Source: an uncultured Desulfosporosinus sp. (lineage in GTDB: Bacteria; Bacillota; Desulfitobacteriia; Desulfitobacteriales; Desulfitobacteriaceae). Taken from it: a stretch of DNA of 64,000 bases. This document shows positions 1 through 64,000 of the stretch, piece by piece (position 1 is the first letter of the stretch; each line of letters begins with the position of its first letter). The DNA lies in assembly GCA_927405585.1 (NCBI GenBank), contig CAKMJS010000129.1, forward strand, positions 1-64,000, read 5' to 3'. Both the position numbers and the translations under genes were made by a program. The notes beneath the pieces are model-generated. The model saw only the letters and a list, made by a program, of their open reading frames with translations, ran no database searches and was not told where the DNA came from.

Positions 1-1
1 A

Positions 2-169
2 AAAAGCTCAACTAAATTCTATGAATTCCTAATTCAAAATAAATATTTCGGACCCATAATCAAGGACTGGAAGGAAAACCGAACTATTCCACCTAGTGCT
101 AGAATTACTGCAGCAGTAATGATGAGTGTATCTATTCTTGCAATAATAGTCTATTTGTTTCAAAAATAA
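2..169 (+). CDS. YbaN/DUF454-family membrane protein, C-terminal part (cut by window edge)
   Basis: The frame is open from base 2 and ends with TAA at 167-169, so only the last 55 codons are present. The peptide contains a YFGPIIKDWKENRTIPP-type stretch followed by one hydrophobic segment and a short basic tail. This is the arrangement of the small inner-membrane YbaN (DUF454) family, where FG..I..W...R.IP precedes the last membrane helices. Function in this family is unknown. The start lies outside the window. The assignment rests on remembered family features, not on an alignment. Confidence 0.6.
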   Translation, partial: KSSTKFYEFLIQNKYFGPIIKDWKENRTIPPSARITAAVMMSVSILAIIVYLFQK

Positions 170-309
170 ATGATAATTACCCACTAAACCTTTCAATTGT
201 ATTGAGCTTATCCAACACCGGATATGGTCTCCACTTCTATTTATCGATCTCGTAGGGATTAAGTAACAACCCCTGAGATAATAAGTAACCTTAGTTTGTG
301 AAATATTTC

Positions 310-338
310 TTGACGAATTTAGGCTTAAGGCGTATAGT
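310..338 (+). promoter_or_regulatory. Sigma-A type promoter of trkA
   Basis: TTGACG at 310-315 and TATAGT at 333-338 are separated by exactly 17 bases and lie about 50 bases before the trkA start. Both boxes are one base from consensus. No operator is evident. Confidence 0.6.
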
Positions 339-387
339 GACAGACATCTATTCACTTGTTCCATCTTATTTTTGGAGGTATATTAAT

Positions 388-1731
388 ATGCGTGTCGTTA
401 TCGTGGGAGCAGGCAAATTAGGTTTTAGCCTCGCAGAGCGCTTAGCCCGAGAAGAGCACGAGGTAATCGTCATCGAGCAAGACGAAGAACGCCGTTTAAT
501 CGTGCAGAATAGTTTAGATGTCTTGGCTATCGTCGGAAATGGAGCAAACCCACAGTTTCTATCCAACTCAGTCGCTAAAGGTGCGGATCTACTGGTCGCT
601 GTCACGGACAGTGATGAAGTGAATATGATTTCTTGCATGGCCGCCAAAAAAATAGGTATACCTCAGACGATTGCCAGGGTTCGCAACCAGGAGTATGCCG
701 GCGCGGCTCAATTTAACTTTAATGAGTCCTTAGGTATCGATTTGGCGATTAATCCTGAGATGACAACCGCTATTGAAATTAGCCGAATTCTCCTGACGCC
801 GGCAGCTTTAGCAGTCGAGGACTTTGCCGAGGGAAAGGTTCGTTTATTAGAGGTCAAAATTAGTCAGGAATCAAAACTTGTAAACATTCCCTTATTGAAA
901 CTAACCCTCCCACCTCAGATTCTAGTCGCCGGTATTTTACGACAAAATATCATGATCGTTCCCCACGGACAAGATTTTTTACTCCCTCAGGATAATGTGT
1001 TCTTCGTCGGGGAAGCTTCTGCCATAGAAACCTTCGGGAAACAGTTCGCCCATAAACGATCAAAGACAGAGCGAATCATGATCATCGGCGCTGGCCGAAT
1101 AGGACGACATCTAGCCAAGATTCTGGTCAAAGTAGGCTTATCTGTAAAAGTCATTGACAAGAACCGAGACCGTTGTCGTGAATTAGCCGAGCATTTGGGT
1201 AAAGGACTCGTACTCTGCGGTGAAGGGACCGATGTCGATCTATTAGTTGAAGAAGGGGTTGGAGAGGCTGACGCCGTGGTTTGTCTGACCGATGACGATA
1301 AACTTAATTTACTCTTAGCCCTTTTAGCCAAGAATTTAGGCGCTCAGAAAACGGTAGTCCGGGTGGGGCGCGCTGACTATATGCCCTTAATGGGCAAAGT
1401 TGGAGTTGATGTCGTCTTATCTCCAAGGCTTCTAACCGCCGGTGTCATCTTGCGCCAAGTTCGTCGGGGCAACATCGTCGCTGTCGCTCTTCTGGAAGGT
1501 GCCAAGGCGGAGGCTATGGAAATATTAGTCCCCGACAATTGCCAAATAGCTGGTAAAAGACTCAAGGACCTAAAATTTCCTCGCAACTCCTTGGTCGGAG
1601 CCTTAATTCATGGCGAAGAGGTCAGTGTTCCGCATGGCGAAACCATCCTTCATGGAGGCGACAGGGTCGTTGTCTTTACGCTTCCGGACATGGTCAAGAA
1701 AGTCGGAAAATACTTCGAGAGCAGGAATTAA
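388..1731 (+). CDS. trkA: Trk/Ktr potassium uptake regulatory subunit TrkA
   Basis: This 447-residue cytoplasmic protein gates a TrkH/KtrB-type K+ channel subunit by binding nucleotides. It has the full double-RCK layout. The first Rossmann half has VGAGKLG at residues 5-11 and the second has IGAGRIG near 231-237; each is followed by an RCK_C (TrkA-C) domain. The frame is open upstream, but the ATG at 388 is chosen because TGGAGG lies 10-15 bases before it and the Rossmann strand begins at once. No channel gene lies next to it in this window. A promoter precedes it and a hairpin terminator follows, so it is probably monocistronic. Confidence 0.93.
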   Translation: MRVVIVGAGKLGFSLAERLAREEHEVIVIEQDEERRLIVQNSLDVLAIVGNGANPQFLSNSVAKGADLLVAVTDSDEVNMISCMAAKKIGIPQTIARVRNQEYAGAAQFNFNESLGIDLAINPEMTTAIEISRILLTPAALAVEDFAEGKVRLLEVKISQESKLVNIPLLKLTLPPQILVAGILRQNIMIVPHGQDFLLPQDNVFFVGEASAIETFGKQFAHKRSKTERIMIIGAGRIGRHLAKILVKVGLSVKVIDKNRDRCRELAEHLGKGLVLCGEGTDVDLLVEEGVGEADAVVCLTDDDKLNLLLALLAKNLGAQKTVVRVGRADYMPLMGKVGVDVVLSPRLLTAGVILRQVRRGNIVAVALLEGAKAEAMEILVPDNCQIAGKRLKDLKFPRNSLVGALIHGEEVSVPHGETILHGGDRVVVFTLPDMVKKVGKYFESRN

Positions 1732-1732
1732 A

Positions 1733-1766
1733 AGTGAACTCGCTCAACTAAAGATGAACGTTCACT
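1733..1766 (+). repeat. Stop-proximal hairpin repeat, copy 1 (after trkA)
   Basis: Directly after the trkA stop, AGTGAACTCG leads into a GCTCA..CTAAAG..TGAAC stem and then GTTCACT, which can pair with the first bases. Two relatives sit at the 3' ends of ytvI (31608-31638) and xerC (41660-41690), in the same orientation relative to the gene. Confidence 0.5.
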
Positions 1767-1797
1767 TGATAGAGAGCGCGCAGTATTCGTTAACCTT

Positions 1798-1852
1798 AAA
1801 AAGAGCCGTTACTCATTATAAAATTTAAATGATGAGTGAACGGCTCTTTTTC
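1798..1852. terminator. Bidirectional Rho-independent terminator
   Basis: AAAAAGAGCCGTT and AACGGCTCTTTTT form the lower stem, and ACTCAT/ATGAGT extends it. A T run follows on both strands. It can end trkA on the plus strand and the convergent small gene/nspC transcript on the minus strand. Confidence 0.75.
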
Positions 1853-1934
1853 TGTATCTGCTATTGTATTGCTCTTAACTTATTGCTTTCGACTCTTGGA
1901 AGTGGAAATTTGATAAGTACTAAAACACGAATTG

Positions 1935-2189
1935 TCAAATTCCTTGAGCTAAATATTTTCTCCTTGAATTCAATCGTTGAATATGACATCTGTAGGAATT
2001 CCTCGACTTGGTCAATATATCTATCCATTCCTCATTTGAAAACAGTGTCTGCATCGATCGATTCTCAGACATTAAAAAATGTTGACAAGGATAATCCGTC
2101 TCAATCACCTCAAATATACCTTCTGGAAAATCCTGAATATACTTTTTTTTGAGATTTTTCCTTCTTTTATAGTCATTTAAATCATTCAT
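1935..2189 (-). CDS. Hypothetical 84-residue protein downstream of nspC
   Basis: I do not recognise this gene. It encodes a small, charged, soluble protein with a very basic N-terminus (YKRRKNLKKKY), a central FPEGIFEVIETDYP stretch, and a C-terminal half rich in Arg and Ser. The ATG at 2189 is preceded by GAGGTG five bases upstream, a good ribosome binding site that favours it over the frame's earlier start at 2204. It lies 46 bases after nspC on the same strand and before a shared terminator, so it may be cotranscribed with the spermidine genes. There is no membrane segment or signal peptide. Being real is likely but not certain. Confidence 0.5.
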   Translation of the reverse strand: MNDLNDYKRRKNLKKKYIQDFPEGIFEVIETDYPCQHFLMSENRSMQTLFSNEEWIDILTKSRNSYRCHIQRLNSRRKYLAQGI

Positions 2190-2235
2190 TAAACACCTCA
2201 CCATCAGGATGTATCTTTATCAAACAACTAATCTT

Positions 2236-3384
2236 TCAAGATAAACGCGTTTTGAAATCGTCATAACCAAATTGCCGGATAATCTTAATGCCTTCTTCTG
2301 CGTTGAAAAGTGCGATAGTCGGTAGATTCACACCATTAAACATATTGTTCTTGACCATAGTATAGTGGGCCATGTCGCAAAATACAAGCCTGTCCCCTGC
2401 TTTCAATGGCTGTTTGAAAGAGTAATCGCCTATGATATCTCCGGCAAGACAAGTAAGACCTCCAAGTCTGTAGGTGTAAGGGAACTGACTAGGCTCTCCT
2501 GCCTCAAGTATTGTCGGTCTGTAAGGCATTTCGAGTACGTCCGGCATGTGACAGGCAGCTGAAGTATCCAATATGGCAATTTTCATATCATTTTCTACTA
2601 TGTCAAGAACACTGGCAACTAGAAACCCAGTATTCAAGGCCACAGCCTCACCCGGTTCAAGGAATATATCCACTCCATATTTATCCTGCAAAAACGTTAT
2701 TGAACGGACTAAAGTTTCGATATCATAATCAGGTCGGGTAATATGATGACCGCCACCTAAATTGAGCCATTTCATTCCTTTGATAAATTGTCCAAACTTT
2801 TGGTCAACCACTTGTATCGTACGTTCGAGAGTATCAGAATTTTGCTCGCACATGGTATGAAAATGAAGCCCTTCAATACCCTCAAGTTCTTCAGGACGAA
2901 AATTTGACAATGTCACACCAAGTCTTGAATACTGATAGCAAGGATCATAAATAGGCGTCTCAATTTCTGAATACTCTGGATTGATACGGATGCCACAGCT
3001 TATTTTTTTTGTTGTAAGGTGGTTTACTTTGTCCTTAAATCGATGCCATTGATCAAAGGAATTAAAGGTAACATGGTCACAATTGTTAAGTATTTTCTCA
3101 AATTCCGCCTCAATGTAAGCTGGTGAATAAATATGAACTTCTTTTCCCAGTTCTTCATAACCCAGCTGAGCTTCGTACAATGAGCTTGCAGTGACTCCTT
3201 TAAGATATTGGGCCACAAGAGGAAATACGGAATACATTGAAAAGCCTTTTAGAGCAAGAAGAATGCTACAGCCTGTACGTTGTTGTACAGAATTCAGGAT
3301 TTCAAGATTGCTAATAATAAGTCGTTCATCCACAATATAGCAGGGGGATGGAAGTGCACTAAAATCTATGTCCAATCTTTTCAC
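2236..3384 (-). CDS. nspC: Carboxynorspermidine/carboxyspermidine decarboxylase
   Basis: A PLP enzyme of the alanine racemase-fold decarboxylase group, 382 residues. It removes CO2 from carboxy(nor)spermidine, the last step of the alternative spermidine pathway. The Schiff-base lysine is K46 in the LALKGF motif. Other family signatures are GLHFHTMCEQ in the middle, LNLGGGHH, FLEPGEA, and CDMAHYTMVKNNMFNG near the C-terminus. The start may be GTG at 3384, or TTG at 3375, which has GAGGT at better spacing. It begins two bases after the stop of the carboxynorspermidine synthase-like gene, so the two are translated as an operon and together make spermidine from a diamine and aspartate semialdehyde. 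Confidence 0.92.
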   Translation of the reverse strand: MKRLDIDFSALPSPCYIVDERLIISNLEILNSVQQRTGCSILLALKGFSMYSVFPLVAQYLKGVTASSLYEAQLGYEELGKEVHIYSPAYIEAEFEKILNNCDHVTFNSFDQWHRFKDKVNHLTTKKISCGIRINPEYSEIETPIYDPCYQYSRLGVTLSNFRPEELEGIEGLHFHTMCEQNSDTLERTIQVVDQKFGQFIKGMKWLNLGGGHHITRPDYDIETLVRSITFLQDKYGVDIFLEPGEAVALNTGFLVASVLDIVENDMKIAILDTSAACHMPDVLEMPYRPTILEAGEPSQFPYTYRLGGLTCLAGDIIGDYSFKQPLKAGDRLVFCDMAHYTMVKNNMFNGVNLPTIALFNAEEGIKIIRQFGYDDFKTRLS

Positions 3385-3385
3385 C

Positions 3386-4585
3386 TCAGTCGAGTAGCGT
3401 TGGCGAGAAGCTTTCCTGCCAAGGTAAACCCCATTTATTTAACGCTTCCATAAATGGATCGGGATCAAATTCTTCAATATTAAATACACCAGGTTTTTTC
3501 CAGATACCTTGGAGCATTAACATTGCCCCGATCATAGCAGGAACCCCTGTTGTATACGAAATAGCTTGCGACCCCACCTCCGCAAAACATTCTTGATGAT
3601 CACAGATGTTGTATACATAATAAGTTTTAGGCTTACCATCTTTAATCCCTTGGATAATACAACCGATATTTGTTTTTCCTTTTGTTCTCGGTCCGAGTGA
3701 GGCAGGATCAGGAAGCACCGCCTTCAAAAATTGTAACGGTATGATCTGTTGCCCTTCAAAATTAATGGGTTCAATCGATGTCATACCTACATTTTCGAGC
3801 ACTCGTAAATGATTAAGATAATTGTCAGAGAACGTCATCCAAAATCGTATTCGCTTAACTCCTTTGATATTTTTAGCCAGAGATTCTAGTTCTTCATGGT
3901 ACATAAGATAAATGTTTTTGGGGCCTATCTCTGGAAGATCATAAACCTTTTTCACAGAAAGAGGGTCAGTTTCGATCCAAGAACCGTTTTCATAATACCT
4001 TCCTGTTGCTGTAATTTCGCGAATATTAATTTCCGGGTTAAAATTAGTGGCGAAGGGATACCCATGGTCACCAGCATTTGCATCCACAATATCAATTGAA
4101 TGAATTTCATCAAAATAATGTTTCTGGGCATAGGCACAAAAGACGCCCGTAACCCCGGGGTCAAAACCGCTTCCTAACAATGCAGTTAACCCTGCTTCAG
4201 CGAACTTTTCACGATACGCCCACTGCCATTTGTACTCAAATTTTGCGATATCTGGCGGCTCATAATTTGCTGTATCCAGATAATCAACTCCGGTAGCCAA
4301 GCAAGCATCCATGATCGTCAAGTCCTGATAAGGCAGCGCCAGGTTAATGACAATATCTGGCTGAAAGCTCTTAATCAAGTCGATGACCTGCTCGGTATTA
4401 TCCGCGTCAAGCTGAGCGGTATGTATTATAGTGCGATTTCCTGCCAATTTATTTTTGATGGCTTCACATTTTTCAACAGTTCGACTTGCGATACATATCT
4501 CTTCAAATACCTCTGGATTTTGACAACATTTATGAATTGCAACACTGGCAACTCCACCAGCACCAATAATCAAAGCTTTTCCCAT
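3386..4585 (-). CDS. Carboxynorspermidine synthase (saccharopine dehydrogenase-like)
   Basis: A 399-residue NAD(P)H-dependent reductive condensing enzyme. In this pathway it joins aspartate semialdehyde with putrescine or diaminopropane to give carboxy(nor)spermidine. The N-terminal Rossmann motif is IIGAGGVA at residues 6-13; LGSGFDPGVTGVFCAYA and the Lys1-like C-terminal domain follow. The frame runs further upstream, but ATG at 4585 is chosen because AGGAGG lies nine bases before it. The residues coded upstream of that are translated from a dispersed hairpin repeat and are not protein-like. The pairing with nspC is what points to this function rather than to saccharopine dehydrogenase. Confidence 0.88.
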   Translation of the reverse strand: MGKALIIGAGGVASVAIHKCCQNPEVFEEICIASRTVEKCEAIKNKLAGNRTIIHTAQLDADNTEQVIDLIKSFQPDIVINLALPYQDLTIMDACLATGVDYLDTANYEPPDIAKFEYKWQWAYREKFAEAGLTALLGSGFDPGVTGVFCAYAQKHYFDEIHSIDIVDANAGDHGYPFATNFNPEINIREITATGRYYENGSWIETDPLSVKKVYDLPEIGPKNIYLMYHEELESLAKNIKGVKRIRFWMTFSDNYLNHLRVLENVGMTSIEPINFEGQQIIPLQFLKAVLPDPASLGPRTKGKTNIGCIIQGIKDGKPKTYYVYNICDHQECFAEVGSQAISYTTGVPAMIGAMLMLQGIWKKPGVFNIEEFDPDPFMEALNKWGLPWQESFSPTLLD

Positions 4586-4621
4586 TTTCAGCATCCTCCT
4601 ATCGCTTTTACAACAATGCAA

Positions 4622-4650
4622 ATTATACCTAAACCACTCCAAATAATCAA
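4622..4650 (-). promoter_or_regulatory. Sigma-A type promoter of the spermidine operon
   Basis: On the minus strand TTGATT (4650-4645) and TATAAT (4627-4622) are 17 bases apart, about 37 bases upstream of the ATG at 4585. The -10 is perfect. I see no riboswitch-like structure between it and the gene. Confidence 0.6.
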
Positions 4651-4664
4651 ATAAAACAAAAAAA

Positions 4665-4770
4665 GTGTATGCAAACAACCTAGGGGTAGGCCGATTCCGT
4701 GGCCTTCCTCTAGGTGTTAAGCGTTTCACTGACTTATTGGAGCTTGCCCAAGCTCCGGCGATAATCTGCC
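4665..4770. repeat. Dispersed two-hairpin element, copy A
   Basis: AACAACCTAGGGG..GGCC pairs with GGCC..CCTCTAGGTGTT (4674-4717), and a second perfect stem GGAGCTTG/CAAGCTCC lies at 4739-4756. The same two-hairpin layout recurs at 21529-21639. The rest of the gap to 5023 contains nothing I recognise. Confidence 0.65.
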
Positions 4771-5023
4771 GCCTTCTACGTACATATTCAGCCACTGTAA
4801 CGCCAGCTATCATATGATACATCCATACTACCTTTCCTTTCTACCTAAATAATATAATGGAATTTGATCTTCTTATCCTGTCTTTGCGTGCTCTTTTTGA
4901 ATATGAAACTCGGGACGTGTCGAGTTTGAAATACTATAGTTTATCTCACCCGGTAACACTTTTGATAATCACTTTTTAAGTAAGACAGTTTATATGGGCA
5001 TCTTTGAGTGTATATTACTAACA

Positions 5024-8000
5024 TTATTCAAACCACTTTTCCTTTTCAGAAACTTCTCCCACAGGTATGCGATGTTCATTTGCATTAATCTTACAAGATA
5101 TCTCCGCAAGGACTGCAATAACCTTAGGGAACTTCTTACAATCAGCCATAATTTTTTTTGCGATTTGAAAAGGTATAGTATCAGAAGCAATTCGTCGTCG
5201 TCTAAGTAAATAATTTAATCTATGATCATATATCTCGATTTTATTATACATGTTCTGGATTTCTGACAAAACTGATTCGTCGGAAGTATTAGACAAATAT
5301 TTCTTTATTAAAAACTCTAATTTCAATTTAGTTGTCTCTTCTGATACTCGTGGATCATCATTAATATTTTCAAAGATAAAGAGTTCTTTATTATGCTGAT
5401 CAAATCTTAGACTTAACAAATATTTTAATGAGTTATTTAGGTTACTCTTATTGATTTGAGTAATAATTTGTTTCTGGCGAATTTTATTAAAAACGGAATT
5501 GATACTAGCTTTTTTGATTCCATCAGCTAATTGCAAGAACTCATTCTTTTTTAATGAATCGATTATTGGAGTAAGTGTTTCGAGTAATTGTACAATAGTT
5601 TTAGGAGTTGCCCATGTAAAAAGCATTAATAGTTTAAACTGCAAATTCCTACAATCTTGTATTTGATCATTCCAATATTTCACATTACCCGATTTCATTC
5701 TTGCGCATCGAGCCCTTTTGCATAAAGACAATGTTGGGTCACTTAGGTCATAATACTCCTCATAACTCTCCACCTTAGATTTGATTCCTGCGGATATAGC
5801 CGCAATAATAGAAAGGCTCCAGCCGTCATTTAAGAATTTCCTTCCATTTTCCACTATTACGTCCCATGGTTCGATACTCTCACGCCACCTTGACAAATCG
5901 CTATCTAATGCCAATTGTATTGAGTTAGAAAAGCTATTGATAATAAGATCAATTGAATCGTTGACGATAAATTCTGTAATTGGCTTTTCAGTATTTTCTC
6001 CATAATTTAAATGATAGGTTCTATGAAGAAAACTCATAAATGACATGTTAGAATCATCAGAACTTAAAATTTTAGACAAACCATAATAATTAGTACTTAA
6101 CATAAGAAATTGAAGGCTATTATTATTGGTATTTCTTTTTAAAACACTCATCTTACTAGCTAATATTCCATCCAGAACAATCTTTTTAAATTCCGGAAAT
6201 TTTTCAATGATATCTAGTCGGTTACCATTGATTAATATTTGAAGCCTTTTCTCAGCGTATACATAATTATCACTAATTATAATACCAACTAAAATACATT
6301 CATCAATTCGATGAATTATTTGAAGTCTATATGCATATTCCAACCATAACGACAATTGGTCTTCCTTTAATACTGTTACATATTCACTCCAATTTTCTAT
6401 AATTTCATATGGGTTGTTATTTATTAGTCCAATTAATTCAGAAGCGTAATCGCTCGCCGGAAATGTTTTTAGTTGATTAAAACATTCCTTTACTATTTCC
6501 ATTCTTCCACATTCTTCTGGCAAAATAATACATTCATTACTTGAACTACTCCCCTCTTGATGATTAATGATGTTACCGATATTTATACCCTCAACAATTA
6601 TTTTCACTACATCCTTTAATAGCAGTGGATATTGAGTAAAAACATAATCAGACATAATTTGGGAAGTAAGTATACGTGGGTAATTTGTGTATTTTAAATT
6701 GCAGTCATCTACCAACTCTCTAAGCTTCTGAATAAGCATTGATAATTCACCCTTACTAAAACACCCAGCAAAAAAGCGCACTACATTTTGCCAATATGAG
6801 TTACGTGATATTGTCTCAAATCTATCGGGCAAAGTTCCAGTCCTTTCTGCCCCAACTGGTGAATATGGCGATGTTTTATAAAGGTATTTTGCACAAAAAT
6901 ATTCTCTTAAAGGTTGTACTTCGAATTCAAAGGTTCCTTGCACTCTCGAAACTAAAGCACAAACTCTCTCTTTGACAACTTGAAATAATTTATCAGTTAT
7001 ATCAGTTTGATGTCCCTCTTTCATTAGATACATATTTAACCTTTTTTTCAAATCTTCAATATGTATGGTTCCACTATTTTTATATAACTCAGCTTCCGAA
7101 TGTAATATCCATGCTAAGTACTCATGAATATCTATAATAAGGTCTCTATAGTCTCTAATTATTAAACTCTTCTCAGATTCTCTATTGAAAAACAACTCAA
7201 CATAGCTATCATAAAGCGCAGTCCTTTTATTTGGCAAAGAATCGCCTCTTGTTCTAAGTAAACTAATAAAAATTGCAAGTTGCATGGGACTTTTTGCCAA
7301 GTCTCTTAAATGAGGCATTTCCAATTTTTCTTTAACAAGTCTTCTGATTTCTGAGGCCTCTCTACCATCAAGTCTACTTGCTTTTATCCATCTTCCAACA
7401 TATTCTTCAGTAATTGCAGGAGTAATATCAGTTAGTTCAAAATGCGGGTAAGTATTTACAGAAAAGCCTAATGAGTCTGAGAATGCTGAGGGTCTGCTTG
7501 TTATAATGACTTGCATTGATTTGGAATTCTCAGATATTCTATTTATTCCTTTATTTATAAACTCGATTACTTCTTCCCTAACTTTGAGATTTCCTATTTC
7601 ATCAAAACCGTCAAAAACCAATAAAATTGGACTTAACCTGAATATTGCAACTAAATCACCTGTGTTGAAATTTTCAATTTTAGAATGGAAATAGATGTGG
7701 CCAACTAAAAATGATTCTAATGATTTTTGCCATATCTTTTGGAAGTACTCATCACTTAATAGATATGGATTTTTATTCTCAACCCAATCTGCTATGTGAC
7801 GCATATCCATTTTAAATGGTAGCCTAACAGGGGCACATTTTATTGTTTCAGGCAGTAATTCTAAATCAGAAGTCTTATTAAGCAGTCTTGCTCTGTGTAC
7901 CTGACTAACATATTGTGAAATGGTTGATTTACCTTGTCCAGGACCTCCTTCCAGCAGTATTTTTCCTATTCCATCTTGAACTTTTGGATGCAATAAAAAA

Positions 8001-8794
8001 GCAGCAGCGCCCATTTTACTAGGTTCTTCAAATATGAAAAAGTCTTCAATTTGTGATTTGTGTTGGTAACCGGCTCCATTGACTTCTAAAGATTTCAATC
8101 TTCCCAATGTATGTTTTAATATTTTGTTCTTTTCATCCATTTTTTTGATTTGGATAGGAACATCTGTGTATAGATCAAACAGTCCATTTTGAAGGTCAAT
8201 TTGTCTGAACTTTACTTCATTATCCATATCGTATTGATCAGCGAGATATGCTTTAATAACGTTTTCACGTCTTTCCGTATTCTCATTTAGGTTGTGAAAT
8301 AAAACGGAATTCAATATATCTTGACCATTCAATATTTCTGGAAACGACCATTTAAAGACGGGATCTTTTTCAAACAACATAGATAAATCTTCTCTCCACC
8401 AACAAATGGCTGGGATCTTAATTTTATCTTCCAATATCTTGTTTACTTTATCTATTGAACCAACATCTAAATGAGCTGTTCCCTTCACATTTGTCATCAA
8501 ATAATATCGACTAGCACCTTTTGGAATAAGTTTATCTATCTTTTCGGCTTCGCCTTCTATAGTTTCTGTCAACCATTTATGCACTTCTTTAATATGGTTC
8601 GCGTTCCTAACAAATTTGACTTGGAAAACAATAAACTCTTTCTGAGCTGTAGTCAATATATATGCTAAAGAATCTCTGCCTCCATCCGGTTGACCGACTG
8701 GAAAAGCTTGTACATTTGGAAATTCTTTACTAACTAAACAATTGCAAAATTCTTGAAATCTTTCATCTCCTAGATTTTCATATTGGTAATCCAT
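5024..8794 (-). CDS. Antiphage-type NACHT NTPase with N-terminal PD-(D/E)XK nuclease domain
   Basis: A 1256-residue STAND-type protein. The first ~130 residues carry a restriction-endonuclease signature: DGGRD at 37-41 and FQVKF with Q58/K60, a QxK form of the (D/E)xK motif. A NACHT domain follows, with Walker A GGPGQGKST at 283-291 and Walker B LLVFDGFDEI at 391-400. The remaining ~600 residues are helical, leucine- and isoleucine-rich, and look like a sensor region. Bacterial NACHT proteins are established antiphage sensors; nuclease is one of their usual effectors. GGAGAGG seven bases before the ATG fixes the start. Base composition is clearly more AT-rich than the core genes. It lies next to an IetAS pair in the same orientation. 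The trigger is unknown. Confidence 0.87.
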   Translation of the reverse strand: MDYQYENLGDERFQEFCNCLVSKEFPNVQAFPVGQPDGGRDSLAYILTTAQKEFIVFQVKFVRNANHIKEVHKWLTETIEGEAEKIDKLIPKGASRYYLMTNVKGTAHLDVGSIDKVNKILEDKIKIPAICWWREDLSMLFEKDPVFKWSFPEILNGQDILNSVLFHNLNENTERRENVIKAYLADQYDMDNEVKFRQIDLQNGLFDLYTDVPIQIKKMDEKNKILKHTLGRLKSLEVNGAGYQHKSQIEDFFIFEEPSKMGAAAFLLHPKVQDGIGKILLEGGPGQGKSTISQYVSQVHRARLLNKTSDLELLPETIKCAPVRLPFKMDMRHIADWVENKNPYLLSDEYFQKIWQKSLESFLVGHIYFHSKIENFNTGDLVAIFRLSPILLVFDGFDEIGNLKVREEVIEFINKGINRISENSKSMQVIITSRPSAFSDSLGFSVNTYPHFELTDITPAITEEYVGRWIKASRLDGREASEIRRLVKEKLEMPHLRDLAKSPMQLAIFISLLRTRGDSLPNKRTALYDSYVELFFNRESEKSLIIRDYRDLIIDIHEYLAWILHSEAELYKNSGTIHIEDLKKRLNMYLMKEGHQTDITDKLFQVVKERVCALVSRVQGTFEFEVQPLREYFCAKYLYKTSPYSPVGAERTGTLPDRFETISRNSYWQNVVRFFAGCFSKGELSMLIQKLRELVDDCNLKYTNYPRILTSQIMSDYVFTQYPLLLKDVVKIIVEGINIGNIINHQEGSSSSNECIILPEECGRMEIVKECFNQLKTFPASDYASELIGLINNNPYEIIENWSEYVTVLKEDQLSLWLEYAYRLQIIHRIDECILVGIIISDNYVYAEKRLQILINGNRLDIIEKFPEFKKIVLDGILASKMSVLKRNTNNNSLQFLMLSTNYYGLSKILSSDDSNMSFMSFLHRTYHLNYGENTEKPITEFIVNDSIDLIINSFSNSIQLALDSDLSRWRESIEPWDVIVENGRKFLNDGWSLSIIAAISAGIKSKVESYEEYYDLSDPTLSLCKRARCARMKSGNVKYWNDQIQDCRNLQFKLLMLFTWATPKTIVQLLETLTPIIDSLKKNEFLQLADGIKKASINSVFNKIRQKQIITQINKSNLNNSLKYLLSLRFDQHNKELFIFENINDDPRVSEETTKLKLEFLIKKYLSNTSDESVLSEIQNMYNKIEIYDHRLNYLLRRRRIASDTIPFQIAKKIMADCKKFPKVIAVLAEISCKINANEHRIPVGEVSEKEKWFE

Positions 8795-8851
8795 ATTTTA
8801 TCCTCTCCAATTCGTATTCAAAATCTTCAGATATAATCTATTTCTACTTCT

Positions 8852-9017
8852 TTCTACATTTTCCCGTCATATCCTTTCACGATAGAGAAAATAATCCAAG
8901 ATAAACCAAAAAAGCCAGACCTTACGATCTGGCAATACCAATAAAATATGTTCCCCACACACTCCGTCACTATAAAAAGACTATACGCCTTCTCAAACCC
9001 GCTCATATCAAGGCTTT
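8852..9017 (-). repeat. ~165-bp dispersed repeat with terminator, copy A
   Basis: Read on the minus strand it runs from AAAGCCTTGATATGAGCGGG to AAAATGTAGAA and matches 18027-18187 in order and orientation, by eye at moderate identity with indels. It lies between ietS and the NACHT gene. The remaining gap, 9018-9194, shows nothing I recognise. Confidence 0.65.
8905..8932 (-). terminator. Rho-independent terminator inside repeat copy A
   Basis: Minus-strand GCCAGATC..GGTCTGGC stem followed by CTTTTTTGG. It would stop the ietS transcript before the NACHT gene, so the NACHT gene probably has its own promoter. Confidence 0.65.
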
Positions 9018-9194
9018 CACTCAGACCCGATATAGCACTATTATCGTCTCCACGAGCGTTGATGTTACTTCAATGTAAGTTCTACTCAATATTGCCTAAG
9101 TGCGCGGCGCTGCCACATAGGTTCATGTAATGGGAAAAATATTATGTATTGATAAATCTTTTAGGATATTCAGCTAGACAAACTGTAATTTGGT

Positions 9195-11744
9195 TTAAGT
9201 ATTTGCCGTTACCGATACTCTAGTACGTATACTAGTTGTAACTCCAGTATAAATATCCATGTCTACACCTTCTGCAACTTCAAAAGTTACAAACAACCCA
9301 TATTCTATCGGCACAGTAAGGTTATTAGCGTCTTGTTTACAATTAACTTTAATTTCTAGCGGTTCTTCGATGTTCCAGTATTTCGCTTCGCCGCCAGTAA
9401 ATATCTCATGCTGTAAAGTACCTCGACAGACAGCACGCCAATCAGTATTTTGCCTATTCGGAACAATATCACTATTATTCAGAGTAAACCATAATTGAGC
9501 GGAACGATACTTTTGCACTGTTGGTACAATAGGGGTAAAGTATGCTAGAGTAACTGTCAGTCTGCGGAATATTCTCTGTGAAAACTCAAAGGGAAGTGGC
9601 AATTGGTAAACGTGAGCCTTTTCTTTCGCAAGAGATCCATATCCAATAAGTGTAACTCTATTTCTAGCACATTGTTCTACACGTGACATATTTGGAATTC
9701 CGTTACCTAGCCATTTTTGTACTCGTTTCTGTGAATCTCCTAATACACTAGCAATCACACTTGCAATATTATCCCAAGATGCACCATGCGCGAGCATAGC
9801 TTTAATTAATATCGCTGAATAATTATTAGGGATTGGATCCCCAGTTTCTTGTCGAAAAATCTCATCTAAAATTTCGTATCCCTTAGCCCCGAGATGGGTA
9901 ATCTGAGCAGCTGAATCACTTGTCCCAAAGGTATAACCAGTGCCCGACGCAGTGCCATCCGGGCAAGGAAGAGCAACCAAACTTCCTGGAGGTCGTGTCG
10001 ATGTCGTCCACATCATTTTGGTTCCTCCATACCGTTCGAAAAGAAATTTTCGTCCTCCTTTATAGAAAAGATCCGGTTTAATAGCTCGATTATGACCTAG
10101 TCCTATAGCAGATATTGGACTCGTTAACTTATTCACTAATGGTAATATTTGTCTTTCATTTTCTTCAACAGATGATGAATCATCAAAAGTCGCACCAATA
10201 GTTAATGCATTTATACTTTCGGAAGGGCTTAGTAGCCTTGTAAGTCTAGATTGTTGCTCCATCATTTCCAATACTGCCTTTTCACGTTCATAAATTGGTA
10301 ATCTTGCAAAATTTTCGAATGTCTCCCCTAAATCAATACCATCTAAATTGTGGTTTCCAGCACTTATAATAAATAATACTTTGTATTTAAAACTTAGCCA
10401 ATCAAGTAAACGTGCAAGAGGACTCATAATATTAATATATGGTCTGTAACGATCGCCTAAAGAAAGATTAATAATTTTTACTGTGGGTGCAACTTCAGGA
10501 ACTTCGCCTTCACCTTCAAAAAGCCGTTTCACCGATCGATGTATTAAATCAACAAGAATAATGTTATTTGGGATTTCTTCATATGTATTATCAACAAAAG
10601 AATTAGGCCTAAGTATTGGTCGAATATATACTTTTCTAGTAAGGACAGAGTTTCTATCACTTAAATCTCCATAGAGAACAAGGGATGCCATCGCTGTACC
10701 ATGTATTCTATCCTTAACTATATACCCGTTTGCCCAATTGTCTGGATCATCGATAATTAATTTACCAGCAAGCAGATCATGATTTTGCATAGGAAATCCG
10801 TCAAAAATTGCTGCTATTGGCTCTCCAGTTTGTGTAATATCTTGTATTAATGAAGAATCTATCTGTGCCGATTCATTATTCGTATTATAAATAATCTGAC
10901 CTACTGGCCTAAAAAACATAATATCATCAACTTTTACAATATTGACCTCTTCGTAGTTGTTAACAAGGTTTTCGATTTGGGTTCGAGGCAATGCTGCTAA
11001 AATGCAATGATAACAAATTCCATCTATTATACACTCATCAACAACACGGCCATTTAAGTCTGAAATAGCTCGCCTAATTGTATTTGAAGCATTAGAACGT
11101 TTATCAGAACTGTTCCGAAAAAACAATTCAATTTCAAACTTTACTTCATTTTCACCATCAATCTGCAACCTTTCTCTCCAATATTCTATTGAATGTGTTT
11201 CGTTAATACGATCGATAGCGTTCCAAAGACGAATATCCTTAAGATGAATAAATACATCACGCAACCCAGAGTAACCTCGATCAAAGCTCATATGTTCATC
11301 TCTACTATATCGTTGCCAAAGAGATAACAACTGAGTTATTGCAGCTTGATTAGACATAACACAGTATAATTTTCCAGAAAGGACGTCTTCTGTTCTTTCG
11401 TTTTCATCATTCAAACTATAAAAATCATCATTTCCCTCAATATTGTCAAGCGGTATGTCAAATAGCCATTCTAAACCATCAACCCTCCTAACGGCGGTTA
11501 GAAATGAGTCGACTGAACCAATGACTTCGAAAACAAGCGCTAATTCTGGATTCAGTCCGATAGGTGATTGCTGTACTAAGATAGTTTTATGCTGAATTGC
11601 AGTTTGGAGTTCAGTGAATTTAGGACTTAATCGCTCATACTGTCGGCTAATTGATGGTTTATGAAAACTGCTTGGAAAGCCTGTTCCTTTGGCACGCTCA
11701 GATTCTTCCGGGGAAGGAAATAGAATCAGGGGCCGCTCCGTCAT
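9195..11744 (-). CDS. ietS: S8 (subtilisin-like) antiphage peptidase, IetS type
   Basis: An 849-residue protein with a ~300-residue N-terminal region of unknown fold, then a subtilase domain. The likely triad is D315 (AAIFDGFP), H348 (RIHGTAMAS) and S609 (FGTSDSAAQ), with oxyanion N464 (SAGNHN). Motif spacing is normal for S8, and a long insert lies between the oxyanion Asn and the Ser. There is no signal peptide, so it acts in the cytoplasm, unlike secreted subtilisins. Its ATG overlaps the stop of the AAA ATPase gene by four bases. An ATPase followed by a subtilase is the layout of IetAS, a reported antiphage pair. The substrate is unknown. It could also be described simply as an AAA-coupled protease toxin. 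Confidence 0.87.
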   Translation of the reverse strand: MTERPLILFPSPEESERAKGTGFPSSFHKPSISRQYERLSPKFTELQTAIQHKTILVQQSPIGLNPELALVFEVIGSVDSFLTAVRRVDGLEWLFDIPLDNIEGNDDFYSLNDENERTEDVLSGKLYCVMSNQAAITQLLSLWQRYSRDEHMSFDRGYSGLRDVFIHLKDIRLWNAIDRINETHSIEYWRERLQIDGENEVKFEIELFFRNSSDKRSNASNTIRRAISDLNGRVVDECIIDGICYHCILAALPRTQIENLVNNYEEVNIVKVDDIMFFRPVGQIIYNTNNESAQIDSSLIQDITQTGEPIAAIFDGFPMQNHDLLAGKLIIDDPDNWANGYIVKDRIHGTAMASLVLYGDLSDRNSVLTRKVYIRPILRPNSFVDNTYEEIPNNIILVDLIHRSVKRLFEGEGEVPEVAPTVKIINLSLGDRYRPYINIMSPLARLLDWLSFKYKVLFIISAGNHNLDGIDLGETFENFARLPIYEREKAVLEMMEQQSRLTRLLSPSESINALTIGATFDDSSSVEENERQILPLVNKLTSPISAIGLGHNRAIKPDLFYKGGRKFLFERYGGTKMMWTTSTRPPGSLVALPCPDGTASGTGYTFGTSDSAAQITHLGAKGYEILDEIFRQETGDPIPNNYSAILIKAMLAHGASWDNIASVIASVLGDSQKRVQKWLGNGIPNMSRVEQCARNRVTLIGYGSLAKEKAHVYQLPLPFEFSQRIFRRLTVTLAYFTPIVPTVQKYRSAQLWFTLNNSDIVPNRQNTDWRAVCRGTLQHEIFTGGEAKYWNIEEPLEIKVNCKQDANNLTVPIEYGLFVTFEVAEGVDMDIYTGVTTSIRTRVSVTANT

Positions 11745-12754
11745 ACTTCACTCTCCTCATTTTCAGGAAGATGGCTTTTCACCTTATATTGCCCATCCCA
11801 AAGTTTTATGGTTTTTTCAGTTATTTCTTTCGGGTTCCCATCTGGTAAACGCAGCACATATTGGCGATAAATAGACAATGCTAGTTCTTCTGCCTCAGAA
11901 AAACTGTAACCTAGAGCCTTCTTTGCCAATGAACTAGGTGCTAATCCAAAATCAAATTTCATACGTTTATTGAACTGAATAAACCACTTTTCAAGGTTAA
12001 TTCGAGTAGGCCGAGGCAATTCAAGCTTCAACTGAAATCTCCGCCATGCAGCTTTATCTAATAATCCTTCATGATTTGTAGCACCAATAACAATTACATG
12101 ACTTGGCAAGGAATCTATGTGCAAAAGAAGAGAACTAACAACTCGTTTAATCTCTCCAGTCTCATGAATATCCCCACGTTCTTTTCCCAATGTTTCAAAC
12201 TCGTCGAAAAAAACTACGCATTGTCTAGTTCTTGCATAATCCATTAACTTAGACAATCTACTGGCTGTTTCACCAAGATAAGCACCAACAATGCTCTCGT
12301 ACCTAACTGTAAGCAATGGAATCATTAACGACTCGGCAATTGCTTCAGCCAAAGATGTTTTCCCATTTCCAGGAGGACCAATCAATAGTATTTTATTTCG
12401 AGGTTCCAATCCATAAGAGCGAAGTAAATCAACACGCATTTGTTCCTCTATTAGTTGCTTGCAAGTTACAAGAACTGCATCCGGTAAAATTAATTGTTCC
12501 AATCTCTTTTGAGGAGTCTTTTCGTGAAAAAATGATTGCTCCCCACTTCCATTTCTCAGAAGTGGATATTGATTTAGCTCTTTTCTATTAACACGTTCTG
12601 AATTCTTAAGGAGTTCCTCAATTTTCGATGCCAATACACCATGTTGTTTTGCTCGTTCTTCAGCACAGACTGCCTCAACAGCACGTCGTAAATTGGCATT
12701 ATCTCCAGCAAGCCCATGTTTAATTATTTCAAATAGCAAATCTGCTCTTGCCAT
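11741..12754 (-). CDS. ietA: AAA ATPase partner of the subtilase, IetA type
   Basis: A 337-residue AAA+ ATPase. Walker A is GPPGNGKT at residues 126-133, Walker B VVFFDEFE at 180-187, then sensor-1 IGATNHE and an arginine-rich WRRF. The first ~90 residues form a helical leader. The ATG at 12754 is chosen because AAAGGAGA lies six to seven bases before it. Its TGA overlaps the ietS start (ATGA at 11741-11744), which implies coupled translation and a fixed ratio of the two proteins. It probably controls or feeds the protease; that step is inference from other AAA-protease pairs. Confidence 0.87.
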   Translation of the reverse strand: MARADLLFEIIKHGLAGDNANLRRAVEAVCAEERAKQHGVLASKIEELLKNSERVNRKELNQYPLLRNGSGEQSFFHEKTPQKRLEQLILPDAVLVTCKQLIEEQMRVDLLRSYGLEPRNKILLIGPPGNGKTSLAEAIAESLMIPLLTVRYESIVGAYLGETASRLSKLMDYARTRQCVVFFDEFETLGKERGDIHETGEIKRVVSSLLLHIDSLPSHVIVIGATNHEGLLDKAAWRRFQLKLELPRPTRINLEKWFIQFNKRMKFDFGLAPSSLAKKALGYSFSEAEELALSIYRQYVLRLPDGNPKEITEKTIKLWDGQYKVKSHLPENEESEV

Positions 12755-12794
12755 AAATGTTCTCCTTTCCAAATATCGCATTGCTTGTTAGAGG

Positions 12795-13007
12795 CTACAA
12801 TTCCCTAAGATATAGAATAATAGCCTCATCAATATCACTTTGTATGCAATACTCTACAAGTCGCATTTTTGCCAATTTGCTAGGGATAGTCCGACCATTT
12901 TCCCAACGGTTTAATGTTGAAAAACTAATATTCAAACCACGTGCTAGCTGTTCCTGTGTCATTTTAAGCTGAACTCTTACTGCTTTTATAATTTCATCAA
13001 AACCCAT
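12795..13007 (-). CDS. XRE-family (Cro/CI-like) transcription regulator
   Basis: A 70-residue single-domain helix-turn-helix protein with MTQEQLARGLNISFSTLNRWENGR at about residues 14-37, the classic XRE fold. The ATG at 13007 has GGAGG seven bases upstream; the longer open frame would read through the promoter. It is 40 bases upstream of ietA on the same strand, so regulator, ATPase and protease likely share one transcript. Small XRE repressors at the head of defence operons usually hold expression down. The palindromes inside its own promoter fit autoregulation. Confidence 0.85.
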   Translation of the reverse strand: MGFDEIIKAVRVQLKMTQEQLARGLNISFSTLNRWENGRTIPSKLAKMRLVEYCIQSDIDEAIILYLREL

Positions 13008-13028
13008 ATGTATACCTCCAATAAAATT

Positions 13029-13057
13029 AATATAGCATACGCTATAGCACATATCAA
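13029..13057 (-). promoter_or_regulatory. Promoter of xre-ietAS with overlapping palindromic operator
   Basis: Minus-strand TTGATA (13057-13052) and TATATT (13034-13029) are 17 bases apart. The spacer holds two overlapping palindromes: GCTATAGC (13041-13048, perfect) and TAGCGTATGCTA (13033-13044, only the central two bases asymmetric). Binding of the XRE protein here would block RNA polymerase. Confidence 0.6.
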
Positions 13058-13202
13058 TTTCCGATTATAAAATACTACTACCTGGCCCAAAATAATTATA
13101 TTTCTCCCCTGGCGCTATACTCTCTGTTTTAACCTAAACCCGAGCTTCAGCATCACTTTATCTTAACTTTATCGATTCCTCCCAACTTCACTTTCATCCA
13201 AA

Positions 13203-13251
13203 AAAAAACAAAATGCGTTGGCGAGAAATTTCTATCTCAACCAACGCATTG
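13203..13251 (-). terminator. Terminator of the recombinase relic
   Basis: On the minus strand AATGCGTTGG pairs with CCAACGCATT around a 19-base loop, and TTGTTTTTTTTT follows. The stem overlaps the relic's last codons. The gap 13058-13202 contains nothing else I recognise. Confidence 0.65.
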
Positions 13252-13443
13252 CTCACTTACCTCCATAAAAAGCGTATTCCAAACAACCTCTATATCAAGC
13301 CGCTCACCTTCATGCTCATATACCACAATCTTGTCAATAAGCATGGCCAAATCCACGTGGGTAAGTTCCTTCTTATCAACGGTCTCCTTCAAGATATCCA
13401 TTGCGCTTGCTACCTTTTCTTTCTCGTTATCCCTGAGTTCCCG
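13237..13443 (-). pseudogene. Serine site-specific recombinase relic, C-terminal end
   Basis: About 69 codons remain. The sequence contains LTHVDLAMLIDKIVVYEHEG followed by a predicted beta strand, the usual tail of large serine recombinases (TnpX/resolvase type). The catalytic and zinc parts are absent. The remnant is cut at its 5' side by a 50-base repeat starting at 13450. It marks a past mobile element at the edge of the defence island. Confidence 0.65.
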
Positions 13444-13449
13444 AACAAC

Positions 13450-13502
13450 CCCGGTGCCTGACACCAACTTATAAACTTATTGTTTAGCTTGTGAAAAGGT
13501 GA
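13450..13502 (+). repeat. GGTGCCTGACACC-headed 50-bp repeat, copy 1
   Basis: The block begins CGGTGCCTGACACC and runs to GCTTGTGAAAAGGT. It is nearly identical to 21467-21518. Both copies truncate a coding sequence at the same end, so this looks like the border of an inserted element. Confidence 0.7.
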
Positions 13503-13833
13503 GGACAGGTGCTCGGGTCAGAATAGGCCTTCGAAGTTAGTCTTCGGGGGGCATATTTCCTCCCATAGGGATAATGGAAGATGAAAGGGAACACAAGGTT
13601 GTTGATACTGCGCCTGGCAGTCTCAGCAATTGTACCCCTATATCCCCAAGCTATTGTTGGCTAATTACACTTAACTCGTCAAGGATAGAGAGAACCTTAC
13701 TTTGCAAAGTCAAAGAAGCCAAAAACTCCTCTTTGGTTTCGTCATAGCTCTATTGTTCTATACAATTAAATAATACTTTCAGAGCATGGGCTTCTATCAT
13801 TTCAATCACATGGTTTCTCAATTTTAACAATGG
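13503..13833 (-). other. Gene-free stretch with decayed coding traces
   Basis: No intact gene. On the minus strand, between about 13820 and 13660, an open stretch with one internal stop reads as helical, Leu/Glu-rich peptide (IEMIEAHALKVLF, then EEFLASLTLQSKVLSILDELS). It ends shortly before the recombinase relic. I cannot name the parent gene. Confidence 0.35.
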
Positions 13834-16557
13834 TCAGTTAAGTCGGGCAGACAAGTCCCTGTCCGTCTCTTGTCCGTCTCCCTTAAACGATTTGTAGATC
13901 TCCATTACCAATAAAATAGGTAATGCAAGGATAAACACCTGCAACCATTCGGAAAATGTAATAGGCCCAACCCGTAAAATTTGTTGCATGAAAGGTAGAT
14001 GCATGCTTAGAATATGGATCCCTTGAGCGATCAATATTCCAAATATTAATATGTAATTACGACTGATTGGAACCTTGAACGCAGAGACGAATTCAGAACG
14101 ACAGTTCAAGGCATGGACGTTTTGCAATAGTACCATAAGTAAAAGGATGATATTTCTGGCATGGGTTTCATCCATCCTCTGCACTTCAATAAGGTAATAC
14201 CAGAACCCAAAGGCTATCATACCCATCGTTAGCCCAGAAATCAGTGTCTGCCTAATCATCTGAGGGTTAAATATTTTCTCATTCGTTTTTCTAGGCTTTC
14301 GTTTCATGGCACCAGGCTCTCCCCCTTCAAAAGCAAGGGCAACATCCTGGATTCCGTTAGTGACCAAGTTGAGCCAGAGCAGTTGCACCGCAAGTAAGGG
14401 CAGTGGTAACCCAGCAAAGATCGAAGCAGTGAACATTGCTACTTCGCCAGCACCTGTGGATATCAACAAATAGATCACTTTACGCACATTGTCATAAGCG
14501 AATCGTCCTTCTTCTACCCCGGACACTATGGACGAAAAATTGTCATCAGTAACGATCATTGAGCTAATCTCTTTGGCAACATCTGTTCCAGATCCCATCG
14601 CCACCCCAATATTAGCCCGTCGCATGGCAGGTGCATCATTGACGCCGTCTCCGGTAACTGCTACGAATTCGCCCTGGTTAATCAGCACCTCCACAATCTC
14701 CAGCTTCTGAGTAGGAGAAACCCTAGCAAAGACATGGGTAGAAGAAACTAATCTCATGAATTCCTGACTATCTGTTGTACCAGCCTTACTCAATTGTTGG
14801 CCTGTAACTGCTAATTCATCTTTCTCTGCTATACCCAATTCTCTAGCAATAGCTTGAGCTGTGCTGGGATGATCCCCTGTAATCATGATGACTTTTATCC
14901 CTGCATCCTTACACTTATTCACAGAGTCGATGACCTCAGGGCGTAAGGGATCGATAAAGCCTACCAAGCCATAAAAAACCATTTTCGGAAGATCCTCATC
15001 TTCGTACACATCTTTTTTCTCGAATCCCAGATATTGAGATCCCGCAACTGCCAAAACCCTGTACCCTTGAGTGGCTAACTCTTCCGCCTGTTGCTCAATC
15101 TGAGCCCGATTAATGTCAACCGTTCTATCTTCATACTGCATCAGATTGCATAAGCCCAGGATTGTCTCCACAGCCCCTTTAGTCGCTATGAATGTTAAGT
15201 CTTCTTCCCTATAAATCGCAGCTGAAAATTTGCGTTCCGACTCATAAGGTATCGTGTCCATAAGTTGGATTTCTGATTTCAAAGCTTGAGGAACGATGCC
15301 CAGTTTATACCCCATGGCCAGAAAGGCTACATCCATTGCATCGCCATAATGCGCCCACTTCCCGTTCTCTTCAATTAAGGATCCTTCATTGGCCAGCATG
15401 GACAACTTTGATAATTTGACAAGTCGATCCCGGGCTTGTTCTGAGACTTCCGCCTGGTTATGAGCGGTGACTTCACCTTCCCCATTGTATCCCTGACCTG
15501 AAATACTAAAACCTTGACCATCTGCAAGTGCTACCTGACGGGCTGTTTGTTGGTTCACAGTCAGTGTTCCTGTCTTATCGCTGGCAATCACCGTGCAGCT
15601 ACCAAGGCTTTCAACAGCCGGTAATTTCCTGACGATGACATTACGTTTGGACATCCTCGATACCGCGATAGAAAGCGCTACCGTCAATGCAACAGGTAGC
15701 CCTTCAGGTATGGCTGAAACCGCAAGGGCTACCACGAAGAAAAAAATAGCTGTTGCATCAAGACCCTGTAAACGCAGCATGATTGCCAAACCAATACTAA
15801 TCAACACAACCAGTAAACTGATCTGTCTGGTGAATCTCTCCATTCTTAGCACCAGCGGAGGCTTGGCACTTTCAGACTCATTAACATGCTCCGCTATCTG
15901 GCCAACTTCAGTCTTCATGCCCGTACCGACAACAATGCCCAATCCTCGACCAGCTGTAATCGTTGAACCAGCAAACGCTAAATTGGTACGTTCACTTACC
16001 CCGATAGTTTCCGGTAAAGTTCCGGGCCGTTTCGTTGCTGCATTAGATTCTCCCGTTAAAAAACTTTCGTCCGAAGAGAGATTATTGGTCTCCAAGAGAC
16101 GCAGATCTGTAGGAACTTTGTTGCCTGATTCTAGCAGTATGATATCTCCAGGAACGAGCTCTTCGGAGGGGATCTCAAATTCTTTATTACCTCGTCTTAC
16201 CCTAGCCCTAATTTTAAGCAGATTCTGTAGGCTTGCTGCACTCTTTTCAGCACTGTACTCCTGGTATGCTCCCAGTCCGCTGTTTAAAGCGATGACAATA
16301 ATGATGAACATCGCATCGGTCGCTTCACCAATCGCTAATGATGCTATGGCTGCTGCTATCAGAATAAAAATTAGGGGATTCTTTATCTGGTGAAATAATA
16401 TATTCCAGATTGTGGGTGGTTCTTTAAGTGGCAAAGTGTTTAGTCCAAAAGTTTTATGACGAACCGCCACTTCCTTAGAATCAAGTCCGTCTATACTGCT
16501 CCTTAGCTCTTCAAAGACAGTATCCACTTCAAGTGCATGCCAGTTGTTTTCTCTCAT
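13834..16557 (-). CDS. P2-type cation-transporting ATPase (Ca2+-ATPase-like)
   Basis: A 907-residue P-type pump with an N-terminal cation ATPase domain, TGES actuator loop near residue 170, IPEGLP in the fourth membrane helix, phosphorylation motif DKTGTLT near 326, TGDHPSTA and the GDGVNDAP hinge near 640. About ten membrane helices are visible, with six in the C-terminal part. IPEGLP places it in the SERCA/PacL-like P2 group, which usually exports Ca2+ and sometimes Na+. The ribosome binding site is weak (AGGACGG). Nothing in the neighbourhood points to its ion. It is complete, unlike much of the surrounding sequence. Confidence 0.9.
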   Translation of the reverse strand: MRENNWHALEVDTVFEELRSSIDGLDSKEVAVRHKTFGLNTLPLKEPPTIWNILFHQIKNPLIFILIAAAIASLAIGEATDAMFIIIVIALNSGLGAYQEYSAEKSAASLQNLLKIRARVRRGNKEFEIPSEELVPGDIILLESGNKVPTDLRLLETNNLSSDESFLTGESNAATKRPGTLPETIGVSERTNLAFAGSTITAGRGLGIVVGTGMKTEVGQIAEHVNESESAKPPLVLRMERFTRQISLLVVLISIGLAIMLRLQGLDATAIFFFVVALAVSAIPEGLPVALTVALSIAVSRMSKRNVIVRKLPAVESLGSCTVIASDKTGTLTVNQQTARQVALADGQGFSISGQGYNGEGEVTAHNQAEVSEQARDRLVKLSKLSMLANEGSLIEENGKWAHYGDAMDVAFLAMGYKLGIVPQALKSEIQLMDTIPYESERKFSAAIYREEDLTFIATKGAVETILGLCNLMQYEDRTVDINRAQIEQQAEELATQGYRVLAVAGSQYLGFEKKDVYEDEDLPKMVFYGLVGFIDPLRPEVIDSVNKCKDAGIKVIMITGDHPSTAQAIARELGIAEKDELAVTGQQLSKAGTTDSQEFMRLVSSTHVFARVSPTQKLEIVEVLINQGEFVAVTGDGVNDAPAMRRANIGVAMGSGTDVAKEISSMIVTDDNFSSIVSGVEEGRFAYDNVRKVIYLLISTGAGEVAMFTASIFAGLPLPLLAVQLLWLNLVTNGIQDVALAFEGGEPGAMKRKPRKTNEKIFNPQMIRQTLISGLTMGMIAFGFWYYLIEVQRMDETHARNIILLLMVLLQNVHALNCRSEFVSAFKVPISRNYILIFGILIAQGIHILSMHLPFMQQILRVGPITFSEWLQVFILALPILLVMEIYKSFKGDGQETDRDLSARLN

Positions 16558-16608
16558 AAAATGTTTACCGTCCTAACGTTATAAGTTGTGTTCACTTCGA
16601 CCGTCGCT

Positions 16609-16626
16609 ACCCCGGCGGGTTTCGCC
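16609..16626. repeat. GC-rich spacer repeat R1 downstream of the first GNAT gene
   Basis: ACCCCGGCGGGTTTCGCC, with GGCG/CGCC able to pair around the GGTTT loop. Related spacers are at 17191-17206 and 17838-17860. Each is in a gap next to a GNAT gene. Confidence 0.5.
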
Positions 16627-16646
16627 ATAGATATAGGCCCTAAACA

Positions 16647-17063
16647 TTATCCTACGGGTCGAGTCATGAACCTAGATTCAACTCTTTCAAAACCAAATTG
16701 TTCATACAATCCATGCGCATCTCTGGTTGCCAAAATTCCTCTTAGATTTTTGAACTCCGGGGTTTCTGTTATATATTCTATTAGTTTCTTCCCGAGTCCT
16801 TTTCCTCTATGACTCTTGTCAATATAAACATCGCAAGTCCAAAACATAGTTGCATAATCTGACACGACCCGAGCAAAACCAACCAATTCATCATCATGAT
16901 ATACACCATAACAAAATGAATTCTCTATTGTTTTCTTAATAAGCTCGATTGATCTATCCCTTGCCCAGTAGCTATCTGACAAAAAATCCTTAACTCGATC
17001 TACATATACCAATACCAAGGCTTTATCAGTATTTATTGTATAGCCTTCAAATTCACATTTCAT
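16647..17063 (-). CDS. GNAT-family N-acetyltransferase (138 aa)
   Basis: A short GNAT protein. The acetyl-CoA loop is RGKGLGKKL, after the beta strand DVYIDKSH; the C-terminal end has the usual LYEQFGFE. It resembles the small single-domain acetyltransferases found in stress and resistance cassettes. The substrate is unknown. GGGGGA lies six bases before the ATG. It is flanked on both sides by GC-rich hairpin repeats, with no visible promoter of its own. Confidence 0.85.
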   Translation of the reverse strand: MKCEFEGYTINTDKALVLVYVDRVKDFLSDSYWARDRSIELIKKTIENSFCYGVYHDDELVGFARVVSDYATMFWTCDVYIDKSHRGKGLGKKLIEYITETPEFKNLRGILATRDAHGLYEQFGFERVESRFMTRPVG

Positions 17064-17190
17064 TTTTCATCCCCCGATTGTCATTATAAATCCATATAAA
17101 CCTAGTCTCTCAGCCACTGGATTAAATAATCTGCCCTGGCAGGATGCCCGTAACCATTCATATATAGAAACGCACAAATATAGAAAGACA

Positions 17191-17206
17191 GCCACCCCGG
17201 CGGGTT
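17191..17206. repeat. GC-rich spacer repeat R2 between the two GNAT genes
   Basis: GCCACCCCGGCGGGTT, sharing ACCCCGGCGGGTT with R1; the hairpin arm after it is changed (ATGACG), so pairing is weaker here. Confidence 0.45.
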
Positions 17207-17255
17207 ATGACGTGGCAAGCTTGAGTGGTGGAAGGATGGTTAGTGAAAATCCAGT

Positions 17256-17771
17256 TTATTTGGTGTCACTTACCCCGATGCTTTTCTCAAAAACCATGAC
17301 CTGTTTAGACAAGTTCGGTCGCATCTGAGTTCTTACTTCTTCAGTGCTAGTATAACCCATGCTTTTCCAAAATCTCAAACCCTTTTCATTTCCAAACAAA
17401 ACACCCAATCGCACTTTATTGAATTGTTTATAAATTGCCCACTCTTCCAAGAGATTGTATGCTTTATTTCCAATGCCTTGCCTACGGCTGACAGGATCAA
17501 TCAGCATTAATCCTAAACTTAAAGTTCTTTGACCGGAGAAACTCTTGATTAAATCAAATACGCCAACCAATTGTTTCTGATCATTAAAAATACCAAAAAT
17601 AACTTTGTCCTTATCCACAACTCCATCAGGCCTAGCTTTAAATAAGTCCTGAGCTTCGCTCAGTTTTACAGGTTCCTCATCTTGGAAAGTAAGATAATCT
17701 GAACATTTTTCCAACAATACCTGAAGCATTAACAAATCATCATTTGTAAGAATTTCTATGGTTATTTCCAT
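17256..17771 (-). CDS. GNAT-family N-acetyltransferase (171 aa)
   Basis: A second GNAT protein, unlike its neighbour in sequence. Motif A is SRRQGIGNKAYNLLEEWA, and the C-terminal part has LRFWKSMGYT, typical of the family. The N-terminal region (LLEKCSDYLTF) is like that of amine or aminoglycoside-type acetyltransferases, but the substrate cannot be read from sequence. The ATG at 17771 is preferred over TTG at 17777 because GAGGG then has normal spacing. Gap repeats R2 and R3 flank it. Confidence 0.85.
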   Translation of the reverse strand: MEITIEILTNDDLLMLQVLLEKCSDYLTFQDEEPVKLSEAQDLFKARPDGVVDKDKVIFGIFNDQKQLVGVFDLIKSFSGQRTLSLGLMLIDPVSRRQGIGNKAYNLLEEWAIYKQFNKVRLGVLFGNEKGLRFWKSMGYTSTEEVRTQMRPNLSKQVMVFEKSIGVSDTK

Positions 17772-17837
17772 TTCCAATCCCTCTTTTTCTTGATGTCAGG
17801 AATATTTTACGTTGAATAACGAACACGTTTCTAGACT

Positions 17838-17860
17838 ACCACCCTGGCGGGGTTCGCCAG
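17838..17860. repeat. GC-rich spacer repeat R3 upstream of the second GNAT gene
   Basis: ACCACCCTGGCGGGGTTCGCCAG contains the stem CTGGCG/CGCCAG around GGGTT, the best hairpin of the three GNAT spacers. Confidence 0.5.
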
Positions 17861-18026
17861 ATAATACATAAGAGCATGGTATTACAGTGATAAGATGACC
17901 CTTGCAAGTCAGGAATACATTGGATTATCAAGGCGGTATTTCTTCTTAAGCTCAACATGCGCAAGCAGCGAGGTGATTTGCCCTCGCTGCAGTGTCCGGA
18001 TGTTGCCGCACCTATTCCACTCTAAC
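17861..18026. other. Gene-free stretch with one strong hairpin
   Basis: No gene. A perfect 9-bp stem GCAGCGAGG/CCTCGCTGC lies at 17965-17990 without a T run. It adjoins repeat copy B. Together with 18188-18314 this gap shows no intact reading frame. Confidence 0.4.
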
Positions 18027-18187
18027 TTCTACATTTTGCTCTCACATCCTTCCACGATATCAAAAACATTCCACTAGTAAACAAAAAACCAGATCGTTCA
18101 ATGAACGATCTGGCGCCAATATTCCCGCACTCACTACACCACTCTAATAAGACCTACAACTGTACAACCCGCTAATACCAAGGCTTT
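18027..18187 (-). repeat. ~160-bp dispersed repeat with terminator, copy B
   Basis: Counterpart of 8852-9017 in the same orientation. It starts AAAGCCTTGGTATTAGCGGG on the minus strand and ends AAAATGTAGAAG. The hairpin arms differ from copy A but the fold is kept. Confidence 0.65.
18082..18113 (-). terminator. Rho-independent terminator inside repeat copy B
   Basis: On the minus strand CCAGATCGTTC pairs with GAACGATCTGG across a 3-base loop, followed by TTTTTTGTTT. It would end transcription coming from the RCC1/CWB2 gene side. Confidence 0.7.
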
Positions 18188-18314
18188 CATCTCACCTCAA
18201 ATATTCAACTATTAATCACACTACACGTGCCCTGTCACGATAAAAGAGCTATATTTTTTATTGTCGTATTACCGTCATAAGGGCGCTCTGTCTCTGAGAT
18301 AGACCTTCAGAACT

Positions 18315-18395
18315 CATTCTCTACTTTTTGACCACTTCTCAACCATAGCATAGAATTTAGAAGCATCAATTGGTTTAGACAGGTAATGAAGTCCT
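18315..18395 (-). pseudogene. Relic of a response-regulator receiver domain
   Basis: About 26 codons before a TGA read GLHYLSKPIDASKFYAMVEKW plus a short tail. L(S/T)KPI and a final amphipathic helix are the end of a CheY-like receiver domain, often the tail of a hybrid kinase. Nothing upstream continues the frame; a stop precedes it and the wall-protein gene ends 25 bases away. It is a fragment only. Confidence 0.45.
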
Positions 18396-18419
18396 TAAGA
18401 TTAAACACTAAATTAACAA

Positions 18420-20906
18420 TTATAATATATATTCTGCTAATTGTTCAATAATCGTGTCAGGTACCACCGAAGAACCCCCAAGTAGAAAGACCTCTTTACA
18501 TCCTCTTGCACGACCAAAAAGATAACCGGATACCTCTTGAGTGAGCTTTTGATCAACAAGTATTATAGGACTATTAGTCCGGGCAGCTAGAACGGAACCT
18601 GCTAGAGCATCAGGAAAGTTATTCCCGGTTGCCACGAAGATATTAAATAAATCTGCGGATAAACCTTCAGCAATTTTAACGGCAGTTTCGTAACGATCCT
18701 TTCCGCCAAAACGAATTGGCTTAGGAACTTGTTTTTCGATTTCAGCACTCACTGCTCCCTGTCCACCAACAATGATAGTTTCGCTTACCTGTAGCTCCAG
18801 TAGAACTTCCTGAGTTGTTGCCGATAAGGTGTTGGGTTCGGTTAATAAAATAGGAATATATTGATGAGCTGCCATTGAGGAGACGGCTAAAGCATCGGGG
18901 AAATTCACTCCGCTTGCTATAACAGCTTTATTTGTTTTGAGATATCCATTTTCCGATAAATACTTGGCAATAGCTGCTGAAGTTGCATAACGATCACTTC
19001 CTCCTAAACGCGTTACAGTGTATTTCTTCTTTAATTGTGATTCGATATCGCTTGAGACAGCTCCCAAGGAGCCCAAAACAAACACGTTCCGAGGATTAAG
19101 TCTGTTGAGTTGCTCTGCTGTTTCGGGAGTTAGAGTGTTACTATTCGTTAGTAATATCGGGGCATTAAGACTATAGGCCAATGGAGTCCCTGTTAATGCA
19201 TCCGGGAAATCGTCATCTCTTGCGAGAATAACTGTATCGCTGCCGTAATTCCACCCTGTTTCAGCGATTATATTTGCTGTCTCAGTTCGACCACTACCGG
19301 CAAGTCTGAATGAAATAGGGTCATTTTCAACCTTGACCGGAGTTGGAATATGCGTAAATGTCCCGTTTCCGACTTGTCCAGTAGCATTATAGCCCCAACC
19401 CCATACCTCATTCTCAGTGCCACGTATTACCAATCCATGAAATCCTCCTGCACCTATCGCTTTAACATCCTGCCAATCGTTTAATTGTATTGGACTGTAT
19501 AAAGCTAAACGTTCAGTCTCCGTCCCTAGTTCAGAGAGACGATTATCTCCCCAAAGCCAAGCCGAGCCGTCATTTTTTAATGCCAGGTTAAAAAAGTAAC
19601 CTGAAGATACTTCTTTAATAGAGCTAATTCCCTGTACCTGAACAGGGGTTAACCTATTTTCATTGGTCTCATCCCCTAATTCGCCTTCAGCATTATTACC
19701 CCAGGCCCAAACAGTGCCGTCATATTTTAAGGCAATACTGTGTTCCCAACCGGCGGAAATTTTGTAAACATTATTAAGCCCTACGACCTGGACAGGTTTT
19801 GTTTGATGCTCAAGATCACTGTTACCTAATTGACCATTGGTGTTTTCTCCCCAACTCCAGACTGTGCCATCATTTTTTAAAGCTAGGCTATGATTTCCCC
19901 CGGCAGCAATACCAATAACACCGCTTAAACCGTCACCTTGGACAGGAGAGTACTTGTCTTTCAAAGAACCAATGCCAAGCTGGCCTTTGCTGTTATCTCC
20001 CCAAGCCCAAACTGTACCATCATCTTTTAAAGTTAAAGAATGTTGATTACCGGCTGCAACAGCCACAACGTGGTCAAGCCCTGGTATTTTAGAAGCATAT
20101 AATTGTGAGTTAGTATTACCGTTACCTATTTGCCCCTTGTTGTTTGCTCCCCACGTATAGACTGCACCTTCTGAAGTCGCCACAAGAGTATGATTGAACC
20201 CTACTGCAAGGTCTATCGATCCAGTCGTTCCAGTGTTTTTAGGCATATAACGTGGGATGGTAGTGTTATCTCCGATTTGCCCCTCTTGATTGGAACCCCA
20301 AGCCATAATCCATCCATAATCGGTCATGAGAACACTGTGGTTAGCTCCAGCCCGAATTTTACTACCATTATCTACGAAACGAAAGCCTTCATTAAAGTTA
20401 AAGCTATAGGGAGCTTCCATCAATCTACCAGCAATACCTGAGACATTTTCTACAACAACGGTATACTTTACACCACCATTTAAATTTAGGTTTGGGAGCA
20501 GTCTGACTTCTCGAGAATTTGACGGATTTATTCTTAATTCTGCCGGTATTTGCATTCCCCCGCCATCCAGTAAGCGAAAGTTATTGCTGTTTATCGTTGA
20601 TGAATCGACAGCTGAATTAAATTGTATGACAACTTCAATTTGAATCCCTTTGCGCTGACTAACCGCTGTTGCATGATTAAGCGTATCAAGATTCCAAAAA
20701 TTCACTTGTAGTGAACCATCATCGCGTGCTGCATTGGAATAATTTGATCCTGCACTTATATCGGTTACCGGGAAATTTTCTTGTGCGGCTTGAACCGTTT
20801 GTACACTGCCCGGAAAAGTTGGAAAGAAGTTAACAAGGATCATAACCAAAAGAAAAAAGACCTTAATTAAATGAAAGATTTTCCTTTTACTAACCGAAAT
20901 AGACAA
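18420..20906 (-). CDS. Secreted wall-anchored protein with RCC1 propeller and three CWB2 repeats
   Basis: About 828 residues. A basic N-terminus and a long hydrophobic core ending VQAAQ form a signal peptide. An Ig-like (SbsA/Big_5-type) domain follows, then seven RCC1-like blades, each ~50 residues, with HS(L/I)ALK.DGTVW.WG..N..GQLG. The last third has three cell-wall binding 2 modules, recognised by RL.GS.RTETA, RLGGSDRYATSAAIA and RFGGKDRYETAVKIA. CWB2 modules hold proteins to anionic wall polymers in clostridia; RCC1 propellers usually bind protein. TTG at 20906 with GGGAGG upstream is the likely start, although the frame is open to 20963. The ligand is unknown. Confidence 0.88.
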   Translation of the reverse strand: MSISVSKRKIFHLIKVFFLLVMILVNFFPTFPGSVQTVQAAQENFPVTDISAGSNYSNAARDDGSLQVNFWNLDTLNHATAVSQRKGIQIEVVIQFNSAVDSSTINSNNFRLLDGGGMQIPAELRINPSNSREVRLLPNLNLNGGVKYTVVVENVSGIAGRLMEAPYSFNFNEGFRFVDNGSKIRAGANHSVLMTDYGWIMAWGSNQEGQIGDNTTIPRYMPKNTGTTGSIDLAVGFNHTLVATSEGAVYTWGANNKGQIGNGNTNSQLYASKIPGLDHVVAVAAGNQHSLTLKDDGTVWAWGDNSKGQLGIGSLKDKYSPVQGDGLSGVIGIAAGGNHSLALKNDGTVWSWGENTNGQLGNSDLEHQTKPVQVVGLNNVYKISAGWEHSIALKYDGTVWAWGNNAEGELGDETNENRLTPVQVQGISSIKEVSSGYFFNLALKNDGSAWLWGDNRLSELGTETERLALYSPIQLNDWQDVKAIGAGGFHGLVIRGTENEVWGWGYNATGQVGNGTFTHIPTPVKVENDPISFRLAGSGRTETANIIAETGWNYGSDTVILARDDDFPDALTGTPLAYSLNAPILLTNSNTLTPETAEQLNRLNPRNVFVLGSLGAVSSDIESQLKKKYTVTRLGGSDRYATSAAIAKYLSENGYLKTNKAVIASGVNFPDALAVSSMAAHQYIPILLTEPNTLSATTQEVLLELQVSETIIVGGQGAVSAEIEKQVPKPIRFGGKDRYETAVKIAEGLSADLFNIFVATGNNFPDALAGSVLAARTNSPIILVDQKLTQEVSGYLFGRARGCKEVFLLGGSSVVPDTIIEQLAEYIL

Positions 20907-21076
20907 ACGGAATACTACCTCCCTCTGAAACGTATAGCTTACGTAAAAATGAATGCTAGGCAAATGATACCTTGATACTATTCGTTTAATGTTTTGAAAA
21001 TCATTTTACCTTGGTAGTTGAAATTTATGGAAGTCTGCATAAATTCAATGTCAAAGTATTCCGCTAAACCATAACA

Positions 21077-21117
21077 TGAAAGCCAGGTTTCCTGTACACT
21101 CAGGAAATCTGGCTTCA
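21077..21117. other. Long hairpin upstream of the wall-protein gene
   Basis: TGAAAGCCAGGTTTCCTG and CAGGAAATCTGGCTTCA pair around TACACT. No T run follows on either strand, so it is not a simple terminator; a regulatory or repeat role is possible. The rest of 20907-21283 shows no gene. Confidence 0.45.
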
Positions 21118-21283
21118 TAGTTGATTAAAACTATCAAACAGCCTATCATAGAGGGATTTGGATGAAAACGAAGAATATAGTAGTTTTATGAACTCGTTAT
21201 CTGGGAGTATTTTCATCAATCTACTCAGCATATCTAATTTTCTCGAGTTAAAGTTAGATATTCGGATTTTGGAGGATTAGGAT

Positions 21284-21466
21284 ATGAAACTAAGAAAGAT
21301 TACATTTATGGTTTTGATAATAGCCTTATCTATTTTAGTAGGATGTGATGAGAAGAAATATCCTGAAAATTAGTTGCATTAGTTAATGGAGTAATCATAA
21401 AAGAACAAGAAATCGAAAAAGAAATAACTGAAAGAAAGATGGCCCTAGCGATTGGGGAAAAGAAGC
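21284..21466 (+). pseudogene. Frameshifted, truncated lipoprotein (SurA/PrsA-like N-terminus)
   Basis: ATG at 21284 with GGAGG upstream begins a lipoprotein signal (MKLRKITFMVLIIALSILVG then C, a lipobox). The frame stops at TAG (about 21372), while the next frame continues at once as LVALVNGVIIKEQEIEKEI, the start of a SurA_N/PrsA-like chaperone domain. The coding sequence is then cut by the 50-bp repeat at 21467. Two lesions show a dead gene. Confidence 0.6.
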
Positions 21467-21518
21467 CCCGGTGCCTAGACACCGACTTATAAACTTATTG
21501 TTTAGCTTGTGAAAAGGT
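21467..21518 (+). repeat. GGTGCCTAGACACC-headed 50-bp repeat, copy 2
   Basis: Nearly identical to 13450-13502. It interrupts the lipoprotein relic and is followed after 10 bases by the two-hairpin element, so the two repeats may be parts of one inserted element. Confidence 0.7.
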
Positions 21519-21528
21519 ATGAATATCA

Positions 21529-21639
21529 AAGTATACAAACAACCCAGAGGTAGGCCGATGAACGTGGCCTTCCTCTGGGTTGTTAAGCGTTTGACTGACT
21601 TATTATTGGAGCTTGAGCAAGCACTGGCGATAATCTGTT
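21529..21639. repeat. Dispersed two-hairpin element, copy B
   Basis: AACAACCCAGAGG..GGCC pairs with GGCC..CCTCTGGGTTGTT (21538-21584); a shorter GCTTG/CAAGC stem follows at 21612-21623. Compared with copy A at 4665-4770, one stem position has changed on both sides (C-G for T-A), which keeps pairing. Confidence 0.65.
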
Positions 21640-21659
21640 ATTTTTTAATAGGTCCTATT

Positions 21660-21760
21660 CGACTCTTGTCACAGGGCCATTTGTCCATCCTTGGACATCG
21701 CTCTAATTCTGCTTTCAGACGTTTCCCCCGGCCATGCAAGCTCAAGAACCGTCCCGAAAA
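21660..21760. repeat. Partial inverted copy of the large palindrome family
   Basis: TGTCCATCCTTGGACA (21682-21697) is a perfect 6-bp stem with loop TCCT. Read on the other strand the loop is AGGA, as in the two full units downstream. The rest of a unit is not complete here. Confidence 0.5.
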
Positions 21761-21853
21761 CTTGCATACCCACCCTCTTCCCGACGCTTTTACCGTTAGG
21801 CGGTAAACAGGCCGTCGTCCCCAACTCTCTCTCCCGCGCCCCAAATCCAGAGG

Positions 21854-22064
21854 GTCCGTGATCACACGCTCCGACGCCTATGTGGTCGTCGTAGCCAAAC
21901 TCGGCTTTAATCCGCTTTCCTAAAGCAGAACGGGAAACAAGGACGTTTCCCGCCGGCAACCGGCCAAGGATGGCCGATTTGCCGGGTATTCTGCTTGCTT
22001 GCATTACGGATTAAAGCCCTTGTTTGGCACGATGAACGCATGGTCGAGGACGTGTCTCGCGGAC
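21854..22064. repeat. Large palindromic unit 1
   Basis: Outer arms of about 60 bases pair imperfectly: GTCCG..GGCTTTAATCCG (21854-21914) against CGGATTAAAGCC..CGCGGAC (22007-22064). Inside are CGGGAAAC/GTTTCCCG (21931-21952) and CGGCCA-AGGA-TGGCCG (21961-21976). No protein-like frame covers it. Confidence 0.75.
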
Positions 22065-22092
22065 TCTCCTCTCCGTCGACCCAAACCAGAGG

Positions 22093-22315
22093 GTCCACGA
22101 TCACACGCTCCGACGCTTATGTGGTCGTCGTAGTCAAACTCGGCTTTAATCCCCTTTCATCGGCAGGGCGGGAAACATGGACGTTTCCCGCCGGCACTGC
22201 GACAAGGATGTCGCATCTGCCACGAAACACATGTGTTTCGCCCAACCTCTTGCATCAAGGATTAAAGCCCTAGTTTGACACGATGAACACATAGCTGAGG
22301 ACGTGTGTCGCGGAC
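22093..22315. repeat. Large palindromic unit 2 (tandem copy)
   Basis: Same plan as unit 1: outer arms 22093-22152 and 22259-22315, GCGGGAAAC/GTTTCCCGC (22168-22191), TGCGACA-AGGA-TGTCGCA (22198-22215), plus an extra perfect palindrome CGAAACACATGTGTTTCG (22223-22240). It ends five bases before the polC stop. Confidence 0.75.
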
Positions 22316-22319
22316 CCTT

Positions 22320-25300
22320 TTAAAACAAGCTAAACTGATTCGTCTCCGCTAATCCTTCAAAACACCCATGTGCCTTCAGTACTTCAATAATAGTTTTGCT
22401 AAGCTTCAAATCTTCAATCGATTTGATCCCTTGTTCCTCACGCAAAGCGACAATATTTCGAGCGGCAGTTTCTCCTAAGCCTTGGACCGATGTGAAAGGC
22501 GGTAAAAGCCCTGTGGGAGTTAGTAAGAAATCTGTCGCCACAGATTCCCAGAGATCGACTTTCCTTAGAGTGATTCCCCTAGAATACATCTCAATCGCCA
22601 GTTCAAGAATCGTAACCATATTCTTTTCTTTAGCAGTCGCTTCTTTTCCCTTTTTTTCGATTTCTTCAATTGCTTGGCGGCAGGCATCTTTTCCTTGAAT
22701 GACGATTTCAATATCAAACTCATCGGCACGAACGGTAAAAAATGTCGCATAGAAGGCTTCCGGGTAGTTAAGCTTAAACCAGGCAATTCTGAAAGCCATC
22801 GTCACGTAGGCAACTGCATGTGCTTTAGGAAACATATATTTAATTTTTTGGCAGGATTCGATGTACCAGTCAGGCACACTGTTAGCTCGCATTTCCTCAA
22901 TTTGCTCTGGTTTTAGCCCATATCCCTTTCGAACACCTTCCATTATTTTAAAGGCGTGCGAGGGTTCTAACCCTTTATAAATTAGATAGACCATGATGTC
23001 ATCACGACAGGCAATTATCTCAGAAATAGTGGCTGTTCCGCCTTTAACAAGTTCTTGAGCATTTCCAATCCAGACATCAGTCCCGTGTGACAACCCGGAA
23101 ATACGCACTAAGTCTGAAAATCCCTTGGGTTGGGTGTCCTCCAGCATTTGCCTCACAAACTTAGTTCCAAACTCGGGAATACCGAAGGTCCCTGTTTTAG
23201 AATAGATCTCCTCCGGAGTTACGCCTAAGGCCTCTGGGCTAGAAAACAACGACATTGTCAACTGATCATCTAGTTGAATAGCTAAGGCATCGACTCCAGT
23301 TAAATCCTCCAGCATTTTAATCGCTGTGGGATCGTCATGACCAAGGATATCGAGCTTAACTAAGCGACCGGAAATCGAGTGATAGTCAAAATGGGTAGTG
23401 ATGATATCGGACTTCTGATCATCTGCTGGTCTCTGTAATGGGGTAAAATCAAAAATATCACACTCTTTTGGAACCACCATTTGTCCTCCAGGATGTTGTC
23501 CTGTAGTTCGCTTAACCCCAGTGCATCCCCTGATTAATCGCGACATTTCAGCGGGTCGCACTTGAAGTTTCCGCTCATCTAAATAATTTTTAACATACCC
23601 AAAAGCCGTTTTATCGGCGATTGTCGCAATAGTACCAGCCTTAAAGACATTATCTTTGCCAAATAAATCTTCCGTAAAGTGATGGGCTCGTGCCTGATAA
23701 TCTCCCGAGAAGTTTAAATCAATATCTGGCACTTTATCTCCTTTAAAGCCCAAGAACGTCTCAAAGGGGATATCATGACCATCTTTGGCCATCTGTTGCC
23801 CGCATTTCCGGCACTCCTTATCCTGTAAATCCGCTCCTGATCCAACGCTCCCGTCGTCAACCCAAATAGAATGCAAACACTCCTGATTTACACAACGATA
23901 ATGGGGAGGCAATGGGTTGACCTCGGTAATACCAGTCATTGTGGCCACAAACGACGATCCAACCGACCCTCGAGAACCCACTAGATACCCGTCTTCGTTC
24001 GATTTTTTGACCAGCAAGTGAGCGATTAAGTAGAGCACGGAGAAACCATTTCCGATAATGGCCTTTAGTTCTTTCTCTAAGCGTTTTATAACAACCTCGG
24101 GTAATGGGTCACCGTACAAAGCACGAGCCCTTTCCCAGGACATCGTCTCAATTTTTTCCTCTGCACCCGGTATACTTGGCGTGAAAAGTTCATCCGGGAA
24201 CGGTTTTAACGCTTCAATCTCGTCAGAAATACGTTTAGGTGCACGAACAACCACTTCCAAGGTCTCTTCTTCGCCTAGGTAAGAAAACTCCTGGAGCATC
24301 TCCTCCGTCGTTTTATAAAACAAGGGAGCTTGGTCATCGGCATCGCTAAATCCTTTTCCTGCCATGATAATTCGACGATAGGCCTCATCCGCCGGATCCA
24401 GAAAGTGAACGTCGCCTGTTGCTACGACTGGCTTATTAATTTCTCGTCCTATGGAGAGTACAGTACGATTGATTTCTCGGAGTCCATCCTCTGAAGGCAC
24501 TTGACCGTTACGTAGCAAAAAGGAGTTATTCCCAATCGGTTGAATTTCCAAATAATCATAAAAAGCGGCTATCTCATGTAATTTTTGTCGAGATTCTTTA
24601 TGCATAATGGCTTGGATAAGTTCACCCGCTTCACAAGCAGAACCGATAATCAGCCCTTCCCGATGAGTCTGGAGCAATGATTTTGGTATCCGTGGTCGCC
24701 GATGAAAGTACTCCAGATGGGACGCTGTAATTAATCGATATAAATTTTTTAACCCAATTTTATTTTTAACCAATAGAATAATATGTCGGCTCTTCAGTTG
24801 ATTTAAAGGAGGAGTCCCTGGTGCGTCATCGATCAAGTACCCCTCGACACCGAAGATTATTTTAACTCCATATTTAGCCCCTGCCTCAACAGCTTCCGGA
24901 AACGCTTGCACCACTCCGTGGTCAGTAATCGCCATTGCCTCATGACCCCAGTGGCTTGCCCTTTCAATCAGTTCTTCTGCTGAAGTCATGCCATCCATCG
25001 TTGACATGCGTGTATGACAATGTAATTCAATCCGTTTTTCCATTGCCAGATCCTTACGTATTGCCGGGGACGTCCGTTGCATGTCTTTCGGCATTAAGGT
25101 CAGCACAGAATCGTAACGATCATATTGAACACTTCCCCGAACTTTTACCCATTCTCCTATTTTAAGGTCCAGGCTCTGTTGCTCTTTTTCTAGAAAAACC
25201 TTGGCAGAAATCGAATCTGATTTATCTGAAATCGTAAAGGTGAGTAGTACTCGTCCCGATTTTAATTTTCGATACTCAATCCCAAAGACTTGCCCCAAAA

Positions 25301-25997
25301 CGATAACCTGACGTTCTTCGTCTTGAACTTCTTGCAATGAAACGGATTCTCCATTAAATTCTTTCCCTAACAAGCACATAACTCGCTTTTTATCCGGTGC
25401 TACCCCCGGCTTAGACGGAGAGGAAAGAAGTTGCTGTAAATGCTGCAACTCCACCGTTTCAGTTTGCTGGGCATGGTAAGCATAATCTACGCTGGTGTCC
25501 AGTTCACATATAATCTGCGGATTTAAGCGATAACGTGTCTGAAAGTATTTCTCAACAACGTGTTGTTTGGTATTGAAATATTCAATCCCTAAAGCATTCG
25601 GCACGAAGAGCCGCAGTTCTTCGTTGGACACTTCATAACGCGCTTCGCCAAGCCAACCTTTCATGGAAGGGAGCTGATTCGTAATATCCTGGACAATTTC
25701 TCCCCAGTGATTCTCACAAAGGGATTTTAAGGAAGCGGCTTGTAGCGCGCACTCAACACACATTTCAACCTGCTTAATCTCTGGAACTTGCCCCATAAGT
25801 AACTCTTTCAAGGCTTTCAAACTGGCTTCCTCCAGCTCATACGACGAAGAAAGGTGGAGGACCCATCTCCCTTGTTTGGGAAAGACCTCCACCCGAATGA
25901 GCTCTACCGTCATTAGATCGCTTTGCCAAGGCCCAATTCGACTTGGAGGAAGTTTTAATATGAATGGAACTTCCATTAATGGAAGGGTCCTAACCAT
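22320..25997 (-). CDS. polC: DNA polymerase III alpha subunit, PolC type, without exonuclease domain
   Basis: The replicative polymerase of Gram-positive bacteria, here 1225 residues against about 1440 in Bacillus. Order: N-terminal domains (1-210), OB fold (about 225-300), PHP domain (ELHCHTRMS, ITDHG), a zinc-binding module (two CxxC pairs with CRKCG), palm with PDIDLNFSGD, YLVGSRGSVGSSF, and C-terminal helix-hairpin-helix region. After GVEGYLIDD (about residue 390) the chain goes straight to HIILLVKNKIGLKNLY, where other PolCs carry a ~200-residue DEDD exonuclease with a DVETTG motif. No such motif occurs anywhere. ATG at 25997 follows GGTGGGGGG; TTG at 26021 is the alternative. It lies 97 bases after proS. 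Confidence 0.95.
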   Translation of the reverse strand: MVRTLPLMEVPFILKLPPSRIGPWQSDLMTVELIRVEVFPKQGRWVLHLSSSYELEEASLKALKELLMGQVPEIKQVEMCVECALQAASLKSLCENHWGEIVQDITNQLPSMKGWLGEARYEVSNEELRLFVPNALGIEYFNTKQHVVEKYFQTRYRLNPQIICELDTSVDYAYHAQQTETVELQHLQQLLSSPSKPGVAPDKKRVMCLLGKEFNGESVSLQEVQDEERQVIVLGQVFGIEYRKLKSGRVLLTFTISDKSDSISAKVFLEKEQQSLDLKIGEWVKVRGSVQYDRYDSVLTLMPKDMQRTSPAIRKDLAMEKRIELHCHTRMSTMDGMTSAEELIERASHWGHEAMAITDHGVVQAFPEAVEAGAKYGVKIIFGVEGYLIDDAPGTPPLNQLKSRHIILLVKNKIGLKNLYRLITASHLEYFHRRPRIPKSLLQTHREGLIIGSACEAGELIQAIMHKESRQKLHEIAAFYDYLEIQPIGNNSFLLRNGQVPSEDGLREINRTVLSIGREINKPVVATGDVHFLDPADEAYRRIIMAGKGFSDADDQAPLFYKTTEEMLQEFSYLGEEETLEVVVRAPKRISDEIEALKPFPDELFTPSIPGAEEKIETMSWERARALYGDPLPEVVIKRLEKELKAIIGNGFSVLYLIAHLLVKKSNEDGYLVGSRGSVGSSFVATMTGITEVNPLPPHYRCVNQECLHSIWVDDGSVGSGADLQDKECRKCGQQMAKDGHDIPFETFLGFKGDKVPDIDLNFSGDYQARAHHFTEDLFGKDNVFKAGTIATIADKTAFGYVKNYLDERKLQVRPAEMSRLIRGCTGVKRTTGQHPGGQMVVPKECDIFDFTPLQRPADDQKSDIITTHFDYHSISGRLVKLDILGHDDPTAIKMLEDLTGVDALAIQLDDQLTMSLFSSPEALGVTPEEIYSKTGTFGIPEFGTKFVRQMLEDTQPKGFSDLVRISGLSHGTDVWIGNAQELVKGGTATISEIIACRDDIMVYLIYKGLEPSHAFKIMEGVRKGYGLKPEQIEEMRANSVPDWYIESCQKIKYMFPKAHAVAYVTMAFRIAWFKLNYPEAFYATFFTVRADEFDIEIVIQGKDACRQAIEEIEKKGKEATAKEKNMVTILELAIEMYSRGITLRKVDLWESVATDFLLTPTGLLPPFTSVQGLGETAARNIVALREEQGIKSIEDLKLSKTIIEVLKAHGCFEGLAETNQFSLF

Positions 25998-26094
25998 GTA
26001 TGTTCCCCCCACCTTACTCAAATGTTCGAACTTCTATATTGCATTTCAATGAGTAGAGTTATTTCTTTATCGTTTTTAACTTTTTAAGTAGAAA

Positions 26095-27819
26095 TTAGAA
26101 GGATAAAGCTTGCTCTATCATGGTCTTAACCTGCTTGACAACTTCTTCAACAAGTATTAGCTGTGTTTCGCCTGTTTTCCGTTCTCTAAGTTCGACCTGA
26201 CCATTGGCTAGGGTTTTACTTCCTATCGTCACCCTTAGTGGATAGCCGACCAGATCTGCGTCCTTGAATTTCACACCAGCGCGTTCATCCCGGTCGTCAA
26301 GCACTACTTCCACCCCAAGGCGTTTAAGTTCCAGGTAAAGCTTTTCTGCGGTCTCCACGACGAGTTCATCCTTAGTGCTGACTGGTACAATGATACATTG
26401 ATAGGGGGCAATCGGCATCGGCCAGATAATTCCATAGTCATCATGATTTTGTTCGATTGAAGCAGCTATGGAACGACTTACCCCAACTCCATAACAACCC
26501 ATGACACAGAATTTTTCTTCTCCATTTAAGTCTAAATAGGTTGCCCCAAAGGCTTTACTATACTTTGTTCCTAGCTTAAAAACTTGTCCTACTTCTATAC
26601 CTCTTGCTTCTTTAAGAGGAGTACCACATTTTAGACAGGCTTCTCCCGGTTCCATCATTCTCAAATCAAGCACCTGATCAATCCGAAAATCCACACTTGG
26701 AACGGCATCCACAAAATGATAATCCGCCTTGTTCGCTCCACACACGCTCTTTTTCATCAAAGGAACTTCTTCATCGGCGACCACCATCAACCCCTCAGGC
26801 ACATCGACTGGGCCCACTGAGCCTGGCTCACACCCTAAAACTTTCTCAACATCCTCCGGTGAGGCAAGTTGAAGGGAAACAAAACCACCTAAAGCGTTAT
26901 TCAATTTTATTTCGTTCAAGGCGCGGTCTCCCCGTATCAGCACCAGAAATAACTTTTCATCCCCTTGATAAAGCAACGACTTAACCAAGGTCGTCTTTGG
27001 TACTGACAAAAACTCTGAGAGGGCCTCGATGGTCTTCACTTTCGGCGTAAACACCAACGTCCGCTGTCCTTTCGGTGAGACATCCTCGATAACCTGCGGA
27101 CGGCACTCCGCCTTTTCCACATTGGCAGCATAACTACACCCCGGACAATAGACTACAGCATTTTCACCCGAATCAGCTAACACCATAAATTCATGGGTCC
27201 CACCCGTTCCACCGATAGCTCCGGCGTCTGCTTCAACTGCCCGGTAAGCTAAACCACATCTTGCAAAGATCCGGCAATAGGCATCGTACATTTTCTGATA
27301 ACTCTCTGCGAGCCCAGCCTCATCCCGGTCAAACGAATACAGGTCTTTCATGACGAACTCTCGTCCACGCATCAGACCAAAACGCGGGCGTCGTTCATCT
27401 CTGTACTTATTTTGGATCTGATAAAGAAGAAGTGGCAGTTGCTTATATGAACGAACTTCTCCTCGAATAAGATCTGTAATAATTTCTTCGTGAGTCGGAC
27501 CTAGGCAGAACTCTCGATTATGACGGTCTTTTAAGCGCATCAGCTCATCCCCGTATACGTCCCAACGCCCGCTCTCTTTCCATAACTCGGCTGGTTGCAT
27601 GATTGGCATAAGCAGTTCTTGCCCACCTGTGTTATCCATTTCTTCCCGAACAATGGTTTCAATCTTCCTTAATACTCGTAACCCCAACGGTAAATAAGTG
27701 TAAAAACCAGATGCAGATTTACGTATTAAACCCGCCCGAACCATTAGTTGATGACTAATAACTTCAGCCTCAGCTGGAACCTCGCGAAGTGTAGGATTTA
27801 AAAGTTGGCTGACACGCAT
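26095..27819 (-). CDS. proS: Prolyl-tRNA synthetase (bacterial type, with editing domain)
   Basis: Charges tRNA-Pro. The 574-residue length and layout fit the bacterial class: class II motif 1 region, motif 2 [17 protein letters not shown], a YbaK-like editing insertion between motifs 2 and 3 (KTLVKSLLY, then [15 protein letters not shown]), motif 3 [12 protein letters not shown], and the anticodon-binding domain. Zinc-like CxxC pairs occur beside the insertion (CPGCSY, CLKCG). ATG at 27819 is preferred because GGAAAGGA lies nine bases upstream; MDIM and the longer frame start too close to it. It sits between ispG and polC as in related Firmicutes. Confidence 0.95.
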
Positions 27820-27843
27820 AATGTCCATTCCTTTCCTTTGCAC

Positions 27844-27952
27844 GGGCAATTATGAATTGCCCCTAAATTATTTCGCTATCTGTGTGGGCAATTCGTGAAT
27901 TGCCCCTACTACGTATTTTGTACCCATTGTACGGGCAATTCATGAATTGCCC
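27844..27952. repeat. Three 20-bp palindromes between ispG and proS
   Basis: Three copies of the form GGGCAATTCATGAATTGCCC, at 27844-27863, 27886-27904 and 27933-27952, with small changes at the centre. They fill the gap. Others are at 29079-29142 and 43930-43957. Confidence 0.8.
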
Positions 27953-27958
27953 ACACCT

Positions 27959-29041
27959 TTATCCTTGACCATGATCACGAACATAATCTTCGATTTCGCG
28001 GAGTAACGCCGGTAGCAATTCGTTTTCCGGAAGACGGGCTACAATCTCTCCTTTTCGGAAAAGAAGTCCCATTCCTTTTCCTCCGGCGATTCCGAAATCA
28101 GCTTCGCGGGCTTCGCCCGGTCCATTGACGGCACATCCCATGACCGCAACTTTTAAGGGCTTGTCCAGGGCAGGTAGGTGTGCTAACCGCTCTTCAACAT
28201 TTTCCGCTAATAAGGCTAGATCAACTTGCGTGCGTCCGCAAGTAGGACAACTGATTAACTCTACGCTCCGCTGTCTTAAGCCGAGAACACGAAGGATCTC
28301 AAGTGCCACAGGAATCTCTCGAACTGGATCACCGGTGAGGGACACTCGAATCGTATCTCCGATCCCTTCGGAAAGCAGCGTCCCGATTCCTATCGCTGAT
28401 TTCACCACACCCGAACGTACCGTCCCAGCCTCAGTCACCCCTAAATGCAACGGGTAATCGAGGACTTCATATATCTTGCGATAGGCCTCAAGCATCAGAG
28501 GAACGGACGAGGCTTTAAGCGAGACCTTTATATTATTATACCCTTCTTCTTCAAGTAATCGAATATGTCCTAAAGCACTCTCGATCATCCCTGCGGCGGT
28601 AGGCCCTCCATATTTATCTAAGAGTTCTTTCTCCAGTGACCCAGCATTCACTCCGATTCGAATAGGAATTTGCTGTTCCTTGACTGCACGCACGACCTCT
28701 TGGACTTTCCAGCGAGCCCCAATATTCCCGGGGTTTAGTCGCAAACCATGAACTCCTTGTTCGACAGCACGAATTGCTAATCGATAGTCGAAGTGAATGT
28801 CTGCAATCACTGGAAGTGGACTGTTCGAGGCAATATTCTTTAAAGCCGTCGCAGCCTCATTGTCCAAGACTGCAAGACGGACAATTTCACACCCGGCATC
28901 AGCCAAGGCCTGAATCTGTGCTAAAGTTGCCCCTATATCACGAGTATCTGTATTGGTCATTGATTGTACGACAATCGGAGCTCCGCCACCGATCGTCACA
29001 GATCCTACTGAAACCGGTTTTGTCGATTTTCTCTGCACCAC
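27959..29041 (-). CDS. ispG: 4-hydroxy-3-methylbut-2-en-1-yl diphosphate synthase (IspG)
   Basis: The iron-sulfur enzyme that makes HMBPP from MEcPP in the non-mevalonate isoprenoid pathway. A TIM barrel with GVTEAGT and LRLNPGNIG precedes the cluster domain. The [4Fe-4S] ligands are CPTC near residues 265-268 and the Cys of VMGCAVNGPGEA near 303; the last ligand is in that region as usual. At 360 residues it is the short bacterial form. It starts with GTG after GGAGG. dxr and uppS in the same cluster belong to the same pathway and its use. Confidence 0.95.
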   Translation of the reverse strand: MVQRKSTKPVSVGSVTIGGGAPIVVQSMTNTDTRDIGATLAQIQALADAGCEIVRLAVLDNEAATALKNIASNSPLPVIADIHFDYRLAIRAVEQGVHGLRLNPGNIGARWKVQEVVRAVKEQQIPIRIGVNAGSLEKELLDKYGGPTAAGMIESALGHIRLLEEEGYNNIKVSLKASSVPLMLEAYRKIYEVLDYPLHLGVTEAGTVRSGVVKSAIGIGTLLSEGIGDTIRVSLTGDPVREIPVALEILRVLGLRQRSVELISCPTCGRTQVDLALLAENVEERLAHLPALDKPLKVAVMGCAVNGPGEAREADFGIAGGKGMGLLFRKGEIVARLPENELLPALLREIEDYVRDHGQG

Positions 29042-29078
29042 GTCTGCCTCCTGACCCAGGTCTCACATACACTACCTA

Positions 29079-29142
29079 GGGCAATTCATGAATTGCCCCT
29101 ACAGGGAATAACGATTACGTAGGGGCAATTCATGAATTGCCC
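29079..29142. repeat. Two 20-bp palindromes between rseP and ispG
   Basis: GGGCAATTCATGAATTGCCC at 29079-29098 and again at 29123-29142, both perfect. Confidence 0.8.
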
Positions 29143-29148
29143 ATCGTT

Positions 29149-30213
29149 CTATGCTTTATCAAATAAGCGCAGGATATCTTTATAAGTAACAGCGATCATT
29201 AAAGCCATCAGCAAAACGAAACCCACTAAATGAATCATATTCTCTTTTTCTGGTTTTAGTGGTTTTCCTCTTACCCCCTCGATCAGTAAGAAGATGAGCC
29301 TGCTTCCATCCAGCGCAGGGATAGGAAATAAATTAATGAGTCCTAATTGAATACTTAAAACTCCCGTTAAACCCAATAAGTTAGCAAAACCCTGCTGAGC
29401 CCCTTCCCCAATAGCCTGAGCAATCATGACAGGCCCACCTACATCGGCGGGTATCTTCCCTGTAATCATCTGGACTAACAACACCACGATTGTTTTCGTA
29501 AAATCTAGCGTTCGTTCTAATCCGTAACGGGTCGACTGCAGAATTGAGGCATGCGTATAGACGATTTCTGGTGCAATACCAATTAAACCGTGCCCCGTTT
29601 GAGCATCTTTTTCCGTCTTCACGGAAACTGTTTGTTGCTTTCCTGCGTCTCTTTCAACCGTTAAGCTTAACACTTGGTCCGGCTTGGACCAGATAACTTC
29701 TGTCAATCGTGTCCAATTTGGCGTTAACTCATTGTTCACTGCTAAAATTTTATCTCCCGGTAGAATTCCTGCGCTGGCTGCTGGTTTTCCCGAGATGAGT
29801 GAGCCAATCATATTTGTGTTCCCTGGTGATGGAACCCCGAGATAGGCAAAAACACTTATAAATAGAACGATGGCCAACACAAAGTTCATGATTGATCCAG
29901 CCACAATCACCGCCATACGCTGCCAAACTGGTTTATTCATGAAACTCCGTGGATCGTGGGTAGAGGCAATCACAGCATGGCCATTGGCATCGACTTCTGC
30001 ATCCATACCATGAAGTTTGACAAACCCCCCTAAAGGAATAAGCCGCAGAGCATAAAGCGTTTCCTTACCTTGATAACCCACTAGTTTCGGACCAAAACCA
30101 AAACTAAATTCAATAACCTTAATCCCACACCATTTTGCGACCGTATAGTGCCCGAGTTCATGAATCATGACCATGCTTCCAAAAACAAAAACAATGGCGA
30201 GTGTTGTTAACAC
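29149..30213 (-). CDS. rseP: Site-2 (intramembrane) metalloprotease RseP/RasP
   Basis: A 354-residue membrane zinc protease that cuts anti-sigma factors and signal peptides within the membrane. HELGH lies at residues 18-22 in the first helix; one PDZ domain (IGSLISGKPAASAGILPGD) follows; the third zinc ligand is in NLFPIPALDG near the C-terminus. There are four membrane helices. It starts with GTG after a G-rich stretch. In Bacillus the homologue RasP releases SigW and acts in sporulation and division. It is one gene downstream of dxr. Confidence 0.93.
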   Translation of the reverse strand: MLTTLAIVFVFGSMVMIHELGHYTVAKWCGIKVIEFSFGFGPKLVGYQGKETLYALRLIPLGGFVKLHGMDAEVDANGHAVIASTHDPRSFMNKPVWQRMAVIVAGSIMNFVLAIVLFISVFAYLGVPSPGNTNMIGSLISGKPAASAGILPGDKILAVNNELTPNWTRLTEVIWSKPDQVLSLTVERDAGKQQTVSVKTEKDAQTGHGLIGIAPEIVYTHASILQSTRYGLERTLDFTKTIVVLLVQMITGKIPADVGGPVMIAQAIGEGAQQGFANLLGLTGVLSIQLGLINLFPIPALDGSRLIFLLIEGVRGKPLKPEKENMIHLVGFVLLMALMIAVTYKDILRLFDKA

Positions 30214-30232
30214 TTTAAGCCCCCCCTTTTAT

Positions 30233-30365
30233 CGATGCTCGAGGTTCGATGCTCGAGGCTCGAAGATCAAAAACAGAATGTCACATATTGAGCATGTGGC
30301 CGAAATCTCCTCTTTTTCAATCTCGTGGTTCGGCCTCGAACCTCGTGCATCGAACCTCGCGCATC
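30233..30365. repeat. GGTTCGA-type palindromic spacer 1 (rseP-dxr gap)
   Basis: The left arm is made of GATGCTCGAGGTTCGATGC units and the right arm of TCGAACCTCG/TGCATCGAACC units, so the whole 130-base gap folds back on itself. Related spacers are at 34318-34688 and 36955-37092. Confidence 0.7.
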
Positions 30366-31520
30366 TCACTTCGCAATTAGTTCTGCGGCACGTCGACGCG
30401 CCCAGTTGTCTGCATCGAGTATGCTTTCCAAATCCATGTTATCTAAAACATCATGTTCAGCGCAGACCTTTTCCACGATGTCTTGAATTCCAAGATAAGT
30501 GACCTTCTTTTGAAGGAAAGCCATCACTGCAATTTCGTTGGCGGCATTCATCACGGCTGGCAACGTTCCGCCACGCCGTCCTACCTGGTAAGCCATTCCA
30601 AGCGCAGGAAATGCTAACAGATCCGGTTCATGAAAGGTTAATGTCTTCCCACGAAAGTCTAAACGCTCAAAGGAATTCTTCCAGCGAGTAGGATAACTTA
30701 GGGCATACTGGATGGGCAAGCGCATATCTGGCCTACCTAACTGGGCGAGCACTGAACCATCTCGATATTCGACCATAGAATGAACCACGCTCTGAGGATG
30801 AATAAGAACCTCTATCTGATCATACTCCATATTAAATAAATAATGCGCTTCAATCACTTCGAGCCCCTTGTTCATCATCGTAGCTGAATCAATCGTAATT
30901 TTAGCACCCATATCCCAATTGGGATGTTGTAAGGCTTTCTCTAAAGTGACAGTTGCTAATTGTTCCTTAGCCCAACCAAAAAAAGGGCCACCCGATGCCG
31001 TCAGGATAATCTTTTCAACCGTGTCAGGATTTTCCTCCAGACACTGAAAAATTGCAGAGTGTTCACTATCCACGGGGAGGATCGGGCACTTCATCTTCTT
31101 AGCCGTAGACATGACCAAGTCTCCGCCAGCGACCAGTGTTTCTTTATTCGCTAGAGCAATATTCTTGCCCGCTTTAATGGCTGCAAGCGTTGGTACTAAG
31201 CCAATTCTACCGGAAAGCGCCGTGACAACGGTATCCACTAGTGGCGCGGTAACAGCGTTTATTATCCCAGCCATACCCTGATCTACCTTAATTGGCAAAT
31301 CCTTAAGGCGACCACGCAGTTCACGGGCGGCCATTTCATCCATCATGACAACCACTTCAGGATGGAATTGTCGAGCCTGTTGTTCCATAAGTTGGATACT
31401 TCTATCTGCTACTAAGGCATAAATCTTGAGTTGCTCTCCAGCACAGCGGACGACATCTAGTGTTTGACGCCCAATAGAGCCTGTTGATCCCAATAGGGTC
31501 AGAGTTTTCAACCGTATCAT
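30366..31520 (-). CDS. dxr: 1-deoxy-D-xylulose 5-phosphate reductoisomerase
   Basis: Converts DXP to MEP with NADPH, the committed step of the non-mevalonate isoprenoid pathway. 384 residues, normal length. The Rossmann motif is GSTGSIG at 11-17; ALANKETLVAGG and the metal-site PVDSEHSAIFQ are clear; the C-terminal helical domain ends near residue 380. The start is ATG at 31520 with AGGAAG close upstream; TTG 12 bases later is also possible. Downstream are rseP and ispG on the same strand, with palindromic repeat spacers in the gaps. Confidence 0.95.
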   Translation of the reverse strand: MIRLKTLTLLGSTGSIGRQTLDVVRCAGEQLKIYALVADRSIQLMEQQARQFHPEVVVMMDEMAARELRGRLKDLPIKVDQGMAGIINAVTAPLVDTVVTALSGRIGLVPTLAAIKAGKNIALANKETLVAGGDLVMSTAKKMKCPILPVDSEHSAIFQCLEENPDTVEKIILTASGGPFFGWAKEQLATVTLEKALQHPNWDMGAKITIDSATMMNKGLEVIEAHYLFNMEYDQIEVLIHPQSVVHSMVEYRDGSVLAQLGRPDMRLPIQYALSYPTRWKNSFERLDFRGKTLTFHEPDLLAFPALGMAYQVGRRGGTLPAVMNAANEIAVMAFLQKKVTYLGIQDIVEKVCAEHDVLDNMDLESILDADNWARRRAAELIAK

Positions 31521-31607
31521 CTCTTCCTACTTTTAGTAATATTATCATCCATTTGTTAGACATCCACTTCTCCATGTGAGAGTGGTAACCCAGCTTTGAG
31601 AAGCATC

Positions 31608-31638
31608 GATGTTCAACTTTACTTGAACGAGTTCACTT
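31608..31638 (-). repeat. Stop-proximal hairpin repeat, copy 2 (after ytvI)
   Basis: On the minus strand AAGTGAACTCG runs from the ytvI stop into the perfect stem GTTCAA/TTGAAC with loop GTAAAG. Confidence 0.55.
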
Positions 31639-32737
31639 ACTTTGGAGAGCCAAAAAAACCAACTTTACGTAAGGCTTCATAACAAATAACCATTGCAGGT
31701 CCTACAATAAGACCGCTAGCGCCTATGAGCTGAAGTCCTACATACATCGAAATGAGCGTTGGCAGAGGATGTATCCCGATACCATTTGACAAAACTTTGG
31801 GCTCCAGAAATTGCCTTACAGTAACGGTAATGATCCACAACACCAACAACTTCACACCTTCTCCAATCGATCCCATAATAAAAAGTCCGACGATCCAAGG
31901 CAGAAAAAGAATACCTGTCCCCACAATCGGCATTATATCCAAAAGCCCTGCCAGTACACCTAACGTAACGGCATAAGGATTTCCCATCAGAAGCAGTCCG
32001 GCGATGGTTGAAAAGGCAGTGACGGAGATCAAAATTGTTTGGGCCCGCAAATATCCTACTATGGCTGCTCCCAAATCATCGCTGATCGCCTGTGCACCAT
32101 CGTGCCAACGGTTGGGAAATAACCTAGAAATAAACTCTTTTACATTTGGATAAGTTGAGCTCATCAGTAAGGTAGCCACAAGGGATACCACCAGAATAAT
32201 AAATACACGCGGTAAAGCGGTTAGAAAACCAAGTAAAAATGCGCTCCCCGATTTGGCCCATTCCTGCAGCGCCCTCGCCAAGCTTTCAGTCGATGCAAAC
32301 AGAGTATTTTGAATTTGGGGGTTCACTTTAACGAACCTTTCAATCGTATCGACTTGCTTAGTCACGATATCGACGAGATAACCATAATTAGGTAAGGTGA
32401 CGGCTAACTCCGATAATTCTGTATAAAGACGCGCTACAATTAAAAAAATGAATAGGCTCAATCCGGCAAGTGCCAAAATAAGGGTAAGTACCGAGGCATA
32501 GGCTCGTCGAATTTTTATCCCTCTCATAAGTCGCACAACAAGCGGTTCAAGTAAGAAAGCCAGTAAGAGCGCGATAACAAAGGGGAAGAATGCACTGAAC
32601 GTTTTAGAAACGACGTCACCAAATACAGGCAAAAAGTCTTGGAAAAAGTATGTAAAGACTTTCAACAGGATTAGGCCAGTCGTTACTACCGCAAGCCTGT
32701 TTAAATTTGTCCATATAGGGTGTTTCTGAATGCTCAA
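31637..32737 (-). CDS. AI-2E family transporter-like membrane protein (YtvI-like)
   Basis: A 366-residue membrane protein with about eight helices. The AI-2E/UPF0118 family signature GLLDIMPIVGTGILFLPW lies in the C-terminal half, and the hydrophilic middle (LYTELSELAVTLPNYGYLVD) is typical. The family includes Na+/H+ exchangers and the sporulation protein YtvI; specific function cannot be read here. TTG at 32737 is preferred because GAGGT lies seven bases before it; GTG at 32746 is the alternative. The gene follows cdsA by 10 bases and so belongs to the frr-uppS-cdsA run. Confidence 0.85.
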   Translation of the reverse strand: MSIQKHPIWTNLNRLAVVTTGLILLKVFTYFFQDFLPVFGDVVSKTFSAFFPFVIALLLAFLLEPLVVRLMRGIKIRRAYASVLTLILALAGLSLFIFLIVARLYTELSELAVTLPNYGYLVDIVTKQVDTIERFVKVNPQIQNTLFASTESLARALQEWAKSGSAFLLGFLTALPRVFIILVVSLVATLLMSSTYPNVKEFISRLFPNRWHDGAQAISDDLGAAIVGYLRAQTILISVTAFSTIAGLLLMGNPYAVTLGVLAGLLDIMPIVGTGILFLPWIVGLFIMGSIGEGVKLLVLWIITVTVRQFLEPKVLSNGIGIHPLPTLISMYVGLQLIGASGLIVGPAMVICYEALRKVGFFGSPK

Positions 32738-32747
32738 CGCTTTCACC

Positions 32748-33530
32748 TCACGAAAGTAATTTTACACCGTAATACATTAAGGGCAGCGCAAAAATGAGAC
32801 TATCGAAGCGGTCTAAGATCCCACCATGCCCTGGTATAAGCTTTCCGGAATCTTTAACCCCTGCGCTGCGCTTCAAGGCTGACTCGAATAAATCACCAAT
32901 TTGAGCGCTGATTCCAATAATAAGAGCCAAGATCATATACGTAATCAAGGAGGTTCCGCCGACAAAGCGCCAGAACATTAAGGCTACTAAAATACTACCC
33001 AATAATCCTCCCAGTGAACCTTCCACAGTTTTCTTAGGACTAACCTGAGGGGCCAAAAGATGTCTTCCAAATTGTCTCCCTATAAGGTATGCACCCGTAT
33101 CCGTCGCCCATACCAAAAAAATCGTAAGTAACGTCCATTCAATTCCATTCGGAAGCTGACGGAGTAAATAAAGATGGGATAATAAGACCACGGAATAAAA
33201 AACCGCCAATAAATTAAAATTTGCTTCTGCCAGCGACGTCTTTGGATAAGTCAAGGCCAGTCGTCCAAGTCCGATCAGAAGCCAGAAGACAAGGATTGGC
33301 AACATCCATTCTGCTCCGCCGATTAACAGACTAAGCAGCCAAATAATTGTGACAAAAATGGTCAGTTTAAACCAAGGGCGAATACCCATTTGTTCACCAA
33401 TTTGCAAAAATTCCTGTAATGCTAATAACGTTAACACAGCCACCAAAAAAGCAATATACTGCCCACCCATATAGATAAGTCCCAAGAAAAGTGGTGCACC
33501 AATCAAGGCACTAACTGTTCGTTTTACCAT
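32748..33530 (-). CDS. cdsA: Phosphatidate cytidylyltransferase
   Basis: Makes CDP-diacylglycerol from phosphatidate and CTP, the entry to phospholipid synthesis. 260 residues, seven or eight membrane helices. The CdsA signature is at the C-terminus (KRSAGVKDSGKLIPGHGGILDR type), with SPKKTVEGSLGG before it. It starts nine bases after uppS, the standard neighbour in bacteria. Confidence 0.94.
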   Translation of the reverse strand: MVKRTVSALIGAPLFLGLIYMGGQYIAFLVAVLTLLALQEFLQIGEQMGIRPWFKLTIFVTIIWLLSLLIGGAEWMLPILVFWLLIGLGRLALTYPKTSLAEANFNLLAVFYSVVLLSHLYLLRQLPNGIEWTLLTIFLVWATDTGAYLIGRQFGRHLLAPQVSPKKTVEGSLGGLLGSILVALMFWRFVGGTSLITYMILALIIGISAQIGDLFESALKRSAGVKDSGKLIPGHGGILDRFDSLIFALPLMYYGVKLLS

Positions 33531-33539
33531 GTGCTCTCC

Positions 33540-34307
33540 TCAATTTGTATGTATTCCCCCGAAACGACGATCACGCTTCTGGTAAGCCTTGATCGCTTCA
33601 AGTAAAGCCGCTTGACCAAAATCTGGCCAAAGTTCTTCTACTACAACTATTTCTGTATAAGCCAACTGCCAAAGCAGGAAGTTACTTAACCTCATTTCCC
33701 CTGAGGTTCGAATCAGCAGATCTGGATCCGGTAATCCTCGAGTGTAGAGTCTTTCGCTAAACCGTTGTTCATCAATTTCTTCAATGCGTTGCTTTCCGCT
33801 TAAAACCTCTTGGCTCAAACTCCTCACAGCCTCGATAATCTCTGATCGGCCGCCATAATTTAGAGCCAAGTTAAGAATGAGACCTGTATTATCTCGAGTA
33901 CTCTCCATTGAGTGAGCTAATTCGTGTTGTGCTTCCAGCGGAAGGTCACTAATTTTCCCCATAGTCCGAATGACGACCTTGTTTTGATGAAGCTCCAGGA
34001 GTTCCTTTCTCAGGTACTCCGTGAGAAGTGTCATCAGCACTCCCACTTCATCCTTCGGCCTTTTCCAATTTTCTGTAGAGAACGCATAAACAGTCAACAC
34101 CTGAATCTCAAGTTTAGAACACGCCTTAACGATCTTTCGTAAGGCCTCGACACCTGCCCGATGTCCCATGGAACGAGGAAGGCCTCGTTTCTGAGCCCAA
34201 CGTCCATTACCGTCCATGATAATGGCAATATGACGCGGGAGGCGGTCCATAGCAACCTGATCTTTTGGTTCCACTTTATTTTGTTTCCAAGGTTTGAACC
34301 ACATCAT
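33540..34307 (-). CDS. uppS: Undecaprenyl diphosphate synthase
   Basis: Adds isopentenyl units to farnesyl diphosphate to make the C55 lipid carrier for peptidoglycan. 255 residues. The catalytic Asp is D32 in IIMDGNGRWA. LTVYAFSTENWKRP, LNYGGR and RTSGEMRLSNFLLWQ are family signatures. GGGGGT lies just upstream of the two adjacent ATG codons. The gene is separated from frr by a small gene and a 390-base repeat-filled gap, which is unusual for this cluster. Confidence 0.95.
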   Translation of the reverse strand: MMWFKPWKQNKVEPKDQVAMDRLPRHIAIIMDGNGRWAQKRGLPRSMGHRAGVEALRKIVKACSKLEIQVLTVYAFSTENWKRPKDEVGVLMTLLTEYLRKELLELHQNKVVIRTMGKISDLPLEAQHELAHSMESTRDNTGLILNLALNYGGRSEIIEAVRSLSQEVLSGKQRIEEIDEQRFSERLYTRGLPDPDLLIRTSGEMRLSNFLLWQLAYTEIVVVEELWPDFGQAALLEAIKAYQKRDRRFGGIHTN

Positions 34308-34317
34308 TCCACCCCCT

Positions 34318-34688
34318 TAATCGAGGTTCGAGGTTCGAGGTTCGAACTACGAACTTTGAACTACAGACTTAGAACTACGGACTACGGGTTTTGACCTTCA
34401 AACCATAGTATTCGAACATCGAATATCGTACAAAAAAAACCTATTCGAAGTTCGTGGTACGTGCTTTTCGTGGTTCGGAGTCTGAATATCGAACCTCGAG
34501 CACCTAACATCGAACATCGATTAAAAGATCCCCTATTCGAAATTCGTGCCTTCGTGGGTTCGTAGTTAGAATATCGAACCACGCTATTCAAACAGCGTAC
34601 TACGAAAAAGACCCCTATCCGTAGTTTGAAGTTCATGCTTTCGTGGTTCTTAGATCGAACCTCGAACCTCGAACCTCGAACCTCGAGT
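34318..34688. repeat. GGTTCGA-type palindromic spacer 2 (370 bases)
   Basis: The left edge has three GGTTCGA repeats and the right edge four CGAACCT repeats, so the ends pair. The inside contains many imperfect GTTCG/CGAAC and GTAGT/ACTAC inverted pairs. No protein-like frame is present. Confidence 0.7.
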
Positions 34689-34694
34689 AAAGGT

Positions 34695-34898
34695 CTATGG
34701 CTGCCTTGGCGAGAATTTTTCATACGCTAAGACAACCTCTACACGATCATCCAATTCTCTGACGCGAACAACACGGCAGCTTCCCCACGCATCCATTTTA
34801 CCATGAGGGCGCGAGATCTGAAAAGCGTAAGGTCTACCCATACCTTCTAGTTCAAGCTTTACTTCGCTCCAATTTCGGCCGAGTAAACCTTGCATCAT
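34695..34898 (-). CDS. Small conserved-looking protein coupled to frr
   Basis: 67 residues, not recognised. It has a mixed alpha/beta composition with [19 protein letters not shown] followed by a hydrophobic beta-like stretch, no membrane segment and no Cys pair. Its ATG overlaps the frr stop (ATGA at 34895-34898), which strongly suggests coupled translation and a real gene. The overlapping long frames in the repeat next to it are not protein-like. Function unknown. Confidence 0.65.
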
Positions 34899-35452
34899 AC
34901 CTCAGTGATTTCGCTTTCCTTGGTTTCCATGACATGTTCGATTTCTTTAATGAACTTGTCGGTTAATTTTTGAACATCTTCTTGGGCTCTCTTGATTTCG
35001 TCTTCGGAAGCCTCATGCTCTTTTTCAAGTCTCTTAAGCTTATCATTGACATCACGGCGTACGTTACGAATTGCAACACGTGCTTCTTCAGCCTCTTTTT
35101 TGACTTTTTTGACCAGTTCCAGGCGCCGCTCAGCTGTAAGTTGAGGAATGATCAAGCGAATCACAGTACCATCACTTGATGGATTTAGCCCTAGATCTGA
35201 TTTCATGATGGCCTTTTCAATAGTTGGAAGAACGGTTCTGTCCCAAGCCTGGATAACTAGCATTCTTGGTTCAGGCGCAGAGATATTAGCAAGCTGATTA
35301 ATTGGAGTGGGAGACCCATAATAGTCAACCATAACCTTGTCCAAAACACTCGGATTAGCGCGGCCTGCCCTGATTGTGGAATACTCCCTGCGTAACGCGT
35401 CAACTCCCTTATGCATCCGTTCTCCTGCGTCTTTAATCACCTCGGAGATCAT
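34895..35452 (-). CDS. frr: Ribosome recycling factor
   Basis: Splits the post-termination ribosome with EF-G. 185 residues, exactly the family size. Typical sequence: [20 protein letters not shown] at 20-39, [14 protein letters not shown], and a long charged three-helix bundle. Its ATG overlaps the pyrH stop by four bases (35449-35452), so the two are coupled. Confidence 0.96.
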
Positions 35453-36174
35453 TTACTATCCCTCCCCACATAAGTTCCAATGGCTTCACCCATAATAACC
35501 TTACGAATATTACCCGGTGCCGTAAGGTCAAAAACTATCACAGGAATATTATTGTCCATACACAGTGAAGTGGCTGTGGAATCCATCACACCGAGTTCTT
35601 TGCTGAGGACATCGAGATAACTTAAACGGTCGAACTTCTTAGCATTAGGATTTTTAACCGGATCAGAATCGTAAACTCCATCGACCTTCTTGGCCATCAA
35701 AATGACGTCAGCTTCGAGCTCAGCCGCCCGCAAAGCTGCCGTAGTATCAGTCGAAAAGTAGGGGTTACCTGTTCCAGCTGCAAAAATCACAATGCGTCCT
35801 TTTTCCATATGCCGAATCGCTCGTCGCCGAATATAGGGTTCAGCAACTTGACGCATTTCGATCGCCGACAAGACACGGGTGACTGTCCCAGCCTTTTCTA
35901 AGGCATCCTGCAAAGCCAGGGCGTTCATCACTGTTGCCAGCATGCCCATATAATCAGCCGTCGCGCGATCCATCCCTTGGGCACTTCCCGCAATGCCACG
36001 CCATATGTTTCCGCCACCAACAACAAGGCTTACTTCAACTCCCATATCTCGAATTTCCGCCACCTGAGTTGCTACGGAAACCAACATATCGTGTTCAAGG
36101 CCAAATCCTTGCCTGCCCGCTAGCGCTTCGCCGCTAATCTTAAGGACCACTCGACTATACCGTGGTTTTTCCAT
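35449..36174 (-). CDS. pyrH: UMP kinase
   Basis: Phosphorylates UMP to UDP; hexameric, allosterically controlled by GTP/UTP. 241 residues. KISGEALAG at the N-terminus, [10 protein letters not shown], and [20 protein letters not shown] in the middle are PyrH signatures. It starts a transcription segment after the tsf terminator (36232-36260) and leads into frr. GAGG-like sequence precedes the ATG. Confidence 0.95.
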
Positions 36175-36231
36175 GGATTAACCTCCATCAATCTAATTCT
36201 ACACCTAGAGAGGGAAATCCTCTCACATTCT

Positions 36232-36260
36232 AAAAAAAGAGAACACCGGGGTGTTCTCTC
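36232..36260 (-). terminator. Rho-independent terminator after tsf
   Basis: On the minus strand AGAGAACACC pairs perfectly with GGTGTTCTCT (2-base loop shown by CC) and is followed by TTTTTTT. It separates rpsB-tsf from pyrH-frr. Confidence 0.85.
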
Positions 36261-36280
36261 AATAGATTGTCTCGGTTGTG

Positions 36281-36934
36281 TTAGCGATTCATTTCTTTCA
36301 TAACTTCTGCAGCAAAATCATCTTGTCGTTTTTCAAGTCCGGCACCTAACTCATAGCGAGTAAAACGACGAATAACAATACGCTCCCCGATTTTAGCGAT
36401 CTTATCCATCACTAAGTCACGCACATTTTTATCAGGGTCTTTGACGAAAGCTTGATCCATTAAACAAACTTCTTTATAGAATTTTTCGATTCGGCCTTCG
36501 ACCATTTTTTCTATGATCTTTTCAGGCTTTCCTTCATTAAGAGCTTGGGCTTTCAAAATATCTCTCTCGTGCTGAAGTACGTCTGCAGGCACATCTTCTT
36601 TATTCAAATATTGTGGGTTGGCTGCAGCAATATGCAAGCCAAGATCGCGAACTAATGTTCTGAATTCATCCCCACGAGCTACAAAATCCGTTTCACAGTT
36701 CACTTCGAGTAGCACGCCAATGCGCCCACCGCCATGAATATAGGCTTCAACCGTCCCTTCAGCCGCAACACGCCCTTCTTTTTTGGCGGCGGCTGCAAGA
36801 CCTTTCTCCCGTAAAAAATCACAGGCCTTATCAACCTGACAATTACACTGTATCAGGGCTTTCTTACAATCCATCATACCTGCCCCTGTACGCTCCCGAA
36901 GCTCCTTTACTTGTGCTGCGCTTACGTCTGCCAT
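36281..36934 (-). CDS. tsf: Elongation factor Ts
   Basis: Nucleotide exchange factor for EF-Tu. 217 residues. The N-terminal UBA-like part has [36 protein letters not shown] marks the core. It is short, with one core repeat reduced, as in many clostridia. ATG at 36934 is set by AGGAGGG six bases upstream; the longer frame starts in the repeat spacer. It follows rpsB after a 158-base palindromic spacer. Confidence 0.95.
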
Positions 36935-36954
36935 GGATATCCCTCCTAAATTCG

Positions 36955-37092
36955 CTGCTCGAGGCAAATTCGAGGCATGATGCTCGATGCTCGAGGCACG
37001 ATTGTTATGTTTTACAGTTTATGTTTAATTTACAATGCACGAGGGCCAGACTCAGTATTCGAGCCTCGCGCCTCGTGCATCGAACCTCGATT
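36955..37092. repeat. GGTTCGA-type palindromic spacer 3 (rpsB-tsf gap)
   Basis: GATGCTCGATGCTCGAGGCACGA in pieces on the left pairs with TCGTGCATCGAACCTCGA and GAGCCTCGCGCCTCG on the right, around an AT-rich loop. Confidence 0.7.
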
Positions 37093-37818
37093 TTAGCCTT
37101 CGGCGACTTCTCCAGCTTCCTCTTCGCTATCGTCATTACTATGTTGTCCTTCGATAATCGCATCAGCCATCTTCGAAGTGAGTAACTTGACTGCACGAAT
37201 TGCATCATCGTTAGCAGGAATGACAACATCGATTTCATCCGGATCGCAGTTTGTATCAACAATTGCAACAATAGGAATCTTCAAACGGCGTGCCTCTGCG
37301 ACCGCAATCCGCTCTTTACGGGGATCTACGATAAACAAGGCATCCGGAAGTTTTTTCATATTTTTGATGCCGCCTAAAAAGCGTTCTAATTTCTCCATCT
37401 CGTGACGCAGTGCTGAAACTTCTTTCTTCGTAAGCACATCGAAAACGCCTTCAGCTTCCATTCGTTCCAAAACACGTAAACGATCGACACGTCTTTGAAT
37501 CGTTTGGAAGTTTGTGAGCATACCACCAAGCCAACGCTCATTCACAAAATACATACCGCAACGCTCTGCTTCATCTTTGACAGACTCTTGAGCTTGTTTC
37601 TTAGTACCCACGAACAACATGGTACCACCCTCAGTAGCAAGGTTCCGAACAAAGTTATAAGCTTCATCCACTTTTTTAACGGTTTTTTGTAGATCAATGA
37701 TATAGATACCATTGCGCTCAGTAAAGATATAACGAGCCATTTTCGGATTCCAGCGCCGAGTTTGATGTCCGAAGTGGACACCCGCTTCCAATAATTGTTT
37801 CATAGAAATTACAGCCAT
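37093..37818 (-). CDS. rpsB: 30S ribosomal protein S2
   Basis: Structural protein of the small ribosomal subunit. 241 residues from [20 protein letters not shown], the universal S2 start. [21 protein letters not shown]-like and [13 protein letters not shown] sequences are clear. The frame is open further upstream to 37920, but those residues have no ribosomal character. The ribosome binding site before ATG 37818 is weak, and the upstream region can fold, so a translated or structured leader is possible. tsf follows. Confidence 0.94.
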
Positions 37819-37871
37819 GTTTAAACCAACTTTCTTTTGTTTTTTCGTCCGCAGGTTCATCTCAAAACGCC

Positions 37872-38028
37872 CCCTGTCTCCCGACAGGGACTGACGCCCT
37901 AATCCCTCTGCGTGTTTCATTAAATCACACTACCAATAGATAGATTAGCACATTCTGCAATCCATTACAAGTAGTTGCCAAATGCATCGTGCCTTGCCTA
38001 ATTTCATGCGAGACAGGTCACGATGTAT
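37872..38028 (-). promoter_or_regulatory. Possible structured 5' leader of rpsB
   Basis: Two hairpins lie upstream: CCCTGTC/GACAGGG with loop TCCC (37872-37889) and ATGCATCGTG/CACGATGTAT (37982-37991 with 38019-38028). No T run follows the first. S2 is autoregulated through its leader in some bacteria; whether this is such a leader is inference. Confidence 0.35.
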
Positions 38029-38035
38029 CGTCTCC

Positions 38036-38494
38036 CTAATCAATTAAACCAGCATAGCTCTCAAGATTAGAACGCAAACCATACTTTAATATGAAATTCT
38101 CTAAGTCACTCATCAACTCGGGAAAGGGGAAATAGAATTCGCTCACATAATAAACCTCACCTTTGGTGCTGATCTGAGCAACCTCTCGTCCTTTTCCATC
38201 AAAATAAAAAGCCACCCGTCGAATATGCTGCGGTTCTATGATGTGTTTACCCAGTATCGACCGAAAGACAATGTGCCGATCTTTGATTTGAACACGTTTA
38301 CTCATTCCAACGATCCATAAAAATAATATTCCCAGCATGGCTGTGACATAGATCCCTGTGAGAACTTTTAGTTCTAGAATGGGTAGCTTACTAAAGAAGT
38401 TCAAACCACTTATAACCATGGGATAAAGGATTAGAAACACAACGCCAGGAACGATAAGTGGTCTTAGTTGGTAAACATAATCATGCTCATCCAT
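38036..38494 (-). CDS. Hypothetical membrane protein with PH-like domain
   Basis: 152 residues. Two hydrophobic helices (about 12-33 and 42-62) precede a soluble C-terminal half with RVQIKDRHIVFRSILGKHII, which has the beta pattern of a bacterial PH (bPH2-like) domain. I cannot name it. ATG at 38494 has GGAGGG seven bases upstream. It lies between codY and rpsB, on the same strand as both. Confidence 0.7.
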   Translation of the reverse strand: MDEHDYVYQLRPLIVPGVVFLILYPMVISGLNFFSKLPILELKVLTGIYVTAMLGILFLWIVGMSKRVQIKDRHIVFRSILGKHIIEPQHIRRVAFYFDGKGREVAQISTKGEVYYVSEFYFPFPELMSDLENFILKYGLRSNLESYAGLID

Positions 38495-38516
38495 CAAATT
38501 ACCCTCCTGTGAATAC

Positions 38517-38618
38517 AGAAGTCAGAGGTCAGAGGCCGGATGAGTCAGACCGGGGTATTCCCCTTCTGATCCTTGGCTTCTGATCCCTGGCCTCTGGCTT
38601 CTGCCTCTGATTTCTGTC
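38517..38618. repeat. Palindromic CAGAGG/CCTCTG spacer after codY
   Basis: CAGAAGTCAGAGGTCAGAGG on the left pairs with CCTCTGGCTTCTG and CCTCTGATTTCTG on the right. The whole 100-base gap is one fold, like the other spacers of this region but with a different unit. Confidence 0.65.
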
Positions 38619-39413
38619 TTACTTTATGTGTTTCACATGCTTATTCAATTCGTCTAACAAATAATCATTGAGCACTCGAATATAGGTACCTTTCATGCCT
38701 AACGACTTCGACTCAATCACACCGGCTGACTCAAATTTACGCAAAGCATTGACAATGACTGAGCGGGTTATCCCCACTCGATCGGCAATTTTACTGGCAA
38801 CTAAAAGTCCTTCTCCACCACCTAGTTCGGCAAAGATGTGTTCCACGGCTTCAAGCTCAGAGTAAGACAGCGTCCCTACGGCGATTTGGACCGCTGCTTT
38901 TTTACGAGCTTCTTCTTCTGCTCGCTCTGCTTTAACCCGTAATATTTCCATACCCACAACTGTTGCTCCGTATTCAGCAAGGATTAGGTCTTCTTCTTCA
39001 AATTCTTCATCATATTTGGCGAGCACAAGCGTCCCAACTCGTTCTCCTCCGCCTAAGATAGGAACGACTGTAGTCAACTTATTTGTGAAATGGCACGGTT
39101 CATTACAATTAAAGACACAGCCATTAGCAACCTGCGCGGTGTTGGTTTTTGTCTCGCTAACTTTCATCAGACCTTCATTATAACTTTCCGGGAAACGCTC
39201 GGAATGAACGACAATATCTTCCATTGTCCCACACACAAAATCGTCCATAAAACTATAGCCAAGGATCTTTCCTCGACGGCCAACTATATAAATGTTGGCA
39301 ATGACCATTTTACTAAGTACCTTAGCCATTTCCTCAAAATCTACCGGATTCCCAGCAGCACGTTGAATTAATTTATTAATGGTTCTAGTTTTCTCTAATA
39401 ATGTTGTTTTCAT
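38619..39413 (-). CDS. codY: GTP- and branched-chain amino acid-sensing repressor CodY
   Basis: Global nutrient regulator of low-GC Gram-positives. 264 residues: N-terminal GAF ligand-binding domain, long linker helix ([15 protein letters not shown]), and the C-terminal winged helix with [20 protein letters not shown], the nearly invariant CodY DNA-reading helix. AAGGAGG precedes the ATG at somewhat wide spacing. It is 50 bases after hslU, completing the usual xerC-hslV-hslU-codY order. Confidence 0.96.
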
Positions 39414-39463
39414 AAGTTACATTATCCTCCTTAAGTTTATTATTGTTAAGTCGATTTTATATT

Positions 39464-40849
39464 TTACAAAATGTAGCGCGCCAAATCCTGATTTTGCACC
39501 ACATCGCCCAAACGCTGTTGAACATATTCTCGGTTAATAGTTACTGTGTAGTCGTCGGGTAATTCGGAAGCTTCGAAAGACAATTCCTCGAGCACTTTTT
39601 CCACTATCGTGTGAAGACGTCTAGCCCCAATATTTTCTGTGCTGGAATTTACTTTGTAGGCAACCTCTGCTAATTCATCAATAGCATTCTCTGTAAAATC
39701 TACCATTATCCCTTCCGCTCCCAATAATGCGCTGTACTGTTTAATCAACGACGATTGGGGTTCGGTAAGAATACTTTTGAAATCAGCCACACTTAACGAT
39801 TGAAGTTCCACTCGAATAGGGAACCGTCCCTGAAGTTCTGGAATAAGATCCGAGGGCTTGCTGAGATGGAAGGCACCCGCTGCAATAAAGAGTATGTGAT
39901 CGGTTTTAACGGGACCATACTTTGTAACAACTGTAGAACCTTCTACAATTGGGAGGATATCACGTTGTACTCCTCCCCTAGAAACGTCCGGACCACCCGC
40001 ACCATCGCGGCCAGCAATTTTATCGATTTCATCTAGGAAAACGATTCCCTCATGTTCTGTTCTCCGAATGGCCTCTTGAACTGCTTCATCTTGATCAATT
40101 AAATTTTGAGTCTCTTCATGGACCAAGATCTTACGCGCTTCGCGAACGGTTACCTTTCTCTTCTTATGCCGCTTAGGGAGTAGCCCTGACATCATATCTT
40201 GGATATTCATACCCATTTCCATCATGTTATTGTTACCCAGCATATCAGAAAGAGGCGTAGCTTCTTCAACTGCAATTTCGATAATCAGCTCCTCAAGCTC
40301 CCCAAGCCGCAAGCGTTCAGCGACTAACTTACGTTCTTTCTCCATTTCGGGCGTCACATCAATGTCTTTTTCTGGGTCTGGCGTTTGACCGAATAGCATC
40401 TGAAAGGGATTGTTTGATGTACTCTCGGAGCGTTTTTCCGGGACTAATAGTTCGATCAAACGCTTTTCGGCATTGATGGCTGCTTGAACTTGTACCTGGT
40501 CTGCGCGCTCCACCTTCACCATACGTAAGGCAATCTCGATTAAGTCTCGAATAATCGCTTCCACATCCCGGCCTACATATCCAACTTCCGTAAATTTCGT
40601 CGCTTCGATCTTAATGAAAGGTGCGCGAACAAGCTTTGCTAAGCGCCGGGCAATTTCCGTCTTACCGACACCTGTTGGGCCAATCATTAAAATATTTTTG
40701 GGTATAATTTCTTCTTGTAATTGCTCTGATAAACATGAACGACGGTAACGATTACGCAAGGCAACCGCAACTGCACGTTTTGCCGCATCTTGTCCAACGA
40801 TAAACCGGTCCAATTCGCGGACAATTTCTCGAGGTGTCAAGCTGTCCAT
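39464..40849 (-). CDS. hslU: HslU (ClpY) ATPase subunit of the HslUV protease
   Basis: AAA+ unfoldase that feeds HslV. 461 residues. Walker A GPTGVGKT at 57-64, I-domain insertion with Met-rich [14 protein letters not shown], Walker [12 protein letters not shown], and the conserved C-terminal YIL that activates HslV. ATG at 40849 ([10 protein letters not shown]) is preferred; GTG at 40861 is embedded in the Shine-Dalgarno GGAGGTG. It is 15 bases after hslV. Confidence 0.96.
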
Positions 40850-40864
40850 AGTCTGTCTCACCTC

Positions 40865-41395
40865 CTATAACTCTTCCACATTAATTTGCTCATTCGTATA
40901 AACACAAATAGAAGCAGCTACGAGCATTGCTTCTCGAACGATTTCCGTGGTCGGCAAATCGGTATGTTTCACTAAAGCACGTGCGGCGGCCAAAGCATAG
41001 TTTCCGCCTGAGCCAATGGCGGCGATCCCATCGTCCGGTTCAATCACTTCACCGGAACCCGATACAATCAAGAGATTTTGGGTATCCGCGACTAATAGCA
41101 GTGCTTCTAGGTTACGCAACATTTTGTCAGTTCGCCATTCCTTCGCTAACTCGACAGCCGCCCGCTGAAGATTCCCATGGTACTCTTCGAGTTTTTGTTC
41201 AAACTTATCAAAAAGTGTAAAGGCGTCTGCTACAGATCCCGCAAACCCAGCAATCACTTTGCCATGGAATAAACGACGGACTTTTCGCGCTTTATGTTTC
41301 ATTACGGTTGCTTGCCCAAAAGTCACTTGACCGTCACCCGCTATGGCTACGTGTTCCCCTTTTTTCACTGCGACAATGGTCGTTGCATGAAACAT
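40865..41395 (-). CDS. hslV: HslV (ClpQ) threonine protease subunit
   Basis: Proteasome-like peptidase, 176 residues. [13 protein letters not shown]: removal of the first four residues would expose the catalytic Thr. [21 protein letters not shown] and [15 protein letters not shown] are signatures; the N-terminus is like Bacillus CodW, where the nucleophile is near the same place. ATG at 41395 has GGGGGT seven bases before it. Confidence 0.95.
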
Positions 41396-41601
41396 GGCTA
41401 ACACCCCCTTCTTTAAAGTTTACTAGGGCATTTTCAGTGTGTCAAGTAAATTGTAGACAATTTGCAACTTTTTGTGAAAATTCACTCTGTTAAAGATAAA
41501 AAGAGTTATCCGATCTCGTCAACGGCTCTGCGCCTTCGGCATAAGTCTATCCTCAGCGCTATAGTATTCGTTACGGGCCGTGCGCTTTCGGCGATACTCT
41601 C

Positions 41602-41645
41602 CACTGGAGACTATCGCACTGGAGACTATCGCACTGGAGACTTAC
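41602..41645. repeat. Short tandem repeat in the xerC-hslV gap
   Basis: CACTGGAGACTATCG occurs two full times and once in part, in direct 15-16 base steps. The rest of the gap 41396-41684 has no gene. Confidence 0.65.
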
Positions 41646-41659
41646 GTCACCGAAGACTC

Positions 41660-41690
41660 GATGTTCAGCTTTAGCTGGACGAGTTCACTT
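41660..41690 (-). repeat. Stop-proximal hairpin repeat, copy 3 (at xerC end)
   Basis: The xerC TGA lies inside AAGTGAACTCG, followed by the stem GTCCAGCT/AGCTGAAC. Compared with copy 2 both arms have changed and pairing is kept. Confidence 0.55.
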
Positions 41691-42575
41691 TGCTCGAGGA
41701 TGAGCCTGCGTATAGACCTTTTTAAGCCGTTCTCGAGTTAGATGCGTATATATTTGAGTTGATGAAAGCTTAAGGTGGCCTAGTAACTCTTGTACACTTC
41801 TAAGATCTGCTCCGCCATCCAACATATGCGTGGCAAAAGAATGGCGGAGCATATGTGGATTCACATGTTGCTCTAGACTAATTCTCGCAACCAGTTTGTC
41901 CAAAATTCGCCGTACCGACCTGGCCGATAAGCGAGTCCCCTGGTAATTGAGTAGCAAAGTTTTATTGTTATCTACCCGCATCCTGAGATACCTCTCGATG
42001 GCCTGAATCGCATAGTTCGTGATAGGGACAACCCGTTCCTTGCTCCCCTTCCCGAGCACTCGAATCAGTCCGATCTCTAAATCAAGCTTGTCTCGATCTA
42101 AGCCAACGAGTTCACTCACCCTAAGTCCAGACCCATAGAGCAACTCGATAATCACTTGATCGCGAGAACCTAGTAGATTCGTACAATCCGATGCACGGAG
42201 TAACCCTTCCATCTGGTCTAAATATAAAAAATTCGGGAGTTTTCGTCCAAGCTTCGGACTCGCTACCCGTTGTACTGGATTTACTTGCAATATTTCCTTA
42301 CGGCATAAAAACTTAAAAAACGACCGTAGTGCGGCAAGTTTGCGAGCCATGCTTTTTCTCGTCAATCCGTATTCTGCTAAGATGCCTAAAAAACCGCGCA
42401 CAGTATAGACATCGATCAGATCGACCGTGAGTGTTTCAGCTTCTAGACCGTGTTCCAGTGCCGCAAACCTAAAAAACTGGCCCAGATCAGTCTGATAAGC
42501 GGCAACCGTGAGTTCCGATCGATTTTGAGAATATTGATGTCCCGCGAATAAACTTAAGGCCTCATCCACTAGCAA
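41685..42575 (-). CDS. xerC: Tyrosine recombinase XerC
   Basis: Resolves chromosome dimers at dif with a partner Xer. 296 residues: SAM-like N-terminal domain, then the catalytic domain with R152, K176, H241, R244 (HMLRHSFATH), H267 and nucleophile Y276. All six are present, so it should be active. TTG start with GGGGAGG nine bases upstream. Position between trmFO and hslV is the standard housekeeping one, so this is not a phage integrase. Confidence 0.94.
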   Translation of the reverse strand: MLVDEALSLFAGHQYSQNRSELTVAAYQTDLGQFFRFAALEHGLEAETLTVDLIDVYTVRGFLGILAEYGLTRKSMARKLAALRSFFKFLCRKEILQVNPVQRVASPKLGRKLPNFLYLDQMEGLLRASDCTNLLGSRDQVIIELLYGSGLRVSELVGLDRDKLDLEIGLIRVLGKGSKERVVPITNYAIQAIERYLRMRVDNNKTLLLNYQGTRLSARSVRRILDKLVARISLEQHVNPHMLRHSFATHMLDGGADLRSVQELLGHLKLSSTQIYTHLTRERLKKVYTQAHPRAK

Positions 42576-42581
42576 GACTTA

Positions 42582-43904
42582 CTACCTCCCCAAATCCTCC
42601 CACGCACAAAACTCGTTTAATGTCTCCAAAGCTCGTTCAGAAATCCTGGCGTTCTTTTCACGCTTATCCCGTATCCGTTCTGTCAAGGGTGGCAATAGCC
42701 CGAAGTTAATGTTCATCGGTTGAAAATTTACACTGGGAGACCCTTCTAAATGACGCGCCAGTCCACCTAAGGTCGTCACGGCTGGGAACACGAGGGGTTT
42801 CATTTGACAAAGCCGTCGCCAAGCATTAAGGCCTGCCAAAAGTCCGCTGGCGGCAGATTCAACATATCCTTCGACCCCTGTCATTTGACCAGCAAAGAAG
42901 ATCTCTGGTTTAAGCTTTAAACTAAAGTCAGCAGAGAGTACTTTTGGAGCATTGAGAAACGTATTGCGGTGCATCACACCATAACGCACAAATTCGGCCT
43001 TCTCTAAGCCAGGAATTAATGAAAAAACTCTTTTTTGTTCTCCCCATTTTAGATGGGTTTGAAAGCCTACCAAATTAAAGAGTGTCCCAGCTTGATTTTC
43101 CTTGCGAAGCTGGACAACGGCATAGGACTTACGCCCAGTTCTTGAATCCAGCAACCCAACTGGTTTCAAAGGACCAAACGTCAGTGTCTGAGGACCACGC
43201 TTGGCCATCACTTCGACAGGCAGACAGCCTTCGAAAACGTTTCCTTCTTCAAAACCAAGGACTTCTGCACCCTCCGCCTGAACTAAGGCCTCATGAAACA
43301 CCTCATACTCTTCCCTCGTCATCGGACAGTTCAGATAGTCCGCTTCACCCTTGTCATAGCGCGAAGCCCAAAAAGCCTTGCGCAAATCGATGGATTCAAG
43401 CGTAACGATCGGAGCCGCCGCATCATAAAAGGCCAGTCTTTCTTCGCCAGTTAACCTCATAATATCTTCCGCCAGATCATCGGAGGTCAACGGACCACTG
43501 GCAATAATGGTTATCCCTTCATTCTGCGGAACCCTTTTAATTTCCTGCCGATGAATCACGATATTCGAATGGTCTTCCAACCGCTTGGTAACCTCACTAG
43601 AAAAAAGTTCCCGATCGACAGCTAAAGCGCCGCCAGCGGGAACCGCGTTATGATCTGCAGCACTCATGATGAGGGACCCTAAGCGACGCATTTCTTCCTT
43701 TAATAACCCCACCGCATTTTCTAAACCCGCTCCTCGAAGCGAGTTGCTGCAGACGAGCTCTGCAAATCGGTCCGTATGATGCGCAGGGGTATATTTAGTG
43801 GGACGCATTTCATATAAATCAACCTTCACACCGCGTTCAGCGAGTTGCCAAGCAGCCTCGGAACCTGCGAGACCTGCTCCGATAACAGTTATCGGTTGCT
43901 GCAT
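42582..43904 (-). CDS. trmFO: tRNA (uracil-54-C5)-methyltransferase, folate-dependent
   Basis: Makes ribothymidine in the T loop of tRNA with methylenetetrahydrofolate and FAD. 440 residues. N-terminal FAD motif [21 protein letters not shown] carries the family's reactive Cys; [20 protein letters not shown] and [13 protein letters not shown] are GidA-small signatures. The ATG follows a short repeat gap after topA. Confidence 0.95.
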
Positions 43905-43929
43905 GTATTTATTCTCTCCTTACCCCAGT

Positions 43930-43957
43930 GTAGGGGCAATTTATGAATTGCCCCTAC
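43930..43957. repeat. 20-bp palindrome copy between trmFO and topA
   Basis: GTAGGGGCAATT-TATG-AATTGCCCCTAC; same family as 27844-27952 and 29079-29142, with longer arms. Confidence 0.8.
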
Positions 43958-43960
43958 AAT

Positions 43961-46051
43961 CTAGCTTTCTTCGATTACCAAAGTATGACGGCATTCTGGA
44001 TTTGTGCAGACATATTTTTTTTGTCGTTTCGAAGATTTAATCACCATTAGCTGCTGACACTCTGGGCATGGGTCTGGGGCTGGCATTTCCCATGACACAA
44101 AATCACATTCTGGATAGCCACTACAGCCATAAAACTTCCGGCCTTTCTTGGAGCGGCGTACCACGAGTGGTTTTGTACATTTCGGGCAATTCGTGCCCAC
44201 TTCTTCAAAGAGAGGTTTAGTATTTCGACACTCAGGAAAGCCTGGACAGGCCAAAAATTTACCGTAGCGCCCCATCTTAATCACCATATTGCGCCCACAT
44301 AGATCACAAAGCTCTTCGGAAACTTGATCCTCGATTTTGACTTTCCCAATCTTCTCTTCTGCCTCAGCTAACGTCACGGAGAACGGCGTATAATAGTCTT
44401 CAACCACCGACTTCCATGGAGCACTTCCTTCTTCAATAAGATCGAGCTTCTCCTCCAAATTAGCTGTAAACTCCAGATTTAAAATATCTGGGAAATGTTC
44501 TTTAAGTAAGGTAATCACGATTTCGCCAAGTTCCGTAGGCAGGAGTTGTTTTTCTTCCTTAACAACATACCCTCGTGATTGAATTGTTTCGATCGTTGGC
44601 GCATATGTACTAGGTCTTCCGATCCCTTCCTCTTCCATCTTGCGAACGAGAGAGGCCTCAGTGTAGCGAGGCGGTGGTTCTGTAAAATGTTGTTTGTCTT
44701 GAAGTTTAATAAGCTTTAGTTTTTCTCCGGGAGAGACTGAAAGTGTCAAGGAGTTTTGTTCTTCATCGACTGGCTCAGCTTCGTCTTTGCCTTCTTCATA
44801 GACCGCCAAAAATCCAGGAAAACGAACTGTTGACGCATTCGCTCGAAATAAATACTCACCCACAAGCACATCGACCGTCAACGTATCCATGATAGCCACA
44901 CTCATCTGACTCGCAATAAAGCGCTCCCATAACAAGCGGTATAACCGTAACTGATCTCGTGATAAAATCCCCTTCAGTAAATCCGGTGTTCGCTTAGCCA
45001 CTGTGGGACGGATCGCTTCATGCGCTTCCTGAGCCCGGCCTTTATTGGCAAACTGACGTGGTTCAGGGGGATAGTAATCGTTCCCGTATTGGGACAGAAT
45101 CCATTCTTTGGCCTCCGCTTGGGCAGTTTCGGCAATCTTGACAGAATCTGTACGCATGTAGGTAATTAAACCTACAGTACCTTCTTTACCAAGGTCGAGT
45201 CCCTCATACAATTGCTGAGCTAACATCATGGTACGCTTCGGAGAAAAACCCAATTTCCGATGGGCTTCTTGCTGCAAGCTACTCGTTATGAAGGGAGGTG
45301 CAGGGAGCCTCTTCTTTTCTTTTGTGCGAACATCCGATACTTGAAAGTCTTTCCCCGATAAATCGTCTAAGACAACTTCCATTTCTGCTTTAGAGACAAT
45401 GGCAACTTTTTGCCCAGATTTTTTTAATAGCTTCGCATGAAATTTTCCCCCAGCGAATTGAAGGTCTGCTGTTAGACTCCAGTACTCATCCGAAACAAAA
45501 GCCCTAATTTGCTCTTCTCGGTCGTCCACTAATCGAACGGCCACGGATTGAACTCGACCGGCACTTAAGCCCTTCTTGATTTTACGCCAGAGCAAAGGAC
45601 TTAGTTGATAGCCAACCAAACGATCCAAAACCCGCCGAGCTTGCTGGGCATCCACCCGATTGGGATCAATCTGACGTGGATGCTTAAGTGCAGCCTGTAT
45701 GGCTGTTTTGGTAATTTCGTGAAATTCAATACGATTTTTGTTGTTCAAGTCAAGACCTAATAAAAACGAAAGATGCCAAGCAATTGCTTCCCCCTCACGA
45801 TCAGGGTCAGAAGCCAGTAGCACTTTGTCTACTCCTTTAGCTGCTAGACGTAACTCCTTAATCAAAGCTCCCCGCCCACGAATCGCAATATATTTAGGTT
45901 CAAAGTCGTGATCAACATCCACACCCAATTGACTCTTAGGTAGGTCTCGCAAATGACCCATGGAGGCTTTGACCGTATAACGGCTTCCCAAAAATTTGCT
46001 GATTGACTTTGCCTTGGCTGGGGACTCAACAATAACAAGCGTTTTAGACAT
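43961..46051 (-). CDS. topA: DNA topoisomerase I
   Basis: Relaxes negative supercoils (type IA). 696 residues. Toprim domain at the N-terminus (VIVESPAKAKSI, SDPDREGEAIAWHL), active-site Tyr in GLITYMRTDSVKI, and three C-terminal four-Cys zinc ribbons (CDLCGRN..CPGFPEC, CPKCTKP..CSGYPEC, CPECQQL..CTNPEC). This is the full clostridial layout. dprA lies 195 bases upstream of it. Confidence 0.96.
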   Translation of the reverse strand: MSKTLVIVESPAKAKSISKFLGSRYTVKASMGHLRDLPKSQLGVDVDHDFEPKYIAIRGRGALIKELRLAAKGVDKVLLASDPDREGEAIAWHLSFLLGLDLNNKNRIEFHEITKTAIQAALKHPRQIDPNRVDAQQARRVLDRLVGYQLSPLLWRKIKKGLSAGRVQSVAVRLVDDREEQIRAFVSDEYWSLTADLQFAGGKFHAKLLKKSGQKVAIVSKAEMEVVLDDLSGKDFQVSDVRTKEKKRLPAPPFITSSLQQEAHRKLGFSPKRTMMLAQQLYEGLDLGKEGTVGLITYMRTDSVKIAETAQAEAKEWILSQYGNDYYPPEPRQFANKGRAQEAHEAIRPTVAKRTPDLLKGILSRDQLRLYRLLWERFIASQMSVAIMDTLTVDVLVGEYLFRANASTVRFPGFLAVYEEGKDEAEPVDEEQNSLTLSVSPGEKLKLIKLQDKQHFTEPPPRYTEASLVRKMEEEGIGRPSTYAPTIETIQSRGYVVKEEKQLLPTELGEIVITLLKEHFPDILNLEFTANLEEKLDLIEEGSAPWKSVVEDYYTPFSVTLAEAEEKIGKVKIEDQVSEELCDLCGRNMVIKMGRYGKFLACPGFPECRNTKPLFEEVGTNCPKCTKPLVVRRSKKGRKFYGCSGYPECDFVSWEMPAPDPCPECQQLMVIKSSKRQKKYVCTNPECRHTLVIEES

Positions 46052-46245
46052 AATTTCACCTCAAATAAACTTTAAGAAAACTCTTAATTAACCTTTATCG
46101 AATAATCCATCCCTATGATCAATAATTAAGGTTATCCATTTTTTTTAGTTTCTTACTACACTTATACCCAAATTGGATTATTCTAAGTACTCAGGTTAAC
46201 GTTGGTAAAACTAAGCCCTATCTTAACGCCTTTTTCCTAGTATGT

Positions 46246-47364
46246 CTAGCACTCTCGAGCTAATACATAATGTTGCCCTGGTAATTGTATGACTTTTCCG
46301 CCTAATTGGAGTTCTAATAAGGCCAGAGAAATACTGGACACAGCCTGTGTCGAGTGAATTGTAAGTTGATCAATATGCAGTGGAACGTCGCTTAACTTCT
46401 GAAGAATTGACTCATGGTCCATTTCTAGAAGAAGCTCTTTTTTCTCCGGCAGCAATTTTGTGTTTATTGAAGGATAGGCGCTCTGATTAGACCAGGCAGG
46501 CACTTCCTGGCAGATGTCTTCGATCCCCTCTACAATTTTTGCGCCTTGACGCAGTAAATGATGGGCGCCACGGCTCATTGGACTGAAAATCGGCCCTGGT
46601 ACGGCAAATACTTCACGCCCTTGTTCCAAAGCAAAATCTACCGTAATCAGAGCACCACTCTTTACGGCTGCCTCCACCACCAGAACCCCCTGAGAACATC
46701 CGCTTATTAAGCGATTTCGTGCAGGGAAATTTAGAGCATTGGGGGGAGTACCCGGTATAAACTCACTCAATAATGCCCCTTTATCTACAATATCTTCGGC
46801 AAGACGTTGATTTTCCAATGGATAAACTCGGTCAAGACCGCAGCCGAGAAAAGCCCAGGTCACTCCTCCACCATCCAAAGCCCCTTGGTGGGCAGCAGTA
46901 TCAATCCCTCGTGCTAGACCGCTAGCAATCACCAGCCCTTTAGCTGCTGCGTCGCGGGCCAACACTCGTGCAGCAGCTTTTCCATATGCAGTGGCTTGGC
47001 GGGAACCGACAATAGCTAAGACCTCCGAATTTCTGTGTAAATGCCCACGGTAGTATAGAAGTGGGGGCGCATCCGCCAACTCAGCTAGTAGCGGGGGGTA
47101 ATCAGGTTCATCAGGTGTGATGATCAGTATCCCCTGTTTGCGTAAGGACTCTCCAATCTCGTCAGGGTCAATGTTTTTTCGTTCCTTTATAACTTCCCCG
47201 ATCCATTTTTCCCAATTTGGGAATTGAAGATAGTTTCTTTGAGGTGCCTCCCACGCTTTTAATGCACTTCCGAAATAAGCGATAAGTTGACGTAAATGTT
47301 GGCTTCCAACGCCCTTAATTGTCCGTAAAGCTGCTCGAACTAGTTTTTCCCGTTCCATATCCAA
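46246..47364 (-). CDS. dprA: DNA-processing protein DprA
   Basis: Loads RecA on incoming single-stranded DNA during transformation. 372 residues: N-terminal helix-hairpin-helix part (IKGVGSQHLRQLI), Rossmann-like domain with IVGSRQATAYG and SGLARGIDTAAHQGAL, FPARNRLISG, and a C-terminal winged helix. TTG at 47364 has the better spacing to AGGAGGGG; ATG six bases later is possible. It is often next to comM in Firmicutes; here they are 15 kb apart. Confidence 0.93.
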   Translation of the reverse strand: MDMEREKLVRAALRTIKGVGSQHLRQLIAYFGSALKAWEAPQRNYLQFPNWEKWIGEVIKERKNIDPDEIGESLRKQGILIITPDEPDYPPLLAELADAPPLLYYRGHLHRNSEVLAIVGSRQATAYGKAAARVLARDAAAKGLVIASGLARGIDTAAHQGALDGGGVTWAFLGCGLDRVYPLENQRLAEDIVDKGALLSEFIPGTPPNALNFPARNRLISGCSQGVLVVEAAVKSGALITVDFALEQGREVFAVPGPIFSPMSRGAHHLLRQGAKIVEGIEDICQEVPAWSNQSAYPSINTKLLPEKKELLLEMDHESILQKLSDVPLHIDQLTIHSTQAVSSISLALLELQLGGKVIQLPGQHYVLAREC

Positions 47365-47522
47365 TGCGCTCCCCTCCTATGCCCTCCATTTCTGGACACA
47401 CAGACTCTTCTCCTGCGCAGAATATTGACGAATATCCACTTTTTAGGCGAAATAGTGAAGGATTGATGAGAAATAATTTTTCTGATTCATCACCTTACTA
47501 AGATCTCCGACACTTTTTAGCC

Positions 47523-47678
47523 TTATATCAAACGTAGATGAAAATCATCCGGATAAACTCCGTTTATTACTTTCTCCCAAAGAAGAGGGGTCGAGACATG
47601 TCCTAAACGTGTAGGCCGAACACTATAAATGCCGGCCATAGTTCTCCCGCTTCCATGACTTTGATCGGAAATTGGGCG
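47523..47678 (-). pseudogene. Relic of LigD polymerase domain
   Basis: After an in-frame stop, 51 codons end at TAA and include TMAGIYSVRPTRLGHVSTPL, then LLWEKV and YPDDFHLR. AYS.R...G..VSTPL.W.E and D.F.(I/L)R are the end of the primase-polymerase (LigD_N/PolDom) domain of DNA ligase D. It begins 11 bases after the ku stop. Ligase and nuclease parts are not in this window. The rest of 47365-47522 has nothing recognisable. Confidence 0.55.
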
Positions 47679-47688
47679 TCAGTCACTA

Positions 47689-48660
47689 CTATGCTCCTTT
47701 CGCACGTCGGGTTGTCCGTTTGCGAGGAGTCAACGAAGATTTTGGTTTTTCTGAGCTAGCTTGATTCACTTCCAAGCCTTTATCATGGTTTTCTACTGCA
47801 TCGTCATTAGCCTTTGTTTTAGTTTCTGCGGTATCGTTAGCTTCAACCTGTCCTTTAACTTTTACCTGCCCTTTAGCTTGATCTTTTAACTGACCTTTTC
47901 CCTTTTCTGTCAATGCAATACTAGCCCTCAAGGCTTCCATCAGATCAACCACCTTGCGGCCCTTTGTCGGAGCTTCAACTTTAAAGGTCTCCCCTGACAC
48001 TCTGCTTTCGATTAGTTGAGCCATTTGTTCGTGTAACTCATCGCGATACTTATCTGGTTCAAACGGACGGGCTAAATTATCAATTAATTGACGTGCCATG
48101 TTCATCTCCGCTTCTGTCAGATCTACCCGATCCCACGACGCATCCATATGACGTATTTCCTTCGGGTAATGCATCGTTTCCATCACAAGGCCTTGCTCAA
48201 AAACTCGTAGACAGGCCAAATGCTGTTTAGAGCGCATAGTCACACGTGCCAAGGCAACTTTACCACTCTCTTCCATCGCCTGACATAGTAAACGATAAGC
48301 CTTCTGGGCTGTTTCTTCAGGAGACAGATAATACGACTTCTCATAATATATCGGATCGACTTCTTGCAGATCAATAAAATCAAGAATGTCAATCGAGCGA
48401 CTCATCGGTTGTTCCAACGATGCAAGGTCCTCATCCTTTAATACAACATACCGATCTTTTTCATATTCATAGCCCTTGACTAAATCACCCGTACTGACCT
48501 CCATATCACAGGTAGGGCATTTTTTGATCGATCGTATCCGATTCTGGCATTCCTTATGCAGGTAGTTAAATTTAAACTCCTGAGATTCTGTAGCAGCATG
48601 CATTTTTACTGGAACATTTATTAAACCAAAACTAATAGATCCTTTCCAAAGTGTATGCAT
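47689..48660 (-). CDS. ku: Bacterial Ku, non-homologous end-joining protein
   Basis: Binds DNA ends as a ring and recruits LigD. 323 residues: WKGSISFGLINVPVKM start, zinc-like CxxC (CPTCDMEV), the bridge region and LIDNLARPFEPDKYRDE. The last ~70 residues are a Lys/Gln-rich low-complexity tail with KGQ repeats and an end of RKRTTRRAKGA, typical of extended Ku tails that help DNA binding. NHEJ in spore-formers protects dormant DNA. Its usual partner ligD is reduced to a fragment next door. Confidence 0.94.
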   Translation of the reverse strand: MHTLWKGSISFGLINVPVKMHAATESQEFKFNYLHKECQNRIRSIKKCPTCDMEVSTGDLVKGYEYEKDRYVVLKDEDLASLEQPMSRSIDILDFIDLQEVDPIYYEKSYYLSPEETAQKAYRLLCQAMEESGKVALARVTMRSKQHLACLRVFEQGLVMETMHYPKEIRHMDASWDRVDLTEAEMNMARQLIDNLARPFEPDKYRDELHEQMAQLIESRVSGETFKVEAPTKGRKVVDLMEALRASIALTEKGKGQLKDQAKGQVKVKGQVEANDTAETKTKANDDAVENHDKGLEVNQASSEKPKSSLTPRKRTTRRAKGA

Positions 48661-48729
48661 TTGACATCCCTCCTCAGCTTAGTGTGAGCATCAAATGCGT
48701 TATTAATGCAAACACAACTCAAGAAGTTA

Positions 48730-48790
48730 TGACAGGGGGACGTGGTTATTGACAACTTTTAATGTTGTCAGTAAACCCGTCCCCCTGTCA
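48730..48790. repeat. GACAGGGGGACG palindrome
   Basis: TGACAGGGGGACG..TTATTGACAAC pairs with GTTGTCAGTAA..CGTCCCCCTGTCA, a stem of about 26 bp with few mismatches. CCCCCTGTCAACC continues beyond it. Such motifs resemble REP-like elements of Firmicutes. It is in the ku gap. Confidence 0.65.
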
Positions 48791-48858
48791 ACCCAACCCC
48801 CCTGTCAACCTACCCGTCAAACCCTTAACCTCCCCGTCCCCTCGTCAAACTTACTGGA

Positions 48859-49689
48859 CTAACTTAAAGTCCGATACGTCTCCTGTAAGAGCAGGGCATC
48901 TTCCTCAAGGTTTGGACTTTCACAGATAGCCAACCCTTCCACGCCAAAGGTCAGACATGCTTTCATTAATTCTTCATACTTTAAGTCGGATTCCTTTAAG
49001 ACAAGGTGTCGCTTCTCGCCCTTCAATCCATATTCGATACCTGAAATATGGAAGTGGACATTCTTAACCCAGCGATCCCCTAAGTCCTCGGCAAGTTTAT
49101 TCAGTATCTCACAAAATTCGTCATAGGAATTATATCGTCCATTGCTCCGGGCATGAAGATGACTAAAGTCTATACAAGGCAATACACCTGAAACCTCTTG
49201 AGCAATCCGAATCGTTTCCGCTAAATCGCCAAACTGTGATCCTTTACCTGTCGTTTCTGGACGAAGAATTACGTCATTTCCCTCTGCGTCGAGAATTTCC
49301 CGTACCACGGTAAGTTCACGAACTACTCGAGCAAGCACTACTTCTGACGAATCGTCATGATTAAACGCGGGATGAAAAATTGCACTCCTCACACCTAGGA
49401 TTTGAGAGATGCGTGCGGTATGCAGTATGCGATCTCGGCTTGCAGTAATTTTCTCTGGCTCACGAGAGTTGAGATTAATAAAGTAAGGGGCATGACAAGA
49501 TAAAGCAACATTTTCCTCTAGCGCTGCGGCACCAACGGTTCTTGCTTTCTCCTCACCCATACGCACCCCTTGGACAAATTCTATTTCTAAGGCACCGAGA
49601 TTTAATTCCCGAATACGTCGCACTCCACCTTCACTGGATCGATCCTTCGAGGAAAGTGGGACTCCGGCGGTTCCAAATAATAATGACAA
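48859..49689 (-). CDS. Endonuclease IV-like TIM-barrel protein
   Basis: 276 residues of the xylose isomerase-like/AP endonuclease 2 superfamily. SCHAPYFINL, IFHPAFN, RPETTGKGSQFG, IDFSHLHAR and NVHFHISG give the His, Glu and Asp metal ligands of Nfo. It is shorter and more divergent than standard Nfo, as in the archaeal and clostridial uncharacterised branch. AP-site repair is the best guess; a sugar isomerase is possible. The ku neighbour supports DNA repair. Confidence 0.78.
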   Translation of the reverse strand: MSLLFGTAGVPLSSKDRSSEGGVRRIRELNLGALEIEFVQGVRMGEEKARTVGAAALEENVALSCHAPYFINLNSREPEKITASRDRILHTARISQILGVRSAIFHPAFNHDDSSEVVLARVVRELTVVREILDAEGNDVILRPETTGKGSQFGDLAETIRIAQEVSGVLPCIDFSHLHARSNGRYNSYDEFCEILNKLAEDLGDRWVKNVHFHISGIEYGLKGEKRHLVLKESDLKYEELMKACLTFGVEGLAICESPNLEEDALLLQETYRTLS

Positions 49690-49900
49690 AATGTCACCCC
49701 ATCGCTTTTTTCCTCACATTATAACCTCTTTGCCTATAAAAGCAAAAAAATAGTTCAACAAAGTGGTGGAGATTCATTCTTCTTTTTCCAAGAACTAACG
49801 TGGTTTATTCTACATACTTATTCAAGGATAAAGTTATACTAAACATACTTTCATCAATAGTGTTGTTGAAAGAAACTGTCCAATCGAAAGGAGGATTCTC

Positions 49901-50086
49901 ATGTCAAGACGACGTAACAGCATCATGTCTTACCAGTTAAAAGAACAAATTGCTCAAGAGTTAGGTTTTGCAGGGACTCTCCATCAAGAAGGATTTGGAG
50001 GAGTTTCTTCAAGAGATTGTGGTAATATGGTGAAAGCGGCTATTGAGTTAGCAGAACGCAATCTTCCGGGGAACAACACCATGTAA
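49901..50086 (+). CDS. Alpha/beta-type small acid-soluble spore protein
   Basis: 61 residues. YQLKEQIAQELGF and GNMVKAAIELAERNL are the two conserved helical stretches of alpha/beta SASP, which coat spore DNA and block UV damage. The GPR cleavage region (normally E-I/F-A) is present as the QIAQELG part. GGAGG lies nine bases before the ATG. A strong terminator follows. Its presence shows a spore-forming host. I see no convincing SigG promoter by eye. Confidence 0.85.
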   Translation: MSRRRNSIMSYQLKEQIAQELGFAGTLHQEGFGGVSSRDCGNMVKAAIELAERNLPGNNTM

Positions 50087-50110
50087 CAATGTTGAATCGA
50101 ATCTCTCGTA

Positions 50111-50152
50111 GAGAGCCGTGCAGAGAAACTCTTCTGCACGGCTCATTTTGTC
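50111..50152 (+). terminator. Terminator of the spore protein gene
   Basis: GAGCCGTGCAGA and TCTGCACGGCTC pair around a short loop, followed by ATTTTGT. Confidence 0.75.
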
Positions 50153-50235
50153 ATAAAAGATATTTATCTACATGGGGGCTGAGTTACTCTGCCTTGGTAA
50201 ATTTATGTTAAGACTTATTAACATTGCTATTCTTG

Positions 50236-51138
50236 CTAATAAATACGTTTCCCAAAGGCTGAACAAATTAACCCTACCGCGAGTTCAGCTGTCTTGTTCT
50301 GGTAATCTAAAATTGGATTTACCTCAACCATATCCATACTTATGAGTAGGCCCGAATCCGCAATCATTTCCATCGCCAAATGTGCTTCACGATAGGTTAT
50401 CCCTCCAGCAATCGGTGTCCCCACGCCTGGTGCTTCTGCTGGATCAATCACATCTATATCAAAACTAACATGGATTCCATCCGTTCCCTGAGACGCCAAG
50501 CGAATGGCTTCATTGACAACTTCCTTCATTCCTCTTTTATCAATATCGCTGATCGTAAAAACTGTAATTTTGGAGCGATGAAGCATTTCCCGCTCTTGTT
50601 CGTCCAAATCACGAGCTCCAATAATTACCGTGTTTTCTTCTCGAATTTTTTTCTGTTCTCCACCAATCGAGGTTAATTCCTTCGGACCGATTCCATTAGC
50701 CACTGCCAAGGGCATTCCATGAATATTGCCACTGCTCGTCGTCTCCAGTGAATTATAATCCCCATGCGTGTCAACCCATATCAAGCCAAAACGCCGACCA
50801 CTTGAAGACAGTCCTGCCAGAGAACCGATCGATAAACTATGATCCCCACCTAGAATCAAGGGTACAACCCCGTCTTTGATAGCCTCCTCTACCTTGAGGT
50901 GCAGTTGCTCGCTTATCTTTACAATTTCGTCTAAATACTTAAGCCGTTTATCCATAATCTTGCGTGTTTCAGGGATCGGCACCTCGATATTGCCAGTATC
51001 CTCGACACTCCAGCCCAACTGTTCTAACTTAGCATTTAAACCAGCATAGCGCATAGCACTTGGCCCCATATCCACTCCACGCCGATCCGCTCCAAGGTCA
51101 ATGGGTACTCCAATAATCCGAATGACAGGTTTACTCAC
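50236..51138 (-). CDS. rocF: Arginase
   Basis: Hydrolyses arginine to ornithine and urea; binuclear manganese enzyme. 300 residues. Metal motifs GGDHS (97-101), DTHGD (123-127, DAHGD in most) and SFDIDVIDP near 225-235, then APGVGTP. It is the last gene of the ornithine cluster, 33 bases after the racemase, and would feed arginine into the pathway. Agmatinase is less likely because of the overall arginase/RocF-like sequence. Confidence 0.93.
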
Positions 51139-51171
51139 TAAGATTCCCCCTGTTCAATTTTCTTGATCTGT

Positions 51172-52239
51172 TTAATATATATAGCGCTTATGAACATACG
51201 GAGAAGTCATCGCCCCCAGCAATCCCCCATAATTCAAATCAAATTCTACCACTGAACCTACCGTTACCTCCGGAGCTTCTGTGACATCCACAATTAAATG
51301 ATCTGAACTCGACCCATAAATCTTAAGACGTGCATCCCTGATAATTAAGCCGTCAGTTGGAACATCCTGTCGTCCTAAAGCAATTATTCCTCGTTTCCGC
51401 CATCCTTTATCAAGAAACATCGGAATTTCTCCAAAAGCGTTCTGTCCAATTGAGCCTATGGGCATGGTTGGTTTATTATAAATTTCCAAAATCTCAGCTC
51501 TTAAGATAAATGCATCAGAAAATGCACCTGGTAGGCGATGACGGTTAACCGCCTCGGTCCCTTGTAGAATTCCTTCGCCGATCCGTAATTGATTAATTCG
51601 TGACGGTACGTTACCACTCTGAAGAAGAGCTAACGTAGCAGAATTCCCTCCAGAAATAACAGGTAAAGAAATCCCAAATTCTTTCTCCATCGCTGCAGAC
51701 AGCTCAACAAGTTGTCCTAAGTTCTCGGTCGTGGGTATCACTCCACCATAGCAGGCTAAATTTACGCCTAATCCTTCCAGTATTAAACCCTTTAGGGGAA
51801 GGATCCGGGCAACTAATTGGGATAATTCATCTGGCCATACCCCTTCTCGTAAATCCCCCATATCCACCATCAGAATCACCCGATGTGTTTTGTGGCGTTT
51901 TAAGGCGGCTTGAGAAAGGGCCTGCAAGACTTCCCAAGTTGAATTTAAACTAACCTCTGTTAGAGCCACAGTATCATCGACCTGAGAAAGCCCCGGCAGT
52001 CGCAAAAGCATCAGAGGAGTCTCAGGAAAGGCCAGTTTTAAGCGCGCAAGATTTTCTAGCCGAGAATCTGCTAACATCCGTATTCCTCCAGCCAACATAG
52101 CTGCAGCAATCTTAGGATCACCCAAAAAGCCCTTGGTTACGCCGACTACATCCACGTTATAGGGTTCGGCTATCCGCCTTATCACTTCCACATTCTTGGT
52201 GATTTTAGTAAGGTCAACAACTATTTCGGGCAAACTCAC
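51172..52239 (-). CDS. orr: Ornithine racemase, PLP-dependent
   Basis: Converts L- to D-ornithine for the mutase. 355 residues, alanine racemase fold type III. PLP lysine K36 in GVTKGFLG; VISGGNSATL and LRIGEGILQG fit the Orr/YhfX-like branch. Its place between the mutase genes and arginase fixes the substrate better than sequence alone. It is 15 bases after glmL. Confidence 0.88.
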   Translation of the reverse strand: MSLPEIVVDLTKITKNVEVIRRIAEPYNVDVVGVTKGFLGDPKIAAAMLAGGIRMLADSRLENLARLKLAFPETPLMLLRLPGLSQVDDTVALTEVSLNSTWEVLQALSQAALKRHKTHRVILMVDMGDLREGVWPDELSQLVARILPLKGLILEGLGVNLACYGGVIPTTENLGQLVELSAAMEKEFGISLPVISGGNSATLALLQSGNVPSRINQLRIGEGILQGTEAVNRHRLPGAFSDAFILRAEILEIYNKPTMPIGSIGQNAFGEIPMFLDKGWRKRGIIALGRQDVPTDGLIIRDARLKIYGSSSDHLIVDVTEAPEVTVGSVVEFDLNYGGLLGAMTSPYVHKRYIY

Positions 52240-52254
52240 GCCTATCCGCTCCCT

Positions 52255-53616
52255 TTAATTTTCTACTCCAAGTGATTGACGCAAAAGTTGCCAAGCCCCT
52301 TGGCGAAACGTTGTCGTTAACACCCCTAATGATGCCATAATATAATCTTTGTCTAGCATCAAGGCTACACCCTGCTTCGGAAGCAAGGCATCCCCCGCGT
52401 GTTGAAGACTTTCATGCATCATTTTTAGACCATTCGGAAGCCGGGTAAGCGCCCCACCTGTTCCCACAATCCAGCGAATCCGCGTGAGATCCCGTCCATC
52501 AACGCGCGTAACCCGACCGCTCGTCCCATAATAATGACGATACCGACCACTGTGCCTTAGGAGTGCGATTCTTAGCGCTGCAGCGGTTAACTCCGCACTT
52601 AGGGTTATTTCTTCTGGTGTTTCAGGAACAGACTTTATATATTTTAACCAATCCGGCCCATGATGCTCCACTATTTTTTCGTTCCCCATGATTTCCACTA
52701 GGATTTTTGCATTAATATAAACTCCAAGATCCCCTTCAACCGTTCGTTTTGCTAAAGGTTCTGGACCAAGAGCTAATTTTTGATTTTCCTCCGCCCCCAG
52801 AGTTATCGAATGGACATCCGTCGTAGCTCCTCCGACATCAAACACCATGACATCTCCCACTTCGTCATAAATCAGGTGAGCTGCTTGCATCACAGCGCCA
52901 GGCGTTGGCATGATTTTGCCATTGACAATTTCCCGAATTCCTTGCATTCCCGGAGCTTCGGTGATGTGTTGTTCAAAGACTTCCTGAATGGCGCGCCTAG
53001 TTGGTTCAATGTTCAGCTGGTCAATCTCAGGGTAAACATTCGGTACAACTCGAACATCGAGATTTGCTTCTGCAAGAGCTTTTTGCACACCCGCTGTTGC
53101 AGTGACATTGCCAGCATAAATGATTGGACTTCGCCAAGAGACTTTACTAAACCAAGCCGCAAGTTTCTTAGCGTTTTCGAGAACAACACGCCGATCTCCA
53201 TGATCCACTCCACCCGCCAAAAGCATGATATTCGGACGAATGCGAACAATTTCTTCCCAATCTTCCTCAGTTAGTTCTCCAGCCGTTTGATAACGAACCA
53301 CCGCTCCCGCTCCTAAGGCAGCTTCCCGGGCTGCACGAGCAGTCATCGCAGGCACGAGACCGTGCACCGTCATTTTCAGTCCACCAGCTGCCGAACTCGT
53401 CGCGTAAAAAGGAATATCGCTTAGAGATCCCACTGGTCCGATCGCTTTCTCAAGATCTGCTACAGCTCTCCTCAACCCAATCCCCACATCCCCATCAAGC
53501 ACGGTCGTAGGAGAGAGGCCTTGCCCAAGCAGCCGCGGATTATTGGTATCCAAATCACCGAAAGCATTCACCACAGTTGTTGTGCTACCGATTTCAGCCA
53601 CTAAAACCTTTTTCAT
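52255..53616 (-). CDS. GlmL/MutL-family ATPase, probable mutase chaperone
   Basis: 453 residues of the ASKHA fold: VAEIGSTTTVVNAF phosphate loop at the start, VFDVGGATTDVHSI in the middle. Known GlmL/MutL proteins accompany B12-dependent glutamate mutase and ornithine aminomutase and are thought to keep the cobalamin enzyme active. It starts three bases after oraE, so coupling is likely. The chaperone role is inferred from context. Confidence 0.88.
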   Translation of the reverse strand: MKKVLVAEIGSTTTVVNAFGDLDTNNPRLLGQGLSPTTVLDGDVGIGLRRAVADLEKAIGPVGSLSDIPFYATSSAAGGLKMTVHGLVPAMTARAAREAALGAGAVVRYQTAGELTEEDWEEIVRIRPNIMLLAGGVDHGDRRVVLENAKKLAAWFSKVSWRSPIIYAGNVTATAGVQKALAEANLDVRVVPNVYPEIDQLNIEPTRRAIQEVFEQHITEAPGMQGIREIVNGKIMPTPGAVMQAAHLIYDEVGDVMVFDVGGATTDVHSITLGAEENQKLALGPEPLAKRTVEGDLGVYINAKILVEIMGNEKIVEHHGPDWLKYIKSVPETPEEITLSAELTAAALRIALLRHSGRYRHYYGTSGRVTRVDGRDLTRIRWIVGTGGALTRLPNGLKMMHESLQHAGDALLPKQGVALMLDKDYIMASLGVLTTTFRQGAWQLLRQSLGVEN

Positions 53617-53619
53617 CGG

Positions 53620-55830
53620 CTAATCCCTCTCTTTGTTCGAGAAATGCTCCTCCCGATACTTAATCAGAAAGCTGGCCACATCAATTCCTTTGGTCCCCCT
53701 TCCAAATCCGGCATCCATACCCCATTCCTTAGCCATCTCATTGGTAACTTGGGTTCCACCACCTACAAGAATTAAACGATCGCGAACTCCCCGTTCGACA
53801 CACAAATCGTGTAATTTCTGCATATTGAGACGGTGCATATCTCCGTGTGAAATAATCGTGCTAATCAAAATAACCTCGGCTCCCGTTTCCAGTGCAGCAT
53901 CTACAACCTTCGAGATCGGCACGGAAGTTCCTAAGTAGTGAAACTTCATTCCGAAAGCTTCTAGGCCGCCATGCTTAATATCAAGGATTTCCCGCAGTCC
54001 CACGGAATGTTCATCTTGACCGACGGTAGCAGCCACTCCTAGCATTGGGCGTTCCTTGACTTTCTGTCGAATAACCTCTGCGCTAAGTCGTTCCTCTACT
54101 TCTGGCATTTCAAGGGTCGCCGGATCAATCGAGACTTTCATTTTACCCTTGACCTCTAAAACAGTTCCCTCGGCGGGATGCATGACTTGTTTATGAGTAA
54201 CCTCAGTTTCTTCCCAGCCCATTTGTTTTGCTATCTCTAAAGCAGCAAAATGAGCTGTTCGAATATCTGTCGGCAAAAACAGGGTCATACTTAAAATCCC
54301 ATCCCCTGCCCACTGGACTTCAGGCGTTAACTTTTCCTCACGGAAAGGACGACTTTTCTCTAACCGTTGATTGACATTATCCTCTTCATCAAGCTCATCA
54401 ATCCACTGAATTTTTTCAGGGACGCACAGAGTGCACCCGCCTATCTTATCACACGTATGGTTTACCCCTTCTTGTCTGAGATTATTGCCAAAGTGTCCAC
54501 ATACCGGGGCATAATAATCATGGGCTCGGAGTAGAACCTCTGTCCCTACTCCCCCTTTAATATCTCTGGCAATCCCGTCACCATTGCGCTCTGGATACAT
54601 TCCTGAATCCACGAAGAACCCTTGTTGAACCGCTTCGAAATAACCGCCTGTATCAATGATTTCTTCTAAAAATAAAACGGCACGTTCTTTGAGTTCGCGC
54701 ACTCGGTCTCCCAAGACCCCATCCCGTTTAATCTCGACCATCTCTTGTAAACCGTCCATCCCCACCAAGGCCTGCTTAGCTGTGTTGACGCCATTCACTG
54801 TATTATAGTGCCATGGAACGTTGCGCCCTTCATCTGGAGTGATGGTACTTTGAATATCCGCAGAAGTAAGGCGAGAAAGCAAAACATTTAAGGTATGGGT
54901 GACGGTCACTTCCCGTGTATCTGACTCCATATATTTCGTGTTCATCTGTGCCCGCATCCGATACCCCACAAATAATTCTCGCAAAGCCACGGCATAGGGC
55001 AAATCCAAGCGGAGTGCTGGAGCTGGAGGCGCCGTTGGAGGTACAGTCGAAAGGCAAATACGATCCTTAGTCATCCCAACTTTGACAGAGTAGGCACTGT
55101 TGATAGCGTGTTGAACAAGGAGCTCCGGCATCACCTTCCAAGCTTCGCGGGCCGTGGCATTTGCATTGTGCGCCCCGTCAATCTGAGCAATTTCAGCCCA
55201 ATCCATGACCTTTTTTGCTTCAGCGGCATCGACAAACGAACGAACGGCGTTGATATTGCGATATAAGACATTATATTGAGGGTCTTGGTGTGCCCCATTG
55301 ACCCCTTCCTCCGATAACAAAACAGCGACTTCTGGACCTGCCACGCCACTAACATAAGAATGCAAATTAATCTCCCGACCCACTTCATCCTCAATCAGAT
55401 CCAATGCTTTACGTGTGGCCCGCAGTTGTTTTCGACTAATCGGAACCCCACCAATGCCTTCTGGAGTCCCTTCCAGCAAACCATCAAAATGACTTTGTCC
55501 AGCAGTTCGAATGACCATCATATGATCGGCTCCATGATAAGCTGACATCCTCATTCGTCTTAAGTCATCTTCAAATCGCCCAGAAGCAATCTCCGAGCTT
55601 ATGGTACATTCTGGTTGAGGATCAATTCCGCCAAAAAAACCTGCAGCAGGGAGAGGCTGACTGGCTTTTAAACCTTTCGAGGTCTGAGAATACGTAAAGG
55701 GTCCTAACTCCTGACGAGGTATCAGTTTACGCCAAGTCCATCCTCTCCGCCTTGGTCGATAGTCTTCCAGATTCTCCATGATTTTTTCAATATTCATTTT
55801 ACTGTGTGGATCAAGTGAATAATCAGGCAT
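53620..55830 (-). CDS. oraE: D-ornithine 4,5-aminomutase, large (B12/PLP) subunit
   Basis: Moves the terminal amino group of D-ornithine to C4, giving 2,4-diaminopentanoate, with adenosylcobalamin and PLP. 736 residues. The C-terminal Rossmann domain has GQDEHSVG with H608 as cobalt ligand, and K619 eleven residues later matches the PLP lysine (H618/K629 in Clostridium sticklandii). The TIM-barrel part includes PQPECTISSEIASGRFEDD. ATG at 55830 has GGAGAGGGG seven bases upstream. It overlaps oraS by eight bases. Confidence 0.95.
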   Translation of the reverse strand: MPDYSLDPHSKMNIEKIMENLEDYRPRRRGWTWRKLIPRQELGPFTYSQTSKGLKASQPLPAAGFFGGIDPQPECTISSEIASGRFEDDLRRMRMSAYHGADHMMVIRTAGQSHFDGLLEGTPEGIGGVPISRKQLRATRKALDLIEDEVGREINLHSYVSGVAGPEVAVLLSEEGVNGAHQDPQYNVLYRNINAVRSFVDAAEAKKVMDWAEIAQIDGAHNANATAREAWKVMPELLVQHAINSAYSVKVGMTKDRICLSTVPPTAPPAPALRLDLPYAVALRELFVGYRMRAQMNTKYMESDTREVTVTHTLNVLLSRLTSADIQSTITPDEGRNVPWHYNTVNGVNTAKQALVGMDGLQEMVEIKRDGVLGDRVRELKERAVLFLEEIIDTGGYFEAVQQGFFVDSGMYPERNGDGIARDIKGGVGTEVLLRAHDYYAPVCGHFGNNLRQEGVNHTCDKIGGCTLCVPEKIQWIDELDEEDNVNQRLEKSRPFREEKLTPEVQWAGDGILSMTLFLPTDIRTAHFAALEIAKQMGWEETEVTHKQVMHPAEGTVLEVKGKMKVSIDPATLEMPEVEERLSAEVIRQKVKERPMLGVAATVGQDEHSVGLREILDIKHGGLEAFGMKFHYLGTSVPISKVVDAALETGAEVILISTIISHGDMHRLNMQKLHDLCVERGVRDRLILVGGGTQVTNEMAKEWGMDAGFGRGTKGIDVASFLIKYREEHFSNKERD

Positions 55831-56200
55831 TATTTTTCCCCTCTCCAAAAAGCCCTTTAACTTTCTCCCAGCCCTCTCCGCGAGCTAACCTTTCCGCTGC
55901 TTGAGGGATCTCTAGTCCGGATATTACCGCAAATCGCCAGACACAATGGCCTGCCCCATGCTCCAAAACTCCATTCAGTAATGCTTTATCCACGATGGAC
56001 TTAGCCATAAGGCTATCCAAGCCCATCCTCAAGAGAACAGAGCGCTCAATAGAGGGAGTCGTATGGGTGCGAGCCAAGTCTATCAAAGGATCTACAATTT
56101 GATTGGCTAACTGCCAAAAACGTTCTTCTAATTCTTTTTCACTTAATTCCGAGAGATGTCCACGCCGTGCTTCATAGTCATCTATTCGTTGCATACTCAT
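55823..56200 (-). CDS. oraS: D-ornithine 4,5-aminomutase, small subunit
   Basis: 125 residues, soluble and helical, with HLSELSEKELEERFWQLA and LLRMGLDSLMAKSIV and GAGHCVWR. It forms the alpha2beta2 enzyme with OraE. It overlaps ortB by four bases (ATGA) and oraE by eight, so all three are coupled. Confidence 0.93.
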   Translation of the reverse strand: MSMQRIDDYEARRGHLSELSEKELEERFWQLANQIVDPLIDLARTHTTPSIERSVLLRMGLDSLMAKSIVDKALLNGVLEHGAGHCVWRFAVISGLEIPQAAERLARGEGWEKVKGLFGEGKNNA

Positions 56201-57621
56201 TGCGTACTCTCCTTTTTAACATTTAAGGCTGTTTGGATTCGAGCTTGACTCCAGCGAGTTTCAGCCGCCAAATATTCCCTGTCCTTTTCTAGCAAACTAG
56301 CATACGGTATTTCACCCACCACATTTTTTAAGTAGCTAAGTCGTATATGATCGAGCTCAATATCTTTAATCTGAATTTGAGCGGGATGAGTTGGAATAAT
56401 AATACTTTTCCCTGGAATGCTCTCTCTCGGATCCCCACGCCGCACTTCAATTCCATTTTCTTTAGCAAACGTTAACTGAGCTTGAGGATGTTTACCTGCT
56501 CCGGTATACTCTGTCTCTTGTACTACGATGACTTCATCTTCTCCCATTTCCTGTGCCAAAGCAAATGCAGCCGCTAACGACGTATTTCCTGCGGGGCCAC
56601 GTTCTAGACCTTCCAACTGCGCCAGAGCTTCTGTAATATAAAAGGCGTCCCCCTGGGTCACCGTGATATAGCGATCTAAATAGCGCAACGGCCGAGCAGC
56701 ATTACGGGGAACATCCGAACGGTCCGGCCAGACAGCAAAGGGGATGCCAAAACCAGTATGCCCAGTCGTAAATGATTTGCGGTTAAAAGCTTGGTCACTG
56801 GCCATATGTAGCCCTTTAAGGTCAATACTTGCCCCGATAATCTGAGCTGAACACCCGGCTTTTTCTAACCCTCGCGCCGTACCCGTGACATTTCCTCCAC
56901 CAGCATGGGTGATGACCACGGCGTCTGGGTCTTTACCCGTTAACTGACGGGTTTGCTCCACGAGTTCATACCCTAAGGTTTCCACACCCGCAATTCCAAA
57001 CGGTGTATAGAGAGACGCATTGAAAAACCCGGTTTCCTCTAATAGTTGCAAGAAGATATAAAAGAGTTCCGGACCAACCGACAGCTGAAGTACCTCTGCC
57101 CCATAAGCCTCACACGCCCGACTCTTTTCAATGATTTCCGGTTGTCCCTGTCCTCGGGAGTCAAAGGCTTCTTGAACAATTAAACAAGGAATTCCAAGCA
57201 TCGCTGCTTGGGAAGCAACCGCCGCCCCATAGTTTCCGGAAGTAGCTGCAATCACACCTGCATACCCACGTTTTTTCGCTTCATAAACTGATAAAGCTGC
57301 TCTACGAGCTTTAAAACTACCCGAAGGATTAGCGGCTTCATCTTTGACGAAAATTCTCGCCCCTTTCCCCTGAGGAGCGACTCGGCGAGCCAAGTCTGTA
57401 AGCTGTCGAAGCTCCAACAGGGGCGTGTTCCCTACCCCAGTTGCTCGTTGAATGCGGCTTGTTTCCTCCAGAGAGTAAGCCACTGAGCCCATCATGCCTT
57501 CATAATCAAAACCTAATTTACCAAACTCAAACACGGCATAATCAATCCCAATGGCCTTGCGCATAATCTCCCCCTTACGAGCCATGACTGCCTCATAAGA
57601 CTGATCCAATAGTTTACTCAT
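56197..57621 (-). CDS. ortB: 2-amino-4-oxopentanoate thiolase, large (PLP) subunit
   Basis: Cleaves 2-amino-4-oxopentanoate with CoA to alanine and acetyl-CoA, with OrtA. 474 residues, threonine synthase-like fold II. PLP lysine K104 in SGSFKARRA; ATSGNYGAAVASQA binds the phosphate-side loop; ITHAGGGNVTG is typical. ATG at 57621 follows GGGAGGG by six bases; the longer frame overlaps ortA too far. Confidence 0.93.
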   Translation of the reverse strand: MSKLLDQSYEAVMARKGEIMRKAIGIDYAVFEFGKLGFDYEGMMGSVAYSLEETSRIQRATGVGNTPLLELRQLTDLARRVAPQGKGARIFVKDEAANPSGSFKARRAALSVYEAKKRGYAGVIAATSGNYGAAVASQAAMLGIPCLIVQEAFDSRGQGQPEIIEKSRACEAYGAEVLQLSVGPELFYIFLQLLEETGFFNASLYTPFGIAGVETLGYELVEQTRQLTGKDPDAVVITHAGGGNVTGTARGLEKAGCSAQIIGASIDLKGLHMASDQAFNRKSFTTGHTGFGIPFAVWPDRSDVPRNAARPLRYLDRYITVTQGDAFYITEALAQLEGLERGPAGNTSLAAAFALAQEMGEDEVIVVQETEYTGAGKHPQAQLTFAKENGIEVRRGDPRESIPGKSIIIPTHPAQIQIKDIELDHIRLSYLKNVVGEIPYASLLEKDREYLAAETRWSQARIQTALNVKKESTQ

Positions 57622-57958
57622 CTCCAACCCTCCCTTTCTTGAGAAAGGTCCGTAGTTCTTGCCCAATATCTAATAGCACCTTTTGCGGTTCTCCGAACGA
57701 ATGGCTATACCGGGGATGAAGCGAGACCAATTTCCCTTCCACCACTCGCCCGATCCGAGTGCGGACAGAGACAATTTCGCCAAGTCTGGCTTTATCATTG
57801 ACGAGAAAACCTCGCAAACGCATCTCTAAGGGTACCTTTTGTGTATCCTCTGGAACTTGAGGAGCCCGTTTTCCTGATTCCATAATCACGTTCCAAATTT
57901 CGACCCAATCACCACTCACCACATGCTCTTGTAGGCTGCTCTTATGATCTGAACTCAT
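57614..57958 (-). CDS. ortA: 2-amino-4-oxopentanoate thiolase, small subunit
   Basis: 114 residues, no cofactor motif of its own. RGFLVNDKARLGEIVSVRTR and GRVVEGKL are typical of OrtA. It starts four bases after ord and overlaps ortB by eight, in the order ord-ortA-ortB of Clostridium sticklandii. Confidence 0.92.
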   Translation of the reverse strand: MSSDHKSSLQEHVVSGDWVEIWNVIMESGKRAPQVPEDTQKVPLEMRLRGFLVNDKARLGEIVSVRTRIGRVVEGKLVSLHPRYSHSFGEPQKVLLDIGQELRTFLKKGRVGDE

Positions 57959-57962
57959 TTGT

Positions 57963-59015
57963 TTACTCCCCCTTTCGCCAAGCCAGAAGCGCCCGTACGT
58001 CTCCCATCAGAGCGGCAGGAACCGGTAATTCGGCCATGCTTAAAAGTCCTGGGCGAGCCGCTAAAACTTGGGGTATCATGTTCACTGCCATCGCCATGGT
58101 TCCAAGGCCGCCTGGGATTTCCGGTTTAATCGCTAAATGAATATCTGGCTGTCCGCTGATGTCGATATAATCTCCCGTCTCAATCCCTTCCAACTGAGGC
58201 AAAACCTGCTGTGGATGAATTAATTCGATCTTGGGAACTCCATCAACATACCCGATCGCGGAATGTTTGCACCCCGCCACATGACCAGGTTCCACTTTCA
58301 CATGCGCTGTTTCTCTATACACCTTTGAAATAATCGGAAATCGAGTTTCCTCAATTCTATCCAATTTCCAGCCCAAGGTTTTTGCTAAGAGATGAATGGA
58401 TTCCTTAAACCCAACATGTCCTACAATTTCTCCGCTTTGCAACCCTGCTTCAAACGCTTCCACGCTCACTCCCACGCCCTGCGTCTGCATAACCGTAGGA
58501 CCAAATGGAGAAAGATCATTAATTCGGGTAGCTTTAATATGATCTACCTCTAGACAGGGACCGGTCATGGCTAGTATTAAAGTATCCAGTACAAATCCCG
58601 GATTAATCCCTGTTCCTAGGACGCTTACACCATACTCTTTGGCTAAACCATCAATATGTTTCGCTAGCTCTGGTTCTTGAGCCCATGGGTAAGCCATTTC
58701 CTCCGCGATGCTAATGACATTTAAGGAATGTTTGAGCGCTATCTCAATTTGGGGAGCAACATCCTTCGTAAAGGAGGAGGTTGCCAGGACGACAAGATCT
58801 GCTTGTTCTAAACTCATTTCTCCCACATTGGGTGGCTGTTGAATCCTCACGCCATTCTCTGCCCCCCCTAAAAAATCCCCTAAATCCTGCCCAACCTTCT
58901 GTGGATCTTGATCATATGCACCGACGATCTTGAGCCCTGTTTTAGACTCCATTAAACGAGCCATTCCACTCCCCATGGCACCTAAACCCCATTGAATCAC
59001 ACGTATGTCAGACAT
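57963..59015 (-). CDS. ord: 2,4-diaminopentanoate dehydrogenase
   Basis: Oxidatively deaminates 2,4-diaminopentanoate to 2-amino-4-oxopentanoate with NAD(P)+, the oxidation of the pathway. 350 residues, DapB-like. Rossmann motif WGLGAMGSGMA at 9-19 and GTGINPGFVLDTL in the catalytic part. GAGGAGGG is six bases before the ATG. First gene of the operon, about 65 bases downstream of a sigma-54 promoter. Confidence 0.93.
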   Translation of the reverse strand: MSDIRVIQWGLGAMGSGMARLMESKTGLKIVGAYDQDPQKVGQDLGDFLGGAENGVRIQQPPNVGEMSLEQADLVVLATSSFTKDVAPQIEIALKHSLNVISIAEEMAYPWAQEPELAKHIDGLAKEYGVSVLGTGINPGFVLDTLILAMTGPCLEVDHIKATRINDLSPFGPTVMQTQGVGVSVEAFEAGLQSGEIVGHVGFKESIHLLAKTLGWKLDRIEETRFPIISKVYRETAHVKVEPGHVAGCKHSAIGYVDGVPKIELIHPQQVLPQLEGIETGDYIDISGQPDIHLAIKPEIPGGLGTMAMAVNMIPQVLAARPGLLSMAELPVPAALMGDVRALLAWRKGE

Positions 59016-59078
59016 ATTGAACCCTCCTCATCTTTATCATCCAAAGTTGATGCAAATTTCTTGCATTGTTTATATTAA

Positions 59079-59094
59079 TGCAAAAGTTATGCCA
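59079..59094 (-). promoter_or_regulatory. Sigma-54 (-24/-12) promoter of the ord-rocF operon
   Basis: TGGCATAACTTTTGCA on the minus strand, matching TGGCAC-N5-TTGCA with GG and GC exactly ten bases apart. It lies 64 bases before the ord start. Confidence 0.85.
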
Positions 59095-59171
59095 TAAACC
59101 TCCCCTACAATCCATGAATATTATTGTGCCTTATCTTGCGTAAAACTACTTCTTTTAATAATTAACATAGT

Positions 59172-59217
59172 TAAAAAGCAAGATATTTTGCCCTCCTGCA
59201 AAATATCTTGCTTTTTT
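59172..59217. terminator. Terminator of the activator gene
   Basis: AAAAAGCAAGATATTTTGC pairs perfectly with GCAAAATATCTTGCTTTTT across a 6-base loop. T runs occur on both strands. It isolates the activator from the ord operon. Confidence 0.85.
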
Positions 59218-59231
59218 AAATATTCTTTCTG

Positions 59232-60608
59232 TTATAAATTTCGCAGCTTATACTGAAGTAATTGACGGGAAATCCCTAATTGTTTAGCAGCTTGCGTTAT
59301 ATTCCCTTGGGACTTACCCAAAGCCGCCTGAATCAGGCTCACTTCTAACTGATGAAGGCTCTCCGGAAGGGTTAGGTCAGATATTTCCTCTCGGCTACTC
59401 TGCTGTTCGTGAGCTGGGACTTTCGTCTGCAAATAATTCGGCAACTCGTTAACACCAAATACCTGATCTGATGTTACCAGTCCCCCTTCGACAATATGTG
59501 CAAGCTCTCTCACATTACCAGGCCAGTCATGCTTTTTCAAGGTGAGAAGTACATCAGGATTAATCGTTGGAATGCTTCGCTGATGCTTATGTGCCAGTTG
59601 CTTTAGAAAATGATGAGCTAAAAGTTCGATATCTTCCTGACGTTCCTTCAAGGGAGGGAGAGGGATCTCTAAAACATTAATGCGATAATAGAGGTCTGGC
59701 CGAATTCGACCTTGACGTATGCTCTCATCCGTGGGCTGATTAGTGGTTGCCAAAACTCGAACATCAATCACTTTTTCCCGCACGTCTCCCAAGCGACGAA
59801 CTCTTCCTTCTTGTAAAACCCGCAGTAATTTTGCCTGTAGGTTTAGCCCCATAGAATCAATTTCATCTAATAAAATGGTCCCTCCCTGAGCCTGTTCGAA
59901 CAAGCCCGGTCGATCTATGGCCCCAGTAAAGCTTCCTCGTACCGTACCGAATAAAATCCCTTCTAGTAAGCTTTCCGGCAATGCAGCACAGTTCTGAGCA
60001 ATAAATGGTCCACGAGCGCGTGAACTGTAGGTATGAATACTCTGGGCAACCATTTCTTTGCCAGTCCCAGTTTCTCCCGTAATTAACACACTTACTCCAG
60101 TATTCGCCGCACGTTTTGCCTTTTCTACTAGTTCGAGCATGGCTTTGCTTTGTGTCACAATATCCTTAAAAGTATAGAAAAGTGATCCCTTGCTAGCCTT
60201 ATGGGGCAAGGGCGGATGGAGTTCACTCTGGAGCTGAACCACTTGCTCCGATAAGCGGACCACCCGGCTTAAGTCCTTAGACACCTCAAACGCCCCCACA
60301 AGCTCTCCTTCTATATATAACGGATATGTATTATTTACACTCGTTATCTTCTCTCCCCTAGGACTGAGATACGTCTGACTAACCTGTACTAAGGGTTTAT
60401 GGGTCTGTAATACTTGCCAAAGCGTACTCGTTTCCTTAGACAAGGAAGGAAAATACCGCAATAAACTTTGCCCTAAAACATCCTTTGGCTCTATCCCTTC
60501 CATGCGCCCTATGGCCTTATTATAGTATATGGTGTTTCCCTGAAGGTCGACAACGTGCACTCCTTCATCTAGTTCATCTAGAATTGTCGCTAAGCTGACG
60601 TCATCCAT
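59232..60608 (-). CDS. Sigma-54-dependent PAS-AAA+ transcription activator
   Basis: 458 residues. A PAS domain (1-115, IYYNKAIGRMEG) probably senses a small ligand; the AAA+ domain has Walker A GETGTGKE (178-185), Walker B TILLDEID (244-251) and GSFTGA at 225-230 in place of the usual GAFTGA, the loop that touches sigma-54; a Fis-type helix-turn-helix ends the protein (ITQAAKQLGISRQLLQYKL). ATG at 60608 has GGAG seven bases upstream. It lies between two sigma-54 promoters, so it very likely activates both. Confidence 0.93.
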   Translation of the reverse strand: MDDVSLATILDELDEGVHVVDLQGNTIYYNKAIGRMEGIEPKDVLGQSLLRYFPSLSKETSTLWQVLQTHKPLVQVSQTYLSPRGEKITSVNNTYPLYIEGELVGAFEVSKDLSRVVRLSEQVVQLQSELHPPLPHKASKGSLFYTFKDIVTQSKAMLELVEKAKRAANTGVSVLITGETGTGKEMVAQSIHTYSSRARGPFIAQNCAALPESLLEGILFGTVRGSFTGAIDRPGLFEQAQGGTILLDEIDSMGLNLQAKLLRVLQEGRVRRLGDVREKVIDVRVLATTNQPTDESIRQGRIRPDLYYRINVLEIPLPPLKERQEDIELLAHHFLKQLAHKHQRSIPTINPDVLLTLKKHDWPGNVRELAHIVEGGLVTSDQVFGVNELPNYLQTKVPAHEQQSSREEISDLTLPESLHQLEVSLIQAALGKSQGNITQAAKQLGISRQLLQYKLRNL

Positions 60609-60960
60609 ATCATTACTCCATCTGCAAATATTTTTGCGTTTAAGATGGTATTCGTGAAAGAAAATGGTTTTCCTTCTAAGCAAATATTTTTTTTACTAAA
60701 TATTAATCTAAGGACTTGCTGATTTTTGCCCCTTCAGTAAGCTATTTTAACGATAAATACTACAATATCGACAGAATAATAAAAACCTTGTTTTCTGGCA
60801 TTATTTTTGCATTATTCAGAAGAATGGGGAAGGAAAATTAAATCTTTCCTTGAATAAGTATTAATCTGAAGAATAATACTTTATAATTTATTTAGTGAGG
60901 TTTGCGGAAATTATTTAATAAAGTTTTCGCAATAAATAAATAATAAATGGAGGAATTGTT
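60609..60960. other. Divergent regulatory gap between activator and nhaC
   Basis: 352 bases without a gene, AT-rich. It holds the nhaC sigma-54 promoter. An activator site is expected here, but I find no clear inverted repeat shared with the ord upstream region. The activator gene's own promoter is not evident. Confidence 0.45.
60796..60811 (+). promoter_or_regulatory. Sigma-54 (-24/-12) promoter of nhaC
   Basis: TGGCATTATTTTTGCA, same spacing as the ord promoter. The transcript would have a leader of about 140 bases to the TTG start at 60961. Confidence 0.82.
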
Positions 60961-62385
60961 TTGGCAAAGGAAATTCGAAAACCATATTTTTGGGAGGCTA
61001 TGCTCGTTGTAATCTTTCTCATGTCGTCGTTGCTGTTCAATATTAAGGTTCTGGAAGGTGATGCACAGATCCCACTGGTGCTCTCAGCTGTTTTTGCAGG
61101 GCTCATGGGTCTAAGAACAGGGATGAAATGGACTGAGATCGAAGAGGGCATAACTACGGGAATCACTTCGGGTTTAAAAGCAATGATTATTTTAATGATT
61201 ATCGGAATGGTTATTGGTTCATGGATTATTGGCGGAGTAGTACCCTCAATGATCTATTACGGTCTTTTAATTCTAAAGCCTTCAATATTTTTAGTTGCAG
61301 TCTGTGTGATAGCCAGTCTCACTTCCTTAGCGATCGGTAGCTCTTGGTCTACCGCAGGCACGATCGGTGTGGCTGCAATCGGGATAGGAACAGCCATGGG
61401 GATTCCCCTGCCGATGGTAGCAGGTGCCGTTGTGTCAGGTGCCTATTTTGGCGATAAGATGTCCCCTCTATCCGATACGACGAACATGGCTCCGGCGGTT
61501 ACCGGTGCTGAATTATTTGAGCACATTCGTCATATGGTCTATACTACCTTGCCTGGGTGGATAATTGCCTTAATCTTGTATGCAATTTTAGGAGTCAAGT
61601 ACGCTTCAGGCGCAGCAGAAACTGACAATATTAGCACAGTTCTTGCTACCTTAAGTGACTCCTTCTATATTAGCCCAATATTATTACTTCCTGCATTTTT
61701 AGTAATCTTAATGGTTTATTTCAAAATTCCTGCCATACCAGGGTTAATTGGTGGAATGATATTTGGTTGTATTTTTGCGGTTTTATTCCAAGGGGCAACC
61801 TTGGCAAGCGTCGTTTCAACCTTACATTATGGGTTTGCAGCTGAAACAGGCGTAGAGTTTGTAGACGAGTTACTTTCCAGAGGCGGTCTCGATTCAATGA
61901 TGTGGACAATTTCGTTAGTTATGGCTGCCTTGACATTGGGTGGGATCATGGAAAAAACGAGAATGTTGGAAGCGATTGTTGAAAAAATATTGACTTTTGC
62001 TAAGTCAACCGGTTCGCTTGTACTAAGCACCGTCTTAACTGCTATCGCTGTAAACATGCTGGCAGCTGACCAGTACTTGTCTATAGTTCTCACAGGTAAG
62101 ATGTATACCCCTGCGTTTAAGGCGCAAAACCTACATCCCAAAAACCTCTCTCGGATAATTGAAGACGCTGGAACAATGACATCACCGTTAATTCCCTGGA
62201 ATTCATGTGGTGCCTTCATGTTCGCTACTTTAGGCGTTAGTCCGTTTGCCTATCTTCCGTACGCCTTCCTGAACTTACTATCTCCTGTTATATCAGTCAT
62301 TTATGGTTACACAGGTTTCACCATGGAAAAGCTTAAGCCAGGTAATGAGCCAATAACAGTTGCCACAACGAATATCAGTAAATGA
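60961..62385 (+). CDS. nhaC: NhaC-family Na+/H+ antiporter
   Basis: 474 residues, about 12 membrane helices. SSWSTAGTIGVAAIGIG and GAYFGDKMSPLSDTTNMAPAV are the NhaC signatures. TTG start with GGAGG seven bases upstream. In ornithine and arginine fermenters such antiporters sit with the catabolic genes; it may exchange amino acid or handle ion balance when amines are used. The exact substrate is not fixed by sequence. A terminator follows. Confidence 0.9.
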   Translation: MAKEIRKPYFWEAMLVVIFLMSSLLFNIKVLEGDAQIPLVLSAVFAGLMGLRTGMKWTEIEEGITTGITSGLKAMIILMIIGMVIGSWIIGGVVPSMIYYGLLILKPSIFLVAVCVIASLTSLAIGSSWSTAGTIGVAAIGIGTAMGIPLPMVAGAVVSGAYFGDKMSPLSDTTNMAPAVTGAELFEHIRHMVYTTLPGWIIALILYAILGVKYASGAAETDNISTVLATLSDSFYISPILLLPAFLVILMVYFKIPAIPGLIGGMIFGCIFAVLFQGATLASVVSTLHYGFAAETGVEFVDELLSRGGLDSMMWTISLVMAALTLGGIMEKTRMLEAIVEKILTFAKSTGSLVLSTVLTAIAVNMLAADQYLSIVLTGKMYTPAFKAQNLHPKNLSRIIEDAGTMTSPLIPWNSCGAFMFATLGVSPFAYLPYAFLNLLSPVISVIYGYTGFTMEKLKPGNEPITVATTNISK

Positions 62386-62440
62386 TAATCTCATGAGTAG
62401 AAGTAGATGTTATTAAGCTTTGACTGAGTACTTCACTATT

Positions 62441-62487
62441 TACCCTATAGAGTTGACAAATAATTTAAGTCAACCCTATAGGGTATT
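62441..62487. terminator. Terminator between nhaC and comM
   Basis: ACCCTATAG-AGTTGAC pairs with GTCAAC-CCTATAGGGT around an AT loop, then ATTTCT. It can serve both converging genes. Confidence 0.65.
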
Positions 62488-62553
62488 TCTATGTAATCGC
62501 CAAAACAGTTATGGTAGACGAGATTCCTCCCTATGTTCACTTTTCTTTACACT

Positions 62554-64000
62554 TTATGCCTGTACCCTATCCAACGTTCGAAACTGTATCGCCTCCGCCA
62601 AATGCGCCGGAAGGATATCCGAAGCTCCTCCGAGGTCAGCAATCGTGCGGGCAACCCTTAAAATCCGATCATGCGCACGAGCACTGAGGCTTTGGCTGTC
62701 AAAGATACGATGTAAAAGAGACTCCCCACTCGGAGTTAGCGCTCCGTGCTCTTTAGTTTCCCTAGCGCTCATCTCCGCATTTGTCTTTGCGGGACCGAGA
62801 CGTGCCCATTGCTTTCTACGGGCCGCCATAACCCGTTCTCTGACCACAATGGAATATTCCGCCCCATGACTACTCTTTAACTCCGTGTAACTCAACCTTG
62901 GCACCTCTACGTGCATGTCAAATCGATCTAAGAGTGGACCTGATATCCTACCACGATAATTTTGGATCTGCATCGGTGAACATGCACACACGCGACCTTG
63001 GTCTCCATAATATCCGCACGGGCAAGGATTCATACTAGCTATGACACTTACATGGGCAGGATAAGTTATACTCCCCGATTGACGGGTTATCGTTAATTCT
63101 CGATCTTCTAAAGGTTGCCTCAAACATTCCAAAACCTCACGTCCAAACTCTGGAAGCTCATCTAAGAACAAGACACCATGATTAGCAAAGCTTAATTCAC
63201 CTGGGCGTAGCTCCCTTCCTCCACCAATCATTCCAGCCCTGGTTACGGAATGATGAGGATTACGAAAGGGGCGATGCTGAACCAAGGATCCATTGCAATT
63301 AAGTAGCCCTGAAACACTGTAAAGCTGAGTGACCTCGATACTTTCTTGGTCGCTTAATAAGGGAAGTATCCCGGCATAGGCTTTTGCCAGAAGCGTTTTG
63401 CCTGAGCCTGGGGGCCCCACAAGGACGACATTATGCCCTCCTGCAGCCGCAATTTCTAAGGCTCGTTTGGCATGCTGTTGCCCATGAACATCCGCGAAGT
63501 CCACTCTCAGACCGTTGCTTGAGTTTGCTGGAGGAATCCGAGCAATTACTTCTTCTTCGAAGTCGCTCCTTTTATCAATGATCCTCACTATTTGATCTAA
63601 ATTGAAAGTACTATGGGTTGCTAACCGTGTCACAAGACGAGCTTCAGCTAAATTATCGGGAGGAACGATCAACCTTAATCGTTCGGCCTCCGGCCCTCCT
63701 TCAATTTCTACTCTCGTATTCTCATTATCCAAGGTTATTGCCATGGTAAGTACGCCAGGGACTGGGCGAAGGGTCCCCTCTAACGATAATTCGCCTGAGA
63801 AAACATATTGATCGAGATCAGGTGAACTGCATTGCCTAGTTGCAGCGAGTATCCCGATCGCTATCGGTAAATCAAGACCGGAACCTTCTTTACGTAAATC
63901 CGCAGGAGCTAAGTTGACGGTCACCCTCTGTAAGGGGAACAGATAACCTGAGTTTCGTATGGCTGATCGAACCCGATCTCGAGCTTCTCTAACAGCCGTG
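62554..64000 (-). CDS. comM: ComM/YifB-family Mg chelatase-like ATPase, 5' end outside window
   Basis: 482 codons of a protein normally ~505-510 residues; the start lies beyond 64000. The visible N-terminal part includes REARDRVRSAIRNSGYLFP and RVTVNLAPADLRKEGSGLDL (Lon-like domain). The AAA+ domain has GPPGSGKTLLA and FLDELPEF; MNPCPCGYYGD is the zinc-like Cys loop. ComM is a DNA helicase that helps branch migration in transformation. It usually precedes dprA. Confidence 0.93.
   Translation of the reverse strand, partial: TAVREARDRVRSAIRNSGYLFPLQRVTVNLAPADLRKEGSGLDLPIAIGILAATRQCSSPDLDQYVFSGELSLEGTLRPVPGVLTMAITLDNENTRVEIEGGPEAERLRLIVPPDNLAEARLVTRLATHSTFNLDQIVRIIDKRSDFEEEVIARIPPANSSNGLRVDFADVHGQQHAKRALEIAAAGGHNVVLVGPPGSGKTLLAKAYAGILPLLSDQESIEVTQLYSVSGLLNCNGSLVQHRPFRNPHHSVTRAGMIGGGRELRPGELSFANHGVLFLDELPEFGREVLECLRQPLEDRELTITRQSGSITYPAHVSVIASMNPCPCGYYGDQGRVCACSPMQIQNYRGRISGPLLDRFDMHVEVPRLSYTELKSSHGAEYSIVVRERVMAARRKQWARLGPAKTNAEMSARETKEHGALTPSGESLLHRIFDSQSLSARAHDRILRVARTIADLGGASDILPAHLAEAIQFRTLDRVQA

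Follow-up and report, generated by a model that had tools for sequence, protein, structure and literature searches.

What are the two large palindromes that lie in tandem beside a DNA polymerase gene in the window (the whole 64,000-nt stretch of Desulfosporosinus DNA that was analysed), and what would preserve their fold while their sequence changes? The locus is made up as follows.

About 21850–22070, plus strand (the GGA strand): unit 1, a palindromic element of the TwoAYGGAY type, recognised by its RF01731 match and its fold z score.
21931–21952, plus strand: hairpin 1 of unit 1, CGGGAAAC-AAGGAC-GTTTCCCG, with the CANGGANG motif.
21961–21976, plus strand: hairpin 2 of unit 1, CGGCC-AAGGAT-GGCCG, with the CANGGANG motif.
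About 22088–22318, plus strand: unit 2, a TwoAYGGAY-type element and the second of the tandem pair, recognised in the same way.
22167–22192, plus strand: hairpin 1 of unit 2, GGCGGGAAAC-ATGGAC-GTTTCCCGCC, with the CANGGANG motif.
22198–22215, plus strand: hairpin 2 of unit 2, TGCGAC-AAGGAT-GTCGCA, with the CANGGANG motif.
22223–22240, plus strand: an extra hairpin, CGAAACA-CATG-TGTTTCG, present in unit 2 only and without a GGA loop.
21682–21697, minus strand (which carries the GGA loop): a lone ANGGA hairpin, TGTCC-AAGGAT-GGACA, in a separate truncated module.
22320–26021, minus strand: gene for a PolC-type DNA polymerase III alpha subunit whose stop codon abuts unit 2 (context).

Unit 1 is 221 nt and unit 2 231 nt long, and their arms are 84–86% identical. 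Each folds as one long hairpin (unit 1, −126.5 kcal/mol, z −11.4; unit 2, −121.4 kcal/mol, z −12.3) whose energy was equalled by none of 200 shuffles. The tandem large palindromes of about 225 nt each that a sequence-only reading of this DNA had described are thus borne out. In unit 1 the outer arms measure about 60 nt and the tip holds two ANGGA hairpins. The same reading assigned the same inner hairpins to both units; two GGA-loop hairpins are indeed present in each, but unit 2 carries the extra hairpin at 22223–22240, so that the units differ in build. Hairpin 1, absent from that reading, has loops (AAGGAC in unit 1, ATGGAC in unit 2) of the same kind as hairpin 2, and the sequences at 21961–21976 and 22198–22215 agree with its statement that the stem of hairpin 2 differs between the units while the loop is unchanged. 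A spacing of 27 nt between loop starts is shared by the two units and the majority of other copies. What had been taken for a third, inverted copy at 21682–21697 is a genuine minus-strand hairpin; it belongs, however, to a different, truncated module, complete versions of which elsewhere in the genome (L012, L024, L026) read GATGTCCAAGGATGGACAAGTGTCCCTGTAGCCAAGGATGGC. Across 209 kb of DNA surrounding copies in this genome, ANGGA-loop hairpins with a stem of at least 6 number 83, versus 4–10 for seven permuted loops.

A search of the window against Rfam at curated cut-offs found no family. When the region of the units was searched permissively, TwoAYGGAY (RF01731, gathering score 43 bits) covered both units over the full model length at scores below that threshold: unit 1 with 38.4 bits (E 2.3e-4, model 1–168 at 21879–22042) and unit 2 with 33.7 bits (E 2.6e-3, model 1–168 at 22118–22293). 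The genome contains 36 RF01731 matches at E ≤ 1, and nine of them, with 44–49.6 bits, exceed the gathering score. Because of these full-length sub-threshold matches and the higher-scoring sister copies, the units are, as judged by sequence comparison, divergent copies of this known family, although the earlier reading knew no name for them. They share with TwoAYGGAY the covariance-model match, the layout of two GGA-loop hairpins enclosed by a long outer stem, and the occurrence in Clostridia. They differ from it in scoring under the curated threshold and in a second loop base that is mostly A instead of Y; the strict AYGGAY sequence fits only one of the four loops in the window (ATGGAC), the other three having A at the second position. 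A pattern scan of genomes recovered the same cores mainly in Desulfosporosinus. The RF01731 model often scores the complementary strand with TCC loops higher (matches L066, L070, L072, L077 and L079); its strand calls are therefore unreliable, and the GGA loop is the better guide. A weak Rfam match to mir-583 at 21541–21581, a eukaryotic microRNA family far under its cut-off, was discarded.

Weinberg et al. (2010) listed TwoAYGGAY from human gut, Gammaproteobacteria and Clostridiales; they considered it likely to be an RNA and unlikely to be cis-regulatory (PMC2864571). Gardner and Eldai (2015) proposed from its motif that it binds CsrA, with validation as 'work in progress' (PMC4333381), and tandem G-A pairs in one of its stems are cited in the same paper. 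Our literature search found no later experimental paper on this proposal.

Conservation of the fold is shown by the distinct double-hairpin cores, 53 in number, that were collected from the copies of this genome and about 20 relatives. Among the 25 cores that were aligned, changes on both sides occur in 13 of 20 pairs, 97% of cells pair, and at one stem pair all four Watson-Crick types are found. The covariation score is 0.519, versus 0.137 in shuffled alignments (reached by none of 500) and at most 0.147 with partners slid. The earlier claim that the fold is preserved while the sequence changes thus holds well beyond the window, with the loop constant: C-A-N-G-G-A-N-G is invariant in all 106 hairpins of the 53 cores. 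All four bases occur at the second loop position, with A the commonest, and in 105 of 106 hairpins the loop ends in a pyrimidine. Searches with stems only (five long stems, for example GGGAAAC, and GCGAC) always returned ANGGAN loops or their complement from the other strand. The motif bound by Rsm proteins is CANGGANG, and the SELEX consensus for CsrA is RUACARGGAUGU (PMC6849547). On comparison of the letters, the loop positions that are invariant and those that are free agree with the Rsm/CsrA motif, 5'-CANGGANG-3', and an exact 12-mer of the SELEX consensus occurs in seven cores. Counts of ACANGGANGT were dropped as a whole-genome CsrA footprint, the coding background being too high; among Desulfosporosinus genomes they were clearly above the reversed control only in G000, G022 and G028.

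The genome encodes both CsrA and FliW. Its single csrA adjoins fliW, a DUF-type gene and flgL (a flgL-fliW-csrA cluster), and the encoded CsrA retains L4 and R44, the RNA-contacting residues of E. coli CsrA. In Firmicutes, FliW is the known antagonist of CsrA. A degraded copy of the element lies directly behind csrA itself. Across 62 genomes of the class that were at least 90% complete, with all negatives searched again under laxer filters, RF01731 was present in 32 of 55 with CsrA versus none of seven without it (Fisher p 0.004, phylogeny being ignored). Within the genus the corresponding figures are 21 of 22 and none of two (p 0.011), with only two informative losses; in the CsrA-encoding genome G029 no RF01731 copy was found. 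Copies often share a contig with csrA (G009, G024, G026, G025, G010, G018). This is a lead only and its clustering p-value was left unused, because genomes had been chosen for a csrA contig that holds a copy. In several Desulfosporosinus genomes csrA-like genes number three or four, some of them in tandem (G026:C6:115102–115915; G016, G019, G025, G029).

The elements number in the dozens per genome, with tandem and nested arrangements, and their placement is precise. Unit 2 comes to an end 1 nt short of the polymerase gene's convergent stop codon; that codon is TAA, and AAGGGTCC follows it. When the elements are read along their GGA strand, a convergent gene lies downstream of 55 of the 64 that have a mapped neighbour on that side. 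The interval between hairpin 1 and that gene's stop codon measures 129–132 nt at 22 sites, which places the start of the element 0–3 nt behind the stop. Starts directly behind convergent stop codons, often TAG, in one orientation were seen in many species (22318–22322 and further loci). The abutted genes, as read from sequence, are diverse (MraY, RecG, Smc, dGTPase, HemN, PssA, citrate carrier). Five close relatives each have, behind the end of this polymerase gene, an element of the A or D type, whole or as a fragment (L120–L123 near 1400–1500; window 22280–22320), so that one type takes the place of another at a single site. The placement is so far accounted for neither by selection nor by a preference for particular targets. 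No conserved promoter was detected upstream of 59 copies, forward and reverse scans being alike.

A second high-copy palindrome, 'D', has the arms GGAAGTTTCTTAGC/GCTAAGAAACTTCC (L012:533–800; L121:1047–1410; window 41549–41616). It occurs in a form that lacks hairpins and in one whose tip bears ANGGA hairpin cassettes; nested in it are additional hairpin modules, for example CGATAGTCTCCGGTGGAGACTATCG. In G028, which has CsrA, about 11 of 24 copies, taken from among the best-scoring ones listed, carry a cassette, versus none of 19 in G020, a CsrA-less genome that represents a single lineage (p 0.0008). That hairpins were lost from the 'D' palindromes of G020 along with csrA is weakened by the hairpin-less form being common in CsrA-encoding genomes too. 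G020 retains one degraded CsrA-type cassette, at about 1500–1650 of L163, between clpC-like and radA-like genes.

On whether the structure acts as RNA or as DNA cruciform, both of which had been suggested from the window, the data are divided: the loop matches the motif of an RNA-binding protein, yet the wobble asymmetry in the arms does not favour the GGA strand. If that strand were selected as RNA, G-U should exceed A-C mismatches; the observed sign is the opposite (112 versus 172 in the outer arms, read on the GGA strand, and 53 versus 58 in unfiltered cores), and G-U pairs are almost absent from clean, intact core stems. The palindrome is therefore either kept at the DNA level, or its arms depend on the opposite RNA strand. 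Both the motif in the loop and the csrA link indicate the GGA strand, which is not fully reconcilable with these counts. DNA-level spread and homogenisation combined with a tip selected for CsrA binding would fit both observations.

Taking these data together, we regard titration of CsrA by the dispersed hairpins as the most likely function, and give it about an even chance. Each palindrome tip presents a pair of hexaloop hairpins with the C-ANGGAN-G recognition sequence of CsrA/RsmE, 27 nt apart; given transcription of the GGA strand, every copy would be expected to bind CsrA, and dozens of copies would jointly titrate the protein, as CsrB and RsmZ do from single genes. The copies are likely to have spread as a non-autonomous repeat, lodging immediately after stop codons. 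Most of them are antisense to the abutted gene, so GGA-strand RNA would need antisense transcription. This position counts against titration, as do the missing promoter signal, the wobble of the wrong sign, the uncorrected co-occurrence, the absence of a copy from G029 and the L163 cassette in G020.

Two rivals remain serious. The stronger of them, though clearly less probable than titration, is a DNA palindrome of the MITE or REP kind that is or once was mobile: a transposase or another protein would recognise its hairpins in single-stranded form, its arms would be kept complementary at the DNA level via cruciform or hairpin-templated correction, and its likeness to a CsrA site would be secondary. 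This reading accounts for the dozens of tandem and nested copies, the precise one-orientation junction after stop codons, the differing element types behind one polymerase gene in five close relatives, the near absence of G-U in clean cores, and arms without a GGA-strand wobble bias. It is opposed by conserved letters that match the fixed and free positions of an RNA-protein motif, by an element presence that follows csrA, and by the lack of a match in the plasmid and phage records searched; no partner transposase turned up, short of a genome-wide search for one, and a pattern match in a viral contig (L233) looks like chance.

Somewhat less probable again is a gene-end element that acts on the mRNA-sense strand, where a giant 3'-UTR hairpin behind the stop codon, with UCC loops on the RNA, would protect or end the message. 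The convergent gene downstream of most mapped elements, the near-fixed distance from hairpin 1 to the stop codon at 22 sites and a wobble excess that falls on the mRNA-sense strand are consistent with such a role, but it leaves the invariant ANGGAN loop and the csrA link unexplained. Nor is the structure a canonical terminator: no T-run follows the stem, and no intrinsic terminator, with its G+C-rich hairpin plus T run, was reported in the units on either strand. Chance, an ordinary terminator or an IS end, suggested by the palindromic form only, is refuted by fold z scores below −11, a covariation reached in none of 500 shuffles and the Rfam match, and can be dismissed.

If the hairpins do titrate CsrA, the nearest precedents are the sponge RNAs CsrB/CsrC and RsmX/Y/Z, which likewise have several GGA-loop hairpins fitting CANGGANG in a host that encodes CsrA. 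CsrA sponge RNAs are well established in Gammaproteobacteria only (PMC4333381). Unlike them, the units have no visible promoter or terminator of their own, are scattered in many copies where those RNAs have one to three genes, and lie antisense at gene ends. The reverse complement of Bacillaceae-1 RNA (RF01690) has been paired with TwoAYGGAY as a candidate CsrA-binding RNA of uncertain strand (PMC4333381); our sequence comparison, which was limited to Rfam, gave no match to it. As high-copy intergenic palindromes near stop codons the units also resemble REP/BIME elements and MITEs. REP elements carry a foot motif, in place of which the units have conserved GGA hexaloops. The literature search found no mention of dozens of TwoAYGGAY copies per genome, of placement at stop codons, or of the hairpins on unrelated palindromes. 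The very high copy number, the placement, with a start usually within about 3 nt of a convergent gene's stop codon and a near-constant orientation, and the hairpins on unrelated palindromes thus appear to be undescribed.

It is tempting to speculate, albeit with considerable doubt, that pairs of CsrA-site hairpins form a module that sits on several unrelated palindromic mobile repeats, is placed antisense behind tens of housekeeping stop codons, and is lost from the repeats once csrA is lost. The sponge of the genus would then be no single sRNA gene but a network of scattered sites coupled to antisense transcription at each locus. If true, this would be a repeat family that brings binding sites for a regulator to the ends of genes. 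Genomes of this genus hold tens of CsrA-site repeats, and among close relatives some have csrA and others lack it, which makes the 2015 proposal directly testable here.

The surroundings of the units hold further features of their own. In the gap upstream lies a lipoprotein gene remnant (21281–21460), apparently the broken start of a PrsA/SurA-like gene, and at 21538–21584 a 19-bp inverted repeat, 95% complementary (AACAACCCAGAGGTAGGCC/GGCCTTCCTCTGGGTTGTT), which is separate from the units. The minus strand at 18420–20963 encodes a protein of 847 aa that combines RCC1-like propeller repeats with three CWB2 cell-wall-binding domains.
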